A stretch of DNA of 64,000 nucleotides from positions 1-64,000 of the forward strand of contig NZ_JAQUVZ010000016.1 in assembly GCF_028693135.1 (NCBI RefSeq). The letters are read 5' to 3'. Source of the stretch: Methanosarcina sp. (lineage in GTDB: Archaea > Halobacteriota > Methanosarcinia > Methanosarcinales > Methanosarcinaceae). Shown here piece after piece: positions 1-64,000 of the stretch (position 1 is the first letter of the stretch; the number at the start of each line of letters is the position of its first letter). The notes under the pieces are model-generated. The model had not been told where the DNA came from and ran no database searches. It was given only the letters and a program-made list of their open reading frames with translations. Position numbers and translations under genes: made by a program.

Positions 1-102
1 TATGATGTCGTTTAGCACTCTGGCAATATGATTTTCAGGAACAAACTCTTCCAAGTTAAATGGAAGTAAAAATTGCTGCTTTTGATCGTACCTTTTGAAC
101 AT
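1..102 (-). CDS. IS1182-type transposase, N-terminal fragment cut by window edge
   Basis: Thirty-four codons are visible, reading leftward from an ATG at 100-102 and open to the window edge. The peptide begins MFKRYDQKQQF and continues with FVPENHIARVLNDII, which matches the conserved N-terminus of IS1182/IS5-like DDE transposases of methanogens. The catalytic domain is not in the window, so whether the element is intact cannot be judged. Confidence 0.8.
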   Translation of the reverse strand, partial: MFKRYDQKQQFLLPFNLEEFVPENHIARVLNDII

Positions 103-120
103 GGTGAAACACTGGTATTA

Positions 121-150
121 ATTTCTTAAAAAGTATACTTTTTAAGAAAT
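121..150. repeat. Perfect 30-bp palindrome in the IS leader
   Basis: Positions 121-150 form a perfect inverted repeat with two 15-bp arms meeting at GTATAC and no loop. It lies 19 bp upstream of the transposase start and inside the element. It could be a binding site for the transposase or a regulator, or a cruciform or hairpin that limits read-through transcription into the transposase. Confidence 0.85.
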
Positions 151-332
151 AATTATTTTTAAAGAAGATAAGCATTTCGATATTTCTTACCCAAATGTAC
201 GATCGTGTATAGTTTTGAGACAGCCTGTGTAAATCGATATGCCTATTTTTTAAGTATCCTGGAATTGAGTGTATAATACGCCAAATATATGCAGCAAATA
301 TACATCAAGATAACATTCATGAAAACATTGAA

Positions 333-3161
333 ATGATTAACAAAGAATTCACGCTTTTATTGTCAAACTACTTTGAGATTAAAGAGGAAATAATTTCGGG
401 TCTTTCTTCATTACTTTTTAATATATTTCTCAAAGGATGTCAAGAAACACTCAACAAGCAAATTTCTAATGGGGAAATTGCAGCACTATTAGCTACATCA
501 AATTATCATTCAAAAGTAATTATAGATGAATTAACTGGAATCAAAAAAAATATAGAATTTCTCTCAACAGATGAATTAAATTTCAAAGAAATTAAGGAGT
601 TTTTTGAGAAATACCGCAATGTCTTGAAAAACAGAAATGAATACATAAAAATCTCAAACTTTGAGGGCGGTGTAAGAAAACCCATCGAGAAAATCTATGT
701 CTGCCCAAATTTCATCAAGAGAAGTAAAGAAAATGAAAATAATAACCCTTTCGAGTTTTTTGATTTTCTTTCAAAAGTACATCGTGTTGTATTGTTGGGT
801 GATCCAGGTAATGGAAAAACTACCTTCACCAAAAAAATATGCTATGAACTTTCTGCTAGATATTCAGAACGACTTTTTGCAGGAAGAGAAATGGTTCCTT
901 TTGTAGTGGTGATTAGAGATTATCATGCCGAAAAAACGAAAAATAATATTTCGATTATCGATTTCATAAATGAAGAGTTCAGTAATGACTTTCAAATAGA
1001 ACCACCAAAAGGCACTTTTGAATATCTGCTATTAAACGGATATATTTTGTTAATATTTGATGGACTTGATGAACTTATAGATACAAGATATAGAGAAAAA
1101 ATGGTAAACGAAATAGAATCATTCTGCGCTCTTTATCCGTCGATTCCAATAATAATCACTTCACGTAGAATAGGTTATGAGCAAGCCGCTTTAAGAGAAG
1201 ATATGTTTGAGATATATGAAATGACTTGTTTTAATCAAGCTCAAATAAAAGAATATGTCGAAAAATGGTTTAATCTAGATTTCGAATTAAGGCCAAATGA
1301 AAGAAGTGAGAAAGCAAAGCGCTTCATGATAGAAAGCGAAAAAGTCTCTGATCTTCGTTCTAATTCTTTAATGTTATCTTTAATGTGCAATATATATAAG
1401 CAAGAAAATTACATTCCAGAAAATAGGCCTAAAATATATCAAAAATGCGCCGAAATGTTGTTCAAAAAATGGGATAAACATAGAGGAATTAATCCCGAAA
1501 TCACGATACAAGACTCAAAAATAGAATCTCTAATTTCTCATCTGGCTCATTGGATATATACAAACGAATCTTCAAAAGAAGGTGTAAGTGAGGAGGAATT
1601 AATAAAGAAATCAACCGAGTATCTTTACCCCTCTACCTATGAAGATAAAGATGAAGCCAAAGCGGTGGCAACAGATTTTGTAAAGTTCTCAAGGGGGAGC
1701 GCATGGATACTTACTGCCATTGGTTCCACGAAGGACCAAGAGCTATATAAATTCACACACAGGACTTTTTTGGAATATTTCACAGCAGATTGGTTTTGTA
1801 GAAATTATGAGGAAACAAAAGAATTAACCAATGAGCTGATTCCAAAAATTAAAAGAAGAGAATGGGATGTGGTAATTCAGTTAGCATTTCAGATAAGGGG
1901 AGAATACTCAGAAAGTGCTACAGATAAAATACTTTCTACTATATTGAGCGTAGCAAAGGAATCAACGACTATGGAACGTAAAAATTTACTATCCTTTGCA
2001 GCAAGAAGCTTGGAATTTATGACTCCAAATCCAAACTTAGTTAAGGAAATTACAAAAGAGTGCTTTGAATTCTCTCTTTGTCTTGGGAAAAATACCATTG
2101 AAAAAATGATAGAATCAGGAGAATTTGAAACAGAGATTTTGCATTTAGGGGATCCCATTAAACCAATTTTAGACTTAAAATATTCTGTTAGAGAAAACCG
2201 AACCAAGGTTGTTGAAACATTAAATAATTTGATATTATACTATATTAATAGCCAAAACGAGTATGAAGCAATACTAGCCGCAGAGATAGGTTTTGGATTG
2301 AATGAATCTCTAAATATGGGCAAAGATTTTGATAAAAAAGAGCAACTTTACTGGGATAATGTATCAATTGATATAATAAAAGAATGTTATGCACATAACA
2401 AGTCTGTTTTTGAAGAGAATATACATTTATGTATACAATCTTACAATGTCATATTTGATAACAAAATAGAACTTATCCTTAAACTGTATGGTCTGAAAGG
2501 GATATTATTTGATTATTCTAATTCTATGCTTCCAAACACTCGTACTTCTGGGATTGGACAAAGATTGTTAAGTAATACGTTTGAATATGGTAGTCATCCA
2601 GGAAATCAAGTTTTTTATTCATATGTAGAGCAAAATATAGAGACAATATCAGAGACATTAAAGAGAATTGGAGAATTTTGTTTAGAGTGCTCTCTGCCCC
2701 TTGATATAAAAGAAACATATTTATCTGGGACAGAAATGTATACAAACTGGGCACCTTATTTTTCGCGAAATGAGTCTCAGAATCTTAGTTGTGAGAAAAA
2801 TGAGTTGAGTATTGGATTTAATTACTCAGATTCTGCAGCCATCTTTGGAGAGTTTTGCCTATTTGCCATTTTTTTGGAACTGAATCTCAGTTCGAAAGAA
2901 CCGGGTGTTAAAGAGCTTATCGATACAATAGATCTGAGTCCTCTAACTAATATTTTATTGATATGGTCTGAAGATCGCGATTACATGGAAATAGGAAATG
3001 AACTTGATAAAATAAAATTCACTGATAGACAAAAAGAGTTCATTGCAAATTGGGTTCAAAAGAAGAGCTGCATTCTAAATGTATCCAGTAGAAACAGAGA
3101 GATTAAGAGATATAGAGATTTTGTTAAGGACTCGTTACGAAATAACCTCGGTAACGCATAA
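333..3161 (+). CDS. NACHT-type STAND NTPase, possible defence protein
   Basis: This 942-residue protein has a helical N-terminal region (about 1-145) and then a P-loop NTPase. The Walker A motif is GDPGNGKTT (about 156-164) and the Walker B motif is LLIFDGLDEL (about 239-248), with the Asp/Glu-rich ending typical of NACHT rather than AP-ATPases. A sensor-1-like ITSRR follows, then a winged-helix and helical region with HRTFLEYFTADWF, a hallmark of NACHT C-flanks. The last 400 residues are helical and show no clear TPR or LRR repeats. Many prokaryotic NACHT proteins act in antiphage immunity; here that is inference, supported by the isolated position beside an insertion sequence and a lower G+C than the rest of the window. 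No separate effector domain was recognised. Confidence 0.8.
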   Translation: MINKEFTLLLSNYFEIKEEIISGLSSLLFNIFLKGCQETLNKQISNGEIAALLATSNYHSKVIIDELTGIKKNIEFLSTDELNFKEIKEFFEKYRNVLKNRNEYIKISNFEGGVRKPIEKIYVCPNFIKRSKENENNNPFEFFDFLSKVHRVVLLGDPGNGKTTFTKKICYELSARYSERLFAGREMVPFVVVIRDYHAEKTKNNISIIDFINEEFSNDFQIEPPKGTFEYLLLNGYILLIFDGLDELIDTRYREKMVNEIESFCALYPSIPIIITSRRIGYEQAALREDMFEIYEMTCFNQAQIKEYVEKWFNLDFELRPNERSEKAKRFMIESEKVSDLRSNSLMLSLMCNIYKQENYIPENRPKIYQKCAEMLFKKWDKHRGINPEITIQDSKIESLISHLAHWIYTNESSKEGVSEEELIKKSTEYLYPSTYEDKDEAKAVATDFVKFSRGSAWILTAIGSTKDQELYKFTHRTFLEYFTADWFCRNYEETKELTNELIPKIKRREWDVVIQLAFQIRGEYSESATDKILSTILSVAKESTTMERKNLLSFAARSLEFMTPNPNLVKEITKECFEFSLCLGKNTIEKMIESGEFETEILHLGDPIKPILDLKYSVRENRTKVVETLNNLILYYINSQNEYEAILAAEIGFGLNESLNMGKDFDKKEQLYWDNVSIDIIKECYAHNKSVFEENIHLCIQSYNVIFDNKIELILKLYGLKGILFDYSNSMLPNTRTSGIGQRLLSNTFEYGSHPGNQVFYSYVEQNIETISETLKRIGEFCLECSLPLDIKETYLSGTEMYTNWAPYFSRNESQNLSCEKNELSIGFNYSDSAAIFGEFCLFAIFLELNLSSKEPGVKELIDTIDLSPLTNILLIWSEDRDYMEIGNELDKIKFTDRQKEFIANWVQKKSCILNVSSRNREIKRYRDFVKDSLRNNLGNA

Positions 3162-3492
3162 TTATTTTGGAAGTTACTCGAGCGGCTTGCTTGTGAAAAT
3201 GGTTGAGTACAGTCTAAAAAGTTGCCTATTTTATTTCGCGGTGTGTCCTAAGTATAAAAAGAAATAATAAACAAAGTGTTCTTTCCAATTTGATGGAACT
3301 CCTGATAAATAATCAATGTATGCGTAAATAACTGAATAATTTTACCACTCCAGAACGCGGTAAGAGATCATCTCAGTAGTTATGCAGAGGTTTCTTTTCC
3401 TTGAAAGTACTAATTGTTAATCAATAATTACCTTCCGGGACTTATCCTCATTATTAAGGCTCTTTTTCCGCCTTAAAAGCAGATTGAAGCCA

Positions 3493-3660
3493 TTATTTGC
3501 CTTCTTTTGATTTCAGGAGAGCATCAAACAAATCAGGAATTCTATCTTCACTTTCCTTTGATTCTTTGGTTTTTATGTAATCGTACTTCCCGAAGAACTC
3601 GGATAGTGCTTGGGATGCTATGTCAGAACCGCTTGAAAACTTAGGAGTTTCAGCTAAACT
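3493..3660 (-). pseudogene. C-terminal remnant of an unidentified gene
   Basis: In the 720-base gap after the NACHT gene, one minus-strand frame stays open for 55 codons with protein-like composition (a stretch such as SQALSEFFGKYDYIKTK and a charged tail ending KSKEGK). It ends at a TAA at 3493-3495. Immediately upstream in frame is a TAG (3661-3663), and there is no ATG, GTG or TTG start. It therefore looks like the decayed 3' end of a longer gene. The rest of the gap (3162-3492, 3664-3881) shows no gene. Confidence 0.45.
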
Positions 3661-3881
3661 CTAAACATCGTTTTTTGATCCAGTGAGACACAGTTGCGTG
3701 AAGTTGCTCTTTTTTCTTTACGATTCCAGCCATTCACAGTCTCAGGTTATTAAACTTCATTCTTAAGTTTCCTTGGAAACTTTTCTCCAGATAGGCTGGA
3801 ATTGACCTATAATTACCTTCTAAGGTTTACCCTCTTAATTCTCGTTCTTTTTTTCGATTCTAGCTCAACCTCATTTAAATC

Positions 3882-4721
3882 TCACAATCTTTTGTTCCCA
3901 AGATTCCTTCTTTTTTTTACAGTATCTTGCTTCCCAATTCTATTTACTGCTCTCTCTAATTCCCGGACCTTTTTAGCATCCTGCATCCATAGATTATCGT
4001 TATCAATTTTTGCGGTAAGAAATATCAAACCCCATATTAACGCAACAAATGCAAAAATAAGGAGGTAAATACCCGAGTCGTTTACGTCTATAGCCCCCAG
4101 CGAATGAAGGATCAACAACCCTGCAGAGAAAAACAATAGAGAGATTCTGTATAATAAAGGCCTGATATCCTTTTTTCCTTCTATTTTGTTACCTGTGTAA
4201 ATACTACCTTTTAATTCGCCGGTTCCAAATGGAAATAACCACCTTATCCCGGAAACCGTGCAGGAATCTTCGAGTAAGTGTAAGAATTGCCCAGATATCA
4301 AACCTAAGAATAAGAAACCTATAAGAGTAGCATTTATTCCATGGAAAATGAAATAGCCAACTATTGTTGTCAACAAAGTGAGTACAAAGGAGCTTATTAA
4401 TACTCCAATAGGAGAATGCATTACACCTCTATGTTGTTCCTCTACAACGTATTCAAGATTCATTTTTTCTTTTAAATTGAAGAAACTGAAAGAAAAAACT
4501 ATCAGCTTATGAAGAGGAACCATGAGATCATAAACGATTTTGAAATCATAGTGTAATTTGGGCTTTCCACCACAGTCTGCATCAGGTGTTAGCGAGCCTA
4601 TGATAGCAGCCACAAGTACACAGAAGGCATATACAGGCTGCGGGTTATCTGAAAATATAAGTGGAATCGTAAATGGAAATACTGTTCCAAGTGTTATAGA
4701 AACATGATCTTTACCCAACAT
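3882..4721 (-). CDS. Membrane-bound metal-dependent hydrolase (DUF457/YdjM-like)
   Basis: The 279-residue protein starts MLGKDHVSITLG. An early His followed by hydrophobic helices, a PDADCGGKPKLHYD segment, HRGVMHSP and a later HLLEDSCT together give the spaced His/Asp pattern of the YbcI/YdjM (DUF457) family of predicted zinc-dependent membrane hydrolases. At least six hydrophobic segments are visible, between residues 10 and 245, and the C-terminus is basic. The substrate is unknown for the family. It stands alone, with no co-directional neighbour within 270 bases. Confidence 0.75.
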   Translation of the reverse strand: MLGKDHVSITLGTVFPFTIPLIFSDNPQPVYAFCVLVAAIIGSLTPDADCGGKPKLHYDFKIVYDLMVPLHKLIVFSFSFFNLKEKMNLEYVVEEQHRGVMHSPIGVLISSFVLTLLTTIVGYFIFHGINATLIGFLFLGLISGQFLHLLEDSCTVSGIRWLFPFGTGELKGSIYTGNKIEGKKDIRPLLYRISLLFFSAGLLILHSLGAIDVNDSGIYLLIFAFVALIWGLIFLTAKIDNDNLWMQDAKKVRELERAVNRIGKQDTVKKRRNLGNKRL

Positions 4722-4994
4722 ATATAAAAAGATAAGTCTGAAACTATATCAATTTATTTTATATGATGCCGGGGGAATCTCAAATGAATATTCTGAAATA
4801 AAAAAATCCCCAATTGAATTCAGAATGGAATTCTTACATCAAGCGAAGTATTAAACATACTCACGACTCATATTTATCGCAGCTTGTATATCCAATAAAG
4901 CTCTTTTCCGGGCAGTACTTTCGGATCAAGCGGCCTGCTCATTCAATTTTTCAGGAGAAGGGCGAGAAAAGAAATTTGTGATAGGGGATTTAAC

Positions 4995-5414
4995 ATGACG
5001 TCAAAATTGATGGACTACTTTAACAAGCAACCGAGAATTGGGGTTCTCAGCACAGCAAGTAAAGACGGAAAGGTAGATTCGGCTGTTTTAGGTTCGCCTC
5101 AGATGACCGATGAAAAGACCGTTGTAGTTGCAACAGGTAAGAACCGCACGTTTGCAAACCTTCAGGAGAACCCTTACGCAATGTTCCTGATAATGGAGCC
5201 AGGAGCAGATATTATGAGCTGGAAAGGGATCAGGGTTTATCTGAAGATGAAAGAATCTGCGACTTCAGGAGAAATGCTTGATATGATCAAAAGCCAGATC
5301 GCAAAAATGGCCGGTGAGGAAGCGGCAAAGATGATATACGCAACTGCCACCTTCGAGATCATTGAGTTGAGACCTCTCGTTGATATGGGACAGGGCTGGG
5401 AGAAATCAATCTGA
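4995..5414 (+). CDS. Pyridoxamine 5'-phosphate oxidase-like flavin-binding protein
   Basis: A 139-residue protein of the split-barrel flavin-binding fold. The N-terminus reads IGVLSTASKDGKVDSAVLGSP, which is the first strand pair of the PPOX family (described here in two pieces: IGVLSTASKDGK, then VDSAVLG). It is followed by KNRTFANLQENPYAMFLI, the segment that contacts FMN phosphate. The length fits the small archaeal members, which bind FMN or F420 and are not true pyridoxine enzymes. An AGGGGAT sequence lies 5-11 bases before the ATG. It is a single-gene unit and the substrate cannot be told. Confidence 0.8.
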   Translation: MTSKLMDYFNKQPRIGVLSTASKDGKVDSAVLGSPQMTDEKTVVVATGKNRTFANLQENPYAMFLIMEPGADIMSWKGIRVYLKMKESATSGEMLDMIKSQIAKMAGEEAAKMIYATATFEIIELRPLVDMGQGWEKSI

Positions 5415-5448
5415 GTTTTCAGAATTTACAGAATAAAGCCGGGAAAAA

Positions 5449-5496
5449 GTAAGCCCTGCATAAAAGTACCTGAAAAAAGATAAAATCAAAATCAAA
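5449..5496. repeat. Direct repeat, copy 1 (partner at 6560-6606)
   Basis: The stretch beginning AGTAAGCCCTGCAT and running through CCTGAAAAAAGA to an AAAATCAAAATCAAA tail recurs at 6560-6606 with a few substitutions. The two copies lie about 1.1 kb apart in the same orientation and bracket the MITE-like element and the orphan small gene. Confidence 0.75.
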
Positions 5497-5528
5497 ATCA
5501 AATTGCATGTGGCCACCCCACCCTAAAC

Positions 5529-5645
5529 AGGCTGTCCGATAATTCGATTTTTGGGTAATAAATATGTAAAAATTGAGGAATCTAAAGCCTTAAAACCGAA
5601 AAAAAAGGAATTCAGTTATTATTGGCAGTAATTGTCGGACAGCCT
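5529..5645. mobile_element. MITE-like element, about 117 bp, with 16-bp terminal inverted repeats
   Basis: AGGCTGTCCGATAATT (5529-5544) and AATTGTCGGACAGCCT (5630-5645) are inverted copies with one mismatch and enclose about 85 bp without coding capacity. CTAAA occurs just outside both ends (5523-5527 and 5646-5650), a possible target duplication although two bases intervene on the left. The GGCTGTCC end resembles the tips of IS elements in these genomes, so it is probably a non-autonomous derivative mobilised in trans. Confidence 0.65.
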
Positions 5646-5924
5646 CTAAAGGACTGGATATTCGTGACCCTCTGCACTCCTGAAGTAATAAATATTTAGC
5701 AGTCTTATATAAGATAAGCCCATGCCAAGGTTTTCAGCTACTTTTCGTCAGTGACTTTCCTTTTAAATTGAGGTCACAGATCCAAAGCCATTATCCAGTG
5801 AATTCTCTTATATCACCAACTCAGTGACTTCCCCCGAATACGGTCACTGATTAAAAAAGTATTTGATTTATGGCATGTTGCACATTTTTTTCATTGAGGC
5901 ATGGAGGAACATAATTTCAAATGA

Positions 5925-6218
5925 TTATTTTTTTACACGTCTGATCAGATGTGCTCTAATCAATGTACGAGCTTCTGTAGGAGATATTGGAATTGGTTCG
6001 TCTCTCGTCCATAATTTATAGGGCATTCCCCCACTGCTTTTAATACCGTCAATTGAGACATACACATCATCGCTGATCCATTTTCCAACGGTCTCTTTTT
6101 GATCAGATCCCCCATATGACCTGATAACTTCGGAGGGTTCACTGGTCTCAAAATCAGCAGCCCTCATTCTCCATTCTGATTTTACACTTTTTCTCGGTTC
6201 TTTTGCATTGTATGGCAT
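5925..6218 (-). CDS. Small protein of unknown function
   Basis: An upstream in-frame ATG at 6248 would give 107 residues. A TATA box (ATATATAA, minus strand, 6251-6258) lies immediately before that ATG, so transcription should begin near 6228. The second ATG, at 6218 (MPYNAKEPR...), is therefore the likelier start, giving 97 residues. The protein is soluble, with DDVYVSIDGIKSSGG in the middle and a basic end (HLIRRVKK). No family was recognised. It lies between the two copies of a direct repeat together with a MITE, which suggests an acquired segment. Confidence 0.6.
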   Translation of the reverse strand: MPYNAKEPRKSVKSEWRMRAADFETSEPSEVIRSYGGSDQKETVGKWISDDVYVSIDGIKSSGGMPYKLWTRDEPIPISPTEARTLIRAHLIRRVKK

Positions 6219-6248
6219 AATAACTTCTGTAAATAGATCCGTAAACAT

Positions 6249-6651
6249 GTTTATATATTCTCGCAGTTCATTATTTATAAAAAAGTTATAGAATAAATAT
6301 TTTAAAGTTGTATTGTAACTGTCATTGCAAAAGTTTAGGTCTATAGGTCAATAAATTTCCATGGATATATGTTAGCCCAGGATTCGCACAAGATCTTCTA
6401 TGCATAATTTACAAACCTAATTCATGCATCTTCAGTTAAGAGAGGAATCATGATAAGTTGCCCTATTTCTACAACATCTCTCAAAAACATATATTGGTAT
6501 GAAGCTGGAACAAGGTATCAAATTTGAGACTAATTTTTGCTCCAAAATCGACAGTATACAGTAAGCCCTGCATGAAAGGTGCCTGAAAAAAGAGAAAATC
6601 AAAATAAAAAAGATGACAGGTTCAACTTTAAAGCGGGGTTTAAATCAGGCT
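6249..6651. other. Intergenic region with the second direct-repeat copy
   Basis: No gene is visible. The region carries the promoter of the small gene to its left (TATA at 6251-6258, minus strand) and the second copy of the AGTAAGCCCTGCAT repeat (6560-6606), which ends just before the hdrB stop codon. Confidence 0.6.
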
Positions 6652-7596
6652 TTATATTATTCCCATCTTTTCAAGAAAACCTTCCAGAGGCACGGAGTGA
6701 GTCTGGAAACCGCATACTTTGTAGGGATCTGCTCCCATTGAAAGAGCTACGAACTGGGCAATATTCATGTGCACCATGTCGTACTCTACCCCGAACTCTT
6801 TTTCAATTACGGGCTGGTAACGGTCGTACTGTATCTGACAGTTAGGACACATATGGAGCATCAGTTCTACCCCCTCCCTCTGAAGGCTGTCAAGCTTTGC
6901 TTTTGTTACCTGAAGAGAGGTGTTTTTATTAAGGTGGATCTGAGAAAAACCCATTCCGCAGGTAAGAGAGCGATCTTCGTACCAGCGGACAGGGGATGCC
7001 CCGCAGGCTTCGGCTACCGTATCTATAAGCTGAGGGTTTTCGGGGTTTCCGACTACATCAAGATATTTGACTTTATAGTAATGGCAGGCATGATGAGAGG
7101 CTGTTTTAACTCCTGAGAAATCGAATTTCTTCTCATCAGGGATCCGGCTGACTTTACTCAGGAGGACCTCAACTGCATGATAGATGTTGGTCCGCGGGTT
7201 CATATCGCCCTTTTCGTAAACCAGGTCATCTAAACCTTTTTCTCTGAAGATGGAATTAACTTTTTCCCGGACCTCAGTGTTGTTGTTAAGGAGTTCACAT
7301 GCATCCTTATTTACGGCATAACAGGTTGAACAGAGACAGGTTATGTTGGGATACCCGCACTTTTTGGCGACTGCAAAGTTCCGGGCTGCAATGGCTGCTG
7401 TTGTGAGCCCCTCAAAGACATCGGTGTAGTGCCCGATCCCCGTGCAGCAGGACTGCTCATCGTTTACACAGTAATCCACCCCGAGCCGGTCAAACACGTA
7501 ACTGGTAGCTGTTTCTATTCCAGGGTATTCCTGCCCGACCATGCAGCTCTTAAACAGTAAGAGCTTGCTGTCCGGTATACTCTCTATCGCTTTCAA
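6652..7596 (-). CDS. hdrB: CoB-CoM heterodisulfide reductase subunit B (soluble type)
   Basis: This 314-residue subunit carries two CCG cysteine sets that hold the non-cubane iron-sulfur clusters reducing the CoM-S-S-CoB disulfide, the last step of methanogenesis. The first set is complete: C18, C50-C51 (SCCTGIG) and C89-x2-C92. The second has C171, then T212-C213 (LTCGMG) where the family has Cys-Cys, then C250-x2-C253, so one ligand position is Thr. The start is a TTG at 7594-7596, with GGGGAGG ending nine bases upstream; it lies 47 bases inside hdrC, pointing to translational coupling. It is the last gene of hdrA-hdrC-hdrB, an order matching the hdrA1C1B1 operon of Methanosarcina. Confidence 0.93.
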   Translation of the reverse strand: MKAIESIPDSKLLLFKSCMVGQEYPGIETATSYVFDRLGVDYCVNDEQSCCTGIGHYTDVFEGLTTAAIAARNFAVAKKCGYPNITCLCSTCYAVNKDACELLNNNTEVREKVNSIFREKGLDDLVYEKGDMNPRTNIYHAVEVLLSKVSRIPDEKKFDFSGVKTASHHACHYYKVKYLDVVGNPENPQLIDTVAEACGASPVRWYEDRSLTCGMGFSQIHLNKNTSLQVTKAKLDSLQREGVELMLHMCPNCQIQYDRYQPVIEKEFGVEYDMVHMNIAQFVALSMGADPYKVCGFQTHSVPLEGFLEKMGII

Positions 7597-8260
7597 AGCC
7601 GAAGCCTCCCCGTTTTTTTTCGTTTTTAGTCCCGGCGGGCTTCAGGAACCCGTGAATTTTGTTTTCCTGGATCCTTGCTTTAATCCATTTTTCCCTTTCA
7701 AAATAACCCGTGCTCTCAAGAATAGCCTGGACTTCCCCATGGGTATCTCTGACATCCCTGGAGCTGAGCCCCAGTTCGGAACGGATAGGCTCCAGATTCC
7801 TTTTAATTCCAATCCAGCGCTCCCCAAGGTCTTTTTCCATATTCTTGACACCGGCGCCCGGGACCTTACTGGCTCCGTTTTCTGCAAGGAATTCTCCAAT
7901 TTCAAGGAAATAGGCAAGCTTTTCAACCCCGATTCCTTCGTTGATAGCCATCTGTCGCAGCACCTGCACGATTGTTGCAGGGCTGTTGTTCCTGGGACAG
8001 CGTAAATTGCAGGAATAGCAGTAGAAGCAGGACCAGATCATTTCAGATTCAAGCACGCTGCGGTCGTTTTCTATCACCTTTTTCACAATCTGCCGGGGGC
8101 TGTAATCCGTAAACCGGGCTGCAGGACAGGAAGCGGTGCAGGCTCCACACTGAATACAGCGGTCCAGTCCCATGGATTCAGGGGTTCGGATACTTTTTTT
8201 TGCGGTCTCTGCAAGAGTTTTACACTCGGGGGTATCGAATTTGTTTACATATGGCTTCAT
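7550..8260 (-). CDS. hdrC: CoB-CoM heterodisulfide reductase subunit C (soluble type)
   Basis: A 236-residue electron-transfer subunit with two 4Fe-4S motifs: CIQCGACTASCP (about 35-46) and CFYCYSCNLRCP (about 78-89). These pass electrons from HdrA to HdrB. The C-terminal 120 residues are charged and longer than in minimal HdrC proteins. Its ATG overlaps the hdrA stop as ATGA (8257-8260), and GGAGAGGTGAT precedes it, a strong ribosome-binding site. Its own 3' end overlaps hdrB by 47 bases. The soluble A-C-B complex is cytoplasmic and distinct from the membrane HdrDE enzyme. Confidence 0.93.
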   Translation of the reverse strand: MKPYVNKFDTPECKTLAETAKKSIRTPESMGLDRCIQCGACTASCPAARFTDYSPRQIVKKVIENDRSVLESEMIWSCFYCYSCNLRCPRNNSPATIVQVLRQMAINEGIGVEKLAYFLEIGEFLAENGASKVPGAGVKNMEKDLGERWIGIKRNLEPIRSELGLSSRDVRDTHGEVQAILESTGYFEREKWIKARIQENKIHGFLKPAGTKNEKKRGGFGFESDREYTGQQALTV

Positions 8261-10749
8261 CTAATCACCTCTCCTTCCCGAGCAAGGCGGATAAAAGTTC
8301 CTGCAAGCCCTTTTGTGTTCGGGACATAGGTTTTTTTGAAATAGATCCGGTTTCCTGAATCTCCAAGTTCTTCTTTGAGTTTTTCAACGTGTCTGGTAGT
8401 AAGAGGATATATTATCTCGGCTCTCGGGCTGTCAGGCGGGTCTTCTACAAAAAGGACAGATGAAGCCCCGTGCTTAAAGGCATGCAACACCAGGTCTCTG
8501 TCCACTACCAGGCATGTAGGGACCTTAATCAATTTAACATTTGAAGGGTATGTGAGCACACTATTACCTATATTATCACAGGTAAGGGAAGAAATCCCGC
8601 TGTTTACAAAGCCAAGCACATCTCCTTCTTCGAGCACACCCTCTATCTCGGCTTTTAGCTGGGGTTTCGTAAAGCCCGCGATCTGGATGGCTCCATCCTT
8701 GCAGAGCTCGGTACAGTACCCACAGCCCGTGCAAATAAGTGGATCAAGAACAACCCTTCCGCTCTCATTCAGGGAGAGAGCCTCGAAGGGACATTTAAGG
8801 CATTCTCCACAGCGTGTGCAGAGCACCTGGTTGATGACTGCAATTTCGTTATCCAGCATTTTCGGGCTGTCCGTAATGAAAGCCCTCGCCCTTATAGCTG
8901 CAAGTCCGGCCTGAGCAATGGTATCCGTAACATCTTTAGGGCTCTGGGCAGTCCCGCAAACAAAGATTCCGTCAAGGGAACTGTCTACTGGTTTTAATTT
9001 GGAGTGCCTTTCCTTAATAAAGCCGCTTTCGTCCTGGCTCAGGTTCAGCACACTGGCAATTTTCCTGGTCCCCGGAGAAGGGGTCATGGCCGCGGAAAGT
9101 ACAACAAGATCAGCAGGAAGTTCCCTCATTTTCTGGGAAAGGGTATCTTCGACCCTTACAACAAGGCTCTTGTCCGGCTTTTCTACAACTTCGGCAGGCC
9201 TTCCCCTCACAAAGTTGACTCCGGTTTCCTGAACTGCACGGTAATAGTTTTCATAAAAACCAAAAGCCCTTATATCAATATAGCAAATTGTGATTTCCAT
9301 TTCAGGATATTTTTTCTTAACCAGGCTTGCGTGTTTCAGAGCCGCCATACAACAGTATCTGGAGCAGTAGCGGTTTCCCCCCTCTTTTTCGTCCCTTGAG
9401 CCCACGCACTGGATCATGACTATTCTTTTCGGCGTTTCGGCACCAGGGGAAAGAGCAGAGGAAGGATCAGAGGAAGAGTCAGAGGAAGAGTCAGAGGAAG
9501 AGTCAGAGGAAGGGGCAGAGGAACTTTCGCGCCCTGAAGTGCAGGCTGCAGGAGTTGGAACTGCAGAAGCTTTACTGAAATCGGAGATCCTCAGAAGTTC
9601 CCCTTTTGTAGGGCCATTGATGCCGAGGACTCGGGCAAGTTCCATCTGGGTCAACACATTTTCAAAAATTCCGTATCCGTACTGGGGTTTCTGGGATGCG
9701 TCATACTCCTCAAAACCGGTGGCAACAACAACTGCACCTACGTTAAGTTCAACAATTTCTTCCTTCTGGGAAAAATCAATTGCTCCGGTTTTACAGGCAT
9801 CTGCACATTTTCCGCAGGCTTCCCCGTTTAACTGGAGGCAATAATCGGGATCAATACAGTAAATCTTGGGGACTGACTGAGAGAAGCGAAGAGAAATTGC
9901 CTTTTTGTCCATATAGCCGCAGTTGAACTCGTCTTCAACCAGGGTAGGACAGACCCGGCTGCACCTTCCACATGCTGTGCAGCTGTCTTTCACATATCTT
10001 GGCTTCTTCTTTAACCTGATAGTAAAGTTTCCTGCGCTTCCACTCAGGCTTTCAACTTCGGTCCAGGTTAAAAGTGTAATTTTCGGGTGGGCTGCAACCT
10101 CGTTCATCAGAGGGCTGAGTGAGCACATTGCACACTCTTCCGCAAGTTTGTCAGGGGAAAATATCTTCCCTATTTTCGCCATCTGCCCGCCTATGCTGGA
10201 ATCTTTTTCAACAAGGAAGGTGGAAATCCCGTTATCTGCAAGGTTCAGAGCAGTTGTAATTCCTGCTATCCCCCCACCTATAACAAGGGCCTGCTGAGCA
10301 ATATCCACTTTTATTTCGTCCAGAGGTTCTATGTTTTCCAGGCGTTTTAGCTTGGCCCGCAGGAGGGAAAGAGCTTTTTCAGTAGCTCCTGTTCTTTCAG
10401 GATGCACCCAGGCGCACTGTTCCCTTAAATTTGCAATTTCAAGCCCTGCCCTATTCAATCCGGTTTCCTGGATGCACTTTTTAAAGAGAGTACCATGCTT
10501 GGAAGGAGTGCACGAACCTATTACTACCCTGTCCAGATTCCCTTCCATAATCTTATTTTTAATAAGGGACTGCCCCTGGCTTGAACACAGGTACTCATAA
10601 TCAAAAACCGAGATCCCTTCTGCCTTAAGGGTTTTTTTTACAGCATCTATATCAACGTGTTCGGAAATGTTCCCGCTGCAGTGGCAGATAAATACGGCAG
10701 CTTTGTTCAGCCTGTCAGTCGTCCCATCAATCATTATACTAAATCTCAC
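8257..10749 (-). CDS. hdrA: CoB-CoM heterodisulfide reductase subunit A with Ser/Asp-rich insert
   Basis: An 830-residue flavoprotein. It has an N-terminal domain with ICHCSGN, a FAD-binding GGGIAG (158-163), 4Fe-4S motifs at CTACGRCSRVC (257-267) and CGKCADAC (312-319), a second flavin-fold region with YCSRYCC (461-467), and a C-terminal dicluster ferredoxin part (CTRCGECLKC, CTGCGYCTELC). HdrA is the flavin electron-input subunit. Residues about 395-440 are a low-complexity insert of SSDS repeats encoded by a 12-bp tandem repeat, absent from ordinary HdrA. The GTG at 10749 gives the longest form. The ATG at 10734 is an alternative and has GTGAG 11-15 bases upstream. First gene of the operon. 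Confidence 0.93.
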   Translation of the reverse strand: MRFSIMIDGTTDRLNKAAVFICHCSGNISEHVDIDAVKKTLKAEGISVFDYEYLCSSQGQSLIKNKIMEGNLDRVVIGSCTPSKHGTLFKKCIQETGLNRAGLEIANLREQCAWVHPERTGATEKALSLLRAKLKRLENIEPLDEIKVDIAQQALVIGGGIAGITTALNLADNGISTFLVEKDSSIGGQMAKIGKIFSPDKLAEECAMCSLSPLMNEVAAHPKITLLTWTEVESLSGSAGNFTIRLKKKPRYVKDSCTACGRCSRVCPTLVEDEFNCGYMDKKAISLRFSQSVPKIYCIDPDYCLQLNGEACGKCADACKTGAIDFSQKEEIVELNVGAVVVATGFEEYDASQKPQYGYGIFENVLTQMELARVLGINGPTKGELLRISDFSKASAVPTPAACTSGRESSSAPSSDSSSDSSSDSSSDPSSALSPGAETPKRIVMIQCVGSRDEKEGGNRYCSRYCCMAALKHASLVKKKYPEMEITICYIDIRAFGFYENYYRAVQETGVNFVRGRPAEVVEKPDKSLVVRVEDTLSQKMRELPADLVVLSAAMTPSPGTRKIASVLNLSQDESGFIKERHSKLKPVDSSLDGIFVCGTAQSPKDVTDTIAQAGLAAIRARAFITDSPKMLDNEIAVINQVLCTRCGECLKCPFEALSLNESGRVVLDPLICTGCGYCTELCKDGAIQIAGFTKPQLKAEIEGVLEEGDVLGFVNSGISSLTCDNIGNSVLTYPSNVKLIKVPTCLVVDRDLVLHAFKHGASSVLFVEDPPDSPRAEIIYPLTTRHVEKLKEELGDSGNRIYFKKTYVPNTKGLAGTFIRLAREGEVIR
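9455..9522. repeat. 12-bp tandem repeat inside hdrA
   Basis: The unit GAAGAGTCAGAG (plus strand) is repeated three to four times with degenerate flanks. On the coding strand it gives Ser-Ser-Asp-Ser tetrapeptides. The unit length is a multiple of three, so copy-number change would not break the frame. Confidence 0.85.
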
Positions 10750-11329
10750 AGGGATTCGTATTTAAGGCTTGCCTGAAAAAATGAAAGAATAACCCAAAAC
10801 GGACAATTGGAGTTAAATAGTTGCAAAAACCGGATATTTTTAAAAGAGAAAGGAGATTTTAACGCACATCAATTTCAGTTGTACTCTGGTTAAAACCCTC
10901 AGATCGGATAATATATGTTCTCAAATGTTTTACTCCTATATATACCTGAATGGAGAACTGCAAAAACTCATGTTGCTCAGTTTGTTCCGTAATCTGTCGC
11001 TCCATAGATTTCAGAGATAAATTTAATGCCTCTAATTGTCAGAAAGTTTTTATATGCATATAATTATATATAGGGAGAGAGTATTATTATTTAAATGAAA
11101 TAAGGTGTCAGATTTGTCGGCACTTTCCAAAATTTTAAATTTAAATACAAAAATTAGAAAGTATCCATTTGAATTAAAGAGTATCCATTTGAAATAATTG
11201 AAATAAATAATTCATTAAAATTCATTAAAGTTGTTCGTTTGAAAATAATATATTTCCATGATCTGATGATACTGGATAAAACATAATACCGGAGCTGAAT
11301 ATAAGGTGCTCTAAGGGTATAAACGGCAG
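10750..11329. other. Long intergenic region between hdrA and the regulator gene
   Basis: No gene is visible. On the minus strand TTTTAAAAATATCC at 10832-10845 is a plausible hdrA TATA element, about 85-95 bases before the start codon. On the plus strand an AT-rich block at 11046-11075 (TTTTTATATGCATATAATT) looks like a promoter, but it would leave a leader of about 250 bases. A short direct repeat, AGTATCCATTTGAA, occurs twice at 11160-11193. Confidence 0.45.
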
Positions 11330-11731
11330 ATGATAGTTGTGGCAGATAATGGGTTAACATCAGAAAAAAATGATTTTAAAATGGGAGAGGTTGAGTACGA
11401 AATGGTCGAGCTTTTGAGGAGGCTTAATATAAACAGACCTGTAGCCTTAACACTTGCATGCCTCTCAAAAGGAGAAGAGATTTCTTCCCAGTGTATAGAA
11501 ATGGTATCAGGCTTGAGACAGCCGGAAGTCAGCATTGCAATGCGTTACCTTCGGGAAAATGAATGGATAGATATGAGGGAAGAAAAGAAGAACCAGGGCA
11601 AAGGCAGGCCGGTAAAGCTGTATAAACTGACAGTCCAGATGGATAAAATTATTGACACAATCGAAGAAAACATCATTGCTGAGAGCAATACCATATTCCA
11701 AAACATAGAACGTCTCAAGAACCTTTCCTGA
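11330..11731 (+). CDS. Winged-helix transcriptional regulator (paralogue 1)
   Basis: A 133-residue DNA-binding protein, largely identical to the product at 12423-12836. Residues about 25-100 form a winged helix: INRPVALTLACLSKGEEISSQ, split here as NRPVALTLACL and GEEISSQ, then the recognition segment GLRQPEVSIAMRYLRE, then a basic wing GKGRPVKLYKL. A helical tail (DTIEENIIAES) is likely for dimerisation. The domain resembles the ArsR/MarR-like regulators of methanogens. ATG at 11330 has no clear ribosome site; GTG at 11339 aligns with the paralogue's start and may be the true one. It reads away from hdrA, so it could regulate that operon, but nothing shows this directly. Confidence 0.8.
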   Translation: MIVVADNGLTSEKNDFKMGEVEYEMVELLRRLNINRPVALTLACLSKGEEISSQCIEMVSGLRQPEVSIAMRYLRENEWIDMREEKKNQGKGRPVKLYKLTVQMDKIIDTIEENIIAESNTIFQNIERLKNLS

Positions 11732-12422
11732 AGAATCGGTGAAAAAATAGAGTTAAAGCAATTTTTTCTTACAATCTCATATGGGAAAGGTCGTTCTAAA
11801 ATAAAAAACCTGGTAATATAACCCGAGAATACCTTTCCACAAAAAGGCAGTTAAATTAAAGATTTCTTATCCTCTTTTTACTTTCTCTTTTTTACTCCAG
11901 TTCAGGTTTGAGATCCCCATAATTATTTTATCAATTATTCAATATATTTAGCACCTATTGTTTCTACAACAAATTATTTCTACTCGAAAAATTTAACGCT
12001 GTCCTGCCGAATCCAGGTCTTAGTGCCACAAATTAGTTCCACAAATTAGTTCCACAAATTAGTTCCACAAATCTTTGATATATCTACCGATCTACCTGCA
12101 AACTGGCATTTTATGATATGGCAATTAATTATAAAGAGAGAATTATAAAGAGATAAAGATTCGGAAGTATAAAAAGAATTATTTTAATAAAAGAATTATT
12201 TTAATAAGAGGCAAGTCAGGGCACTTCACACCGTTTATAGAAAAAATGCCTCCTAAGTGTTAACTGCAAGCAATTAAGAAAAACAGAATCATTAGACAGA
12301 TTAGATAGAATGTCAACCATAAAAACAGTTTGAGATATAATTATGGATTGATATATATTAATAATAAAACATAAGTAAATATTTATATTAATTCACTCTA
12401 TAATGGTTCTTCGGGTGATTTA
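11732..12422. other. AT-rich spacer between the paired regulators
   Basis: No gene is visible. The spacer contains a 13-bp tandem repeat (AGTTCCACAAATT) at 12022-12073, and shorter duplications (AATTATAAAGAGA at about 12125-12155, AAAGAATTATTTTAATAA at about 12173-12208). The ribosome site GGTGAT of the next gene is at 12414-12419. Confidence 0.6.
12022..12073. repeat. 13-bp tandem repeat, four copies
   Basis: AGTTCCACAAATT is repeated four times head to tail (12022, 12035, 12048, 12061). The first copy has one mismatch and the last differs in its final base. It lies between the two regulator paralogues. Confidence 0.85.
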
Positions 12423-12836
12423 ATGGTAGATGAAAGTGGTTTAGCTCTAGAAACTACCGACATAAAGAACGAGATTCCCCTATCCATGGGATCAAGCGAA
12501 TATGAAATGATAGAATTATTCAGGAAGATCAATATCAGCAGGCCGATTGCTCTTACCCTCACCTGCCTGGCAAAAGGAAGGGAAATCTCTTCCCAGAGCA
12601 TCGAAATAGTCTCTGGCCTTAGGCAACCGGAAGTCAGTGTTGCAATGCGGTACCTCCGCGAAAACGACTGGATAAACATCCGGGAAGAAAAGAAATCAAA
12701 AGGTAAAGGCAGACCAATCAAGCTCTACAGGCTAACGGTTCCAATGGACAGCATTGTTAGCAAGATAGAAGACGAAATCATAGCCGAAAGCAGACTTGTG
12801 CTGAGGAATATCGAACGCCTGAAGCATATTGCCTGA
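12423..12836 (+). CDS. Winged-helix transcriptional regulator (paralogue 2)
   Basis: A 137-residue paralogue of the 11330 protein, with the same order: a short variable N-terminus, a winged helix with ISRPIALTLTCLAKG and GLRQPEVSVAMRYLRE, a basic GKGRPIKLYRL wing, and a coiled tail (KIEDEIIAES). The recognition helix is almost unchanged between the two, so they probably bind the same or overlapping sites. The ATG has GGTGAT four bases upstream. The head-to-tail arrangement points to a local duplication followed by divergence of the N-terminus, where a distinct signal might act. Confidence 0.82.
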   Translation: MVDESGLALETTDIKNEIPLSMGSSEYEMIELFRKINISRPIALTLTCLAKGREISSQSIEIVSGLRQPEVSVAMRYLRENDWINIREEKKSKGKGRPIKLYRLTVPMDSIVSKIEDEIIAESRLVLRNIERLKHIA

Positions 12837-13171
12837 AATTTATGATGGGGAATAGAATGGCCTGAAATTAGGGGCAGGATTTCATTCAGTAAATACCTGA
12901 ATTTCTGCTGTCCGGAAGCCTTTCTGTCTTAAAGGGGACTATCCCCACCCTCACTTTTTTTCCTAACAACAACTTTTTTGTTACGATTGTTTTCTTTCCT
13001 TCAAGTTCACCTCTAATTAAGAAAATCCCTATGTTATTTCAAAAACTACTTCTAATTGGTGTCCACATCGATAAAGTTTATTTTTTAGAGGAAAAAGAAA
13101 AACTGGCTTATCTAAAATCCTGAATTCTGATCCTTACAACATCATTCGCGGTCTCTTGTCGTTCCTGTCAA

Positions 13172-13235
13172 GCCCGAATTGCGACTCGCCCGAATTGCGT
13201 CTCGCCCGAATTGCGTCTCGCCCGAATTGCGTCTC
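13172..13235. repeat. 16-bp tandem repeat, four copies
   Basis: GCCCGAATTGCGTCTC is repeated at 13172, 13188, 13204 and 13220 with no spacers; the first copy has GCGACTC. The last copy runs into a segment (GGGAGTACGCGGTCCTTTTC...) that recurs, nearly identical, at 36016-36075. Confidence 0.9.
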
Positions 13236-13264
13236 GGGAGTACGCGGTCCTTTTCGCTGCGCTC

Positions 13265-13441
13265 AAGAGGACTACTTTATGGGTTTTAGCTGAGCTGCGA
13301 TCAAGAGGACTACTTTATGGGTTTTAGCTGAGCTGCGATCAAGAGGACTACTTTATGGGTTTTAGCTGAGCTGCGATCAAGAAGACTATTTGTGGGTTTT
13401 AGCTGAGCTGCGATCAAGAGGACTATTTGTGGGTTATAGCA
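13265..13441. repeat. 37/38-bp tandem repeat, nearly five copies
   Basis: The unit starts AAGAGGACTACTTTATGGG and ends GAGCTGCGATC (38 bp). Copies start at 13265, 13303 and 13341, a 37-bp variant at 13379, and a partial copy runs from 13416. There are no unique spacers, so it is not a CRISPR array. The first 10-12 bases of the unit also occur at 36061. Confidence 0.9.
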
Positions 13442-13766
13442 GTGAATTTCGCTCGTTCAAGCGGATTAAATTACAAAGATCTCTGATCCGTACAACCTGA
13501 TTCACCATACTAGGGCGTTCTTGCCACGCTCGATGCAGGAGAGCGGTCTTTTCAAGAAGGAAAATTAAGAAAAGAGGAAAAAGAGGAAAGACCAGAAATA
13601 AAAGCCAGAAATAAAAACCAGAAAGTAAAAGCGAAGATGAAGGCATAAGAAACAAATAAGAAACAAATAAGTAACCAGCAGGTAAACTCCGCTGAAAGAC
13701 CTGTAAAGATTAAAGAACAGAGAAACAAAAAAGAATAGATTTAGTAGAAAGTTAGAGAAAATATAG

Positions 13767-13840
13767 TGGGCCCGCTGCGATTCGAACGCAGGACCTCACG
13801 GTTATCAGCCGTGCGCTCCACCAAGCTAAGCTACGGGCCC
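13767..13840 (-). tRNA. tRNA-Ile (GAU), copy 1
   Basis: A 74-base cloverleaf. The acceptor stem GGGCCCG pairs with CGGGCCC, the discriminator is A, the anticodon loop is CUGAUAA (anticodon GAU), and the T arm contains GTTCGAATC. No CCA is encoded and no intron is present. It differs from the neighbouring copy by one base in the D loop. Confidence 0.96.
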
Positions 13841-13905
13841 GAAATGAAGGTAAATGCAGTTTAGAAAACCTGAAAGTTCTCCGAAAAGAATTTGTTGAAT
13901 TGTGG

Positions 13906-13979
13906 TGGGCCCGCTGCGATTCGAACGCAGGACCTCACGGTTATCAGCCGTGCGCTCCACCAGGCTAAGCTACGGGCCC
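13906..13979 (-). tRNA. tRNA-Ile (GAU), copy 2
   Basis: A 74-base tRNA, identical to the copy 65 bases to the left except in the D loop (AGCCTGG in place of AGCTTGG). Anticodon GAU, A discriminator, no encoded CCA, no intron. It is the upstream member of the pair; the two are probably transcribed together from the right. Confidence 0.96.
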
Positions 13980-14151
13980 ATATATCAGGTTTTTTTCGAA
14001 TTACCGGAGTTGAAAGGCTTTTTTCGGGAAAACATCCCAATCCGACAACACTTCTAATACTCGAATTACTACTTATAACTTTTGCTCGAATATTCAAGAT
14101 TTCCCAGATCCGAAATTTTATTTACAGGAAGCTGAGCCTACATAGCGATAG

Positions 14152-14160
14152 TTTTATATA
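14152..14160 (+). promoter_or_regulatory. TATA box for tRNA-Ala
   Basis: TTTTATATA lies about 50 bases before the mature 5' end of the tRNA-Ala gene, which places transcription start near 14182 and leaves a short 5' leader. The sequence matches the archaeal box A consensus. Confidence 0.6.
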
Positions 14161-14206
14161 AGATACTGAGTGTATGAGGGAGTGCTGACGAAGCAAAATA
14201 CAACGT

Positions 14207-14278
14207 GGGCCGGTAGATCAGGGGTAGATCGCTACCTTGGCATGGTAGAGGCCTCGGGTTCAATTCCCGACCGGTCCA
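14207..14278 (+). tRNA. tRNA-Ala (GGC)
   Basis: A 72-base cloverleaf with acceptor GGGCCGG pairing with CCGGTCC. This gives a G3:U70 wobble pair, the alanine identity element. The anticodon loop is UUGGCAU (anticodon GGC), the T arm is GGTTCAATTCC and the discriminator is A. There is no intron and no encoded CCA. Confidence 0.95.
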
Positions 14279-14561
14279 CTTAAAAATAATAAACATTTCT
14301 GAATTATCTCGTTTTTGAATAATCTCGTTTTTACTTTTACTATATCAGTCCTTTTTTAAAATAGAATCCCTTTTTGAAATTGTTTTGTATATGAGCCGAT
14401 CTGAAACTTAAGATTTGCTTCTTTAAGATTTGCTTCTTTGAATCTCGGCTCTTGGAGACTTAATCAAGTTTCGGGTCACAAAAATAATTCTGAAAACTTT
14501 CCTCACAGAAAAGATCGAAAATTGAGAATGAAACGCCGTGAAGCGCTCCATTTTCATTCCC

Positions 14562-17243
14562 TCATTTTGGAAGCTGGCTATAAATGATCGCGCATATCAA
14601 GCCTAAACAGAGTATGCCAATTATATTATAGACTGGGATACCAGAAAATTTAGTGTTCTCGCCCTGCTCCGCACCCGTATCCAAACCTATACTTTCATTA
14701 CCTTCGTTATGCAGGGACCGGGTTTCCAGAGCAGTACTTTGTTCGGTTACTTTTTCAGAGGCACCTTTTGACGTCCCTGTTATTGCAAAGGAAGAAAACC
14801 CAGGAACATCGGTTGTGAAATACAGATAATTTGCATCTTCCCCTGAGAGGTTGGCCAACAGCTGCTCCCACTTTTTGTCGCTGTACCTGTTGAGGACGAT
14901 TGAAGCCTGATCTACCTTTTTATCCTGTATCCAGGTCTTTTCAACCTTGAAACAGATGACGGGGTTTTCGATATTCTTTGAGGTTGCAAATCCACTGTTT
15001 CCTACCCATACATTAAAGGACTTATAGACTTCCCCGGAAGGCAATTCGGAAACAAGTGCGGATTTACTTTTTAATTGTTCAACAATGGTTGTGGTCTTGC
15101 CTACATTCTTCTTTGCATCAAAACCCACATACACAACACAGGTTGCCTTCTTCGTAAACTCAAACTTTACTTCTTTGCCATTTGTGACAAATACCTGTGA
15201 AAGCTCCTTTACTTCAACATTCTTTGCAGGCTCAGGAGACCCTCCACCACCGCCTCCACCGCTGCTGCTTCCACCGCTGCTTCCGCTGCTGCTGTAGTGT
15301 TCTTCTGCACTGGAAACAGTTATTGTGGCATGTTTCGAAGCTGTCCCGTTTACATTGACTGCAGTAAGGTTAACGCTATATGTCCCTGGAGCTGTGAACA
15401 CATAAACAAGGGATTCATCGGTAGAGTCAGAAATTCCATCATTGTTAAAGTCCCAGTTCCTCGATGTTGCATCTTGTGAAAGATCAGTAAAGAGGACAGA
15501 AAGAGGAGCAGAACCACTTGTAATATTCGCACGGAAGTCTGCTACAGGAAGAATTCTATTTTCATTTTCTTCTTTCTCTTTTTCCAGTACAGTTATAGCA
15601 GCAGTTTTTGAAGATGTTCCGTTCTGGTTACTTACTCTCAAGTTGACGGTATAAGTTCCCGGAACTGTGTACACATGAACAAAGCTTTCCTTACTTGAGT
15701 CCCTGGTTCCGTCATTGTTAACATCCCAGCTCCTCGATGTTGCATCCTGTGAAAGGTCGGTAAAAAGAACTGAAAGGGGGACATTCCCGCTGGTAACATT
15801 CATGCTGAAGTCTGCTACAGGAAGGATCTCAACTTCCTCTTCCTCTTTTTCCAGTACAGTTATAGTAGCAGTTTTTGAAGATGTTCCGTTTGGATTGATC
15901 GCAGTTAGTTTAACAGTATAAGTTCCCGGAACTGTGTACACATGAACAAAGCTTTCCTTACTTGAGTCCCTGGTTCCGTCATTGTTAACATCCCAGCTCC
16001 TCGATGTTGCATCCTGTGAATGGTCGGTAAAAAGAACTGAAAGGGGGACATTCCCGCTGGTAACATTCATGCTGAAGTCTGCTACAGGAAGGATCTCAAC
16101 TTCTTCTTTCTCTTTTTCCAGTACAGTTATAGCAGCAGTTTTTGAAGATGTTCCGTTTGGATTGATCGCAGTCAGTTTGACAGTATAAGTTCCCGGAACC
16201 TCATATACATAAACCGGATTCTGGACAGCAGAGTCAGTTTGTCCGTTGTTGTCAAAGTCCCAGCTCCATGAATCTGCATTTTGTGAAAGGTCTGTAAAGA
16301 GAACTGAAAGAGGAGCAGAACCGCTGGTCGTACTTGCCTTGAAATTTGCAACAGGGAGTACCGGTGCAGGCTCCGTTCGGGGGGTAACAAGGGGGAAGTA
16401 GTCAATTACATTCCCATCGACCTTGTACGCTTCTTCTGCAATCCCGTCGCCGTTCTGGTCAAGATGTGTTTGTGAGAATCCATCTCCTGCAGGTGTACCC
16501 CAGAAATTACCACCAATGTAGGGACCACCTATGATGTTTTTGCCTGCAGTCTTTGAGGTGTTTAATTGGGCATTTCCGTCAGACTCCAGCTTCAGGTTGA
16601 TATCGTTACTAAAATAATTATTATATATTGTAGCAGAGTCATCGGTTATGCGTATACCTACATCACAGTCTTTGAATGTGTTTCCTGTAACGACATGACC
16701 GCCACCTCCGTAGCCAAATGCTATCCCTATGTAACAGTTTTGGAATGTGTTTCCGGTGATTTTATTATCAATACTGTCAAATGTAGATACACCAGCTGGA
16801 CTCCCTGTAAAGAGGTTATTCATTACTATCTGATTTCCATACAGGTAGTTGTTACCCATACTTACACCGCAGCCTTCAAACCTATTGTTCCGGATTGTAC
16901 ATTCCGTACCGGCCCGGTCAAAATCAACTCCCTTCGTGATCGTTAATGCCTCTATTCTTGATGACATATATAGATTAAAACCACCAACTGAAGGATATCC
17001 CGAAGCCCCTTTTATTGTCACAGACACATTTACCTGGATTCGTTCATCGTTTGGATATGCTCCAGGCTGCACGATAATCGTATCTCCATCAACCGCGTCA
17101 TTTAACGCAGCCTGGATTGTCGTATAATTTCCAGGTCCATCGTCATCAACATAAATCGTTGCAGCTGCCGCACTGCCAGCAATAGCCTGAAGTGCAAGAG
17201 CCACTGTAAATAAAATCGATAATCCTCTTTTTATTTGCCACAC
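14562..17243 (-). CDS. Secreted surface protein: beta-helix, four PKD domains, PGF-pre-PGF type region, C-terminal membrane anchor
   Basis: A large exported protein. I chose the GTG at 17243: it has AGGGG eight bases upstream and gives a clean signal peptide (MWQIKRGLSILFTVALALQ...GSAAA). An ATG at 17273 and a GTG at 17375 would put an odd leader before it. The mature part begins with a NosD-like right-handed beta-helix (about 30-285; IYVDDDGPGNYTTIQAAL, then repeated GNTF/NNxF turns). Four PKD domains of about 89 residues follow (WDFDNNG or WDVNNDG, then GTYTVKL), then a Ser/Gly linker and a PGF-pre-PGF type domain (FKVEKTW, SIVLNRYSDKKWEQL, YFTTDVPGFSSFAI). A terminal hydrophobic helix anchors it at the cell surface. 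Likely an S-layer-associated or adhesin-type protein. Confidence 0.85.
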   Translation of the reverse strand: MWQIKRGLSILFTVALALQAIAGSAAAATIYVDDDGPGNYTTIQAALNDAVDGDTIIVQPGAYPNDERIQVNVSVTIKGASGYPSVGGFNLYMSSRIEALTITKGVDFDRAGTECTIRNNRFEGCGVSMGNNYLYGNQIVMNNLFTGSPAGVSTFDSIDNKITGNTFQNCYIGIAFGYGGGGHVVTGNTFKDCDVGIRITDDSATIYNNYFSNDINLKLESDGNAQLNTSKTAGKNIIGGPYIGGNFWGTPAGDGFSQTHLDQNGDGIAEEAYKVDGNVIDYFPLVTPRTEPAPVLPVANFKASTTSGSAPLSVLFTDLSQNADSWSWDFDNNGQTDSAVQNPVYVYEVPGTYTVKLTAINPNGTSSKTAAITVLEKEKEEVEILPVADFSMNVTSGNVPLSVLFTDHSQDATSRSWDVNNDGTRDSSKESFVHVYTVPGTYTVKLTAINPNGTSSKTATITVLEKEEEEVEILPVADFSMNVTSGNVPLSVLFTDLSQDATSRSWDVNNDGTRDSSKESFVHVYTVPGTYTVNLRVSNQNGTSSKTAAITVLEKEKEENENRILPVADFRANITSGSAPLSVLFTDLSQDATSRNWDFNNDGISDSTDESLVYVFTAPGTYSVNLTAVNVNGTASKHATITVSSAEEHYSSSGSSGGSSSGGGGGGGSPEPAKNVEVKELSQVFVTNGKEVKFEFTKKATCVVYVGFDAKKNVGKTTTIVEQLKSKSALVSELPSGEVYKSFNVWVGNSGFATSKNIENPVICFKVEKTWIQDKKVDQASIVLNRYSDKKWEQLLANLSGEDANYLYFTTDVPGFSSFAITGTSKGASEKVTEQSTALETRSLHNEGNESIGLDTGAEQGENTKFSGIPVYNIIGILCLGLICAIIYSQLPK
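15640..16200. repeat. 267-bp tandem repeat encoding PKD domains 2 and 3
   Basis: Two adjacent 267-bp units (89 codons each) in the surface-protein gene are almost identical at the DNA level, including synonymous sites. The outer PKD units are clearly more diverged. This indicates a recent duplication or gene conversion. Confidence 0.8.
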
Positions 17244-17375
17244 AAGAAGAACCCCTGTAAAGTATTTTAGCATCTCAACATCAATAGTTGCCGTAAATCC
17301 CCATTTTAAACTGTATAAGACGCATTGTCTGGTTGAAATACTCGGTTTAAAGAATAAAAATATCTTGAACCACAC

Positions 17376-17771
17376 TTATTGAGTTTTTAAATTAATTTAT
17401 TTTACGAAATTGGCAATGTGATATAAAATTTACTAATTTGTCCTACATTTTATTGAGAAGTTTTTATTTTTGAGGTCACCTGCGAATAATAAACGGAAAT
17501 TTTTTCAGAATATCCACATACTTTCATAACTCTCATCTTTCGATTTATGTACATTCCATTTTTCGGGGTATGGGAAAGATTAAAAATAAGATGCTATGGG
17601 GCATTCAAAAAAGAATTTGGCCAGTTATGAGAGAACCCCCTGGCAAGTGCCGTTGTTCTGCCCCGGATATATGGGAGTTCCCTTTATAGAGGCAGGATTG
17701 CAGCACTGATTGCCGGGTTTAGAATGAAGCCCGGAAAAAAAGTATCGTATCCAGGATAAGGTTTTCGGAAA
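17376..17771. other. Intergenic region upstream of the surface protein
   Basis: AT-rich near 17376-17560, presumably holding the surface-protein promoter (minus strand), with no distinct TATA box that I would commit to. From 17580 to 17771 no open frame or family is recognisable. Confidence 0.4.
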
Positions 17772-17854
17772 ACTTAAAGGTCGATAAGCATTCCCAAGCT
17801 TATATGGATTACTGGGTCCTTAGCCAGTCCATTAGCATTGGAAGACCTTTAAGT
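17772..17854 (+). ncRNA. Candidate structured RNA with a three-way junction
   Basis: An 83-base stretch folds by eye into a closed three-way junction. P1 pairs ACTTAAAGGTC (17772-17782) with GACCTTTAAGT (17844-17854), 11 perfect pairs. P2 pairs ATAAGC with GCTTAT (17784-17803, 8-base loop). P3 pairs ACTGG with CCAGT, extended by ATGG/CCAT across a bulge (17804-17832). The joining strand 17833-17843 is unpaired. It ends 41 bases before the DUF1648 gene on the same strand and is followed by a T run (17863-17867). This suits a leader element such as a riboswitch, or a small RNA. It matches no riboswitch I know by sequence. The strand is assumed from the downstream gene. Confidence 0.5.
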
Positions 17855-17895
17855 CCTCCACGTTTTTAAATATCTGAAAAATCAAAATAGTTTAC

Positions 17896-18546
17896 ATGCG
17901 TAAAGCCTTATTCGCAATAACAGGACTCGTCCTTCTGTCCTTCATCCTTTCAATATATTTTTACCCGCAGGTACCTGAACAGATGGCAACTCACTGGAAC
18001 TCCCAGGGAGAAGTAAACGGCTATATGTCGAAACTCTGGGGGCTCTTTTTCATGCCTCTGATGATTACGGGCCTTGTAATCATGTTCCTGGTAATACCGA
18101 GAATTGACCCGAGGAAAGAAAATATAGCAAAATTCAGGAAATATTATGACGGGTTTATAGTACTTTTAATTTTGTTTATGGTTGCAGTCCACCTCCAGAC
18201 ACTGTTATGGAACACAGGGATTCAGATCAGCCCCAACGCCGTGATTCCTCCAGGAATAGGGATTCTGTTTTATTATATAGGGATTCTTATGGAAAATTCG
18301 GATCGGAACTGGTTCATAGGCATCAGGACGCCCTGGACTCTCAGCAGCGATAGAGTGTGGAAAAGAACTAACCGGCTTGGAGGGAAACTATTCAAGATAG
18401 CAGGAATAGCAGCAATCTTCGGGGCTTTTTTCCCGGGACTTGCAATCTACTTCATCGTTGTACCCGCAATTTTTGTAGCCGGGATTACTGTTGTTTACTC
18501 ATATATTGAATATCAAAAGGAACTTAATGAAAATGTAAGGAAGTAA
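17896..18546 (+). CDS. DUF1648/SdpI-like membrane protein
   Basis: A 216-residue integral membrane protein. The N-terminal segment, with YFYPQVPEQMATHWNSQGE at about 21-39 after a first transmembrane helix, is the DUF1648 signature. It is followed by a GYMSK turn and further helices (about 48-70, 90-110, 117-135, 170-205). Between helices it has NWFIGIRTPWTLSS and VWKRTNRLGGK, the conserved C-terminal SdpI motif. SdpI proteins give immunity to a killing peptide in Bacillus; the archaeal role is unknown. The gene starts ATGCGTAAAG 41 bases after a candidate structured RNA and ends before a hairpin terminator. Confidence 0.85.
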   Translation: MRKALFAITGLVLLSFILSIYFYPQVPEQMATHWNSQGEVNGYMSKLWGLFFMPLMITGLVIMFLVIPRIDPRKENIAKFRKYYDGFIVLLILFMVAVHLQTLLWNTGIQISPNAVIPPGIGILFYYIGILMENSDRNWFIGIRTPWTLSSDRVWKRTNRLGGKLFKIAGIAAIFGAFFPGLAIYFIVVPAIFVAGITVVYSYIEYQKELNENVRK

Positions 18547-18561
18547 AAAATAAGGTTTAAA

Positions 18562-18594
18562 GATTCCTGTGTTTCCCGTTTCCAGGAATCGTTT
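18562..18594 (+). terminator. Hairpin terminator after the DUF1648 gene
   Basis: GATTCCTG (18562-18569) pairs perfectly with CAGGAATC (18583-18590) around a 13-base loop, and GTTTT follows. It lies 15 bases after the stop codon. Confidence 0.55.
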
Positions 18595-18663
18595 TAACCG
18601 GTTCTAACGCCTTATTTATCATTACGTTTATCTAACATGCTCTCATTTGTCATAGTGATTGTT

Positions 18664-19143
18664 ATGGCTGAAGAAATTAAAAATTTAAACAAACCAGTCG
18701 AAAACGGAGATACTATTTCCGTTGATTATGTGGGAAAATTGGAAGATGGTACAGTTTTCGATACCTCGGAAAAGGAAGCTGCCACTGAGGCAGGAATATA
18801 CAATCAAATGAGAAACTACGAACCTCTGACGTTCACCGTGGGAGCAGGGCAGATGATTAAAGGCTTTGACGAGGGTGTAGTCGGGATGAAAGTGGGAGAA
18901 GAAAAAACTCTTGAAATTCCTCCCGAGGAAGCGTACGGAGAATATGTGGAAGAGTACGCAAAGGAACTGCCACGTAATGCTGTCGATTTTACTCCGGAAG
19001 TGGGGATGCAGCTGGCCACAGAAACAGGGCTTAGGGGCACTATCACAGAGGTAAGCGAGGAAAACTTCATTGTGGACTTCAACCATGAGCTTGCAGGCAA
19101 GACCCTGACATTCAAAATAAAAGTCGTTTCGGTGGAGGCATAA
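18664..19143 (+). CDS. FKBP-type peptidyl-prolyl isomerase, cytoplasmic
   Basis: A 159-residue isomerase of the archaeal SlyD-like FKBP group. It has DTISVDYVGKLEDGTVFDTS, given here as DYVGKLEDGTVFDTS, then FTVGAGQMIKGFDEGVVGMK, split as VGAGQMIKGFDEG and VGMKVGEEKTL, then PPEEAYGEY, an inserted-in-flap domain, and the closing NHELAGKTLTFKIKV strand. I chose ATG 18664 (MAEEIKN) because AGTGAT precedes it at the right distance; an upstream ATG at 18637 would add a hydrophobic tail-like peptide without ribosome site. It catalyses Xaa-Pro isomerisation and acts as a chaperone. First of three FKBP genes in a row, 3 bases from the next. Confidence 0.9.
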   Translation: MAEEIKNLNKPVENGDTISVDYVGKLEDGTVFDTSEKEAATEAGIYNQMRNYEPLTFTVGAGQMIKGFDEGVVGMKVGEEKTLEIPPEEAYGEYVEEYAKELPRNAVDFTPEVGMQLATETGLRGTITEVSEENFIVDFNHELAGKTLTFKIKVVSVEA

Positions 19144-19146
19144 AAA

Positions 19147-19698
19147 ATGAGGGCGGGGAGGGGGGCAACTTTAATTATATCCATTCTGCTTCTGGGGAGT
19201 ATCCTTTTCGGAAGCGGATGCGCTGGCAGTGGAGACAGTCGCGTTGTAAAAACCGGAAACACAATTCAGGTGGACTACACTGGAAAGTTAGAAACCGGTA
19301 CTGTTTTCGATACATCCATAGAAGAAATCGCAAAAGAGGCGGGCGTATACACAGAACAGAGAAACTATGTCCCCCTGACCTTTAAGGTTGGTTCGGGCCA
19401 GCTGATCAAGGGTTTTGACGAAGGCGTAATAGGAATGAAAATAGGAGAAGAAAAGACTTTGACAATTCCTCCCGAAAAAGCTTATGGGGAATATGATGAA
19501 GCAAGAATTCAGGCAGTACCCCTTGCGGATCTGAATCTGCCAGTGAAACCTGAAATTGGACAGACATTAAGCAGTAGTATGAACAGGAACCAGTTCAAAG
19601 TAATTGATGTAAATGAAACGCATGTTACTCTTGACTCTAACCACGAACTCGCAGGCAAGACTCTTACTTTCGAGATAAAGCTTATTTCAATAGAATAA
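19147..19698 (+). CDS. FKBP-type peptidyl-prolyl isomerase, lipoprotein
   Basis: A 183-residue FKBP with an N-terminal lipoprotein signal: MRAGRGATLIISILLLGSI leads to LFGSGC, a lipobox with the Cys at about residue 25. The mature protein should thus sit on the outer face of the cell membrane. The FKBP core is complete (DYTGKLETGTVFDTS, VGSGQLIKGFDEGVIGMK, PPEKAYGEYDE, NHELAGKTLTFEIKL). It begins 3 bases after the cytoplasmic paralogue, so the two are almost certainly co-transcribed. It probably assists folding of exported proteins. Confidence 0.9.
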   Translation: MRAGRGATLIISILLLGSILFGSGCAGSGDSRVVKTGNTIQVDYTGKLETGTVFDTSIEEIAKEAGVYTEQRNYVPLTFKVGSGQLIKGFDEGVIGMKIGEEKTLTIPPEKAYGEYDEARIQAVPLADLNLPVKPEIGQTLSSSMNRNQFKVIDVNETHVTLDSNHELAGKTLTFEIKLISIE

Positions 19699-19828
19699 AG
19701 CTTGATTCAGTTAAACCGATTTAAAACCCGGCTTATATTTCTTTAAAAAAGATGCACCCCTCTGGTAGCCAGGAAAAGATTAAGGACTGCCGAAAAACGA
19801 TATAGAAAAAAAATCAGGAGAAGGGACA

Positions 19829-20323
19829 ATGGAGAACTCTCGTACTGTGGAAAAGGGAGATTATCTCCTTATTAATTATACCGGAAAGCTTGAGAATGGA
19901 ACAGTATTCGATACCACCTTAAAAGAAAAAGCTCTTGAAGCTGGAATATATGACGAAAAAAAAGAATACAAGCCTTTATTTTTCAGAACATACACCGGTC
20001 AGGTAATAAAAGGTATCGATGACGGGGTTCTTGGAATGCGAGAAGGAGAGGAAAAAACCCTTAAAATCGCGCCCGAAGACGCCTACGGAGAATCTAAAAG
20101 TTATCTCGTTCAGAAAATTCCTCTTTCAAGGCTTGAACTAAAGAACCCTCCAGAGGCAGGAAAAAAAATAATAACACCTGGGGGAAATGAAGTTAAAGTG
20201 CTCAATTCCACGGAAACTTACGCAACCCTTGATTTCAACCATGAACTTGCAGGCAAAACCCTGATCCTTGAAATAAAACTTGTTTCCATTGTAAACGGAT
20301 CTGGAAATGTAAGCTGGTCTTGA
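19829..20323 (+). CDS. FKBP-type peptidyl-prolyl isomerase, third paralogue
   Basis: A 164-residue FKBP without signal peptide. The core motifs are present but diverged: LINYTGKLENGTVFDTT, then TYTGQVIKGIDDGVLGM where the others have GQ(M/L)IKGFDEG, then PEDAYGE, and NHELAGKTLILEIKL at the end. The aromatic F of KGFDEG is I here, which changes a residue lining the active-site pocket, so its isomerase activity may be lower. AGGAGAAGGGACA precedes the ATG. It is separated by 130 bases from the previous FKBP and may have its own promoter. The stop codon lies inside the first copy of a 26-bp repeat. Confidence 0.88.
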   Translation: MENSRTVEKGDYLLINYTGKLENGTVFDTTLKEKALEAGIYDEKKEYKPLFFRTYTGQVIKGIDDGVLGMREGEEKTLKIAPEDAYGESKSYLVQKIPLSRLELKNPPEAGKKIITPGGNEVKVLNSTETYATLDFNHELAGKTLILEIKLVSIVNGSGNVSWS

Positions 20324-20440
20324 AATAAATTTAAATAGTTTATCCTTGAAATAAATTCATATAGTTGATTCTTGAAATAAATTTATCTAGCTGATTCTTG
20401 AAATAAATTCATCTGGTTGATCATTGAAATAAATTTATTC
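20319..20440. repeat. 26-bp tandem repeat, nearly five copies
   Basis: The motif TTGAAATAAATT recurs at an exact 26-base period (TGAAATAA at 20321, 20347, 20373, 20399, 20425), with an AT-rich remainder ending GTTGAT or GCTGAT. The first copy supplies the TGA stop of the upstream FKBP gene. Confidence 0.9.
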
Positions 20441-20495
20441 AAGATAATTCACTATAAGATAATTTTAGGACCCACAAACTGGAAAGTGGTGGAAA

Positions 20496-20894
20496 ATGGA
20501 AAAGGAAGAGAAAGTCGTGGTAGTGCTGCTCGTGATGGCATTGGTCTCTCTTTCGACAGCGTACCTGCTCTTCGGGCAGGAACTTGCAGGAGCCGGACAA
20601 CAGTCAGAAGGAAAAGCCCTGCAGTACACCCACGAATCCGAAGTTGGGGAAAAAGTGTCTCTTGATGCCGAGGTATTAGGCAAACGATTTACTTATACAG
20701 GAGACCACCTGCTTTTGGAAGTGAACTTTGATTCCGAAGTCCTGAGCGTATTTATCCCGAAGACAGCAGGGGCTGAAGCCCTTAACGGATTAATCAATGA
20801 AGGAGACTTCATCAGCATAACAGGAATTGTTTCTGAATATGAGGGAAAAAAAGAGATAAGGGTGGAACGAAAAGAGGATATCACTCTGAAATAA
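20496..20894 (+). CDS. Membrane-anchored OB-fold protein
   Basis: A 132-residue protein. After the acidic start MEKEEK there is one hydrophobic segment (residues 7-27, VVVVLLVMALVSLSTAYLLF), probably an uncleaved anchor or a signal. The remainder reads as a small OB fold: VGEKVSLDAEVLGKRF, then LLLEVNFDSEVLSVFIP, then GDFISITGIVSEYEGKKEIRV, where the last strand is typical of the nucleic-acid-type OB folds in RPA/tRNA-anticodon proteins. The external position suggests ligands other than DNA. AAAGTGGTGG precedes the ATG. Function unknown. Confidence 0.65.
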   Translation: MEKEEKVVVVLLVMALVSLSTAYLLFGQELAGAGQQSEGKALQYTHESEVGEKVSLDAEVLGKRFTYTGDHLLLEVNFDSEVLSVFIPKTAGAEALNGLINEGDFISITGIVSEYEGKKEIRVERKEDITLK

Positions 20895-20968
20895 TCGTCA
20901 TCAACAAGCTTTGAAACAGGAAGAACAGATCGTTAACCATATATCTATATAATAACATTTGAGGGAAT

Positions 20969-22147
20969 ATGAAAGCATGCATCATGTGCGGAGGCACAGG
21001 GACAAGGCTCAGGCCTCTGACCTTCAAACACCCGAAACCGAGCATACCGATTCTCAATAAACCATCAGTACTGCACCTGATAGAGCACCTTTCAAGAGAA
21101 GGGTTCAATGAAATAGTCATGACCCTTGGATACATGGGAGAACGCATAGAGGAACAGCTTGGAGACGGGCACATGTTCGGAGTACACATAGATTATGTGT
21201 ATGAGAAAGAGAAGATGGGGACAGCAGGCGGGGTAAAAAATGCTGAAGAGTACCTGAAAAATGAGCCTTTTATCGTGCTTGGGGGAGACCACGTTCTTAA
21301 CCTCGACCTGAGGGAGATGTACCGCTTCCATGAGACAAACGATGCGATAGTGACCATAGGACTCCTTTCCATTGACGACCCGAGGGAATTCGGGATTGCT
21401 GATATGGATATAAACAACCGGATCCACCGCTTCCTCGAAAAACCCAAGTCCGGCCAGATTTTCAGCAACCTTGCGAGTACAGGCATTTACATATGTGACC
21501 CTGAAATCTTCGACTGGATCCCTGAAAATAAAAAGTATGATTTTGCAAAAGACCTTTTCCCTGCCCTGCTAGCAGCAGATAAGAGAATTAACGGCGTGCT
21601 TGTCCGGGGAAAATGGACTGATGTAGGGAGTTCGGCAGCCTACAGGCAGGCCCAGCGCTGGATGCTCGATGCCCTTCCCGGGACCACCATAGAAGGAAAC
21701 TTCACAACAAGAAACGCGAGGATACGAGGTCCCCTCTCCATAGGAAACAATGTGTCCATAGGATCGAATTCTTCCCTCGTTGGGCCCATTGTCATAGGAG
21801 AAAACACTGTAATTGGCGATAACGTCCTTATTGGGCCTTACAGCGTGATAGGTGCAAACTGTACTATCGATAATAATGCAAAGATTCTTTCTTCGTACCT
21901 TTTTGATGGTGTATCTATAGGTAAAAACTCCAACATCTCCGGAGCTATAGTTGCGGATGAAACCGCTGTCGGAGAAGAGTGCAGCATGGAGAATGGGACC
22001 GTAATAGGGCATAAAGTCGTTATAGGGAACAATTCTACTATACATTCGGGAGTAAAGATCTGGCCTAAAGTAGTGATCGAGAAGAATTCCAGCATAAAGG
22101 AAACTGTCGTCAATTCGGAATATGATACTACAAACGAAGGCTCCTGA
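20969..22147 (+). CDS. Sugar-1-phosphate nucleotidylyltransferase with left-handed beta-helix domain
   Basis: A 392-residue two-domain enzyme. Residues 1-235 form the NTP-transferase fold: GGTGTRLRPLT (8-18, nucleotide-binding loop), KPSIPILNKP, GTAGGVK (about 86-92), GGDHVL with the metal-binding Asp, and FLEKPKSG. Residues 250-385 are hexapeptide repeats (IGNNVSIGSNSSLVGPIVIG and similar) forming a left-handed beta-helix. It makes an NDP-sugar from a sugar-1-phosphate; the sequence is closest in style to mannose-1-phosphate guanylyltransferases and glucose-1-phosphate thymidylyltransferases, and the base and sugar cannot be fixed. The next genes concern lipid carriers, which suits glycan synthesis. 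Confidence 0.88.
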   Translation: MKACIMCGGTGTRLRPLTFKHPKPSIPILNKPSVLHLIEHLSREGFNEIVMTLGYMGERIEEQLGDGHMFGVHIDYVYEKEKMGTAGGVKNAEEYLKNEPFIVLGGDHVLNLDLREMYRFHETNDAIVTIGLLSIDDPREFGIADMDINNRIHRFLEKPKSGQIFSNLASTGIYICDPEIFDWIPENKKYDFAKDLFPALLAADKRINGVLVRGKWTDVGSSAAYRQAQRWMLDALPGTTIEGNFTTRNARIRGPLSIGNNVSIGSNSSLVGPIVIGENTVIGDNVLIGPYSVIGANCTIDNNAKILSSYLFDGVSIGKNSNISGAIVADETAVGEECSMENGTVIGHKVVIGNNSTIHSGVKIWPKVVIEKNSSIKETVVNSEYDTTNEGS

Positions 22148-22887
22148 AATACAGGTTTTTAAAAAAGTAAAAACCACTCTAAAATTAAGAGTAGAATTAA
22201 GAGTAAATCCAAAATTAAGAGTGAGTATACTCGAGAATTTGCATTGAGAATCTACATCGGAACCCGTATTCCAGGTCAAACGCATAATTCCAGGTCAAAA
22301 GATATGTTCGGGATTTTCCCGGACTCAATTAAAAATAATTCATAGCTTGGAAATACGGGTTTCTTGCAAATTCAAATTGAATTTTCAACGCTGATCCGAA
22401 TTTTTGCTTTTGTGATTTTGTGATTTTGTGATTTTGTGATTTTGTGATTTTGTGATTTTGTGATTTTCCACGGCTCTCTGCCGGATTTTTGTTCGAATAT
22501 TATCATTTCGGCACTCCCTTTTCAATTGGCTGGTATTTATTCTGAAATGCCTGCAAATAAAGTCTCATGCCTTCTTTCCACGCGCTGCGCCCGGCTTGAG
22601 CCCGCCTGCGTACAGTAGATAAAAACGAAAAATTAGACGGGCTGGAAACCTGATGCCAGATCTCAACCGTGTGCCGGGGGACAAATACCATATCTGATAT
22701 GGATAATTTCTTTCTGATACGGATAATTTCCATTTCCTTATTTTGTAGTACAAGTCTCTTAAGAAAACAGTTGACCGTGACATATCTAACTTATCTTATA
22801 CCGTTTATCATATATTGGAGAAAGAGGGTTCCTTAAATATGATAACACACTTACTAAGTGATAAAATTAAGAGATTTCAGTCAACTG
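22148..22887. other. Intergenic region with short repeats
   Basis: No convincing gene. It holds repeated AAATTAAGAGT motifs at 22181-22222, seven copies of GTGATTTT (22412-22467), and GATATGGATAATT/GATACGGATAATT duplications near 22690-22730. A few short minus-strand frames exist at 22503-22783 but resemble nothing and have no ribosome sites. Confidence 0.55.
22412..22467. repeat. 8-bp tandem repeat GTGATTTT, seven copies
   Basis: Seven perfect head-to-tail copies of GTGATTTT span 22412-22467. It is a simple-sequence tract prone to length change. Confidence 0.95.
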
Positions 22888-22913
22888 CCCGCTAAATCTA
22901 AAGATTTAACGGG
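22888..22913 (+). promoter_or_regulatory. Hairpin in the leader of the UPF0104 gene
   Basis: CCCGCTAAATCT (22888-22899) pairs with AGATTTAACGGG (22902-22913), 11 of 12 positions complementary, ending 17 bases before the start codon. It would lie just upstream of the ribosome site (AGAGGG), so it may modulate translation or be a chance inverted repeat. Confidence 0.4.
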
Positions 22914-22930
22914 TTTCATTCAGAGGGTTT

Positions 22931-23986
22931 ATGACCAGGTATAAAAAATGGCTAATCGGATCGCTGGTTATCAGCGCAGTATCAATTGCCCTGGTTACAG
23001 GCTTGACTTTTAACTCGGAAACTGTTGAAGCCCTGAAAAGAATAAAGCTGGAGTACATTCTGGCAGCTGCCCTCCTTCACATTAGCTCATACTTTATCTG
23101 GGGTATGCGGACCCGGGCTCTCTGCAAATCCCTGGGATACAGGATAAATATCCTAAAAATGACAGAGATAGTTATCTCAAGTACTTTTTTAGCAGGAATT
23201 ACTCCTTCTTCTGCAGGTGGGGAGCTCCTGAGAGTCCACGGCCTGAGCAGGAACAAAATTCCTATCGGAAAGGCTACTGCCATCGTTGTAGGGGAACGCC
23301 TGCTTGACGCCATTTTCATCTTCTCCTGTCTGCCTTTCGCCTTATACATTCTTGGGGACATTCTATCAAATTATGAATTTGATGCAGCTTTATTAACAGC
23401 AAATATCCTTGTCTTTGTGCTCCTTGTCTTCTTTATTTACGGGGTCTGGAAACCCGAAAAAGTAAAATACGTAACTCACATGCTGACAGGGAGGCTTGCC
23501 CCTTTATTTGGAAAAAAGACAGATGCTGCAGTTTCACACTTAATGGAACAGATAGACAGGGAAATAGATAATTTTCATGACAGTGTCAGAGTCTTTTTTT
23601 CAGAAGGAAAACGAGGACTTCTCTGGGGAATTGCCTATACTTTTATATTCTGGATCGCAGAATTTTCAATACTCATCCTGATCCTGATGGGCCTTTCACG
23701 GACACCTTCAATTCTCACCGCCTTTGCAGCCCAGGTGCTCCTGGCTGTTATAATGGTAATACCCGCAACTCCCGGAGCAAGCGGGATTGCTGAATTAGGA
23801 GCAGCGTCCATCTTCTCTATTTTTGTAGATTCATCCGTCCTGGGAATTACCGTGCTTGCCTGGAGAACCCTGACATACCATATGAACCTTTTAATGGGAG
23901 GGCTAATGAGTCTGAAAATACTTAAAGACATGAATGTTATTAAAAAACTAATAGGAGACTCTGCCGAACCCCCCCAAAGTGCCTGA
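22931..23986 (+). CDS. UPF0104 / lysylphosphatidylglycerol synthase-type flippase-like membrane protein
   Basis: A 351-residue protein with about eight transmembrane helices of the YbhN/AglD family. Family hallmarks are GMRTRALCKSLGY, then ISSTFLAGITPSSAGGELLR (shortened: FLAGITPSSAGGE), VVGERLLDAIF, and near the end VIPATPGASGIAELGAA. It is 351 residues long, typical for the stand-alone membrane domain without the aminoacyl-transferase part. Relatives move or modify lipid-linked intermediates. A second copy lies at 53311-54339. Downstream at 110 bases is a dolichol-kinase-like gene, which supports a role with polyprenyl or glycolipids. Confidence 0.85.
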   Translation: MTRYKKWLIGSLVISAVSIALVTGLTFNSETVEALKRIKLEYILAAALLHISSYFIWGMRTRALCKSLGYRINILKMTEIVISSTFLAGITPSSAGGELLRVHGLSRNKIPIGKATAIVVGERLLDAIFIFSCLPFALYILGDILSNYEFDAALLTANILVFVLLVFFIYGVWKPEKVKYVTHMLTGRLAPLFGKKTDAAVSHLMEQIDREIDNFHDSVRVFFSEGKRGLLWGIAYTFIFWIAEFSILILILMGLSRTPSILTAFAAQVLLAVIMVIPATPGASGIAELGAASIFSIFVDSSVLGITVLAWRTLTYHMNLLMGGLMSLKILKDMNVIKKLIGDSAEPPQSA

Positions 23987-24095
23987 AAAAGTATTTCGAG
24001 CCGGAAAAAATTACTGTACAGCAAAGAAACCCGGTTTCCTCTAAGCCCACAGACCAGTATAGATTTATATTTTAGACTCACAAAATCTTTATGCT

Positions 24096-24692
24096 ATGCC
24101 CTCCAGAGAAGTCATCTTTGAAGTCCTGAGAAAAAGTGTACATCTGGTTTCAGTCCTGATAGTGCTCATCTACGAATTTTACGGGAAAGACACAATTCTC
24201 TGGGTGCTCATGCTTTTCCTGATAACTGTCCTTTTCCTGGAATACTTCCGGCTCGAACATGGCATGAAAATTCCGATTTTCTATATGATGTACAGGGAAC
24301 ATGAAGCCGATAGTTGTGGGGGACACATCTTCTTCGCCCTGGGTGCAATTGCAACAATCTCCCTTTTCAGCAAAGAAATCGCTTATGCTGCAGTCCTTAT
24401 GACCACCTTCGGAGACCTGGCTGCAGCCCTGATAGGAAAATTTTACGGAAAAAAAAGGATTTTCAAAAAAATCTTTAAAAACGACAAATCTCTTGAAGGT
24501 TCAACCTCCGAATTCATAATTGATCTGCTGGTCGGACTCGTAATAATTGGAGACCCCCTGGTGTCCCTCATAATGGCTTTTATTGCAACCCTTACGGAAA
24601 CTGCAGTAAACAAGATAGATGATAACCTTGTGGTCCCCGTTTTTTCCGGTTTCTTCGGGCAGATGACCGTGCTTCTACTGATGCATTTGTGA
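24096..24692 (+). CDS. Dolichol kinase / CTP:polyprenol kinase-like protein
   Basis: A 198-residue membrane protein with six or so hydrophobic helices. The sequence RKSVHL near the N-terminus and LMTTFGDLAAALIGKFYGKKR (shown as TFGDLAAALIGKFYGK, about 105-120), followed by KSLEGSTSEF (about 134-143), is the cytidylyltransferase/dolichol-kinase signature, where the Asp and the KSxEGS motif bind CTP. It probably phosphorylates a polyprenol or archaeol-type lipid to make glycan carrier. It follows the UPF0104 gene on the same strand and is followed by a strong hairpin between convergent genes. Confidence 0.85.
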   Translation: MPSREVIFEVLRKSVHLVSVLIVLIYEFYGKDTILWVLMLFLITVLFLEYFRLEHGMKIPIFYMMYREHEADSCGGHIFFALGAIATISLFSKEIAYAAVLMTTFGDLAAALIGKFYGKKRIFKKIFKNDKSLEGSTSEFIIDLLVGLVIIGDPLVSLIMAFIATLTETAVNKIDDNLVVPVFSGFFGQMTVLLLMHL

Positions 24693-24867
24693 ACTACCCC
24701 TCCCTAAAATCTTCGCCTGACGGTGCAGATTTTTGAGGAAGGGATCTTCCCGCCTGCAGAGATAAAAATAGAAAAAACTGAGCCCTGATTAACCGGTTGA
24801 TACTATTCAGGAATACCGAAAAAGATATCTCAGGCTTTTTCCTCGTGCGCTACACAGGGCTGTAGCC

Positions 24868-24890
24868 AGCCGCCAGCCTGTCTGGCGGCT
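24868..24890. terminator. Hairpin between convergent genes
   Basis: AGCCGCCAG (24868-24876) and CTGGCGGCT (24882-24890) form a perfect 9-bp G+C-rich stem with a 5-base loop, between the ends of the dolichol-kinase-like gene and the von Willebrand gene. It could stop transcription from either side; no T run follows, so a dispersed hairpin repeat is an alternative. Confidence 0.5.
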
Positions 24891-24918
24891 CTCCCTAGAA
24901 AGATATAAAATAATTTAC

Positions 24919-27390
24919 TCAGGCTCCTGTTTCACCCTGGGATTTTTTAAGCCTTCTCATCTCCCTTATGCGCCTGACAAGGATTTCTCCAAGGTAAAGG
25001 ACAAGGGCTGCAAGAAGCACATACACTTTCAGGCTCACAGGATCGTTTGAATCCCTTTCGGAGTTCTGCCTCGCATCCTTCAGGAGAAGGGCTCTTGCCT
25101 CCTTTTCAGTATAAATCTTCCCTCCGGTTGCAAGGATAAGGGGCTCGATATCATTATTGAACCCGACTTCAAGGTACTCAAGCGGGTAATTTACCGCAAG
25201 CGGGTAACCGGAAATGTCGTGAATCCCGATTTTGTCCGGGTTTACACTTGCCTCGTAGGTATTCCTGCCTGTAAGGGCAAGGTCAAGCGGGGAACCGTCC
25301 AGTTTAAGCTGCGGGACTCCTTCGTCGTACATTATCAGGGTAAGGTCGGAAGGGGTGCCAAGCCAGGTATCCAGAGCTTCAACGACAGCCCCTTCTTCTG
25401 CCTGAGGGTTTCCAATTGCCCAGTTAGCCGTACCTGAAATGAGTTTGCTGTTTGTCCCGTTGTAAAGAGCAGACGCCCAGCGAGTAGCTTCACTTCCACC
25501 ATTATCCGTGGTAAAGGCTGCAACACGCCCGAGCCCAAAGCGCCATGTAGTGAGCACAGGCTGCCCTGTAATCGTGATTACAAGGCGTTCAGCCCCTGCT
25601 TTTGGCGTAACCTGATTATATCCTGTGATACTGGCGGTAGTAAGGTTCACGTTCTTCGTAATGAAGTGGTCCGGAGAGTACTCAAGAAGCGGGTAGGTAC
25701 CGATATCTTCGCTTTTATTTTCATCTTCTTCAGGAGTCGTAACGATATCTTCAAACCCGATATTCGTTCTCTCACCCATATCGAGATGTTGATAGTTAGT
25801 TTCAAGTCCCAACTCCTGCATTAGCTTCTCAGCATAGAAGGTTCTGGTCTTGTCAATCTGAGAGGGGGCAGAAGAGCGGATGTGAATAAAGTACAGTTTT
25901 ACACCCATATCCTTCAGCTCTCTTGCAGCCGTAAGGCTCTGGTCATAAGAGTCCTCGATCCCCCCGTCAGAGATTATAATAGCATCGAGCTCGCCATCCT
26001 CGCCTTCAAGCATCTCTTTTGTGACAGAAAGCCCCTGGTCAAGGGAAGTCTTTGTCTGGTCACCGGGCGTCAGTTGCGAGATTTGATCTTCCAGAAGGGC
26101 AAGGTTCTGCGGGAGCCCCATGAACACAAACCCTCCTGAAACATCGTATCCCACGCTCCCGAAGGCTATAACACCAACATTTGCATCTTTAATGTTTTCA
26201 TTCCTGAGGATGTGGATGGCATTTGACAGAATATCTCCCTGAGTGCCGTGGGCAGCTGTGCTTGGAGAGACATCAAGCATCAGGACGAGATTCCTTCCCC
26301 CCTTATACTCGGAAGGTTTTGAAATTACAGGCAGGACTTCCTCAAGAGAAGAATTTAGATATTTCCCATAGTTATAAGCCTGATTTCCTCCGACGACAAT
26401 AAGCCCGCCCCCGTTGCTGACATAATTTTTAATTTCCTTTATCTCAGCCTCGGAAAAAGTGTCTATGAACTGATTGTCAAGCACCAGAACCTTACTGTCT
26501 GTAAGATTCCCTGCTCCAGGATAACCATTTACAACCGAAACTTCGTAAAGGTTGCTCAGGACTTTAGCGAGAGGAGAGCCGGTTTCCCCTGTAACGAGCG
26601 TGAGTTTCGGTTTGGGAATTACATAAATGGACTTGTAGAACTCGTTATTAACTGCGTTTAAATCTTCTCCGGACGGAGTGATTCTTACATTCATATTATG
26701 GGCGCCGAGGGTTTTAAAAGCCTGATTGATAGGAATGGTATTATCTCGGGTATCCTGCGTGAATTGCCTGCTCTGGGAAAGTTGTCCATCCACAAAGATT
26801 TCAAGGAAATAGCTGACACTCTGTTCCGAAGCCTGGCGGACAACTATCTCAAACTCGTTCTGATTGTTGACAACAACTGTTTTGTCCCCAAGCATCTCGA
26901 CGCTGAGGTCATTTGTCTCAAGCTCGGGCTGGACAAGATAGACCGGAGTATCTGCATCTTTTGCAAATTTCAGAGCATCAGAAAAGTCCTTTCCTGAGTT
27001 ACTGTTCCCATCGGTAACAAGCACTATCTGGTTGCCAAGCCCGGAGTACTGGGTCACAGCATCCCCAAGAGAGGTCTTTTCCCCGGTCAGCTGCACAAGG
27101 GCTGTCGGGGTGTCCGCTGTGAGGGCTTGATACAGGTCGGTACCTGTTTCTTCAGGGAAAATACCCATACTTGCTGTCTGGTCCTGAACAAGCACTAGTG
27201 AAGGGTCTTCTTCACTGATAGTCTGGGTAACCGTTGTATAGGGGGCAGCCAGGGCGAGGACAAGGAGAAGGGCAACAAGCATTCTCCATTCCACAAGTTT
27301 TGTTTTTGTTTTCCGCAGGAGATAGAACCCCGCAACAATCACGGGAATAATGAGTAAGAGCATCTCAGGGCTCTCAAGGGCTACGTTCAC
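24919..27390 (-). CDS. Membrane protein with von Willebrand A and amidotransferase-like domains
   Basis: An 823-residue protein with two N-terminal helices (about 10-55) and one near the C-terminus (about 785-805). A first, degenerate VWA-like region follows the helices (LVLVQDQTASM). A class I amidotransferase-like fold lies in the middle (VLVLDNQFIDTF, NYVSNGGGLIVVGG), and a full VWA domain starts at LVLMLDVSPS, a DxSxS metal-ion-dependent adhesion site. The end contains a loop-rich region resembling BatA/YegL-type proteins. It overlaps the preceding gene by 4 bases (ATGA) and is the last of the MoxR cluster. Confidence 0.82.
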   Translation of the reverse strand: MNVALESPEMLLLIIPVIVAGFYLLRKTKTKLVEWRMLVALLLVLALAAPYTTVTQTISEEDPSLVLVQDQTASMGIFPEETGTDLYQALTADTPTALVQLTGEKTSLGDAVTQYSGLGNQIVLVTDGNSNSGKDFSDALKFAKDADTPVYLVQPELETNDLSVEMLGDKTVVVNNQNEFEIVVRQASEQSVSYFLEIFVDGQLSQSRQFTQDTRDNTIPINQAFKTLGAHNMNVRITPSGEDLNAVNNEFYKSIYVIPKPKLTLVTGETGSPLAKVLSNLYEVSVVNGYPGAGNLTDSKVLVLDNQFIDTFSEAEIKEIKNYVSNGGGLIVVGGNQAYNYGKYLNSSLEEVLPVISKPSEYKGGRNLVLMLDVSPSTAAHGTQGDILSNAIHILRNENIKDANVGVIAFGSVGYDVSGGFVFMGLPQNLALLEDQISQLTPGDQTKTSLDQGLSVTKEMLEGEDGELDAIIISDGGIEDSYDQSLTAARELKDMGVKLYFIHIRSSAPSQIDKTRTFYAEKLMQELGLETNYQHLDMGERTNIGFEDIVTTPEEDENKSEDIGTYPLLEYSPDHFITKNVNLTTASITGYNQVTPKAGAERLVITITGQPVLTTWRFGLGRVAAFTTDNGGSEATRWASALYNGTNSKLISGTANWAIGNPQAEEGAVVEALDTWLGTPSDLTLIMYDEGVPQLKLDGSPLDLALTGRNTYEASVNPDKIGIHDISGYPLAVNYPLEYLEVGFNNDIEPLILATGGKIYTEKEARALLLKDARQNSERDSNDPVSLKVYVLLAALVLYLGEILVRRIREMRRLKKSQGETGA

Positions 27391-29264
27391 AGTTCACCCC
27401 TCCCACGGACGATCAGGAGCTCAAGCAGTATAAGCAGGAACAGGACTCCTATAAGATAATTGGTAATATCATTTTTTGCAGTATAGGTGTCAGCCCGGAC
27501 AAGCCTGGTCTCATCTTCTGCAACTGCCCGGCTGATAAGTTCCGAGGCGTCTACCGTAGTATCCGATTCCCGGTCATCATAGAGGTTGACTGCAATATTC
27601 TTGTCCGAAATCTTGTATATTCCCACCTCGTCAAAGAGCAAACGGTTTGCTGTAAGGGTCTTTGAAGGCGTGCGGATTTCCTCGGTCTTTGAAAGGGAGG
27701 TCAAGGTACCGGTTTCAAGGTTGTATTCTGAAATTTCCCCTATGCCTCCGAGCCATTCAACAAGTTTTATCCAGAAAACCGGATACTCAGGCAGGTTATG
27801 GAAATTGTTCCAGGCTCCATCCCCGAGCTCGTCGGAAAGCCCCATGTAAAAGATGGTTCCTTTACCTACCTGCCAGTAACTCAGCAGAGGAATGCCATTT
27901 TCCGTGGCTACGAGGGTTGTAGAACCTGTCCTCTCAGTTGCGTTCATATATTTACGGACCGAGATCTCTTCGGTTTTTATGTCCTTTGTAATGCTGTTCT
28001 GAAGGGTTTCTTCAACCTCGAGCCCGTTTTCGGCTTCTTCAACTCCGATAGGTTTTACAGGCAGGAGCTTAACAAGGCCAACCTCGGTTTTCTCAGGGGA
28101 AAGGGCTTCGCTTGCAATGAAAACCACATTCCCTCCGTTCCGCACGTAATTTTCGATTCTGTCCACCGAGCCGTTGGCAATTGGGGTTTCCTTCTGGGCA
28201 AGCACAACAAGGGAGTAATTATCAAGGGAAGAAGGCACTGATTTCTGAATTTTAAGGTCGCTATTGGGAAGTAGGGAAAGTGCTGTTTTTGAAGGCAGCT
28301 TTCCATTATCCGTGACGTAGAGAATCTGCTGCCCGGAGGCATCCGGAATGGAGATGTAAGCCTTATTGTCAACAGACAGGTCGTCTTTAACATTGAGACT
28401 GATTGTAGTAATTCCGGGCCCCAGATTTGCAAGTGTGAACTGGTTTGTGCCACCTGCAGGAATAGCCAGGGTAAAAGATTTTGAAGCATTTCCCGAAGTC
28501 CCTCTTCCGGCCTCTATTTTCACAGTTTGGCTTTCACCTTTGTAGTTTTTGACCACACCTGTGTAGCCGTATTCTCCAGCCCCTGCTTCAATCCATCCAT
28601 TAATGATGCCTATGTTGTCTGCAGGTTTTCCTACCTTTACGAAATTGACCCCAATCCCGTAGGATTCAGCCAGGTTCTTGGAAGCTACAGGGTCGTCTCC
28701 TTCCCAATTTGTAAAGTCTGAAATGACAATGACCCTGCCCCCTTCGTTTGAGAGGAGGCGCATGCCTGTAGTAATGGCTGCAGACAGGTCGGCAGTGCCG
28801 GCTCCGGGCTTAACCTTATTGAATATTTCCCCGGCAGCAGATGCGCTTCCACCTTCAAGAGCCAGCAGGGGAATATTGGAAGCAAGGATTATGCTGTTTT
28901 TCTTGCTCACATAGCCATCGGCAATTCCAACCGCGTCTTCAAAACGAGACTCAACCTGCATGCTTGCCGAAGTATCAAGGATAATCACGGTATGCTCTCC
29001 GCTAAGAGGCTCATTTGAGGTGTAATAATAGCCCGCAGCCCCAATGGAAAGAAGGATCAGCATAAGGAGTTGAATCAGGAAAAGTGGATCCCGCACGATT
29101 TTCGTGAGTGAAGCATAAACCTTTTTTCGTTCCCTTTCAAGCTTGAGGACAAACATTAAGGAGGGAATCGAAAGCACCGCTGGTTTTGGGCGGAGCATGT
29201 AAATGATTATAAGTGGGATAATACTCAGGAGAGCAGCAAGAGCAAGGGGGGTTTGAAACGGCAT
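27387..29264 (-). CDS. BatA-like membrane protein with von Willebrand A domain
   Basis: A 625-residue protein starting MPFQTPLALAALLSIIPLIIIYML, an N-terminal BatA helix (given as residues 1-24 without quoting more). Next come SIPSLMFVLKLERERKK, a second helix, and a VWA domain with IILDTSASM, which retains the DxSxS metal site. An amidotransferase-like segment (NYVRNGGNVVFIASEAL) and a C-terminal helix (LIGVLFLLILLELLIV) complete it. It lies 3 bases after the DUF58 gene and overlaps the next by 4. In bacteria BatA-type proteins work with MoxR ATPases and DUF58 proteins at the membrane; the target here is unknown. Confidence 0.85.
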   Translation of the reverse strand: MPFQTPLALAALLSIIPLIIIYMLRPKPAVLSIPSLMFVLKLERERKKVYASLTKIVRDPLFLIQLLMLILLSIGAAGYYYTSNEPLSGEHTVIILDTSASMQVESRFEDAVGIADGYVSKKNSIILASNIPLLALEGGSASAAGEIFNKVKPGAGTADLSAAITTGMRLLSNEGGRVIVISDFTNWEGDDPVASKNLAESYGIGVNFVKVGKPADNIGIINGWIEAGAGEYGYTGVVKNYKGESQTVKIEAGRGTSGNASKSFTLAIPAGGTNQFTLANLGPGITTISLNVKDDLSVDNKAYISIPDASGQQILYVTDNGKLPSKTALSLLPNSDLKIQKSVPSSLDNYSLVVLAQKETPIANGSVDRIENYVRNGGNVVFIASEALSPEKTEVGLVKLLPVKPIGVEEAENGLEVEETLQNSITKDIKTEEISVRKYMNATERTGSTTLVATENGIPLLSYWQVGKGTIFYMGLSDELGDGAWNNFHNLPEYPVFWIKLVEWLGGIGEISEYNLETGTLTSLSKTEEIRTPSKTLTANRLLFDEVGIYKISDKNIAVNLYDDRESDTTVDASELISRAVAEDETRLVRADTYTAKNDITNYLIGVLFLLILLELLIVRGRGEL

Positions 29265-29267
29265 TTT

Positions 29268-30149
29268 TTAGCGTCTCCTTCTCCTGATCGTATGGTGAAA
29301 AGCATTAAAGATAGGAGTGTCGGTTGTAAAGGTGTAGAACTCGGCTCCGACCTTCATGCAGGTTTTTTTAATCCTTGCAGTGTGGTCGTCCAGTTTCTGA
29401 GTATAGCGTTCCTTGAACTTTTCACTGATATATGTCCTTATATCTTCACCTGTTTCAAGGTCTACAAGCTTGCTGTTTCCCTGAAGGGGAAGTTCTTTTT
29501 CGGTGGAATCGAGCACCTGTATAACGATAAGGTCGTGGTCGGAGAGCCGGTACAGAGCTGTATCTATTGCTTCCGGGTCCTGCATGAAGTCCGAAATCAG
29601 GATTACAAGGGATCTGGACTTGATCTCCCGGCTGTACTTCATAACGGCTTCACTAATAGAAGTCCCCCCCGACAGTTCAAGTTCGCTAAGCCGGTCGATT
29701 GTCCGCATAAGGTTTTTTCTGCCCCTGCGGGGTTTATTGATATAAATTTCGTCCGTAAAAGTGGATATGGCAAACCTGTCATTATATTTGGTTACCATGT
29801 AAGCAAAACCTGCAGCAAGCATGGCAGAATACTCGAACTTCGAGGTCCCCTTTTCAGGGTAGTCCATGCTTTTGCTGGCGTCCAGAAGGATATGAGTTGT
29901 AAGGGTTTTTTCTTCCTCAAACTGCCGAACATAAAGCTTTTCAGTCCTCGCATAAGCCTTCCAGTCTATAGCTTTCAAAGCGTCGCTTGAGTCATACTCC
30001 CTGAACCCGATAGTATCGATTCCGTGTCCGCTTCGGGTTGAAGGACGATTTCCGGCATAGACCGTAGATACCCTCTTCCGGACCGAAAAGGTAAAGCGGT
30101 CAAGCTGCCTGAAAAAATCCGTTTCGATTTTTTGTTTTGTACGAGTCAT
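29268..30149 (-). CDS. DUF58 protein with von Willebrand A-like fold
   Basis: A 293-residue soluble protein. Its signature is GIDTIGFREYDSSDALKAIDW followed by YARTEKLYVRQFEEEK, the DUF58 core (the first is quoted here as GFREYDSSDALKAIDW). ILLDASKSM supplies a DxSxS metal site and LVILISDFMQDPE the later VWA strand. The C-terminus is Arg-rich (IRRRRR). It is the usual partner of MoxR ATPases, here downstream of that gene with a 216-base gap that includes an 11-bp tandem repeat. Confidence 0.88.
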   Translation of the reverse strand: MTRTKQKIETDFFRQLDRFTFSVRKRVSTVYAGNRPSTRSGHGIDTIGFREYDSSDALKAIDWKAYARTEKLYVRQFEEEKTLTTHILLDASKSMDYPEKGTSKFEYSAMLAAGFAYMVTKYNDRFAISTFTDEIYINKPRRGRKNLMRTIDRLSELELSGGTSISEAVMKYSREIKSRSLVILISDFMQDPEAIDTALYRLSDHDLIVIQVLDSTEKELPLQGNSKLVDLETGEDIRTYISEKFKERYTQKLDDHTARIKKTCMKVGAEFYTFTTDTPIFNAFHHTIRRRRR

Positions 30150-30297
30150 TCTTGATCGTCAACCGAAAAGCCCGGTTCTGCCCGGACCTGGAAAAAACCC
30201 TGAGGGTTTTAACTTTGTTTTGCATTTTATGCAATTCGAGTCTCAGAACCTGCTCAATCACAGGCCTGTCAGATTTCATTATCTGATCGGCTTACTA

Positions 30298-30374
30298 TTT
30301 CATTTAAATTTCATTTAAATTTCATTTAAATTTCATTTAAGTTTCATTTCAGTTTCATTTAAGTTTCATTTAAC
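30298..30374. repeat. 11-bp tandem repeat, seven copies, overlapping the moxR-type gene end
   Basis: TTTCATTTAAA-type units recur with an exact 11-base period (C at 30301, 30312, 30323, 30334, 30345, 30356, 30367). The last copy supplies the TGA stop codon of the MoxR gene. The repeat lies in the transcribed gap between that gene and the DUF58 gene. Confidence 0.92.
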
Positions 30375-31340
30375 CTTCTTGAGAATTTCCTCAATGGCTT
30401 CATCAGGGGTCATCCCGCTTCTTTCGGCTTCGAAGGTAAGGATCAGCCTGTGGCGGAGAACCGGGTAAGCCATGTAATCAATGTCCTCTTTGCTCACGAA
30501 GTTTCTGCCCTGTATCAGGGCTCTTGCCTTTGCTGCAAGGATCATGCCAATGGATGCGCGGGGAGAAGCCCCATACTCGATGTGCTCTTTGTCTTTGCGG
30601 GTCATTGACACAATAGAAAGAACGCGCTGCTTGAGTTCTTCGGAGATAGGGACCTGCCGGGAAAGATTCTGTAAATCGAGAAGTGTGGACTTGTCCAGGC
30701 CCCTGGTGATCTTCGGGACTTCGGATTTCGTATAACGGTTTATGATCTCCATCTCCTCTTCAAAGGAGGGATAGCCTACAAGGATCTTTAAGAGGAAACG
30801 GTCTAATTGGGCTTCAGGAAGGGGGTATGTGCCCTCCATTTCGATGGGGTTCTGGGTGGCAAGGATAAAGAAGGGGCGTTCAAGAAGAAAGGTATCGTTT
30901 CCGACTGTTACCTGTTTTTCCTGCATAGCTTCAAGCATGGCCGACTGGGTTTTAGGGGAAGCACGGTTGATCTCGTCTGCAAGCACGATGTTTGCAAAGA
31001 CAGGTCCGGGTTCAAACCTGAATTCTTTTTTATTATCCTTCTCCTCAATCATATTGGTCCCTGTGATGTCGGAAGGCATCAGGTCAGGGGTACACTGAAT
31101 TCTGCTGAACTTCAGGTTCATTGCCTTTGCGATCGTGGAGATCATCAGGGTTTTTCCAAGCCCGGGATTGCTTTCCACAAGGGCATGCCCTTCACAGAGG
31201 ATTGAGATTATAATCTGTTCCACTACCCTGTCCTGACCCACTATGACAGTCCCTATTTCTTCAAAGAAATTTTTAAAAATCCTGCCTGCGTTCTGGTAGG
31301 TCGTGCCGGCCTGCCCTGAATCGATATTATTCTCACTCAT
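30366..31340 (-). CDS. MoxR-family AAA+ ATPase
   Basis: A 324-residue AAA+ ATPase. Walker A is in VESNPGLGKTL (about 55-65), Walker B in VLADEINRASPKTQSAMLEAMQE (about 119-141; core VLADEINRA), and sensor 1 in FILATQNPIEMEGTYPLPEAQLDRF (core ATQNPIE). The C-terminal lid has the usual SPRASIGMILAAKARAL. MoxR proteins act as chaperones that insert metals or remodel VWA-domain partners; three VWA-fold proteins follow in this cluster. The start MSENNIDSG is an ATG with no stronger alternative nearby. Confidence 0.93.
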   Translation of the reverse strand: MSENNIDSGQAGTTYQNAGRIFKNFFEEIGTVIVGQDRVVEQIIISILCEGHALVESNPGLGKTLMISTIAKAMNLKFSRIQCTPDLMPSDITGTNMIEEKDNKKEFRFEPGPVFANIVLADEINRASPKTQSAMLEAMQEKQVTVGNDTFLLERPFFILATQNPIEMEGTYPLPEAQLDRFLLKILVGYPSFEEEMEIINRYTKSEVPKITRGLDKSTLLDLQNLSRQVPISEELKQRVLSIVSMTRKDKEHIEYGASPRASIGMILAAKARALIQGRNFVSKEDIDYMAYPVLRHRLILTFEAERSGMTPDEAIEEILKKVK

Positions 31341-31563
31341 ATCTGCTTCACCCTTTGAATTACTGTTTTTCGCGGGTCTCGATACCCGCTCCTGCTGAAC
31401 CTTATCCTTTCCTGCAACAGAAGGCCATTCAAAAACAGCCTGCTACTCCAAATACAGTCTGTTATTCAAAATACAGCCTGTTATTCACAAACTGCTTTCC
31501 AATAACTTTCGATTAAACTGAATACATGTAAGTCTAAAGTCTAACTTAAGGTCATTTTTCATA

Positions 31564-32460
31564 TCATTCTTCTGCAAGTTGTTCAAAGTAACTCTGGATA
31601 ACACTCCTGTATCCTTCAGGAAGGTTTTCATAATAAGCCTGAGAAGCAATGGCTTCCGGGTTGTAGGCATCCGACTGAATAAACGATTCGTTGTCTCTCT
31701 GTTCTCCGTCTTCCTGGCTCGTAAAGCCCTGCCCTGCACCCGGAGGTATCTTTAAGTCCACTTCCTTGCCCTCAACTATGATAACGGCAGGTTCTCCAAA
31801 GAGTCCTTCATTATCCTGCTGATTTCCTGAAGTCCCACCATTTTCCTCTAAAGAAACAAGATCCGAATCCGAACCCGGGAAAGGAATAGTTTCTATCACT
31901 TCACTCATGTCGAGGGGGCCGATAGGTGCCTGATATCCTGTATGGGCAACATATGCAAGAAGCATGACAGCAAACACGGTTACCAGGAGATCTTTTGCAA
32001 GCTTTTTTCTATTAAGGAAGACAGAGGACTTCACAGGCTTCGAATCAATTATGACACCGCCCATAAGGTCACGGACAATAACGTTATCCATATCCCGGTT
32101 GTCATAGGCTGTCCTCATCCTCTCCCTGAGTACAGGGTATTTTTCTTCAATAAGGGAAATCGCATCTTTCTTTTTGGCCCTGTAATATCTGACTGCTGTG
32201 AGTATAATAGAGAAGATAAAGGCAAGAATAATCAGCCCCAGGGTCTCAAAGACAATTTCAGACCCAAGAATACTGTATTTTGAACCGGTATAGGGTTCAA
32301 AGGTGCTAAACATTAGAAATATATCCCTCATGTTAAAGAGCACAAAAAGGACGTATAGAACCAGAAACGTTGCAAGAAGGTCTGCGAAAACATAGAGTCC
32401 CCTATATTTCTTCAGAGCCGATTCGTGTTTGTTGATTATATTTTCAATCTCTAGAGCCAT
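31564..32460 (-). CDS. Membrane protein of the MoxR/VWA cluster, unknown family
   Basis: I start at ATG 32460 (MALEIENIINKHESALKKY), because AAGGGAGCGAG lies just before it; the frame is open to 32535. The 298-residue protein has two close helices near residues 25-75 (LLATFLVLYVLFVLF; IILAFIFSIILTAV), a cytoplasmic basic stretch with EKYPVLRERMRTAYDN, a third helix at about 155-170, and then an acidic, Gln/Ser-rich outer tail (DMSEVIETIPFPGS, EEDGEQRDNES-like, FEQLAEE). It has no recognised domain. It is the first gene of the five-gene cluster and may be the membrane platform for MoxR and the VWA proteins. Confidence 0.7.
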   Translation of the reverse strand: MALEIENIINKHESALKKYRGLYVFADLLATFLVLYVLFVLFNMRDIFLMFSTFEPYTGSKYSILGSEIVFETLGLIILAFIFSIILTAVRYYRAKKKDAISLIEEKYPVLRERMRTAYDNRDMDNVIVRDLMGGVIIDSKPVKSSVFLNRKKLAKDLLVTVFAVMLLAYVAHTGYQAPIGPLDMSEVIETIPFPGSDSDLVSLEENGGTSGNQQDNEGLFGEPAVIIVEGKEVDLKIPPGAGQGFTSQEDGEQRDNESFIQSDAYNPEAIASQAYYENLPEGYRSVIQSYFEQLAEE

Positions 32461-32727
32461 CTCGCTCCCTTCTGCAACCGGAGATCCCGGTGTTATTATA
32501 TTTAAGAGTGGTATAATAAAGAAGCACACTGACATGTTAAGATACTATAGAAAGATATTACAGAAAGATACTATATAAAGGTAATATATAAAGGTACATG
32601 TTCCAACTAAAGGTACATGTTCCACCTGCAAGTTCCTTTCGTAAATGCCTTCCTTAAATGCCTTCCGTAAATGCCTTCGTACTAAATATCCGTGTCAGAT
32701 TTCTTTTCCGAACCTGAAGGCTCCTGA

Positions 32728-33744
32728 TTATCCGGAAATATTGAAGGCCGGATAGGAACCCAGTACTTTTAATGTATTAGTTTTAGTTTTTGACTTTGTA
32801 CCAGCTTTTGATTTTATATCTTCTAAGGCATCTTTTATAAGTGCATCGCTTGTATGCCCTTCAAAGTCGATGTAGAAGTAATAGTCTCCGAGTTCCTTTT
32901 TAGAGGGTCTTGACTCGATTTTTGTAAGGTTTATTCCCCTTTTTGCAAAAGCCCCCAGAAGTTCGTATAATGCCCCTGGCCTGTCTTTTTCCAGGTATAC
33001 GATAAGAGATGTTTTGCAGGCCGAATGGCTGACTTTTTCTCTCCCGGTTTCGGATTTAATATGTAACTCATGCTCTGCATTTCGGCAGGGCTCCAGGCTC
33101 AATTCCCCTTCAACGCCTGCATCAATGCCTGCATCAATGCCTGCATCAACACTTGCATCAACGCCTGCAGCTCCCGAGGTCTGCTCCGATGAAATCTTAT
33201 TTTCAGCCCGGACAACAATAAAACGGGTGTGGTTTTCCTTTCGGTCCTGGATATTTGAGAGCAGGATTTTCAGCCCGTAACGCTCTGCAGCCTCAGGGGA
33301 TGCTATTGCTGCCATTTCCTCAAACTCCCCTGCCAGCCTGGCTGCATGAGAAGTGCTGCCCGTACTCCTGAGTTCTGCTTCAGGGAAATGCCTTTTCAGG
33401 AAATGCCTGCACTGGGCAAGCCCCTGGGGGTGAGAAAGGATGACCCTGATCATTTCGGGCTCGCCTTTAGAGAGCAGGCAGTGCTCGATTTTGACGACTA
33501 TTTCTCCTATTATAACGGCCTCGTTTTCAAGGAGAAGATCAAGGGTAACTCCTACGGAACCTTCTATGGAGTTTTCTACAGGGATTACAGAGATGTCTGC
33601 TTTTCCTTTAACTGCAGCCAGAAACGCATCCTCTATATCTGCGAAGTACCGAAACTCTGCACCCTTCAGGCTATTTTTCAGAGCCCACAATTTTGCAGCC
33701 CTTTCAGAATACGAGCCTTCTGGCCCCATTACACCTATGATCAT
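32728..33744 (-). CDS. pheA: Prephenate dehydratase with low-complexity linker
   Basis: A 338-residue enzyme converting prephenate to phenylpyruvate for phenylalanine synthesis. The catalytic domain (1-180) begins GVMGPEGSYSERAA and has VPVENSIEGSVG, LSHPQGLAQC, ASPEAAERYGL and the Thr-containing ENHTRFIVV motif. The C-terminal ACT domain (about 240-320: SLIVYLEKDRPGALYELL, then KIESRPSKKELGDYYFYIDFEGH) gives feedback control by phenylalanine; the first is quoted as VYLEKDRPGALYELL. Between the domains is a 50-residue linker with VDAG/IDAG repeats from a 12-bp tandem repeat. Monocistronic by context. Confidence 0.93.
   Translation of the reverse strand: MIIGVMGPEGSYSERAAKLWALKNSLKGAEFRYFADIEDAFLAAVKGKADISVIPVENSIEGSVGVTLDLLLENEAVIIGEIVVKIEHCLLSKGEPEMIRVILSHPQGLAQCRHFLKRHFPEAELRSTGSTSHAARLAGEFEEMAAIASPEAAERYGLKILLSNIQDRKENHTRFIVVRAENKISSEQTSGAAGVDASVDAGIDAGIDAGVEGELSLEPCRNAEHELHIKSETGREKVSHSACKTSLIVYLEKDRPGALYELLGAFAKRGINLTKIESRPSKKELGDYYFYIDFEGHTSDALIKDALEDIKSKAGTKSKTKTNTLKVLGSYPAFNISG
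33118..33165. repeat. 12-bp tandem repeat inside pheA
   Basis: The unit GCCTGCATCAAT or a close variant is repeated four times on the plus strand. On the coding strand it encodes Ile/Val-Asp-Ala-Gly units in the linker between the dehydratase and ACT domains. Confidence 0.85.
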
Positions 33745-33961
33745 CTGAAGGTTAATTGGAGGGAAGGTTATAATAATTTTTCATTCATAAAAAAGAGGAA
33801 CGTTCTCAATTAATAGGGATAGAGCTGAAAGCCCATAACACCGGGGAATGAACCGAAAAGAAAAAAGAAGGAGTTAAAATGTGGAACCGGGCAGGCAGGT
33901 CGTATTGTAACCTCTGCAGCTTCTTTTGCCCGGGTTCCGAAGAGAGGCTGGATAACCAGTC

Positions 33962-34324
33962 TTATTTGAGTAATTTCAGTGCGTCCCTGCAGGCTGCTAC
34001 GGCAGGCGCGCCTGAGGTTATGAATATGACATCCATAACTTCCATTATTTCCTCTTTGGTGGCGCCATTCTTGAGGGCACTCTGCATCTGTACAACAGTA
34101 CATCTTTCGCACTGCTTGGATGCAACGACTGCCAGAGCCATCAGGATCTTGACCTTTGCAGGCAGGGCACCGTCTGATAGTAATTTCTTATTGCACCTGT
34201 TATACTTATGCAGAGATTCGCTATCAAGCTCGCCTAGGATTTCAAGAATATGCGGGGTAAAACCCAGCTTTTCACTCATACTTTCCAGTAACTCTTTATG
34301 TTCCAGATCTTTGTGTTCTTTCAT
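33962..34324 (-). CDS. AhpD-like carboxymuconolactone decarboxylase-family protein
   Basis: A 120-residue helical protein. The motif [20 protein letters not shown] (active part CERC) has the CxxC redox pair, though the family's following CxxxH is CTVVQMQ here, so the classic proton-relay His is replaced. [19 protein letters not shown] closes the fold. Members act as alkylhydroperoxidase reductants or decarboxylases. It is divergent from the hemerythrin gene across a 220-base spacer, and both suit oxygen or peroxide response. Confidence 0.82.
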
Positions 34325-34546
34325 TCCAACTAAACCCCCATTGCCTTTTTTTGTTTATATTTATCTAAGATTATATTAGCTATATTGTATCTATATGCAT
34401 ATTATTTATCTATTCCTGAGCCTCAGAAATACAAACTATCAAAAATAATAGGCTGGAATAAAAAACGCAACCAACCGGGCATTTGAAAAAAGCCAGATGT
34501 TGAATTTAGATGTTGAATTTACAGGTAAAAGAGCGTGGAGAGTAAA

Positions 34547-35113
34547 ATGAAACCAACCGATGACCTGAGAGAAGAACACACAGCTGTCAGACTCATGCTA
34601 AGAATCCTTGACGGCGTATGCACGGATATAGAAGCTGAAAGGAGCGTTAAACTGGAGCATCTTGAGGGACTCTTAGAATTCATGAAAATATTTGTGGATA
34701 AGTGCCATCACACAAAAGAAGAGGTTTACCTTTTCCCTGAAATGGAAAAGGCTGGAATTCCAGCAAGAGAGTTAATCGGCTCTCTTATAATGGAACATAA
34801 ACAGGGAAGGGAGCATGTCAGCAGAATAGAAGAGGCAGTTTCAAGAAAGGTATGGGATAAAGAAGGATTGACAATTCTTGAGGACGCAAGGGCATATATT
34901 CAGCTTTTAACCTTGCATACCGAGAAAGAGGAAAAAGACCTTTTCCCGATGGCTGATGCCTGCCTTTCACCGGAAGTGCAGAAGGAGTTACTTGACTCTT
35001 TTGAGGTTGTAGAAAATGAAGAGATAGGTACAGGCAAGCATGAAGAGTTCCACAGGCTGCTTCACCGTCTGAAAGAAATATACTTGATGCCCGAAAAAGA
35101 GAAGGAGTCTTAA
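34547..35113 (+). CDS. Hemerythrin-like di-iron protein
   Basis: I chose ATG 34547 because GGAGAG ends four bases upstream; a GTG at 34535 is the outer alternative. The 188-residue protein is a four-helix hemerythrin domain: LREEHTAVRLML (first His), then CHHTKEEVYLFPEME (His plus ExxxxFP), MEHKQGREHV (His), and LHTEKEEKDLFPMAD (HxxxEE). Iron ligands seen are H, HxxxE, H and HxxxD/E in the right order. It may sense or bind oxygen or nitric oxide. Convergent with the TrmB gene. Confidence 0.88.
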   Translation: MKPTDDLREEHTAVRLMLRILDGVCTDIEAERSVKLEHLEGLLEFMKIFVDKCHHTKEEVYLFPEMEKAGIPARELIGSLIMEHKQGREHVSRIEEAVSRKVWDKEGLTILEDARAYIQLLTLHTEKEEKDLFPMADACLSPEVQKELLDSFEVVENEEIGTGKHEEFHRLLHRLKEIYLMPEKEKES

Positions 35114-35143
35114 AAATGAGTGACCTTTAAGGAGAGATGCATC

Positions 35144-35965
35144 TCATTCCTCTACTCCCTTTTCGAGGTCAAGCTCTTCTCCGCTGTTCCACAGGAGTTC
35201 AAACTCCTCCCCGAGATTTTTTGCAAGCCCTGCATCCCATATTTTCACAGCCGAAAGGATACGGTCCTTATCCTTTGGGTGGGGTTGGAACAGGACTACA
35301 ACACTTTCATCGACAACTCCAAAATAAGAGTTAAAGTTCTGGACAAGCCTGATCTTCATTCCATTTTTCAGTTTACTGAAAGCTTCCTCTTCCTGCCTTG
35401 AAAACACGGAAAAAAGATACATAAATCGAGGGGAAATTAACAGCCTGATTTTAACTCCCCGGTCAATGGCTTTTAAAATTTCAGGTATCAGGCAGACTAC
35501 GACGGGCATTCCGATCGTAGGGGGAATTACATAAACTGACTTTTTTACTTCTCCATAGATGGAAAAAGCAAATTTTTTGATTTCGGATTCGGTTATTGCA
35601 GTAGTCCAGAAAACCTCATCTTTTCGCTTCTGCGCAGGCACGACTTTCAAAGCATTTTTTGCTTCTTTGACAGAACCTTTTAAAATATCAACTTCCTTTT
35701 CAATTTCGGATTTCCGTTTCTCAAAAAAAGCGTCTAGAGCCGCATCAGAATCAATTGCCCTGAACTTTTTAGGTCTTGATGCCTGGACTTCGACAAAACC
35801 TTTTTTTGAAAGAGACTCAAGGACGGTGTATACCTTCCCATAGGGCACATCTGAGTCCCTGCAAACAGTACTTGCTTCTGAAACTCCGAGCTTCAGGAGG
35901 GAGAGATAAGCGGCTGCTTCATAAGCATTCAGCCCGATGTCCTGAAGAAGCCTTTTCTTTTGCAT
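35144..35965 (-). CDS. TrmB-family transcriptional regulator
   Basis: A 273-residue regulator. The N-terminal TrmB winged helix spans about 1-75 (LQDIGLNAYEAAAYLSLLKLG, shortened LNAYEAAAYLSLL; DVPYGKVYTVLESLSKKGFVEV, shortened YGKVYTVLESLSKKG). A coiled segment (about 78-110) joins it to a TrmB-type effector domain (120-260) with SVYVIPPTIGMPVVVCLIPEIL and VVDESVVVLFQPHP. Relatives respond to sugars or to metabolic state. The ATG is at 35963-35965. Its upstream region has a 9-bp repeat, and its own regulon is unknown. Confidence 0.85.
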   Translation of the reverse strand: MQKKRLLQDIGLNAYEAAAYLSLLKLGVSEASTVCRDSDVPYGKVYTVLESLSKKGFVEVQASRPKKFRAIDSDAALDAFFEKRKSEIEKEVDILKGSVKEAKNALKVVPAQKRKDEVFWTTAITESEIKKFAFSIYGEVKKSVYVIPPTIGMPVVVCLIPEILKAIDRGVKIRLLISPRFMYLFSVFSRQEEEAFSKLKNGMKIRLVQNFNSYFGVVDESVVVLFQPHPKDKDRILSAVKIWDAGLAKNLGEEFELLWNSGEELDLEKGVEE

Positions 35966-35972
35966 AGATCTT

Positions 35973-36008
35973 ATTTCCTGGTTTTCCTGGTTTTCCTGGT
36001 TTTCCTGG
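35973..36008. repeat. 9-bp tandem repeat TTTTCCTGG, four copies
   Basis: Units start at 35973 (ATTTCCTGG), 35982, 35991 and 36000. It lies directly upstream of the TrmB gene, within its likely leader or promoter. Confidence 0.9.
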
Positions 36009-36015
36009 TTGCACC

Positions 36016-36075
36016 GCCCGAATTGCGACTCGGGAGCCCGCGGTCCTTTTCGCTGCGCTCAAGAGGACTATTTTT
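36016..36075. repeat. Dispersed 60-bp repeat, second copy of the 13.2-kb motif
   Basis: The segment starting GCCCGAATTGCGACTCGGGA and passing through GCGGTCCTTTTCGCTGCGCT to CAAGAGGACTATTTT is nearly identical to 13220-13278, where it is expanded into tandem arrays. CCCGA/TCGGG at the left can form a small hairpin. This copy is single. Confidence 0.85.
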
Positions 36076-36106
36076 TGGTAAAGAGACTTAATGGATCAAC
36101 CGTGAA

Positions 36107-36475
36107 TTAACCGTGAATCAGCTTGGGAAGGCAGCGAGTGCAGACCCAAAGGCTTTCCATGTTGTGCCTGAGAGGCATGAGGTAGTGGGTGTCTTCTCCG
36201 GCTCCGCATTCGAAGCAGCGGATTGAGAGATCTTCCTTTTTCGGCTGGGCTTCAGCTTTTTCCCTGTTAAATTCAACTGTGTATCTTTCTTCAATAGATA
36301 GGGCGCCTTCGGGACAGACTCCGATACAGAATCCCATGCCGTCACAAAGTTCTTCGGATACGACTTTTGCTTTCCCGTTAATGATTTGAATAGCGCCTTC
36401 AGCGCAGGGTGCAACACATTTCCCGCAACCTGTGCATTTTTCCTCGTCAATTTTTATAATTGTTCGTTTTACCAT
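36107..36475 (-). CDS. Dicluster 4Fe-4S ferredoxin with C-terminal CxxC tail
   Basis: A 122-residue protein. Two 4Fe-4S motifs are present: CTGCGKCVAPCAEGAI (about 14-29) and CDGMGFCIGVCPEGAL (about 44-59). In the second the ordinary CxxCxxC is C-D-G-M-G-F-C, so one ligand position is Met and the cluster may be incomplete or of different type. The last 40 residues have CFECG and CTRC pairs, enough for a zinc or iron site. The sequence fits the short methanogen ferredoxins near oxidoreductases. No redox partner gene overlaps it. Confidence 0.85.
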   Translation of the reverse strand: MVKRTIIKIDEEKCTGCGKCVAPCAEGAIQIINGKAKVVSEELCDGMGFCIGVCPEGALSIEERYTVEFNREKAEAQPKKEDLSIRCFECGAGEDTHYLMPLRHNMESLWVCTRCLPKLIHG

Positions 36476-36553
36476 GAAGATTAACCCCCGTCAGATTATT
36501 ATTTTATGAAAAAATATCATTTGAGATGCCAAAAAATTTGACATGAAATAAAA

Positions 36554-37009
36554 TCAAATATCAGTTGACATGAACTGCCACTTAAAATCCGGCAAATACC
36601 CTTCCCTGTACAACATTCCTTTATAATCATTTATTATCTTACTCATTTTACAGGTATACTTTATGAAGTCCGTGCCTGCTTCCCCTTTGAATAGCATTTT
36701 TTCTGCTTTCTCCAGAAGATCCGGAGAGATAAATACCATTTCTTCTTTAGTGTGTAATAACAGAGCAGAAAAATCCCTGTGAATGCCCATGCTTTTTTTC
36801 AAAAGTTCCGTATTTAAGGTATCTTCGGAGATATAGCTCTTGAATTTTAGATAAGCATGAAAGTTCGCTATGTTCTGATTTAAAGAGTTCAAAATTGAAT
36901 ACAACATATTATCGGTTTGAGGAAGAGAAAGGTCCTGAAGCTCAGGATGAGCGCCCTCATAAGATTCGTTTTCACCTGTATTTTTGTCCCGAGTTGTATC
37001 GTAGTCCAT
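36554..37009 (-). CDS. Protein of unknown function
   Basis: I start at ATG 37009 (MDYDTTRDKNTGEN), which has GGTGAT four bases upstream; the frame runs on to 37033. The 151-residue product is soluble and acidic at the N-terminus. The remainder is mostly helical (LYSILNSLNQNIANFHAYLK, GIHRDFSALLLHTKEEMVF, DFIKYTCKMSKIINDYK), with scattered His and Glu on helices that could bind a metal, though no family pattern is clear. It may be co-transcribed with the ferredoxin gene 79 bases downstream. Confidence 0.6.
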   Translation of the reverse strand: MDYDTTRDKNTGENESYEGAHPELQDLSLPQTDNMLYSILNSLNQNIANFHAYLKFKSYISEDTLNTELLKKSMGIHRDFSALLLHTKEEMVFISPDLLEKAEKMLFKGEAGTDFIKYTCKMSKIINDYKGMLYREGYLPDFKWQFMSTDI

Positions 37010-37177
37010 TTTATCACCCTTGTATATTCTCAACTTATATTCACAAATTATATTATGTCAACTTGTATTATTCACAACTTATATGTTAGAAAAAAACCTG
37101 AGTTTTGATTCCATCAGAAGGCTGCTTTATGCCAACTAGAAGTAAATTTTGGATTTTTGCTTGCATTAATGAGGTTT

Positions 37178-37531
37178 TCAGTGGTGTGTCCCTTCCACCA
37201 CTTTTATACCCGCATCCTGAATCGTCTTTCTGATGGTATCTATATGGGGACATTTCGGATAACTGTCTTCCATAAGCATGCAGGAACTGAGGTGCACGAC
37301 ATCGAGATCATGCTTTTTCAGAGCATTTAACAGGCGGTAAACCCTCCTGCCCGAGCAGCCCCCACATGTAAAGAAGGCAATTATCTGCGCTTCTTCGTCG
37401 TATTCCTCAAAGTGGGACTTCCTCTCATTGAAGGCTTTGAAGCAGCCCACGCCAGGACAGGCTTCCGAGACGATGTCACAGCGGACTACAGCTATTTTGA
37501 TGGGTTTTGTTTTTGCAGTCAATTTTTGCAC
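37178..37531 (-). CDS. CGGC-domain protein (cysteine-rich metal-binding family)
   Basis: A 117-residue protein with the CGGC-domain layout: VVRCDIVSEACPGVGCFKAFNE (cysteines at about 18, 24, 29), FFTCGGCSGRRVYRLL (the CGGC motif, about 57-63), and SSCMLMEDSYPKCPH (two more Cys). These cysteines probably bind a metal or cluster. The start appears to be a GTG at 37531; no ATG is available. It lies 35 bases after the cupin gene, likely in one operon. Function unproven for the family. Confidence 0.82.
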   Translation of the reverse strand: MQKLTAKTKPIKIAVVRCDIVSEACPGVGCFKAFNERKSHFEEYDEEAQIIAFFTCGGCSGRRVYRLLNALKKHDLDVVHLSSCMLMEDSYPKCPHIDTIRKTIQDAGIKVVEGTHH

Positions 37532-37566
37532 AGTCCTGCACGCATTCTTTTAGTCATAAATCCGTT

Positions 37567-37905
37567 TTACAGCAGGCGGGTAGATTCAGTCGGTTTCGGA
37601 ACTTTTACAACAAGCACCCTGAAAATACCGTCTCCGGGGTTCAGAAGGCGGTGAGGAACCTTTGCAGGGCTTTCGATCAGCATATCCCTGCTGACTTCTT
37701 CCTGTTCGTCCCCGATTTCAACTACGCCTTTTCCTTCGAGAATGTAAAAAAAGACGTCCACAGGCGTGATGTGTTTTTTTAAGGCTTCCCCTGGCTTGAG
37801 TTCGATGTGCACTGCCTGGGCATGTTCCGTATCATAGAGCATCCGTACGCTCACATTGTGAGGGTTCGGTTTTTCCGGCGAGGATTTCATCTCAACAACT
37901 TTCAT
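37567..37905 (-). CDS. Small cupin-domain protein
   Basis: A 112-residue single-domain cupin. The motif 1 equivalent is HAQAVHIELKPGEALKKHITPVDVFFYILEGKG, of which KKHITPVDVFFYILEG carries the metal-binding His, though the canonical HxH is H-I-T. Motif 2 is ESPAKVPHRLLNPGD with its His. The metal may be iron or another. The ATG is preceded by AAAGGGGAGAACGAG. The leader contains an 11-bp repeat and a TATA box (TATATAAA on the minus strand, about 38018-38025). It is first in a probable operon with the CGGC gene. Confidence 0.88.
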   Translation of the reverse strand: MKVVEMKSSPEKPNPHNVSVRMLYDTEHAQAVHIELKPGEALKKHITPVDVFFYILEGKGVVEIGDEQEEVSRDMLIESPAKVPHRLLNPGDGIFRVLVVKVPKPTESTRLL

Positions 37906-37936
37906 CTCGTTCTCCCCTTTTTGACCATTTTTCTGT

Positions 37937-38023
37937 GTTTTGATTCCGTTTTTATTCCGTTTTGATTCCGTTTTTATTCTGTTTTTATTCTGTTTTTGTT
38001 CTGTTTTTGTTCTGTTTTTATAT
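37937..38023. repeat. 11-bp tandem repeat, about eight copies, in the cupin leader
   Basis: GTTTTGATTCC, GTTTTTATTCT and GTTTTTGTTCT units follow each other with an exact 11-base period from 37937. On the cupin coding strand it reads as A-rich tracts between the TATA box and the ribosome site, about 90 bases of repeat in the untranslated leader. Confidence 0.9.
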
Positions 38024-38096
38024 ATGCCTGATCAGTACCAATCTACTCAATCAGTTGTGAAGTAGGGCATCTTCTAAACTGTAAAGCCGCAGGAGC

Positions 38097-38756
38097 TTAG
38101 AGTCCAACCTGAGTTTTGAACTCTTCAAGACCCGTATCCTCAATGAATTTTCCGAGCCTCTTTTTTGTACCGGAATTTTTGTAGAAGGTTATGATTCTGT
38201 CCACGGCATCGAGAACCTCATCTTCAGAAAGTGCCTTTGCCACAACATCCGCAAGCCTGGGAGATGCAGCAGCAGAGCCTCCAACCATAAGATTATAGCC
38301 TTTTGCCGTGCCCATTATCCCTATATCCTTGATAGCAGGCTCAGCGCATGAATTCGGGCAGCCACTAACTCCCATTTTCAGTTTGGAAGGCATGGGCATC
38401 CCGTGATATTTTTCATCCAGTTTGAGGCCCAGACCCAGTGCATCCTGTTTAGCTTGCTTGCAGAAAGTTGTTCCCGGGCACATCTTAACACTTCTTACGC
38501 AGAGCCCTATTGCTGCTCCAGGTTTTATGCCAAGGTCAGCCCAGGCATTGTCAAGGTCTTCTTCTTTAAGACCTACGATTGCAATTCTCTGAGCAGAGGT
38601 CATCTTCAGGGCAGCTGCACCATACTTTTTTGCAACTTCGGCGATTTTTATGAGAGTATCCGGATCGACAACTCCTCCCGGAATGTGGGGGGCTATTGCA
38701 TATGTCTCACGGTCTCTCTGAACGATTGCGCCTTTTGCAGGTAAATTGTCTTTCAC
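38097..38756 (-). CDS. Small siroheme-dependent sulfite/nitrite reductase-like protein (copy 1)
   Basis: I start at GTG 38756 (VKDNLPAKGAI), which gives 219 residues, like the 223-residue paralogue, and has GGAGAAAGGATC upstream; an ATG at 38801 would add a peptide with no match. It is the minimal half-type reductase fold. The siroheme/4Fe-4S ligands are CPGTTFC (Cx5C, about 93-99) and CPNSC (Cx3C, about 132-136). Also present are ALKMTSAQRIAIVGL and IMGTAKGYNLMVGG. These small Dsr-like proteins of methanogens have unproven substrates (sulfite or nitrite). It is divergent from an HxlR regulator gene 147 bases away. Confidence 0.87.
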   Translation of the reverse strand: MKDNLPAKGAIVQRDRETYAIAPHIPGGVVDPDTLIKIAEVAKKYGAAALKMTSAQRIAIVGLKEEDLDNAWADLGIKPGAAIGLCVRSVKMCPGTTFCKQAKQDALGLGLKLDEKYHGMPMPSKLKMGVSGCPNSCAEPAIKDIGIMGTAKGYNLMVGGSAAASPRLADVVAKALSEDEVLDAVDRIITFYKNSGTKKRLGKFIEDTGLEEFKTQVGL

Positions 38757-38870
38757 AGTTGATCCTTTCTCCTCATCTTTATTATTACAGAAATATATCA
38801 TTAAAGAATATTTTATAAAATTAAATATTATAATAGTATCTTTTGGATACCAGTATATTAGAGATACTAA

Positions 38871-38905
38871 CTTATATATCAGACAGTTTCTATGTTTATA
38901 CTATG
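38871..38905 (+). promoter_or_regulatory. Near-leaderless promoter and start-codon element of HxlR gene 1
   Basis: TTATATATC (38872-38880) is a TATA box that puts the start of transcription at about 38901, within two or three bases of the ATG at 38903. CTATGTTTATACTATG (38890-38905), next to and over the start codon, is an imperfect version of the palindrome in the paralogous promoter. AGTATC/GATACT arms further upstream (38834-38875) may also be operator elements. Confidence 0.55.
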
Positions 38906-39259
38906 AAAGACTGCACAGTCTACAAGACAATGAATATTATAGGAAAAAGATGGACCATCCATATCCTCCTTGAGCTGCACAAAGGGGAAAAAAAAGAAAA
39001 GCGCTTCAATGAGCTGAAAAGAAAGCTGGGATCCGTAACCCCGAAAATCCTTTCGGAAAGGCTAACCGAACTTGAAGCAGAAGGTATGATCATGAAGAAG
39101 GTTGACGAGTCCACAAATCCCCCAAAATCCGAGTATTACCTTACAGAAAGCGGAAGGGATTTTATAAAGATCATACAGGGGATAAAAAGGTGGGGGCTAA
39201 AGTGGAAATTCCAGAATGAAGAATGTGAAAAAGCCATCTGCAAGTACTGTGACGTTTAA
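38903..39259 (+). CDS. HxlR-family transcriptional regulator (copy 1)
   Basis: A 118-residue winged-helix repressor or activator. The start is at ATG 38903 (MKDCTVYKTMN): the TATA box lies 26-28 bases upstream of it, so the outer ATG at 38843 cannot be used. Hallmarks are IGKRWTIHILLEL (11-23), RFNELKRKLGSVTPKILSERLTELE (recognition part TPKILSERLTELE) and YYLTESGRDFI. It keeps the N-terminal Cys typical of redox-sensing members and ends with CEKAICKYC, a Cx4Cx2C cluster. That tail is unusual and suggests a metal or iron-sulfur sensor. It is divergent from siroheme reductase copy 1. Confidence 0.9.
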   Translation: MKDCTVYKTMNIIGKRWTIHILLELHKGEKKEKRFNELKRKLGSVTPKILSERLTELEAEGMIMKKVDESTNPPKSEYYLTESGRDFIKIIQGIKRWGLKWKFQNEECEKAICKYCDV

Positions 39260-39353
39260 GGGCAAAAAACATAAAGGAAAACATGTAATGAAAAAAATGA
39301 TAAAAGCAAGTAAGAAAGGAAAATAAAGGGAAAAAGAAGGAAAAGCAGGTCTT

Positions 39354-40025
39354 TTACTTTTCCCAGAGACCGACTTCTTTTTTGAACTCTTCCAGACCGA
39401 TTTCGTCTATGATTGTTCCTAGCCTTTTCCTGTTTTCCCCGTATTCTTTGAAGAATTCGACTACCCTGTCAACAGCTTCCAGGACTTCGTCTTCAGAGAG
39501 ACCTTTTGCCACAACGTCGGCAAGCCTCGGTTTCAGTCCGGCGGCGCCGCCTACCATGAGGGTGTAGCCTTTTGCCGTGCCCATAACCCCTACGTCCTTA
39601 ATCACGGGTTCGGAGCAGGAACTCGGGCAGCCGGAAACAGCCATTTTCATCATGTAAGGAAGTTTTACCCCCCTATATCTCGCCTCCAGTTTCATCCCGA
39701 GGCTTGCGGCATCCTGCTGGCCTTTCCTGCAGTAAGTCGTCCCCAGGCAGAACTTGACACCCTTTACAAAAGGTCCGGCAACCATCCCGGCGTCCATGCC
39801 GAGGTCTGACCAGGCGGCGTCAATGTCTTCTTCTTTTAAGCCTACGATTGCCATCTTCTGTTCGGAGGTCATTTTCAGGGTTGCAGCCCCGTATTTCTCC
39901 GCAACATCTGCAATCTTCCTGAGGGTTGCAGGGTCAACAAAGCCCCCAGGGGTTCTGGGAACGATTAAATAGGTTTCTCCGTCGCGCTGGATGATAGCAT
40001 TCTTTTCAGGTATGGTCTTCTTCAT
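39354..40025 (-). CDS. Small siroheme-dependent sulfite/nitrite reductase-like protein (copy 2)
   Basis: A 223-residue paralogue of the 38097 protein, collinear over its whole length. The siroheme/4Fe-4S ligands are CLGTTYC (Cx5C) and CPSSC (Cx3C), with LKMTSEQKMAIVGL and VMGTAKGYTLMVGG also kept. Differences cluster in the segment before the first cysteine pair (AGMVAGPFVKGVKF in place of PGAAIGLCVRSVKM), near the active site, so substrate preference may differ. The ATG start MKKTIPEKN is preceded by AGAGGCGAT. It is divergent from a second HxlR gene, repeating the layout of copy 1. Confidence 0.88.
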   Translation of the reverse strand: MKKTIPEKNAIIQRDGETYLIVPRTPGGFVDPATLRKIADVAEKYGAATLKMTSEQKMAIVGLKEEDIDAAWSDLGMDAGMVAGPFVKGVKFCLGTTYCRKGQQDAASLGMKLEARYRGVKLPYMMKMAVSGCPSSCSEPVIKDVGVMGTAKGYTLMVGGAAGLKPRLADVVAKGLSEDEVLEAVDRVVEFFKEYGENRKRLGTIIDEIGLEEFKKEVGLWEK

Positions 40026-40141
40026 GGGTATCGCCTCTTATCTAAGTGAATAATTATACACTGTTATCCTTAATAAAGGAATATTCTGGAAATGTATACA
40101 TCCATCATGCATCATTTAATAGTAGTATTTTAAAGATATTG

Positions 40142-40175
40142 CTTATATAAGGACAGTATCATAGTTTATACTATG
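40142..40175 (+). promoter_or_regulatory. Near-leaderless promoter and perfect palindrome at HxlR gene 2 start
   Basis: CTTATATA (40142-40149) is a TATA box predicting transcription start at about 40172, next to the ATG at 40173. CATAGTTTATACTATG (40160-40175) is a perfect 6-4-6 palindrome covering the start site and start codon. This is where an autorepressor would block initiation. Confidence 0.6.
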
Positions 40176-40529
40176 AAAAACTGTATTGTCTACAAAACGA
40201 TGAACATCGTGGGGAAACGCTGGACCATCCATATCTTGCTGGAGCTATATAAAGGGGAAAAGAAGGAAAAAGGCTTCAACGAGCTCAAACGCAAACTTGG
40301 AGGCATTACCCCTAGAATCCTTTCCGCCCGGATGACAGAACTGGAAAGTGAAGGTCTTATTGTAAAGCAAGTGGACAATTCCACAGTCCCCACCAGGTCA
40401 GAATATTTCCTTACAGACAGTGGAGAAGACTTCATAAAAGTTATCCAGGGAATCAAAAAATGGGGTTCAAAGTGGAAATTCAATAACAGCGAATGCGACA
40501 GGTCTGTTTGCAAATACTGTGACCTCTGA
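40173..40529 (+). CDS. HxlR-family transcriptional regulator (copy 2)
   Basis: A 118-residue paralogue of the 38903 protein, about three-quarters identical by eye. It has MKNCIVYKTMN, VGKRWTIHILLELYKGEKKEKGF, of which GKRWTIHILLEL is the family core, TPRILSARMTELE as recognition helix and YFLTDSGEDFI. The N-terminal Cys4 and the C-terminal CDRSVCKYC cluster (Cx4Cx2C) are both conserved between the copies, while other parts of the tail vary. That conservation argues for function. The mRNA is probably leaderless. Divergent from siroheme reductase copy 2. Confidence 0.9.
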   Translation: MKNCIVYKTMNIVGKRWTIHILLELYKGEKKEKGFNELKRKLGGITPRILSARMTELESEGLIVKQVDNSTVPTRSEYFLTDSGEDFIKVIQGIKKWGSKWKFNNSECDRSVCKYCDL

Positions 40530-40736
40530 GTAAACCACCCATCCCCCCTTCGGAGTAGAAGAAGGAGCCTTCCCGCCTTTGAAGATATGCAAAATTCTCA
40601 GGTTTCGCTTCCCTCAAAAAGGGGACAAGACCCCGATTCATGGCATTGAAATTCTTTTATACAAACGGGTCATAATTTATCGTGAAATGAGACATATCAT
40701 ATGCTGAAAAAAAGGAAATGCTCAGGGAGGCTTTGA

Positions 40737-42230
40737 ATGAATAATGGGGGAACGGATAAAGGAAAAATTGGAACTGAAAGAAAAATTGGAACTGAAAAAA
40801 ACCTGGATTTTTTCTTCAAGCCTGAGAGCATAGCCCTTATAGGAGCGTCTCCGAACCCTGAGAAACTCTCCCATACGGTTCTGGAAAGCCTCAGGAAAAT
40901 GGGTTTTAAAGGAAAGATATATCCTGTAAACCCGGGTTACAGGGAGATTGAGGGGCTTAAATGTTATTCGGCTCCCGGAGAGATTAAGGACAGAATCGAT
41001 ATTGCTATTTTTGCAGTCCCGGCTAAAGCTGTTCTTGAAATTCTGAAAGGGCCTGTCGAAAACATAAAAGGAGCCGTAATTGTCAGCTCCGGCTTCAGGG
41101 AAATGGGAGCTGGCGGGAAGAAAATGGAAGACGAGCTGAAAGCTCTTTTAATAGAGAAAGGTATCAGGGCTATGGGACCCAACTGCCTTGGAATATATGA
41201 CACAGTCTCAAAAGTAGATACATTTTTCATAGAGGGGGAAAAGATAGAAAGACCTGCCAGAGGTAGAGTTTCCGTGCTTACGCAGAGCGGGTCTTTTGCC
41301 GCTATGATTATGGATGAACTGGCAAATGAGGGGGCAGGCGTTGCAAGGGTTGTAAGCTATGGGAATAAGGTTGATGTTGACGAAAGCGACTGCCTTGAAT
41401 TCCTTGCACAGGACGAAGCCACAAAGGCAGTTGCCCTTTACATTGAGTCCGTAGGAAACGGGCGGAGATTCCTTGAAGTTGCTTCCAGCTGCGTAAAAAG
41501 GAAACCTGTGGTGGCTCTTAAGGTTGGAAAACGGGAGCCGGGAGCAAGGGCAGCGAGTTCCCACACCGGCGCTATTAGCGGGATGTATGAAGCCTATGAA
41601 GCCGCTTTTCGGAAAACAGGCATAATAGAGGTTGCCAGTTACGAAGAGCTGAAAGATGCCTGCAAAGTTCTCAACAGGTATTCCCCTGTAGAAGGAAACA
41701 GGGTTCTGATAATAACTGACGGGGGAGGAATAGGCATTTCCATTGCCGACTCCTGTGAGGAAGCAGGGCTCAAAGTCCCGGAACTTTCCGAAGCTGCAGC
41801 AAGAAAGCTGAAAGAAAAGCTTCCGACTTTTGCTTCCGTAAGAAACCCTATAGACCTGACAGGCAGTGTACGGGATGAACATTATATTGCTGCCCTGAAA
41901 GAGGCTCCCGAAGGAGAATACGACCTTGCAATTGTCAGCCTGCTCTGGGGCCCACCTCTTCTTACCGGGGGAGTTGCGGAAAAAATCCGGGATTTTGCCG
42001 ACAGCTGCGGAAAACCTATCCTGATCAGCTCTCCGGGGGGAAAGTTCAGCCGGGAAATGGCTTCAGCTTTTACAGCCACCGGAATGCCGGTATTTTTCAG
42101 CCCTGAAAGCGTGGTCCGAGCGGCAGCCGTGCTTTGCGGAGGAAAATGGCAAGCTGAAATCAAAGTTGCGCTGGCGCACCCCGCCGCAAGCAACGGGGTA
42201 TGTTCGCGCCACCGCTCCAAATTCCGTTAA
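40737..42230 (+). CDS. ADP-forming acyl-CoA synthetase alpha subunit with anomalous C-terminus
   Basis: A 497-residue alpha-type subunit. It has a CoA-binding domain (FFKPESIALIGASPNPEKLSH), a linker, a succinyl-CoA-ligase-like domain (VSVLTQSGSFAAMIMDEL), the phosphohistidine loop AASSHTGAISG with its His, and a third domain with RNPIDLTGS. The ATP-grasp beta part is not fused and not adjacent. It would couple an acyl-CoA to ADP phosphorylation. The normal end should be near VVRAAAVLCGGK; instead 26 more residues (from WQAEIKVALAHPAA) are read from sequence with a CCCCG/CGGGG hairpin. The copy fragment at 46.9 kb ends VLCSGKK then stop, which supports an altered 3' end here. Confidence 0.88.
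   Translation: MNNGGTDKGKIGTERKIGTEKNLDFFFKPESIALIGASPNPEKLSHTVLESLRKMGFKGKIYPVNPGYREIEGLKCYSAPGEIKDRIDIAIFAVPAKAVLEILKGPVENIKGAVIVSSGFREMGAGGKKMEDELKALLIEKGIRAMGPNCLGIYDTVSKVDTFFIEGEKIERPARGRVSVLTQSGSFAAMIMDELANEGAGVARVVSYGNKVDVDESDCLEFLAQDEATKAVALYIESVGNGRRFLEVASSCVKRKPVVALKVGKREPGARAASSHTGAISGMYEAYEAAFRKTGIIEVASYEELKDACKVLNRYSPVEGNRVLIITDGGGIGISIADSCEEAGLKVPELSEAAARKLKEKLPTFASVRNPIDLTGSVRDEHYIAALKEAPEGEYDLAIVSLLWGPPLLTGGVAEKIRDFADSCGKPILISSPGGKFSREMASAFTATGMPVFFSPESVVRAAAVLCGGKWQAEIKVALAHPAASNGVCSRHRSKFR
42179..42198. repeat. CCCCG-hairpin motif within the altered 3' end of the synthetase gene
   Basis: CCCCG (42179-42183) pairs with CGGGG (42194-42198) around CCGCAAGCAA, and GTATGTTCG follows. 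The motif resembles the one at 42336-42356 and lies in the stretch that adds codons to the synthetase gene. Confidence 0.5.
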
Positions 42231-42335
42231 AGAAGACAATAACCCTAAAAACTTTAGTTTGAGCAGGAGTTAACAACCAAAAAATTGAATTGATAAATCA
42301 TATTATTATTAACGGTTACCGGGGAAGTTTTCCAT

Positions 42336-42356
42336 CCCCGCAGCAAGCTAGCGGGG
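42336..42356. repeat. CCCCGC-hairpin motif, second copy
   Basis: CCCCGC (42336-42341) and GCGGGG (42351-42356) form a perfect 6-bp stem around AGCAAGCTA, with GTATTCGAC continuing. It lies in the gene-free gap 42231-42517, which otherwise shows nothing. The shape recalls the terminal hairpin of IS200/IS605-type elements. Confidence 0.5.
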
Positions 42357-42517
42357 TATTCGACTGAAAATAAAATTTGAGCCGAAAAAAAGCTAAAATT
42401 GCCCAAAGTTTGAAAAAATAAAGGATTGAATCGGAAAATCTCGCAGAGGTTACACAAATCCCGGGGCGGACGAAAAGATTGACCAGCGCCTGTACTTCAT
42501 AGCCCTCTTAACTCTTT

Positions 42518-43294
42518 TCACGGCAAGTTCCACGGCAGCTTCCCGTGGCTGGATTCCTTGTGTTTTTGCAGCTTCCAGTACTGTGCTACATTGCTTCTAA
42601 CCTTTTCTTCAATTGAACCGAAAGCGGTACATCTGGTAGTCCCCTGGTACTCTGAAGCCGCACAGATCACTCCACCCGCATTTGCTATAAAGTCCGGCAC
42701 GTAAAGAATCCCCTTTTCATAGAGGCTCTTTTCCGCTCCCTCCGTGACAGGAATGTTTGCCCCCTCAACCACCAGTTTAGTGTTCAGAAGATGGACGTTA
42801 CTCTCATTGATCACATCAGGGCGGGCTGCCGGAATCCAGATATCGCAGGGAACAGCAAGAACTGCATCAATGCCAAGCTTTTCCTCTCCGGGATAGTCAA
42901 GCACACTTTTGCCCTCTTTCTTAAGCCTTATAAGGACATCCACATCAAGCCCGTTCGGGTCATGGACCGTACCCCTGGAATCGGCGACTCCCACAAGGAC
43001 AGCTCCTTTCTGGTTAAAGAAACGGGCAGCTTGCCTCCCAACAGCCCCGAAGCCCTGAACAACCACACAAGCCCCGAGAACTGGAGGGCATTTACGGAAA
43101 AGAAGATGCCTATTATCTCCTCTCCGACCCCTGCTTCCCGGAACGGTTTGAAGATCACGTACTTGGAAGGAATCTCGGTTACAGGAATGCTTTCCAGGCT
43201 TGAACTGAAGAGCCCCATCGGGTTTTTCATCACTCCAGAGAACAGTCACCGGCTCAAAAGAAAGGTTGAATGAACTGGCAATTTTGCTTTCCAT
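42518..43294 (-). pseudogene. Fusion pseudogene: DUF169 N-terminus joined to glutamate dehydrogenase C-terminus
   Basis: The frame begins at ATG 43294 (GGTGATAAA upstream) as a DUF169 protein: MESKIASSFNLSFEPVTVLW and ALQFKPGKHSC. It then loses frame: IPSKYVIFKPFREA and FFSVNALQFSGLVWL, further DUF169 pieces, are read in another frame at about 43190-43070. From about 43075 the first frame becomes a Glu/Leu-type dehydrogenase: VVVQGFGAVGRQAARFF (NAD(P)-binding), then KLVVEGANIPVT and PDFIANAGGVI. The dehydrogenase catalytic N-domain is missing. At least one internal deletion and one joining event are needed. It cannot make either enzyme. Divergent from the MarR gene. Confidence 0.8.
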
Positions 43295-43335
43295 TTTATC
43301 ACCAAATAGTTGTTTACGCGACAGAGGACAGATAG

Positions 43336-43349
43336 GTTGCGTTGGCAAC
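43336..43349. promoter_or_regulatory. MarR-type operator, GTTGC-N4-GCAAC, site 1
   Basis: GTTGCGTTGGCAAC is a perfect 5-4-5 inverted repeat between the DUF169 remnant and the MarR gene, which are divergent. The same palindrome occurs twice upstream of the second MarR copy (46051 and 46098). Confidence 0.7.
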
Positions 43350-43420
43350 TATATACACATACCAGAGGTTTGAAGAATTCCCCCGAACCTTTCCGGCATG
43401 AAGTAGCTTAAAGTAGCTTT

Positions 43421-43434
43421 GTTGCATATACAAC
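43421..43434. promoter_or_regulatory. MarR-type operator, degenerate site 2
   Basis: GTTGCATATACAAC keeps GTTG and CAAC arms with a wider centre (4-6-4). It lies 72 bases from site 1 and 59 bases before the MarR start codon, near where that gene's promoter should be. Confidence 0.55.
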
Positions 43435-43492
43435 CAACCAGACCACTCAACATCAAAAAATCTCCGAATATCAATTTAAAGAGGACATTGAA

Positions 43493-43948
43493 ATGGAAAA
43501 ACTGGAACCAATAGGCAAAGTAATTTCATACATTTACCGCTACCAGCGGATCTTCCTGAACAAGGAACTGGAACCTTACGGCATCGGCAGCGGGCAGTTT
43601 AGCTTTATGATGTCGCTTTACTTAAAGGACGGAGTAAAGCAGGAGACCCTTTCCAGGACGTATAAATTGGATAAGGCCACGGTTGCCAAGGCAATTAAAA
43701 AGCTGGAGGACACGGGCTATGTCTACAGGAAACAGGATGCAGAAGACAAAAGAGCATACAATGTCTTTTTAACTGAAAAAGGAAAGGACATAGGAGCAAA
43801 AATGAAAGAAATAGCCATAAAATGGGACGATATCGTGATAGCAGGTTTCAGTGAAGAGGAAAAAAGACTTAGCGCTGCGTTTCTTGAAAGGATGGAGCAG
43901 AATATAACTGAACTTTTTGATTGTAGGACTTACGCACTTGACAAATGA
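43493..43948 (+). CDS. MarR-family transcriptional regulator
   Basis: A 151-residue regulator. The N-terminal helix is EPIGKVISYIYRYQRIFLNKELEPYG (core YIYRYQRIFLN), then the winged helix GVKQETLSRTYKLDKATVAKAIKKLEDTGYVYR (recognition KATVAKAIKKLE), wing DAEDKRAYNVFLTEKG with the DxR motif, and a C-terminal dimerisation helix. It probably represses its own gene and the divergent promoter through the GTTGC palindromes. The original partner, a DUF169 gene, is now a pseudogene. Confidence 0.9.
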   Translation: MEKLEPIGKVISYIYRYQRIFLNKELEPYGIGSGQFSFMMSLYLKDGVKQETLSRTYKLDKATVAKAIKKLEDTGYVYRKQDAEDKRAYNVFLTEKGKDIGAKMKEIAIKWDDIVIAGFSEEEKRLSAAFLERMEQNITELFDCRTYALDK

Positions 43949-44075
43949 AATCAAGTACATGCGGCCTTATCAATAGTATTATGATTTATACAGTTAAGTG
44001 TTTTCCTTTTTTGTTTTTCAGTTCAACTGCGTAAGTACTAGATTGAAAAGCTTAGCTACATTCCTGCAACAAAAG

Positions 44076-45431
44076 TTAATTCTCTCCCACAAACAAAGAC
44101 CCGGTTTCATATTCCTGTTCGTGTACATTTCTATGTTCGCGTGTATTCTCCCCTACTTCTTCATGTCCATTTCCAGCCCTGAATTTGCCCCTTACAAGCC
44201 AACTCAGGCCCGCGACTGCCAGCCCAAAAGCTCCCGCAAACAGAAAGACCGTTTCAAGCCCGGAACTGGCCAGAACAAAGCCAAATACAATCGGGGAGAG
44301 GGTTTGTCCCAGGTATTTCATGGCATTGTACACCGATATTATACTGCCTTTGGAATCCTCCGGTGCAATCTGGAGGATCAGGGTATCAGCTATGATCTGG
44401 GAAAGCCCGTAGCCCATGCCGAAGAGAAGCAAAAGAAAAACGATTATGATTTTTGAGTGTACAATGCCTATCATTGCCACGGAAAGGCCCGCAAAACCGA
44501 AACCTGCGCCTATTAGGCAAACCAGAGGATACCTTAACGCAAGAACCTTCACCCTTGACGCCATCAGAATAACCGTTATTCCCATAAGGCTTAATGCAAG
44601 CCCCGATTCCTGTGACGTATACCCGAATTCGGCCTTGAGCATGAAAGGCAGATAAAATACCAGCGCATAGAGCAGGAAAAAAACCGCAAAACTCAGGAAT
44701 ATGGTGTAAAAGATTTTAATGTCTAGAAATGGCTTTAAAAGTTCCGCAAAAGTCTTTTTGTTTCGGGCTCTGTTCGGTGTTCCGTTTTTCTTATTATTAC
44801 CATTTTCTCTGTTCTGTTCTCTGCCATTTTCTCTGCCCGGATTTCCACATTCCTTTCCTCTATACTCCGGCCCTAAGGAATTTGTTTCAGGAAGGCATAC
44901 CGCCGCAAATAGAGCCAGGGGCAAGGTAAGGGTATAGAAAAGGAAGGGCAGGTTCCAGCTATGTGAGGCAAGCAGGCCTCCTATAAGGGGGGAAAACACC
45001 GAACCAATGGCATTTGTCATGCCCACCCTGCTTGTAGCATGCACCCTTTCAGGACCAGAGTAGAGATCCCCTATCAGCAGCATTGAGACCAGCATCATGC
45101 CTGCAACCCCTATTCCCTGAAGGAAACGAAGGATAAGAAGGGTTTCGAGATCCGTTGCAAAATAAGCCGCAAGCCCTGTAAATCCATAGAGAACAAGGCA
45201 GAAAATAAGGATCTTTTTGCGCGGTATGCGGTCCGTAAAGGGGCCGAGGACCAGAGAAAATAGCGCTGTGGAAAAGGTTATGGCCGAAACCAACATCCCG
45301 ATATTTTGCGCTGTTGTTTGCAGGGGTCCTACCATTTCCGGAAACACGGGCCCCAGCAGAGCACCGGCCGACATCCCAAAAAAGACCGTCAGGCAGATGA
45401 TAAAAAGATGGATTTTTTTGTTAGTTTTCAT
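44076..45431 (-). CDS. MFS transporter
   Basis: A 451-residue major-facilitator protein with twelve predicted helices. Helix 1 begins LFIICLTVFFGMSAGALLGPVFPEM (core VFFGMSAGALLGPVF). The loop 2-3 motif is GPFTDRIPRKKILIF, the MFS motif A variant. A long central loop (about 205-235) is Asn/Gly/Arg-rich (ENGREQNRENGNNKKNG). The second half has GYTSQESGLALSLMG and helix 11-12 motifs. A drug or metabolite exporter is likely. It follows the flavoprotein gene by 40 bases on the same strand, so the pair form an operon under the GTTGC-palindrome promoter. Confidence 0.88.
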   Translation of the reverse strand: MKTNKKIHLFIICLTVFFGMSAGALLGPVFPEMVGPLQTTAQNIGMLVSAITFSTALFSLVLGPFTDRIPRKKILIFCLVLYGFTGLAAYFATDLETLLILRFLQGIGVAGMMLVSMLLIGDLYSGPERVHATSRVGMTNAIGSVFSPLIGGLLASHSWNLPFLFYTLTLPLALFAAVCLPETNSLGPEYRGKECGNPGRENGREQNRENGNNKKNGTPNRARNKKTFAELLKPFLDIKIFYTIFLSFAVFFLLYALVFYLPFMLKAEFGYTSQESGLALSLMGITVILMASRVKVLALRYPLVCLIGAGFGFAGLSVAMIGIVHSKIIIVFLLLLFGMGYGLSQIIADTLILQIAPEDSKGSIISVYNAMKYLGQTLSPIVFGFVLASSGLETVFLFAGAFGLAVAGLSWLVRGKFRAGNGHEEVGENTREHRNVHEQEYETGSLFVGEN

Positions 45432-45471
45432 AATAGTACTCTCATTGTTCTGTTTTTCAAGGATCCTTTTA

Positions 45472-46014
45472 TTACAGATTCTTTCCGATCTCCCGTGCCT
45501 TTACCAGCAGCTCTTCCTGCTCAAGAATGTCGTCCATCCCTATGGTCCCGGCCGCGGCAACTGTGCATTTCACGTCGAACCCCACATGTGAAAAGATTCC
45601 TTCCAGATACTCAAAATACTTACCGTAGATATCTACATTGGGGTTGCCCTGGGTGTATGCGAGCACGAGCCTCTTTCCGGCCAGGGGTTTTGAACTGTCA
45701 TGGACAAAGGGATGTAAGCGGTCCACAAAAGGTTTGGCCTGGGCGCTGATTTCCCCCATGTAGACGGGAGAACCAAGCACCGGGACATCGGCTTCCTCTA
45801 TTTCCCTGTAGAGTTCCTGCATATCGTCTTCAAGGATACAGGTCCCTTTCTTCAGGCAGGCGGAACAGGCATTGCAGCCACTAAGATTCATTTTTGCGAG
45901 ATTATACACGGCGGGCTCGGCTCCGTTTTCCGAGGCGCCTGCAAGGATTTCCTTTACGAGTTTCGCAGTGTTTCCTTTAATCCGAGGACTTCCTATCAAT
46001 CCGAGAACTTTCAT
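45472..46014 (-). CDS. Iron-sulfur flavoprotein / NAD(P)H:FMN oxidoreductase
   Basis: A 180-residue flavodoxin-like protein: MKVLGLIGSPRIKGNTAKLV with the FMN phosphate loop (SPRIKGNT), and the compact cluster motif CNACSACLKKGTC (Cx2Cx2Cx5C, about 47-59) of the methanogen Isf family, which binds a 4Fe-4S cluster. SPVYMGEISAQAKPFVDR carries the second flavin loop. Such proteins reduce oxygen, peroxide or quinones using ferredoxin. Ribosome site AAAGGAG. TATA element TTTTTATACAC at 46088-46098 (minus strand), flanked by two palindromic operators. Confidence 0.9.
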   Translation of the reverse strand: MKVLGLIGSPRIKGNTAKLVKEILAGASENGAEPAVYNLAKMNLSGCNACSACLKKGTCILEDDMQELYREIEEADVPVLGSPVYMGEISAQAKPFVDRLHPFVHDSSKPLAGKRLVLAYTQGNPNVDIYGKYFEYLEGIFSHVGFDVKCTVAAAGTIGMDDILEQEELLVKAREIGKNL

Positions 46015-46050
46015 GAAGATTGCTCCTTTTCCAAAAGATTGTCACCGATT

Positions 46051-46064
46051 GTTGCGCTTGCAAC
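46051..46064. promoter_or_regulatory. MarR-type operator, site 3
   Basis: GTTGCGCTTGCAAC, a perfect 5-4-5 inverted repeat in the divergent region between the flavoprotein and MarR-like genes. It sits downstream of the flavoprotein TATA element, where a repressor would block the polymerase. Confidence 0.75.
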
Positions 46065-46097
46065 TATAGGTGTTAACGCGGCAGTGTGTATAAAAAA

Positions 46098-46111
46098 GTT
46101 GCGTATGCAAC
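46098..46111. promoter_or_regulatory. MarR-type operator, site 4
   Basis: GTTGCGTATGCAAC, a perfect 5-4-5 inverted repeat 47 bases from site 3 and abutting the upstream edge of the flavoprotein TATA element. The two sites bracket that promoter. Confidence 0.75.
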
Positions 46112-46149
46112 AATTATGGATGTACAAAAAGATGAAAAATAAAGCATAA

Positions 46150-46587
46150 GGAACAACTTTCCCTTCAAAACCGATAGGCAAAATAATTTCGTACATTTAC
46201 AGGTATCAGCGGATCTTCCTTGACAGGGAACTGGAACCATACGGCATTGGCAGCGGACAGTTTAGTTTTATGATGTCCCTTCTGGTAAAGGAAGGGGTCA
46301 GGCAGGAAGACCTTGCAAGAAAGTATAAAATGGACAAATCCACCGCTGCACGGGCAATAAAAAAGCTGGAAGATGTCGGCTACGTGTACAGGCAGCAGGA
46401 CCCGGAAGATAAAAGGGCATACAGGGTCTTCGTTACTGAAAAAGGGAGAAGTATGGAAGAAAAAATGATGGAAATAGCCCTAAAATGGGATTCTATCGTA
46501 TTGTCAGGTTTCAGTAAAGAAGAAAAGCAGTTACAAGCTGCTTTTCTGGAAAGAATGGAGCAGAATGTATCCGGGATTTTTGAGTGA
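46150..46587 (+). pseudogene. MarR-family regulator paralogue lacking a start codon
   Basis: From 46171 the frame encodes a near-copy of the 43493 protein: PIGKIISYIYRYQRIFLDREL, GQFSFMMSLLVKEG, DKSTAARAIKKLE and DPEDKRAYRVFVTEKG. However, no ATG, GTG or TTG occurs in frame between the upstream TAA (46147-46149) and ATG 46270, which would drop the first dimer helix and part of the winged helix. The bases that encode MEKLE in the intact paralogue are replaced here. It is either inactivated or translated from a rare codon such as CTG or ATA. The rest of the frame is undamaged, which favours a recent loss. Confidence 0.65.
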
Positions 46588-46623
46588 AACGAGAAAGTTT
46601 CCACAAAACCGGATCACATGCCA

Positions 46624-46841
46624 TTATTCACTCTGAACCGGCTTTTCTGCAACCAATTCTTTGCTTTCTTCTTCCTGTTTACCTGATTCCGCCATTTCCT
46701 TAACAGTATTCGGGGCTTCCGTAGGCTCCCGCGGGGTCAGCACCCGGTCAAATTCCGGATAGTGCCGGAACTTGTCCGTCAATTCCTCGAATACCTTATG
46801 TTTGGGACTGATAATGACTACATGCGCCGGGGGATGAATCT
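46624..46841 (-). pseudogene. C-terminal half of a DUF356-like gene
   Basis: The minus strand encodes KKIHPPAHVVIISPKHKVFEE and KFRHYPEFDRVL, close to residues 80-120 of the complete protein at 47522-47920, followed by an Ala/Glu-rich tail and a TAA. The N-terminal half is missing: at about 46841 the homology stops abruptly and the synthetase fragment begins. No start codon is available, so it is a truncated copy. Confidence 0.75.
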
Positions 46842-47033
46842 TCTTACCGGGGGGGTTGCGGAAAAAATCCGGGATTTTGCCGACAGCTGCGGAAAACCTA
46901 TCCTGATCAGCTCTCCGGGGGAAAGTTCAGCCGGGAAATGACTTCAGCTTTTACAGCCACCGGAATGCCGGTATTTTTCAGCCCTGAAAGCGTGGTCCGA
47001 GCGGCAGCAGTTCTGTGCAGCGGAAAAAAATAA
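46840..47033 (+). pseudogene. Duplicated 3' fragment of the acyl-CoA synthetase alpha gene
   Basis: This stretch is a near-identical copy of about 41957-42145 of the synthetase gene (LTGGVAEKIRDFADSCGKP, ILISSPG, then VRAAAVL). One G is missing in a G run at about 46917-46921, which shifts the frame. It ends VLCSGKK and TAA, presumably the ancestral end of the gene. It has no upstream part or promoter. Confidence 0.85.
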
Positions 47034-47521
47034 TATAAAACCCAATTTCCTGCTTTCGGCAGATAACTTGTTTTTTTCAGAACGTTTTTAATGATAGCGT
47101 TTTTACGGGATGGCACATTATCCCTAACACATTATCCCTGATACTAAGGAATGATAAATATATAACTTCTAAATTTCAGTTTGGGAATCGATTTCCAGTT
47201 CCATTTCCCCAAATAACCATTCTTGGCAACAAAATCCTTGATATTATATTTGTATCGTTCCTAAACATTATTGCAAAAATGGTTCATTGTTTATATATGT
47301 CGTGGGATTTTGGTTATATGTTAATCCGCCTAAAATACACGATATATTAATACAATGTTTAAAAAACACCATCATTAAAAATGTTTAAGATTTTATGTTG
47401 AACTGGCGAATATAGAATGGGGGTATGAAGCGTCGGGTCTGTCGCTTAGAAAATACAGAAGTCATGGAGATTATAATGAAAATCAGAGACTGCCAGGACT
47501 TCTACAAACCGGGTTATTTAT
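47034..47521. other. Gene-free region
   Basis: AT-rich, with a short direct repeat (CACATTATCCCT twice near 47115-47140). A 34-codon plus-strand frame overlaps the end of the next gene and is not credible. Nothing else is recognised. Confidence 0.4.
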
Positions 47522-47920
47522 TCATTCTTCATTTTTGTCTGCTTCCTCTTTTCCTTGAGCCTTATTCAATCCTTCCTGACTGAACAACCGATCAAATTCA
47601 GGATACTTCTGGAACTCGCCTGTAATCTCCTCAAATATCTGGTGTTTCGGACTGATGATAACTACATGTGCAGGTGGATGAATTTTCTTCAACCTGCTAA
47701 TCGCTGCCCCTGCATTATTTTTCAGTTCCACAAGTGCAGCAGAGTTACATCTTGACCTGAGAGATACTCCCATTACGCTAACCAGAAGCGCATCAGCATA
47801 ATCAGTTTCAATACATCTGGGATTCGTTGAAAACTGAATGTCTCCGTATGTTTCCAGATCGTGTAATGCGATTCTTACTTTTACCGGGTCATCTGCCCGG
47901 ACTAATGCAAAAGATTTCAT
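47522..47920 (-). CDS. DUF356-like methanogen protein
   Basis: A 132-residue protein: MKSFALVRADDPVKVRIALHD, then IETDYADALLVSVMG, then KIHPPAHVVIISPKHQIF. The pattern of a small alpha/beta fold found only in methanogens resembles DUF356; I give this family name from memory. The C-terminal 15 residues are Lys/Glu-rich. A second, truncated copy lies at 46624-46841. No operon partner is visible. The promoter should lie within 47921-48060, which is AT-rich without a clear TATA. Confidence 0.7.
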   Translation of the reverse strand: MKSFALVRADDPVKVRIALHDLETYGDIQFSTNPRCIETDYADALLVSVMGVSLRSRCNSAALVELKNNAGAAISRLKKIHPPAHVVIISPKHQIFEEITGEFQKYPEFDRLFSQEGLNKAQGKEEADKNEE

Positions 47921-48114
47921 TTTTTACACACCAACAACCTGTGAAGTCACCCCCAAACCATATAACATTTTTCCAACTTTTTCTCAAAAAATCAGATTTT
48001 CAGTGAAAAATGAGTTTTTGAATATTCAGCAGGTCTCCTCATACCAGATTTTATCGACATAACCATCTTCAACTTAAATATTAGTAGAGTTCAGATATTT
48101 ACTTGTGACAGGCA

Positions 48115-48367
48115 TAAAGTCCCTTGCTTTAGCTTGCGGGATGAATGGCGTAAACTGCTCTCATTTTCGCTATCTCTAACCTTGAAATACAATTCAGTCC
48201 TCTACGATGTACTGAATTCCTAAGCGATAACCAAGCCAAGGAAACCAAAAATATTTGTATTAAATAATTTTTCCCCTCTGGGACAGAGGGTAGAGCCTGT
48301 GGACTTGTGAACGGTAGTTCGAGGTATGAAGCAGGAAGCCTCACAGCTTTAGCGTGGGGTAGTTCAC
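48115..48367 (+). mobile_element. Relic of an IS200/IS605 (TnpB-type) element with its RNA-like right end
   Basis: The segment ends with a hairpin, CCTCAC-A-GC, TTTA, GC-GTGGGG, and then TAGTTCAC (48339-48367). This is the look of the right end of IS1341/IS605-type elements, where the guide (omega) RNA scaffold also lies. Upstream come GGGACAGAGGGTAGAGCC and GTGAACGGTAGTTCGAGG, typical of the conserved 3' tail. A second hairpin-like motif (CCCTTGCTTTAGCTTGCGGG) marks its left side. No transposase or TnpB frame remains. A 71-codon minus-strand frame across it is an artefact. Confidence 0.55.
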
Positions 48368-48472
48368 TGGAAAAGAAAAGGTAAACGCATCAATCAAAAA
48401 GGCGGTGCGAATCAATTATCCTTTTTTGGGGTGCACTGCCTTCTTGATTTAACACAGGATTGTTTTCATCTT

Positions 48473-48916
48473 TTATGTGATCTTTTTTATTGGTTGTTTT
48501 CCAGCCACCCAATCATCTATGAGTGCCCATAACTCAGAGGAATTGCGATCGATCAACAGGCTACCGCGCCCCTGGTTATTCCAGCTTATAGTAGTAACCC
48601 GGCTGTTCGTTTCTCCTACCTCATCTTCGTACCACCACGCGCCGTAATCGCCAAAGCCTCCTCCGAGTTCGACATAAAGTACCGGAGAGTCTATTCTGGA
48701 AGAATTTATCTCATACCCCTCCACATTGCCCATCAGGCCGGCCATCGGCCATATACTGGCCCAGATACTTTAGCGTATAAGGGACAGCTCCCCCGGTTAA
48801 AGTCAAATTAAGCAGCCGGTTTTCATCAACATAATAGAGGCCGCTGGGATTCCCCTCCAGTAGTGATAGTCTGGAGTATAGGGATATTCGGAAAAACGAT
48901 ATGTCTGGCTTGCCAT
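48473..48916 (-). pseudogene. Frameshifted orphan gene
   Basis: Joining three minus-strand frames gives a continuous protein of about 146 residues. It starts at ATG 48916 (MASQTYRFSEYPYTPDYHYW), shifts frame near 48855 into GLYYVDENRLLNLTLTGG and LKYLGQYM, and shifts again near 48745 into AGLMGNVEGYEINSS. It ends at 48473 with LIDDWVAGKQPIKK. Two small indels explain the breaks; the second sits in a GGCC-rich duplication. No family recognised; the Tyr/Trp-rich N-terminus and GGGFGDYGAWWYE are striking. Confidence 0.65.
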
Positions 48917-49586
48917 GAGCCTGAAAAACTGACTGTTTGTGAATTTGAATTAAAACAATAAGAATAAGCCAGATAGCTAAAAGTCACAGCACAAGAAAGG
49001 GTAAAGCTCCAGCCGGCTTTTTAAGATGACCCTTGAGGATAGCTGACGAAAAGGCTTTCTCACTGGAAAAGTAATCTCACCGATTATACTCCTGTGCTCC
49101 TTATGCCCTCAAAACACTACTTCTCAAATAAATATAATTTTTACGGATAAGAATTGCAATTTTAATTTTAAGTTTGATTTTTTTAGAATGTTATGAATAA
49201 TTCTATACATAAAATAATTTTAAGGTTAGCGGGAGACCTGAAAAGGAGTTAAGAAAAGTAGTGTTTCTCAACTCTTAATAAACTACCAGTATATTGCCAT
49301 CCCTAAGATATATTTTTTTAGTGAGTTTTCACAAATGATACAAAGGAAAAGCCGGGAGAAATACAGAAGCTATTATCCTGATTTCAACAATATCGCAATT
49401 GGAAGACAAAATTCCCATAATTTTACTGCAGTAAGCCGGCCGAAAGTGAATTAAACCATAGGCTCAATAAACCCAGGACGTACTTATTGGAGAAAAATAG
49501 TTCCTGGTGAGATCAAAAGCCAAAATTTTGAAAAACATATTTTGCAAAACAATTATACAGGTAATCCCCTGGAAGAGGTATAGAGG
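48917..49586. other. Gene-free region before the surface protein
   Basis: No gene recognised. It is AT-rich, with the promoter of the downstream surface protein presumably within its last 250 bases; AGAGG precedes the start codon of that gene. An imperfect inverted repeat (CAAAATTTT...ATTTTGCAAAA) is at about 49522-49553. Confidence 0.4.
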
Positions 49587-50537
49587 ATGAAAAAATATCT
49601 GTCAATACTATTAGTGTCAGTCCTTATTTTTGGGGCTGTACTCCCGTGCGCTACTGCAGGGGCGAAGGCAAATTCATCAGGAGACAATTCGACTATTGAA
49701 GAGGAAACTACTATTATTGATGTTTCTGATGACACTAAGGAAAATTCTGTTGAAAAAAAAGATACTATTGTTGCAGAGGATTCTGTTGTAGTTGATACTA
49801 CAATAATGTCAACAAATAACAATAGTTACAATTCTGACACTGAATATAATTCTGAGTATTCAGATGATGATATTATTACATCTGTAAACACAGACGATGA
49901 TTACATCACAGCGAACAATTCTTCTGTATATAATGGTGATGTCACAAATATAGAGGATTCATCACAGACTAATATCCAGTATGTAGAAACAACACAGGTA
50001 AACATGGATAATAGTCAGAAGGTAACTGTTGATGTTAAGAATGACAATTCAGTTGTCAACAATATATATTTTGAATCAACAACAGATTCAGGCAAGGCAA
50101 AAGTTGTTATTGAAGATCTGAAAGATGATACATCTTTAGTTGAGAAACCAACAGGTGATATTTACAAGTCATTTAACATACGGATCGACAGTGATAATGC
50201 AAATGATATTGAAGATGCAGCTGTTAATTTTAAAGTTGAAAAGACATGGCTTCAAGCAAATGGTCTTGAGAAATCATCCATTGTCCTGAATATGTATGAT
50301 AATGATAAATGGGTAGCAGTACCAATTACAATAACAGGACAGGATTCAACGTATGTGTACTTTACAGCTGAAGTATCTGAATATTCCACATTTGCAATTA
50401 CAAGCAAAACAATAACTGTAGATAGTACTCTTACATCAACATCTTCGAATAATAATACAGAAGAAACAAATGGTCTAACAAAAAGTGAGATAATACATAT
50501 ACTTGAAATGATTCTCTCATATCTTAAGGGAAACTAA
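49587..50537 (+). CDS. Secreted acidic surface protein with PGF-pre-PGF type domain
   Basis: A 316-residue exported protein. The signal peptide is MKKYLSILLVSVLIFGAVLP followed by CATAGAKA; the Cys could make it a lipoprotein, although the box LPCATAG is weak. Residues about 30-150 are Asp/Asn/Ser/Thr-rich and low complexity (many N-x-S/T sites, so probably glycosylated). The domain at about 160-280 matches that of the 14562 protein: GDIYKSFNIRIDS, FKVEKTWLQ, SIVLNMYDNDKW, YFTAEVSEYSTFAIT. There is no clear C-terminal helix. Codon use is more AT-rich than the housekeeping genes. Confidence 0.82.
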   Translation: MKKYLSILLVSVLIFGAVLPCATAGAKANSSGDNSTIEEETTIIDVSDDTKENSVEKKDTIVAEDSVVVDTTIMSTNNNSYNSDTEYNSEYSDDDIITSVNTDDDYITANNSSVYNGDVTNIEDSSQTNIQYVETTQVNMDNSQKVTVDVKNDNSVVNNIYFESTTDSGKAKVVIEDLKDDTSLVEKPTGDIYKSFNIRIDSDNANDIEDAAVNFKVEKTWLQANGLEKSSIVLNMYDNDKWVAVPITITGQDSTYVYFTAEVSEYSTFAITSKTITVDSTLTSTSSNNNTEETNGLTKSEIIHILEMILSYLKGN

Positions 50538-50553
50538 TTTCCCTTATTTTTTT
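50525..50553 (+). terminator. Intrinsic-type terminator overlapping the stop codon
   Basis: TAAGGGAAA (50525-50533) and TTTCCCTTA (50538-50546) form a perfect 9-bp stem with loop CTAA, followed by TTTTTTT. The stop codon TAA of the surface protein is in the loop. Confidence 0.8.
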
Positions 50554-51103
50554 GATGAAGTATCATGCGTAAACAGATAAAATTAGCCTGACTTTTTCTT
50601 TTCACCTGTATTCTAAATTTATTTTGTGGTTGGTACAATACCTCAATTAATATCTTTTTTTATATATTAATTATAATTTTGATTTTAAGTTATTTAAATA
50701 AATTTCTTAGAATTCCATTTGATGTCATTTAGCATCCTCTTACGAGTCGTCACAAAACAAACTATGCACATGTTTCGATTGGATACCTTAATTTTCAAGA
50801 TCATTACCGTCAATTGAAAATTAACTTTTGATAAATTGACAGGTATTTGAGGGCAGATTTGAAGGATTATGTAAAGGTAAAACCAGGAATTTTAGTTGAA
50901 AATCAAGTTTCAATTAAATTCCAAGATGTGGATGAAACATTTTTACTAGATATAAAAAAGTAAAGGGATTCAATGAGTTTTTCATTGAATCACGAAATAT
51001 AATTCACAGTATATGATCCAATAGCAATTGATTATTTAATATTTTTGGGATCGTAATATTTTGGAACTGATTCCAGATTTTTTATTATCACCTTTAATAC
51101 TTT
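50554..51103. other. Gene-free region
   Basis: Strongly AT-rich. A plus-strand frame near 50860-50960 gives a few dozen residues (KVKPGILVENQVSIKFQDVDE) but has no start with a ribosome site and is probably a decayed fragment. Nothing else seen. Confidence 0.35.
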
Positions 51104-51658
51104 TTACTCCGGCGGTAATAATTTACACCATTCATGTGTCCATGAATCATAGGTAGCTACAATTGGGTTTTCTTCACTTACCCACTGGGCGATTCCACCA
51201 TTCTTGTTTGTGCTGTCCTCATCATTGTCCATGTTATACACATTTTTGTATCCAGCTTCTACCAAGAGGTTGCTTGCCTCAGCACTTCTGCTTCCTAACT
51301 TACAATAAACGAGTATTTTTGTATTTTTATTATGCGGCAATTCTTTCATTCTTGCTGGTAATAGCTCTTCATCAGGCAACTGTGGGTTTGGTAGTTTAAT
51401 ATTTCTTAATGGTATCAATGTTGCCCCTTCAATATGCCCTGAGTCATATTCAGTCGGGATACGTACATCCAGAAGAAATACATCTTTATTTTCGACCATC
51501 TGTTTAGCGTCACAGATATTCACAGTTGTGTATGTGCATTGAGTTGTGTGTGTGCATTGAGTTGTGTATGTACATTTATCTGCTGCCGCAATGCCAGGTG
51601 CGATTATGAGAAGCACAAAAAGAATTGTAGCAAAATACGACAAATATCGCTTATTCAA
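51104..51658 (-). CDS. Exported rhodanese-domain protein with Cys-containing N-terminal repeats
   Basis: A 184-residue protein. The start is a TTG at 51658 with a strong ribosome site (GGAGGAG, five bases away). The signal peptide is NKRYLSYFATILFVLLIIAPG, ending at AAA. Next come three 6-residue repeats (CTYTTQ, CTHTTQ, CTYTTV) from an 18-bp DNA repeat. The rhodanese domain follows: VFLLDVRIPTEYDSGHIEGA, quoted as LLDVRIPTEYDSGHI, and the active loop VYCKLGSRSAEA with catalytic Cys. It would act outside the membrane in sulfur transfer. Alone in its context. Confidence 0.85.
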   Translation of the reverse strand: MNKRYLSYFATILFVLLIIAPGIAAADKCTYTTQCTHTTQCTYTTVNICDAKQMVENKDVFLLDVRIPTEYDSGHIEGATLIPLRNIKLPNPQLPDEELLPARMKELPHNKNTKILVYCKLGSRSAEASNLLVEAGYKNVYNMDNDEDSTNKNGGIAQWVSEENPIVATYDSWTHEWCKLLPPE

Positions 51659-52148
51659 TTAAACTCCTCCAGATCCAGTTTTCCCACTTTAAAATATTGA
51701 GATTTTTAGGCTAAATCATTTAAACATAGTAACTATTGTTAAAATCCATATTCTGAAATAGTACCCAGAAGTGACAGTTATTTGCTTTATACAGATATTT
51801 GTCAATATCCACTAGCTACAATCTGTCGTATTGTATAGTAAATTGGCACAAAAAAGCAAGGAACCAAAATATGGATTTCAATAATTACATAATGTATTAA
51901 CTGAAAATATATATGGTATTAGGAATAATTGTTCCCTATAATAATTGTCCATTATATAGTATCCAGTTTATTTTTTTACCCACATACTTTTAATAAAGTT
52001 TAATTGCGTGAGGTTTTTATCTGAGAATTAGCTCTGGATTGACAGAAAAAAGAGGATGACATTTATGAAGGCGAAGCTAATAAAGTTTGATGGCTTATTC
52101 ATCAATGAGATTGTGTATATTAAGCCATTCTTTGACTACGTTTAAAAG
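51659..52148. other. Gene-free AT-rich region
   Basis: Contains the rhodanese promoter. A 26-codon frame at 52065-52145 (ATG after AGAGGATGAC) has a fair ribosome site but shows no similarity to anything known, so I leave it unassigned. Confidence 0.35.
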
Positions 52149-52421
52149 CTAGAGATCAAAGTCTTCTATAATTTTTAAGATTATTCTGTATTTATTGATG
52201 TACTCAAAACCTTTCTTAGTAAGGCTATAATGTTTTTTTGAATCAACGATACAAATCTCTATGAAATCTTTTTCAATAAGCTCCAGAATATACTTATCAA
52301 ATTGGCTTGAAGAAAGATTGGATTTCCTGAGGAGGGGAGTAGGTTTTATCTGGTTATGATTTTTGTTTATCAGAACCAGTATATCGTATATTATCTCCAG
52401 TCTTTCTCTTTTTTTCATCAA
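52149..52421 (-). CDS. Small winged-helix DNA-binding protein
   Basis: A 90-residue protein that is almost entirely a winged helix: ERLEIIYDILVLINK, TPLLRKSNLSSSQFDKYILELIEKDFI (recognition SSSQFDKYILELIEK) and HYSLTKKGFEYINKYR. It resembles the archaeal HTH_45-type regulators. The start is TTG 52421 or ATG 52418; GAGGTTAAGAG precedes them. The start overlaps the stop of the upstream membrane-protein gene, so the two are translationally coupled, suggesting a membrane-linked regulatory pair. Confidence 0.78.
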   Translation of the reverse strand: MMKKRERLEIIYDILVLINKNHNQIKPTPLLRKSNLSSSQFDKYILELIEKDFIEICIVDSKKHYSLTKKGFEYINKYRIILKIIEDFDL

Positions 52422-53086
52422 CTCTTAACCTCATTCCAGATTTTCACGTAGATAAACATTTGAAAAATATACAGTAGGATGTCAATGAAAAAATAGTTTC
52501 TGATTTCAAAGAGAATCAACTGGATCAGGTTTATTGTATAAGACAGAATTAGCAGGTTATATATGATGAAATAATTCAAGCGTTTCTGGCTTTTTTTCAT
52601 TTTTCTGTAGACCAGATAAAAAGAGAGACAGGGGAGTAATAAAATTATAAGATCGATTTTAGGAGTAAATAATATTCCGGATACGATTATACACAGGAAG
52701 ACTACTTTTTCATTTTTCAATATAAGATAGAGGGTCCTGTTTAGTTCTTTGATGTCATTAAAAAAGAAAGTCATATAATAGTAGTATAGGAACAATAAAA
52801 TGGAAATTGTGAGTAAACTCAGTAATAATAACTCTCCGTTGATAGCAGTGTAGACCTCAAAGAGTGAATCCATTTTTTCAATAAGTTCAATTGCTTTCAA
52901 GACATAGATTATCAGGAAAGAAAATATCAGGGTTATGAATGAATTTTTAAAGTATTTCAAACCCTCATAAGCTGTTAGCCCATAATAAGTATTAAGTTTT
53001 GAATAAATTAAACTAGAAATTATAACCAAAATCAAGGTATAAATGGAATCAATCAAGAACAAAGGTTCTAAGAATTCAGGATCCAT
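52418..53086 (-). CDS. Multi-helix membrane protein paired with a winged-helix regulator
   Basis: A 222-residue protein, almost wholly hydrophobic, with about seven transmembrane helices (LFLIDSIYTLILVIISSLIY, LIFSFLIIYVLKAIELI, LLLLSLLTISILLFLYY, VVFLCIIVSGILFT, LIILLLPCLSFYLVY and others). No charged motif or catalytic pattern stands out and no family is recognised. It is immediately followed, with overlap, by the winged-helix gene. The helix count fits an archaeal histidine-kinase-like sensor half, but no kinase part exists here. Likely role: sensing or anchoring, by context only. Confidence 0.65.
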   Translation of the reverse strand: MDPEFLEPLFLIDSIYTLILVIISSLIYSKLNTYYGLTAYEGLKYFKNSFITLIFSFLIIYVLKAIELIEKMDSLFEVYTAINGELLLLSLLTISILLFLYYYYMTFFFNDIKELNRTLYLILKNEKVVFLCIIVSGILFTPKIDLIILLLPCLSFYLVYRKMKKSQKRLNYFIIYNLLILSYTINLIQLILFEIRNYFFIDILLYIFQMFIYVKIWNEVKS

Positions 53087-53310
53087 AATAACACTTCATA
53101 ACACTTCGTTATATTATTAATATATAATGACTCGACAGGCATTGCAAAAAAAGAATTAAGGTATCTGTACAGAGGAATTTCAGTCGGTATAAAAACACAA
53201 TATCCTTCTAAAACACTTTAGATATCCTTCAAAGATCCCTCAAAACTCATTTTATAGACCTCAAAGACCCCTTAAAACTCATTTTATAAACCTCAAAGAG
53301 AACTCAAAGC

Positions 53311-54339
53311 TCATTTTATATACTTCCGTATCAGCTCCGTCTCTTTCAGTAACTTAAAACTCACAAATCCTCCGACTAAAAGATTCGCATAAAAAGTAAA
53401 AGCCCTCCATGCCACCACTGCAATTCCAAGGACGTTTGCCGGCACAAAGAATGAAAAGAGGGTACTTGCAGCAAATTCAGCCACCCCGCTTGAACCGGGA
53501 GTCAAAGGTACAATCAGAACAATCATAAGAATTACCTGTGCTGCAAAAGCAATCATCACAGAAGGAGCTTGATTGAGGCCCAGAAGAATTACCGGCAGGA
53601 GAGAGAACTCAACAATCCAGAATATAACCGTATACATTGACCCGTAAAATAAGCCTGCACGCCCTTCTGTGAAAAAGATGTGTATGCTCTTATGGAATTC
53701 ATCCATTTCCCGGTCAATTGACTCCGATAGTTTGTACAGTTTGTTTCCTGTTTTTTTTCCACCAAGACGGATAATCCATCCCACAAGAACATTTATGGCA
53801 AGTTTAACATGTTGAGGCCGCAGGACCGCATACAACACGAGGGCAAGGCTAGCGATTAAAAGGAGTTCTCCTGATATAAGCACAATATCCAGAGTTGGAT
53901 TTGACATTATACCATGAAATAGAAGTAACGAAAAAGGTGCGATTAGCAGGATCAGTATCGCATCCAGTAAACGTTCCCCCAAAACAACAGCAGTAGCTTT
54001 CCCAATAGGCATTTTGTTCTGGTTGAGGAGATGAATCCTCAAAGGTTCTCCACCTATGGAAGAAGGAGTAATTGCTGCAACGAAAGTGCTGGAGATTACA
54101 ATTTCGAGAGCTGTTATAATTCCTATTTTATGCCCGAGTGCAGATGCCATTGATCTTGTGCGCAGGCCCCAGATAATGAAGGAAAGCATGTGGACACCAA
54201 AAGCCGCTAAAATGTATTCGGGCCGAATCTTCCTGACAATTTCAGTTGTTGTCGTGTCCAGAGTGAAGATAAGGACAATTGCTATCGAAAGTATACTAAT
54301 CAAAATTGAGCTTGTTACCCACTTAGTGAACTTTTTCAT
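53311..54339 (-). CDS. UPF0104 flippase-like membrane protein (second paralogue)
   Basis: A 342-residue paralogue of the 22931 protein, collinear throughout: GLRTRSMASALGHKIG, ISSTFVAAITPSSIGGEPLR (core TPSSIGGEP), VVLGERLLDAIL, VPLTPGSSGVAEFAAS. About eight helices. The conserved Arg/Glu/Ser residues that mark the family's lipid pocket are the same. It lies 39 bases after a glycosyltransferase gene and is the last of three genes likely transcribed together (PAP2, glycosyltransferase, UPF0104), pointing to a lipid-linked sugar. Confidence 0.85.
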   Translation of the reverse strand: MKKFTKWVTSSILISILSIAIVLIFTLDTTTTEIVRKIRPEYILAAFGVHMLSFIIWGLRTRSMASALGHKIGIITALEIVISSTFVAAITPSSIGGEPLRIHLLNQNKMPIGKATAVVLGERLLDAILILLIAPFSLLLFHGIMSNPTLDIVLISGELLLIASLALVLYAVLRPQHVKLAINVLVGWIIRLGGKKTGNKLYKLSESIDREMDEFHKSIHIFFTEGRAGLFYGSMYTVIFWIVEFSLLPVILLGLNQAPSVMIAFAAQVILMIVLIVPLTPGSSGVAEFAASTLFSFFVPANVLGIAVVAWRAFTFYANLLVGGFVSFKLLKETELIRKYIK

Positions 54340-54378
54340 GAAAGCACAATCCAGTTATTAAACTTGATTCGAGACTAT

Positions 54379-55524
54379 TCAAACTTTTAATTTGGAAATT
54401 GAACTATTTGACTCGATTAGTTTTTGTATCGCAGAGGCAGCATTCAGATCCTCAGACATTTTTTTCATATTCCCTACTTTCCGGTGGATTTTTTTGTCCT
54501 CTATAAGCTCCCTGATCGAATTAAGGATCTGTTCCGGAGGCGTGCTGTAAGCCAGGCGCCTGCCATAACCTTCAGAATCTACCACATCGGCATTACTCTC
54601 CTGCTCACTGTGGTTCATGTCAGGAAATGAAAGCACAGGAATGCCAAAAGTGAGAGCCTCCATTATGGTGCTGTGCCCTCCTGGAGCAATTACAAGTTCT
54701 GAGGCTTTAAGATAAGGAAACTGATCGTCAATAAAACACTCAATAGTAACGTTTTCCGGCAGGTCTGAAAAGACAGCAGGATCCAGATTCGGCCCTGAAA
54801 GAAGAGTGTAGTTTATGCTTCTGTCGAGTTTTGCAACTTCGATAATTTTGGTAAATATGGGTTTCCGGTATCCAAAACCTCCTATAAGGGATAACACATG
54901 AGGTTTTTGTAGATTTGCGGTTTTTACATTATCTGATCTTTTTAAAACCAGGGGACCACTGAAAAATATATTTTTGGTGATTTCAGTTTCAAAGGCAAGG
55001 TTTCGCCTGCATACTGTATAAGGCATTGGGAAATCAGGGACTATGATCCCATCAACCTTTCTGAAAATACAGCTGTAAAAATGTTTAATTAGCCCCCCAA
55101 TGGCTCGAAGGGGCATACCTCCTTTTTTAAAGAAATCCTCCATGTTTGACTGATTAACCATTAAGTAAACCGGAATTCTTCGGACCTTAGAACCGATTAC
55201 TCCTGTAAAATAACTGTCTGAGACTACAATATCAGGTTTTGTTTCTTTTAGCAGGTTCAGGACTTTAAAAATCCCAGACGCGGTTCCACTTTTCAAAGTG
55301 GCTATGATTGACTTTTTTAGGTTCAAAGAACCAGACTCGCCTACAAGCTTGATCTCTGGAGGGATCTCAAGGGTCTGGTATCCTTTTCTTTCGATAAATT
55401 CTTTTGAATAGCCATATGCTCCAAAATAAACCTCATGACCGGCAGCCAATAATTCCTGGCCAAGCGCGATACAGCGACTCGTGTGACCCAGCCCTTCACC
55501 GCATATAAAGACTAATATCTTCAT
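54379..55524 (-). CDS. GT-B glycosyltransferase (MurG/UGT-like)
   Basis: A 381-residue glycosyltransferase. The N-terminal half starts MKILVFICGEGLGHTSRCIALG, with the GxGHxxR motif (GEGLGHTSR), and continues with LAAGHEVYFGAYGYSKEF and KPDIVVSDSYFTGVIGSK. The C-terminal half has the nucleotide-sugar-binding segment VIAPGGHSTIMEALTFGIPVLSFPD (core APGGHSTIMEALTFGIP) and a Gln/Glu-rich HSEQESNA. GT family 28/1-like, with donor sugar unknown. It overlaps the PAP2 gene by 29 bases, so the two are coupled. Probably makes a glycolipid on the inner membrane face. Confidence 0.87.
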   Translation of the reverse strand: MKILVFICGEGLGHTSRCIALGQELLAAGHEVYFGAYGYSKEFIERKGYQTLEIPPEIKLVGESGSLNLKKSIIATLKSGTASGIFKVLNLLKETKPDIVVSDSYFTGVIGSKVRRIPVYLMVNQSNMEDFFKKGGMPLRAIGGLIKHFYSCIFRKVDGIIVPDFPMPYTVCRRNLAFETEITKNIFFSGPLVLKRSDNVKTANLQKPHVLSLIGGFGYRKPIFTKIIEVAKLDRSINYTLLSGPNLDPAVFSDLPENVTIECFIDDQFPYLKASELVIAPGGHSTIMEALTFGIPVLSFPDMNHSEQESNADVVDSEGYGRRLAYSTPPEQILNSIRELIEDKKIHRKVGNMKKMSEDLNAASAIQKLIESNSSISKLKV

Positions 55525-56326
55525 CTTTGAACCTCGTTTTGAAAATTCGAGTAGCTATAAAATAAGCGATAAAAGCCAGTATGATGCCACCAATCATATC
55601 CGTGATCCAGTGTATGCCCAGATACAGTATCGCAAAAAGGATGAAAATGGTTGTCCCAACCGCAAAAATTTTGTAACGACTAAGATTTGTCCTGAAAAGT
55701 ATAAACAGCGTTGTCATTACTGAGAGTGCAGCATGCAGGCTGGGAAAACAGTTGTTAAGGCTGGGATCACAGATAGTTACTATTCGCAAAATGGCAGGAT
55801 TCAGTTGATACAGAAGAGGGATCATGCCAGGCAGCACATTTCCGGTAACATCTACAGGGAAAAATATGTAAAATGGGTAAGCTGCCAGATATATGAGCGT
55901 GAAAGCAATTACATATTCTTTAAGAGCTTCGGTATTCCGGGTACACAGGAGCGCCACAAATGTGAAAAGCAAAAGGAAAGAAAAGCCCAGTAAATAAATG
56001 ACTCCGCTAAAATATGTCAGCATGGGAGTAGCCAGACTCTGGAAGTGACTCACTTCATTGCCTTCCAGAATCAACATATATTGATCATAATTTCGAGAAG
56101 GATTGAGGCCCAGGAAATTTGAAATGGCTGTTTGTGAGTCCATAAGTATAAAGATCAGGACCACCAAAATTGCATAAGGCAGGAACTCCGAAATTCCGGA
56201 TGAATTCTGACTCTTATAGTAATATTTAGGCTTAAGAGGCTCCGGTACAAAAATAAAATAACCGGTTGCTACTGAAAAAATCAGGGAAAGTATCATCATA
56301 AAGTCCATTTGATTTGAAGATATCAT
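55496..56326 (-). CDS. PAP2-type lipid phosphatase or phosphotransferase
   Basis: A 276-residue membrane protein of six helices. The PAP2 motifs are visible: NCFPSLHAALSVMT (about 192-205, with the phosphate-binding Ser and His), and GIHWITDMIGG (about 240-250, with the catalytic His-x3-Asp). The first motif, usually KxxxxxxRP, is not obvious. The longer inner loop (NPSRNYDQYMLILEGNE) recalls the inositol-phosphorylceramide-synthase-like branch that uses lipid acceptors. The start is MISSNQMDFMM; an internal Met at residue 7 is an alternative. First gene of the three-gene unit. Confidence 0.83.
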   Translation of the reverse strand: MISSNQMDFMMILSLIFSVATGYFIFVPEPLKPKYYYKSQNSSGISEFLPYAILVVLIFILMDSQTAISNFLGLNPSRNYDQYMLILEGNEVSHFQSLATPMLTYFSGVIYLLGFSFLLLFTFVALLCTRNTEALKEYVIAFTLIYLAAYPFYIFFPVDVTGNVLPGMIPLLYQLNPAILRIVTICDPSLNNCFPSLHAALSVMTTLFILFRTNLSRYKIFAVGTTIFILFAILYLGIHWITDMIGGIILAFIAYFIATRIFKTRFKDEDISLYMR

Positions 56327-56387
56327 TTCACATGCGCCCCAATGTTTGAATAAATTAATCCGAAAAATAGCCAGTTACTAAATATCT

Positions 56388-56460
56388 CACCTGTAACACC
56401 GTATTTTACCTATAACACTGTATTTCACCTCTAACACTGTATTTCACCTCTAACACTATC
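56388..56460. repeat. 19-bp tandem repeat, nearly four copies
   Basis: CACCTCTAACACTGTATTT-type units start at 56388, 56407, 56426 and 56445 with few substitutions. They lie just upstream of the PAP2 operon and may carry its promoter spacing. Confidence 0.9.
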
Positions 56461-56482
56461 TATCTGGCTCCTTCTACGTAAT

Positions 56483-56620
56483 GAGAACTAAATATATATG
56501 ATAAGTGGAGAGAAAGTCCACATTTGTACTTTTTTGACTGCTCCCCTTTAGGAGAACTAAATATATATGACAAGTGGAGAGGAAGTCCACATTTTCACTT
56601 TTTTGACTGCTCCTCCTTAG
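56483..56620. repeat. 69-bp direct tandem duplication with TATA-like and hairpin elements
   Basis: Two adjacent units (56483-56550 and 56552-56620) share an AACTAAATATATATGA TATA-like element, a GTGGA/TCCAC hairpin and an ACTTTTTTGACTGCTCC tail. A few substitutions separate them. A duplicated small transcription unit or promoter is possible. Confidence 0.85.
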
Positions 56621-56895
56621 ATTTACAGGCGATAGATATTGTTTTTGGAATCAGTTATTTAATCTTCCATTCTATGAATAAAGCCACGTCTCTTAAAAAA
56701 TTTTGAGTGAAGCTTAGAAAATTGACAGGAAAAAGCGAACAAATTCAGAAACATAGTAGAAAATGAATCTGAAAACCAAGTAAAAAATGATAAAATAAAA
56801 GGAATTCAGACCATAAAACTCTTTTTTGGCCTGAATATTCCACTACGCCCAGATCAATAATTAAGTAAGTAGAAAGTGAAGCATCCTCCTTACTT

Positions 56896-58707
56896 TCACA
56901 TTTCAAACCTTGTCATAACTCCATGAAGCTCATCAGTAGGGAGCCTGTAGAACTGGACAAAAGAAGGGGACAGTTTTTTAATTACGGAAAAGACCCTCCA
57001 TATCAAGTTATTCGTAAATATGTCTTCTATTCCGTAAAAGATTGTTTTTTCATGGATGCCTTTGTCTTTCAGGATCTGTACGACATCAATAATTTCCATA
57101 TACCCCATACTTATTTCAAAGACTCTCAAGCCTTTTGCCAGCTCTTTTGTGAAAGAGCTTTTTACTCCAAATGGGCTTTCACACCTGACAATTGAAATAA
57201 AGATGTTGTCTTCATAAATAATATTATTATCAAACATTATGTGAGAAATGTATTGAGGGATTTTAGTTATGTCCCGGGAAAAGAAAAGAGCAGTCCCACT
57301 GATTTTATTTTCGCTTGCATACACCTGCTTATATTGTTCAAGGAAATTATTAATCTTCAGGGGCTTCATCAGTTCATAAAGCCTTTTTTGTCCTGAAGTA
57401 TATATAAGGATCAGAGAAAAGATAATAGCTGCTATGACAATGGACCAGTAACCCCCATGCGGGATTTTATAAGTGTTTGAGAGAAGAAATACTATGTCGA
57501 TACCGGTCACAAGAAGGGATACAAAAGATTTGACCGGCATTTTTTTGAAATAAAATATTAAAGTCATCATCAGGCCTGTAATTGACATGGTTCCTGTAAC
57601 TGCCAGCCCATATGCAGCCGCAAGTCTGTGAGAGTCCCTGAACTCAAAAATCATAAATAAGACGGAAATAAGGAGAAGCCAGTTTACTGCACTGATATAG
57701 ATCTGGGACTGTAATTCACCTGAAGTATAATCGATCTTTAACATGGGAATTATTCGGGTTGTTATCCCCTGATATACTATTGAAAACACACCGCTGATCA
57801 TGGCTTGAGAGGCAATGATTGTAGCTATGATACTCAGGATAAGGAATGGGACATATACGAGATGTGCCTGCTGGTTTATCATCTCAAATAATACATTTCT
57901 CGAATCCGGGTTTCTGATGAGAAATGCTCCCTGCCCGAGATAATTCAAAGCCAGTGCGACAAACACAAATTTCCAGGCTTTCAAAATCGGCTCTCTTCCC
58001 AGGTGCCCCATATCGGCATACAATGCCTCGCCCCCCGTGGCACACAGAATAACTTCGGATAATACAAAAAATCCCGTAAGCCCATTATCCATGAGAAATC
58101 TGATCGCGTAATAAGGATTTATGGCTTTAAGTATGACTGGGGTATAAAAAATTGAGACAATACCTGAAAATGCAATGGATATGAACCATAAAATCATTAT
58201 TGGCCCAAAGACCCATGCAATCTTTTCTGTTCCCTTGTTCTGGATTGAAAAAAGAGCTACTGCGATTATGCCGGCAATGAGCATGATAGCCTCTTGCCCG
58301 ATGTCTTGAAACGCAGGGATGATCCGCAGGCCTTCAACAGCACTCAGGATACTGATTGCAGGCGTAATGACTCCATCCCCGACAAGAAAAGAGGTCCCTA
58401 TATAGGCTAATAATGTGATTAAAGCTACATTTCGACCGGATTTGAGAAGAGGAACGAGCAGTTCTTTTAATACAATTGTTCCCCCTTCCCCTTTTTTACC
58501 CAGGCTCATGGCAAGCCAGGCATACTCCACAGTTACAAGTGTAATAAGTGTCCAGATGATTAAAGATAAAACTCCTATTACGTGAATTTCAGTAGGTCTT
58601 GTAAGGAGGAATATGACTGTCAGGGTATAGATAGGGCTTGTTCCAATATCTCCAAAAACAAGACCCATAGAGTTTACTATACCCCTGAAATCAGATTTGG
58701 AAAACAT
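56896..58707 (-). CDS. kup: Kup-type potassium uptake transporter
   Basis: A 603-residue KUP/HAK/KT protein. The diagnostic GDIGTSPIYT segment is at about 19-28, followed by the twelve helices, with EGGTIVLKELLVPLL and VGDGVITPAISILSAVEGL (the GDGVxTPAxSVLSA signature; core GDGVITPAISILSAVEGL). A CATGGEALYADMGHLG motif is also conserved. The cytoplasmic C-terminal part (about 440-603) contains LFFSRDITKIPQYI and TIFYGIEDIFTNN. It takes up K+ with protons. Monocistronic; convergent or unlinked neighbours give no regulatory hint. Confidence 0.93.
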   Translation of the reverse strand: MFSKSDFRGIVNSMGLVFGDIGTSPIYTLTVIFLLTRPTEIHVIGVLSLIIWTLITLVTVEYAWLAMSLGKKGEGGTIVLKELLVPLLKSGRNVALITLLAYIGTSFLVGDGVITPAISILSAVEGLRIIPAFQDIGQEAIMLIAGIIAVALFSIQNKGTEKIAWVFGPIMILWFISIAFSGIVSIFYTPVILKAINPYYAIRFLMDNGLTGFFVLSEVILCATGGEALYADMGHLGREPILKAWKFVFVALALNYLGQGAFLIRNPDSRNVLFEMINQQAHLVYVPFLILSIIATIIASQAMISGVFSIVYQGITTRIIPMLKIDYTSGELQSQIYISAVNWLLLISVLFMIFEFRDSHRLAAAYGLAVTGTMSITGLMMTLIFYFKKMPVKSFVSLLVTGIDIVFLLSNTYKIPHGGYWSIVIAAIIFSLILIYTSGQKRLYELMKPLKINNFLEQYKQVYASENKISGTALFFSRDITKIPQYISHIMFDNNIIYEDNIFISIVRCESPFGVKSSFTKELAKGLRVFEISMGYMEIIDVVQILKDKGIHEKTIFYGIEDIFTNNLIWRVFSVIKKLSPSFVQFYRLPTDELHGVMTRFEM

Positions 58708-59293
58708 AATATATCACCTTATTTGTTCCAGGAATTTTTGGGCAAAAAACATGATTTGAGATGAAAAATTACAGGTATTTGAATCCTGTGGCAACAAATC
58801 ATGATTTTACTCTGCCCGAAAAGAGTGAAAAGGAATTGAATTTGCAGAATTTTTAACTCACCAATTTCCCATTTTCATTTAAAATTCGTCTCTTCCTTAT
58901 GATTTTCAGCTTTTTATTCAATTAACCTTAAAGTAAATATTGTTTTTATAATAACGCATGGTGCTGAGAATTACTTTTTCATATATAAAGATCTTGACCC
59001 ATTATCCCGAGAAATCGATATTGACCAGTGATCAAGCCAATTAATTGATATTGAACAGTGATAAAGCCGATTAATCGAGATTGACCGGTGATAAAGCTGA
59101 TGAATCGATTTTAATTATTCGGATCCAAAAAATGTGTATCTCAGGTTATACTTATTATCCCTGCATATGGAAAGGTAAATAAAAAACATTTCGCCACAAA
59201 ATAAGAAAATGTTAAAGGCAGAGAGATCAAAGAAGAATAGGATAAAAAATGGGATAGAATAAAAAATGTGCAAGTTCAAAAACGGCGGGAAAA
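58708..59293. other. Intergenic region before the first MATE gene
   Basis: No gene. Holds a 30-bp tandem repeat (59013-59110). The promoters of kup (minus strand) and of the MATE gene (plus strand) must lie here; ATATATAAAGA at 58980-58990 is the best plus-strand TATA-like element, though about 300 bases upstream of the MATE start. Confidence 0.45.
59013..59110. repeat. 30-bp tandem repeat, just over three copies
   Basis: AATCGATATTGACCAGTGAT-type units recur exactly 30 bases apart, at 59013, 59043 and 59073, with a short fourth start at 59103. The spacing is about three helical turns, so any protein bound would line up on one face. Confidence 0.85.
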
Positions 59294-60766
59294 ATGAGCA
59301 GAGAAGCGGCAGAAAAAAAAGGGAATATCGGAGAGAAAGAGGTAGAGGAAAATAGGGATGAGAAGGGAAAAACAGGAGTCTTCCCGTCTCAAAAAGTTAC
59401 AGAAGGTGTGGATGTCCTCCTCGGAGACCCAAAAAAAGCTGTGGTTAAGCTCTCTATTCCGATCATAGTTGCAATGTCCGTACAGACCATCTACAGCCTG
59501 ACCGATACCTTCTGGGTTGCAGGCCTGGGTGCGGATGCCCTTGCTGCGGTAGGGTTTGCCTTTCCTTTTTTCGTAATCCAGATGGCGCTTACGGGCGGGC
59601 TTGGAGTTGGAGGAGGAGCTGCGATTTCCCGGCGGATAGGGGCCAGGGACAAGGCAGGCGTGGATAACGTTGCAGTACACGCCTTTGTGATTATGTTTAT
59701 CCTCACAGTTGTCCTTACAGTTATCGGACTTACATTTGTAAAAGACCTCTTTATGTACAGTGGAGCCGGGAATACAACCGGGTTAGGGGTTTCATATGCC
59801 AGGGTTATCTTTGCAGGCAGTTTTGTGTTCTTTTTTACGAACGTTGCAAACTCTATTCTCCGGAGTGAAGGGGACTCAACGCGGGCCATGCAGTCCATGA
59901 TCCTGGGGTCTGTCCTGAACATAGTGCTTGACCCCATTTTCATATACACTCTGGGGCTTGGGGTTGCAGGGGCTGCTCTTGCGACTGTGATTTCTTTTGC
60001 CAGCTCGGGGCTGCTGATGTTCTACTGGTTTTTTGTTAAAAAGGACACCTATGTGACTTTCAGGTTCCATTCCTTCAAATTCGACAGAGCCATCGTCCGG
60101 GACATCTTCAGGGTAGGGATACCGTCATCGTTCGAGCAGGTTGCCCTGGCAATGACCGCCCTCCTCATGAACCTTATAATTGTCAATGTCAGCGGCACCG
60201 ATGGGGTTGCAATCTACGCCACAGGCTGGAGAGTCGCAAGCATTGCGGTTGCTCCCTTAATAGGAATTTCAATTTCCGTGGTCTCGATTAGCGGGGCTGC
60301 CTTCGGAGAGCTTAACTTTAAAAAAGCCCGGCAAGCCCTTATTTATGCAACAGAAATAGGCTTTCTGGTAGAAGCTGCCATAGGCATTGCTGTATACATA
60401 TTTGCCCCCCAGATTGCAGCCGTTTTTACACAGGCTGAAACTGCCGCCCGTATCGCTCCGGAACTTACAAGGCTCCTGAAAATTATGACGGTCTTCTACC
60501 CGGCGGTTACCTTCGGAATGCTCTCTGCCTCTCTCTTCCAGGGCGCAGGAAAAGGCACAAGTGCTCTTATTGCAACTCTTTTAAGAAGCCTGGTTATGAC
60601 TCCCCTTTTTGCTGTGCTCTTTGCTTACGAATACGGGTGGGGACTGCTTGGGGTCTGGTGGGGGCTGGTCGCGGGCACGGTTATAGGGTCGATGATTACT
60701 TTTGTGTGGGCTCAGGTTTACCTGAGATACATGATCCATGCTACAAAAACCGGGGAAAAATGTTGA
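59294..60766 (+). CDS. MATE-family efflux transporter (copy 1)
   Basis: A 490-residue twelve-helix antiporter. An acidic N-terminal tail (about 1-50, EVEENRDEKGK) precedes [49 protein letters not shown]; the central part (VQTIYSLTDTFWVAGLG) is the MATE signature. Both six-helix halves are complete; EGDSTRAMQSMILGSVLNIVLDPIFIY (core LNIVLDPIFIY) and FFQGAGKG-type SLFQGAGKGTSAL are conserved. It probably exports drugs or metabolites with Na+ or H+. A second copy lies at 62283, with a MarR gene and a TrmB-like gene between. The N-terminal tail is longer than in the other copy. Confidence 0.92.
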   Translation: MSREAAEKKGNIGEKEVEENRDEKGKTGVFPSQKVTEGVDVLLGDPKKAVVKLSIPIIVAMSVQTIYSLTDTFWVAGLGADALAAVGFAFPFFVIQMALTGGLGVGGGAAISRRIGARDKAGVDNVAVHAFVIMFILTVVLTVIGLTFVKDLFMYSGAGNTTGLGVSYARVIFAGSFVFFFTNVANSILRSEGDSTRAMQSMILGSVLNIVLDPIFIYTLGLGVAGAALATVISFASSGLLMFYWFFVKKDTYVTFRFHSFKFDRAIVRDIFRVGIPSSFEQVALAMTALLMNLIIVNVSGTDGVAIYATGWRVASIAVAPLIGISISVVSISGAAFGELNFKKARQALIYATEIGFLVEAAIGIAVYIFAPQIAAVFTQAETAARIAPELTRLLKIMTVFYPAVTFGMLSASLFQGAGKGTSALIATLLRSLVMTPLFAVLFAYEYGWGLLGVWWGLVAGTVIGSMITFVWAQVYLRYMIHATKTGEKC

Positions 60767-61179
60767 TTCCGCCTGGATGCCTGATACTTGCAGATATCTC
60801 CGATTAACTAATCACAAAATATAAATAAAACCTGTTCGTCATTTAGTTAGAAATTGAACAGTAAGAAAAGTGCATAGTAAGATTAAAGACAGTCGGGATT
60901 CGGATGATAAGATATAAATTAAAATCCAGTCAAACCCAGTAAGATTCGGTAAAACCCAACAAAAACAGTTAAACCCGATAAAGACCGGGAAACACACGCC
61001 AGAAACCAGTAAGAAAATTTAATCAAGCACGACTCGCAAAACAGAACTGCTGGATCAAAAACGCCTCACAAACAGATCCCTTACTACTATCGCTAGTTTT
61101 GCTACTATCCCTAGCTTTAACTATCCCTGGCTTTATCATCCGAATAATGACTGAAAAAAGCGCCTCACTGTGATAACCG
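60767..61179. other. Intergenic region before the MarR gene
   Basis: No gene. It contains short degenerate direct repeats (AACCCAGTAAGATTCGGT and similar at about 60935-61010; CTACTATCCCTAGCTTTA near 61085-61135). The ribosome site of the MarR gene is a weak GTGAT. Confidence 0.4.
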
Positions 61180-61638
61180 ATGAAAGAAGAAAGAATAAAA
61201 GAAACGGTAAAACTTCAGTTTGAAATGATCCATCTCTTCCATAAAAATTTTGCCAAAACCTTTCACCAGACAGGAAATAACCCATACAATCTCAACAAAA
61301 ATCAGAATAAGGTTATCCTGATTATAGGGACAGCAGGTGAGATTATGCCCACTACTCTTGGCAAGTGTCTGGACCTTCAGAAAGGGAGCCTGACCAGCAT
61401 GATAGATGCTCTGGAAAGAGAGGAGCTTGTCTACAGGAAAGGAGACCCGGGAGACCGGAGAAAGACCCTAGTTTCACTTACAGAAAAGGGGAAGGTTTAC
61501 AGAGACTGGTTCACAGAGGAGCTTGAAAAAAGTGCATCTGAAGTTATGAACCAGCTTGCTGAAGAAGATATTGTAGCCTATCAGGAAAGCCTGAAGACAA
61601 TACTCGGCACACTGAAGAAACTGGATGAAAGTGCCTGA
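61180..61638 (+). CDS. MarR-family transcriptional regulator (MATE locus)
   Basis: A 152-residue regulator. After MKEERIKETVKLQFEMIHLFH comes the dimer helix; then the winged helix: IMPTTLGKCLDLQKGSLTSMIDALEREELVYR (recognition KGSLTSMIDALER), and wing GDPGDRRKTLVSLTEKG with the DRR motif. The C-terminus is helical. It differs from the 43493 and 46150 copies and probably has other operators. Its position between two MATE genes on the same strand suggests control of drug efflux, a common MarR job. Confidence 0.88.
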   Translation: MKEERIKETVKLQFEMIHLFHKNFAKTFHQTGNNPYNLNKNQNKVILIIGTAGEIMPTTLGKCLDLQKGSLTSMIDALEREELVYRKGDPGDRRKTLVSLTEKGKVYRDWFTEELEKSASEVMNQLAEEDIVAYQESLKTILGTLKKLDESA

Positions 61639-61701
61639 AAAGGAAAAGCCCCCAGAAAACGATACTAGATAGATACTAGATAATATATACTGAGATCTGC
61701 A

Positions 61702-62031
61702 ATGTACACGGAGCTTATAGGCAAACTCCAGAAGTTAGGATTCACAGAAAACGAAGCGAAGATCTATATAGGGCTCCTGAGCCTGGGCGAGGCAACAGCA
61801 AGGGAAATCCATGAATTTACGCACGTTCCCAGGCCAAAGATTTATGCTACGCTGGAGAGAATGTCGAAAAAGAAGTATGTGGAAGTCATCGAAGGAACTC
61901 CAGCATATTTCAGGTGTATTGGTCCGGAGCAGCTGACCAAAAGGCTGAGAGACGAATTCCTTTTCTCCCTGAATAAAACATTGAAGGAACTTAATTCTGC
62001 AGGTTACGGGATAAAAAACAGGTTCTTTTAA
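61702..62031 (+). CDS. TrmB-type regulator, DNA-binding domain only
   Basis: A 109-residue protein that is essentially only the TrmB winged helix (LQKLGFTENEAKIYIGLLSLG, HVPRPKIYATLERMSKKKYVEV, and a terminal helix). Ordinary TrmB proteins run to 250 or more residues with an effector domain; none follows here before the TAA at 62029. Stand-alone TrmB-HTH proteins exist, but a truncated gene is also possible because the sequence after the stop is a repeat tract. It lies 63 bases after the MarR gene, likely co-transcribed. Confidence 0.8.
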   Translation: MYTELIGKLQKLGFTENEAKIYIGLLSLGEATAREIHEFTHVPRPKIYATLERMSKKKYVEVIEGTPAYFRCIGPEQLTKRLRDEFLFSLNKTLKELNSAGYGIKNRFF

Positions 62032-62040
62032 TTCCGGGTC

Positions 62041-62090
62041 TGAATCCCCTGAGCTCCTGAATCCCCTGAGCTCCTAATCCCCTGAGCTCC
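62041..62090. repeat. 17-bp tandem repeat, three copies
   Basis: TGAATCCCCTGAGCTCC occurs at 62041 and 62058, with a 16-bp variant at 62075. It lies between the TrmB-like gene and the 18-bp array. Confidence 0.9.
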
Positions 62091-62096
62091 TGAAAA

Positions 62097-62240
62097 GGAT
62101 TCCATTCCGGAATAGGATACTATTCCTGAAAAGGATACTATTCCTGAAAAGGATACTATTCCTGAAAAGGATACTATTCCTGAAAAGGATACTATTCCTG
62201 AAAAGGATACTATTCCTGAAAAGGATTCCATTCCTGAAAA
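62097..62240. repeat. 18-bp tandem repeat, eight copies, upstream of MATE copy 2
   Basis: GGATACTATTCCTGAAAA-type units start every 18 bases from 62097; the first and last carry TTCCATT in place of TACTATT. Because 18 is a multiple of 3, it reads open in several frames, including PEKDTI on the plus strand. That frame has an in-frame TAG before the array and ends at a TGA overlapping the MATE start codon. It has no start codon. Confidence 0.95.
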
Positions 62241-62282
62241 AGAGGGAACGGGAAAAAGACGTATTAAAAGGAAGATAACTAA

Positions 62283-63719
62283 ATGAAAACCAGAACAGCC
62301 ATAAATTCAAAACCCGTCAATCCTGAAAAAAGCCCAGAAACAAGAGGCGTAAAGATCCTTGAGGGAGACCCGAAAAAAGCCATTATCAAACTTGCAGTCC
62401 CGATGATTGTTGCGATGTCTGTCCAGACTCTTTACCAGCTGATAGATACTTTCTGGGTTTCAGGGCTTGGAGCGGATGCTCTTGCTGCAATGGGCTTCGT
62501 ATTCCCCTTCTTTTTCATAAGCATGGCTTTATCCAACGGGCTGGGGATAGGGGGAGGAGCAGCCATCTCCCGGAAGATAGGAGCACGGGATAAAGTAGGA
62601 GCAGATAACGTAGCCGTACACACAATTATAATGATGCTTCTGCTCGTTCTTATATTTACCATACCTTTCTATGTTTTTGCCCCCCAGATCTTCTCTCTGG
62701 CAGGAGCAGGGAGGACAACCGATCTCGCAGTAGCTTATGCGAGGGTGATATTCCTTGGGAGCATAGTCATATTTTTTACTAACGTAGCTAACTCCATCCT
62801 CAGAGCCGAAGGGGATTCAAACCGCGCAATGAAGGCAATGATCTATGGCGCAGTCCTGAATATTTTCCTTGACCCTATTTTTATATACACCTTTAAAATG
62901 GGAATTGCGGGCGCAGCCTGGGCAACCCTACTGTCTCTTGCAGTCTCTTCGGTTATGATGCTGAACTGGCTTTTTTTCAAAAAGGATACTTTCGTCTCCT
63001 TCGATTTTAAAGACTTCAGCTTTGAAAAAAATATTGTAAATGACATATTCAGGATAACAATCCCCGCCTCCGCTCAGCAGCTTTCTATGTCATTATCCAT
63101 GCTTGTCCTCAACCTTATTATTGTGAACGTGAGCAATACCGACGGAGTTGCTGTCTATTCCACTGGCTGGCGGGTTGCAACAATTGCAATTGCTCCCCTT
63201 ATAGGGATTGCAACAGCTGTGGTTTCGGTTTCTGGAGCCGCTTTTGGGGCGAAGGAATTTGAAAAAGCAGAAATTGCCCATACATATGCAATAAAACTGG
63301 GGCTCCTCATCGAAAGTGCGGTTGCTGTATTAACTTTCATCTTTGCCCCGCAGATTGCGGCCATATTCACGCAGACAGCAGACGCCGCCCATATTGCACC
63401 AGACCTTACCCACTTCCTGCGTGTTATCTGTATCTTCTACCCATCCGTTTCTCTCGGAATGCTCTCGACATCTTTCTTCCAGGGAGCAGGAAAAGGCATG
63501 AGCGCACTTACTGCAAACCTCCTGAGAACCATAGTATTTACCCCTATCTTTGCAGCTTTTTTCGCATTCAATCTGGACATGGGGCAGGTAGGTGCCTGGT
63601 GGGGAATTGTCATAGGCAATGCCATCGGAGCTGGAGTGACCTTTGTCTGGGCAAGGCTCTACCTCAACGCAATTCTGAAAACAAGACCTCTGAACAAACC
63701 TCTGGAACAGGGAGTTTGA
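62283..63719 (+). CDS. MATE-family efflux transporter (copy 2)
   Basis: A 478-residue transporter, collinear with copy 1 and similar throughout: [43 protein letters not shown], then [21 protein letters not shown], and [15 protein letters not shown]. The acidic lead is shorter (about 30 residues). AAAGGAAGAT precedes the ATG by 9 bases. It follows the TrmB-like gene across the repeat tracts. It presumably exports related compounds; the different upstream regulators suggest separate induction. Confidence 0.92.
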
Positions 63720-63859
63720 AAAGATCTTGGGGGAAGTAGTTTGGAAAAACGGTTTAATCACCACGGTGCATATGTTTATATAGTATGAATAGGCAATAGG
63801 ATACTGACTACCGGCTAAATAGAAAAAACATAAATTCAATGTTCAAAAGGTGAGCCAGA

Positions 63860-63994
63860 ATGAAAGAAACAGTTCCGCAAAAGCCTCTGAAACCAGTTTT
63901 GCACGGGTTCCTGCTTAAAGACCGCAAGATCGTCACATCCTCGAAGATAAGAGTCCTGAAGCTTTTTGGGCTTATGTCGACACAGGAAGCATAA
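63860..63994 (+). CDS. Small protein, 44 residues, unknown
   Basis: An ATG with GGTGA six to ten bases upstream opens a 44-codon frame: MKETVPQKPLKPVLHGFLLK, then a basic segment (DRKIVTSSKIRVLKLFG), ending TQEA and TAA at 63992-63994. A TATA-like TTTATATAG lies at 63775-63783. It may be a real small protein or the start of a disrupted gene; the window ends 6 bases later. Confidence 0.4.
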   Translation: MKETVPQKPLKPVLHGFLLKDRKIVTSSKIRVLKLFGLMSTQEA

Positions 63995-64000
63995 ATCTAA

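Follow-up and report, generated by a model that had tools for sequence, protein, structure and literature searches.

A cysteine-tailed HxlR regulator and a conserved tripartite operator mark a probable hcp-centred stress regulon in archaea

Hcp, the hybrid cluster protein, protects against nitric oxide, and the bacterial regulators of its gene hcp include HcpR, NsrR, NorR and DNR. NsrR, an Fe-S NO sensor of the Rrf2 family, represses hcp together with other NO-defence genes through a Cys-ligated sensor. HcpR, a member of the CRP/FNR family in anaerobic bacteria, has regulons that hold hcp, frdX and often hemerythrin genes, with an inferred nitrogen-oxide signal (PMC1274295). No archaeal hcp regulator was found in the open papers searched; the function of Hcp in methanogens is unsettled, and the source of NO is not known for some of them (PMC10210160). 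In the HxlR/DUF24 family, YodB binds the site TACT-N7-AGTA and forms Cys6-Cys101' inter-subunit disulfides (PMC8063818). Group I Dsr-LPs are low-molecular-weight enzymes of methanogens with siroheme and a 4Fe-4S cluster (PMC3448663, PMC9295563). The P590 isolated from Methanosarcina barkeri has sulfite reductase activity (cited in PMC9295563), and FsrII of ANME archaea, which belongs to this broader kind of siroheme reductase, reduces nitrite and hydroxylamine as well as sulfite (PMC9295563). The group I Dsr-LP paper PMC3448663 mentions neither HxlR nor any other regulator. HxlR regulators, Hcp and group I Dsr-LPs are already known. In the open literature searched, no paper connected HxlR to Hcp, none dealt with HxlR together with sulfite reductase and Methanosarcina, and those on HxlR and Methanosarcina were unrelated; the HxlR-Hcp-reductase link, the archaeal branch of Cys-tailed HxlR proteins and the tripartite operator were all absent from it and appear undescribed.

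The regulator described here resembles these systems in different respects. Like HcpR, it goes with a regulon holding hcp, ferredoxin and hemerythrin genes. However, HcpR is a bacterial CRP/FNR protein that recognizes TTGAC or TGTGA palindromes, whereas the archaeal protein is an HxlR by Pfam and stands outside the CRP/FNR family. It differs from NsrR in fold family and operator, and a cofactor is only proposed for the HxlR protein. The likeness to HcpR and NsrR is thus functional, with membership in neither. With YodB, QsrR and HypR it shares the HxlR/DUF24 family and fold, an N-terminal sensor Cys, a palindromic site and similar spacing. Unlike these proteins, it carries a Cx4Cx2C tail beyond the matched stretch and has a tripartite operator array round a TATA box; the known targets of YodB and QsrR are quinone or disulfide stress genes.

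The window, a 64,000-nucleotide stretch of a Methanosarcina-type genome (4.2 Mb), contains two tandem units, each consisting of a siroheme reductase gene head-to-head with an hxlR gene (Table 1). The two units are homologous. Their reductases are 62% identical over 220 aa, their HxlR proteins 74% identical over 118 aa, and the DNA of a 300-nt block in hxlR is 73% identical. These values, the Pfam matches and the motifs agree with the original prediction, made from the letters of this DNA and its translated open reading frames, of a duplicated module of a reductase and a divergent HxlR gene; the two hxlR genes stay on the plus strand, with their starts corrected to 38903 and 40173. Pfam placed NIR_SIR and NIR_SIR_ferr in both reductases (E 3e-33 and 1e-30), and both retained the anticipated Cx5C (CPGTTFC and CLGTTYC) and Cx3C (CPNSC and CPSSC) ligands. 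They contain these two domains only, with the extra ferredoxin domain absent, as in group I Dsr-LPs. For reductase 1, the GTG at 38756 is most likely the start rather than the ATG at 38801, because the first 15 codons are unconserved and adjoin the likely TATA box, and relatives begin at MKDNLPEKGAIVQRD. The genes next downstream of reductase 1 encode, in order, the cupin, the CGGC protein, the uncharacterised protein and the ferredoxin-like protein.

Table 1. Features of the two reductase-hxlR units and their surroundings in the window.
Feature	Position	Strand	Evidence and remarks
Siroheme reductase 1, group I Dsr-like, 219 aa from GTG	38097..38756 (ORF to 38801)	-	Pfam NIR_SIR + NIR_SIR_ferr; Cx5C, Cx3C; start placed from relatives and likely TATA box
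Likely TATA box of reductase 1, TTTTATAAAA	38811..38820		Sequence; putative
Operator box A, unit 1, AGTATCTTTTGGATACC	38835..38851	+	Top PWM match of the window, composite 59.5 bits; 1 mismatch to AGTATC-N5-GATACT
Operator box B, unit 1, AGTATATTAGAGATACT	38852..38868	+	Pattern and PWM; same position in orthologues
TATA box of hxlR1, TTATATAT	38872..38879	+	Conserved between boxes B and C
Operator box C, unit 1, AGTTTCTATGTTTATACT, abuts start codon	38885..38902	+	Pattern and PWM matches
hxlR1, HxlR regulator, Cys4 and C-terminal Cx4Cx2C, 118 aa	38903..39259	+	PF01638; orthologue comparison
Siroheme reductase 2, 223 aa	39354..40025	-	Pfam NIR_SIR + NIR_SIR_ferr; clade support 100/100, long stem
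Operator box B, unit 2, AGTATTTTAAAGATATT (box A of unit 2 degenerate)	40124..40140	+	Pattern and PWM matches
TATA box of hxlR2, TTATATAA	40143..40150	+	Sequence; conserved position
Operator box C, unit 2, AGTATCATAGTTTATACT, abuts start codon	40155..40172	+	Pattern and PWM matches
hxlR2, HxlR regulator, Cys4 and C-terminal Cx4Cx2C, 118 aa	40173..40529	+	PF01638; orthologue comparison
Cupin, next gene after reductase 1; beside hxlR in other genera	37567..37905	-	Pfam Cupin_2; synteny
Conserved companion with a CGGC domain; opposite a divergent hxlR paralogue at L308, L310	37178..37531	-	Pfam PF08821; synteny
Uncharacterised companion protein, only in Methanosarcina	36554..37033	-	Synteny; no Pfam match
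Ferredoxin-like protein, 122 aa	36107..36475	-	Pfam Fer4_7; tblastn
Hemerythrin, possible regulon member	34535..35113	+	Pfam PF01814; relatives at L265, L345 divergent from hcp or hxlR, with the operator in between

HxlR1 and HxlR2 matched PF01638 (E 5.6e-24 and 2.9e-22; 84.2 and 78.8 bits, cut-off 20.8) and end in the predicted tails CEKAICKYC and CDRSVCKYC. Full-length orthologues (E up to 1e-27) were detected in 96 of the 112 Methanosarcinaceae genomes and were sharply separated from paralogues (E ~1e-37 versus 1e-15); in a plasmid search, all HxlR matches were distant. Four cysteines (C4, C108, C113 and C116) are invariant. Cys4 and Cx4Cx2C occurred together in 105/105 distinct orthologues, including those of Methanofastidiosia and DPANN archaea with as little as 47% identity (the DPANN MAG contigs being possibly misbinned). 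Among ordinary HxlR paralogues of the Methanosarcinaceae, the N-terminal Cys was present in 30/30 and the Cx4Cx2C tail in 0/30. The claim that ordinary HxlR proteins do not have these cysteines consequently held for the tail and failed for the N-terminal Cys. Tail loss in close orthologues, which had been named as an argument against a functional module, was not seen, the tail being constant in close and distant orthologues. As it is present in all of these orthologues and in none of the 30 paralogues, the Cx4Cx2C tail is, by sequence comparison, the mark of a distinct archaeal HxlR/DUF24 branch.

Aligned sequences upstream of hxlR displayed a tripartite operator. Box A (AGTATC-N5-GATACT) is followed directly, or after one additional base, by box B of the same sequence, then by a 14-16 nt spacer that holds the TATA box, and finally by box C (AGTTTC-N6-GATACT), which ends at the hxlR ATG. 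The A-B-TATA-C spacing was constant whatever the partner gene, across genera and in Methanofastidiosia and DPANN archaea. A composite operator PWM, trained on Methanosarcinaceae only, scored 23.7-53.6 bits at 17 of the 18 loci outside this family, compared with at most 10.6 bits for other sequence at these loci and at most 13.2 bits for paralogue hxlR promoters. The two best operator scores in the window corresponded to the two units (59.5 and 36.9 bits). Boxes B and C are alike in the two units, and HxlR1 and HxlR2 therefore probably read the same operator. A genome search with the single 17-bp palindrome was too noisy (195 sites at ≤2 mismatches; control, 100), and the composite model and a TATA + box C pattern were used. 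Thirteen pattern matches had null-level scores and were dropped, and two others (L254 and L266) scored marginally. Upstream of a small membrane protein gene in Methanimicrococcus, we observed an operator score of 33.

The gene opposite hxlR varied with lineage. In the 112 Methanosarcinaceae genomes, whose relatedness makes the counts non-independent, a reductase gene was divergent from hxlR, head-to-head, for 78 of the 106 orthologues, so that the predicted linkage is real; the genera concerned were Methanosarcina, its sister genus, Methanolobus and Methanococcoides. In Methanohalophilus, Methanohalobium, Methanosalsum and Methanimicrococcus, hcp (Pfam Prismane, 1e-179) is divergent from hxlR and the reductase lies elsewhere, and in Methanomethylovorans, hxlR heads cupin/CGGC/ferredoxin genes. 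The hxlR loci of Methanofastidiosia and DPANN archaea have no reductase nearby. Outside the Methanosarcinaceae, hcp was divergent from hxlR at three loci, and a 277-aa ferredoxin protein was encoded opposite hxlR at seven, a pairing found in both Methanofastidiosia and DPANN archaea. This protein resembles FrdX by size class and company, and the ferredoxin-like protein of the window is related to its N-terminal part (tblastn 56-68% over ~60-75 aa). A hemerythrin gene lies opposite hxlR at L345. Among the reductase copies listed, about half (72/150) were without an HxlR neighbour and were mostly upstream of hdrED and DUF116-like genes (names given from our reading of the sequences), the clearest being the copy beside hdrED. 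Since partners are exchanged between genera, we dropped a strictly reductase-specific module. Recurrence of the regulator across genera and phyla with changed partners is the strongest evidence that these comparisons provide.

We then considered hcp promoters in trans, using a model trained only on hxlR promoters (null maximum, 17.7 bits). Upstream regions of hcp genes with no adjacent hxlR exceeded the null maximum in 27 of 40 cases, reaching 60 bits; such an operator upstream of hcp is the arrangement of HcpR- and NsrR-like regulons. Six more of the 40 regions contained a visible TATA + box C, and no operator was found in the other 7/40, which were largely second hcp copies. Strong PF03063 matches of ~629 aa (e.g. 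C3:78271) were CooS-type CODH rather than Hcp and served as negative controls. CODH loci (n = 9) and reductase loci without HxlR (n = 10) gave at most 14 bits, and the reductase beside hdrED had no site. In the 4.2-Mb source genome, the TATA + box C pattern yielded five distinct sites, comprising hxlR1, two upstream of hcp on one contig (C26) and two others; the control pattern yielded 0. One Methanolobus genome (L265) carries the array between hcp and a divergent hemerythrin gene of the same family as that at 34535-35113; an operator search in the window found none at the latter. The distance from box A to the start of hcp is ~20-35 nt in Methanolobus and Methanomethylovorans, which would place the hcp transcription start inside the array and suits repression. 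The site at hcp is weaker in Methanosarcina and might be partly a relic of a lost hxlR-hcp pair.

From the gene context, the cysteines, the operator with its conservation and the hcp sites in trans, we infer a scheme of binding, repression, signal, cofactor and enzyme substrates. The regulator is probably a stress switch. We assign a probability of roughly 0.6 to its being an archaeal counterpart of HcpR and NsrR, namely an autoregulated HxlR with an hcp-centred stress regulon, likely a repressor relieved by nitrosative stress through cysteine sensing. An HxlR dimer would bind AGTATC-N5/6-GATACT sites, and with three boxes around the hxlR TATA box it would repress its own gene and control the divergent promoter. 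Self-repression is the most likely mode because box C sits between the hxlR TATA box and the start codon, a position that we regard as usual for archaeal repressors. Since boxes A and B are upstream of the likely reductase TATA box, activation instead of repression is possible at that promoter. The regulon would be a stress set centred on hcp, with the siroheme reductase, cupin, CGGC protein, ferredoxin/FrdX-like protein and hemerythrin. Its signal would most likely be nitrosative stress, either NO itself or NO formed from nitrite or hydroxylamine, because the content of hcp, ferredoxin and hemerythrin genes is that of bacterial HcpR regulons. A nitrogen-oxide type signal had been among those predicted, and the wider regulon content agrees with it. 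Against the nitrosative reading, we know of no link between the cupin or CGGC neighbours and NO. With the repressor released by the signal, Hcp would eliminate NO and the siroheme enzyme would have nitrite or hydroxylamine (or sulfite) as its substrate. The reduction of nitrite and hydroxylamine by FsrII fits this reading by analogy, though it is no proof of it.

Sensing might involve an Fe-S or Zn site made from C4 of one subunit and the C-terminal cysteines of the other, or thiol modification as in YodB. The HxlR1 monomer model (pLDDT 89) matched HypR, YodB, QsrR and HxlR in Foldseek. A helix begins at residue 5, with the conserved C4 directly before helix 1, and C4 and C108 lie at chain ends that roughly match Cys6 and Cys101 of YodB. 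By analogy with YodB, a four-Cys site holding Fe-S or Zn could be formed by C4 and the Cx4Cx2C of the partner subunit, an inter-subunit arrangement that goes beyond the predicted monomer structure. More tentatively, though still a possibility to be taken seriously, such proteins may constitute an Fe-S HxlR class in which a cluster held by Cys4 of one subunit and the Cx4Cx2C of the other senses NO, governing an ancient archaea-wide regulon (hcp, FrdX-like ferredoxin, hemerythrin and siroheme reductase) through the tripartite operator from DPANN to Methanosarcina.

The same cysteines admit two other readings. The tail may be a structural zinc site without a role in sensing, which would be compatible with the regulon and incompatible with a Cys4-type sensor. 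Four Cys per subunit suit Zn, and the sequence here does not distinguish Zn from Fe-S; invariance across phyla and the Fe-S-rich stress targets favour a sensor, not decisively, and we judge a purely structural site somewhat unlikely. Rather unlikely, in our view, is a general thiol, electrophile or oxygen sensor that, like YodB, QsrR and HypR, would respond through disulfides or adducts, with hcp, hemerythrin and the reductase as an oxidative-stress set. The fold and family matches and the N-terminal Cys at the helix start would be expected of such a protein, and the hemerythrin and ferredoxin neighbours suit oxygen stress too. However, a thiol switch needs one or two cysteines, whereas this branch has three extra invariant ones in a fixed Cx4Cx2C, and its recurring partners Hcp and the FrdX-like protein are the core of bacterial nitrogen-oxide regulons.

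The reductases bear on the remaining alternatives. In both the reductase and the HxlR tree, the split between types 1 and 2 precedes the parting of Methanosarcina and its sister genus. The trees thus date the duplication as older than the genus Methanosarcina, and the reductase-HxlR pair was probably duplicated as one unit, with unit 2 then lost in most Methanosarcina. In line with the retention of both halves noted originally, the two halves of unit 2 nearly always stay together, hxlR2 being still present in 8 of the 9 genomes in which reductase 2 was seen. The stem branch of reductase 2 is long (0.62; clade support 100/100), and the function of this enzyme may therefore have changed. A local sulfite-response module, in which sulfite or another sulfur oxyanion would be the signal sensed by HxlR and a sulfite reductase of the P590 type would be under its control, with hcp as a secondary target, would account for the group I Dsr-like reductases, the activity cited for P590 and the frequent head-to-head pairing. 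We consider it improbable, given that the cysteines and operator are kept beside hcp, FrdX-like or hemerythrin genes with no reductase nearby, that the hdrED-linked reductase has no site, and that FsrII is not confined to sulfite. The proposal that each regulator answers specifically to what the reductase paired with it consumes or produces, for which the joint retention of unit 2 and the long stem of reductase 2 might speak, is very improbable and not upheld, given the probably shared operator, the variation of partners by genus (hcp, cupin/CGGC, FrdX-like, hemerythrin) and the operator at hcp in trans.

One regulator, and one operator that is closely conserved all the way from Methanosarcina to the DPANN archaea, would define a regulon with a candidate signal and a candidate cofactor. 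Shared control would also provide a route to the functions of the small siroheme reductases of the P590 type, the CGGC proteins and the cupin.

A third reductase shares 75% identity with reductase 1 (the siroheme reductase head-to-head with hxlR1); downstream of it lie hdrE/hdrD-like genes and a pair of DUF116-like ones. Because this arrangement recurs across the Methanosarcinaceae and the HxlR operator is absent from it, the reductase at this site appears to serve a separate role, perhaps a constitutive one.

In Methanimicrococcus, we detected an HxlR-type array (33 bits) directly upstream of a gene whose product, roughly 175 aa long, is a conserved membrane protein; this gene is a possible additional regulon member. 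A short ORF adjoining hcp, the hybrid cluster protein gene, has its own, separate operator array and occurs in the window's own genome and at loci L184 and L190 (57-61 aa in the latter two; MYCDQCPEVLSGKGCTKNGPC...). Its likeness to Hcp is confined to the N-terminal 4Fe-4S motif, and it represents either a second-hcp remnant or a genuine mini-protein. A third, more divergent hxlR paralogue (L308 and L310; also L082 and L083) is paired with a divergently oriented CGGC gene, and its promoter contains additional boxes.

Coordinates of the features
Feature	Locus	Position
Third reductase with hdrE/hdrD-like and DUF116-like genes	L069 (contig C50)	3558-8446
HxlR-type array, Methanimicrococcus	L250	about 2002
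HxlR-type array, Methanimicrococcus	L251	about 1905
Short ORF beside hcp	L157 (contig C26)	about 4264-4422
Glutamate dehydrogenase-like ORF	Window	42518-43348
11-bp tandem repeats	Window	37926-38024

The glutamate dehydrogenase-like ORF encodes 276 aa, compared with 374-377 aa in its relatives, relative to which its N-terminus appears scrambled; judged from sequence, it is probably a frameshift or pseudogene. Between the cupin gene and reductase 1 lie 11-bp tandem repeats of the type GTTTTTATTCT, which may bear on whether the two genes are co-transcribed.
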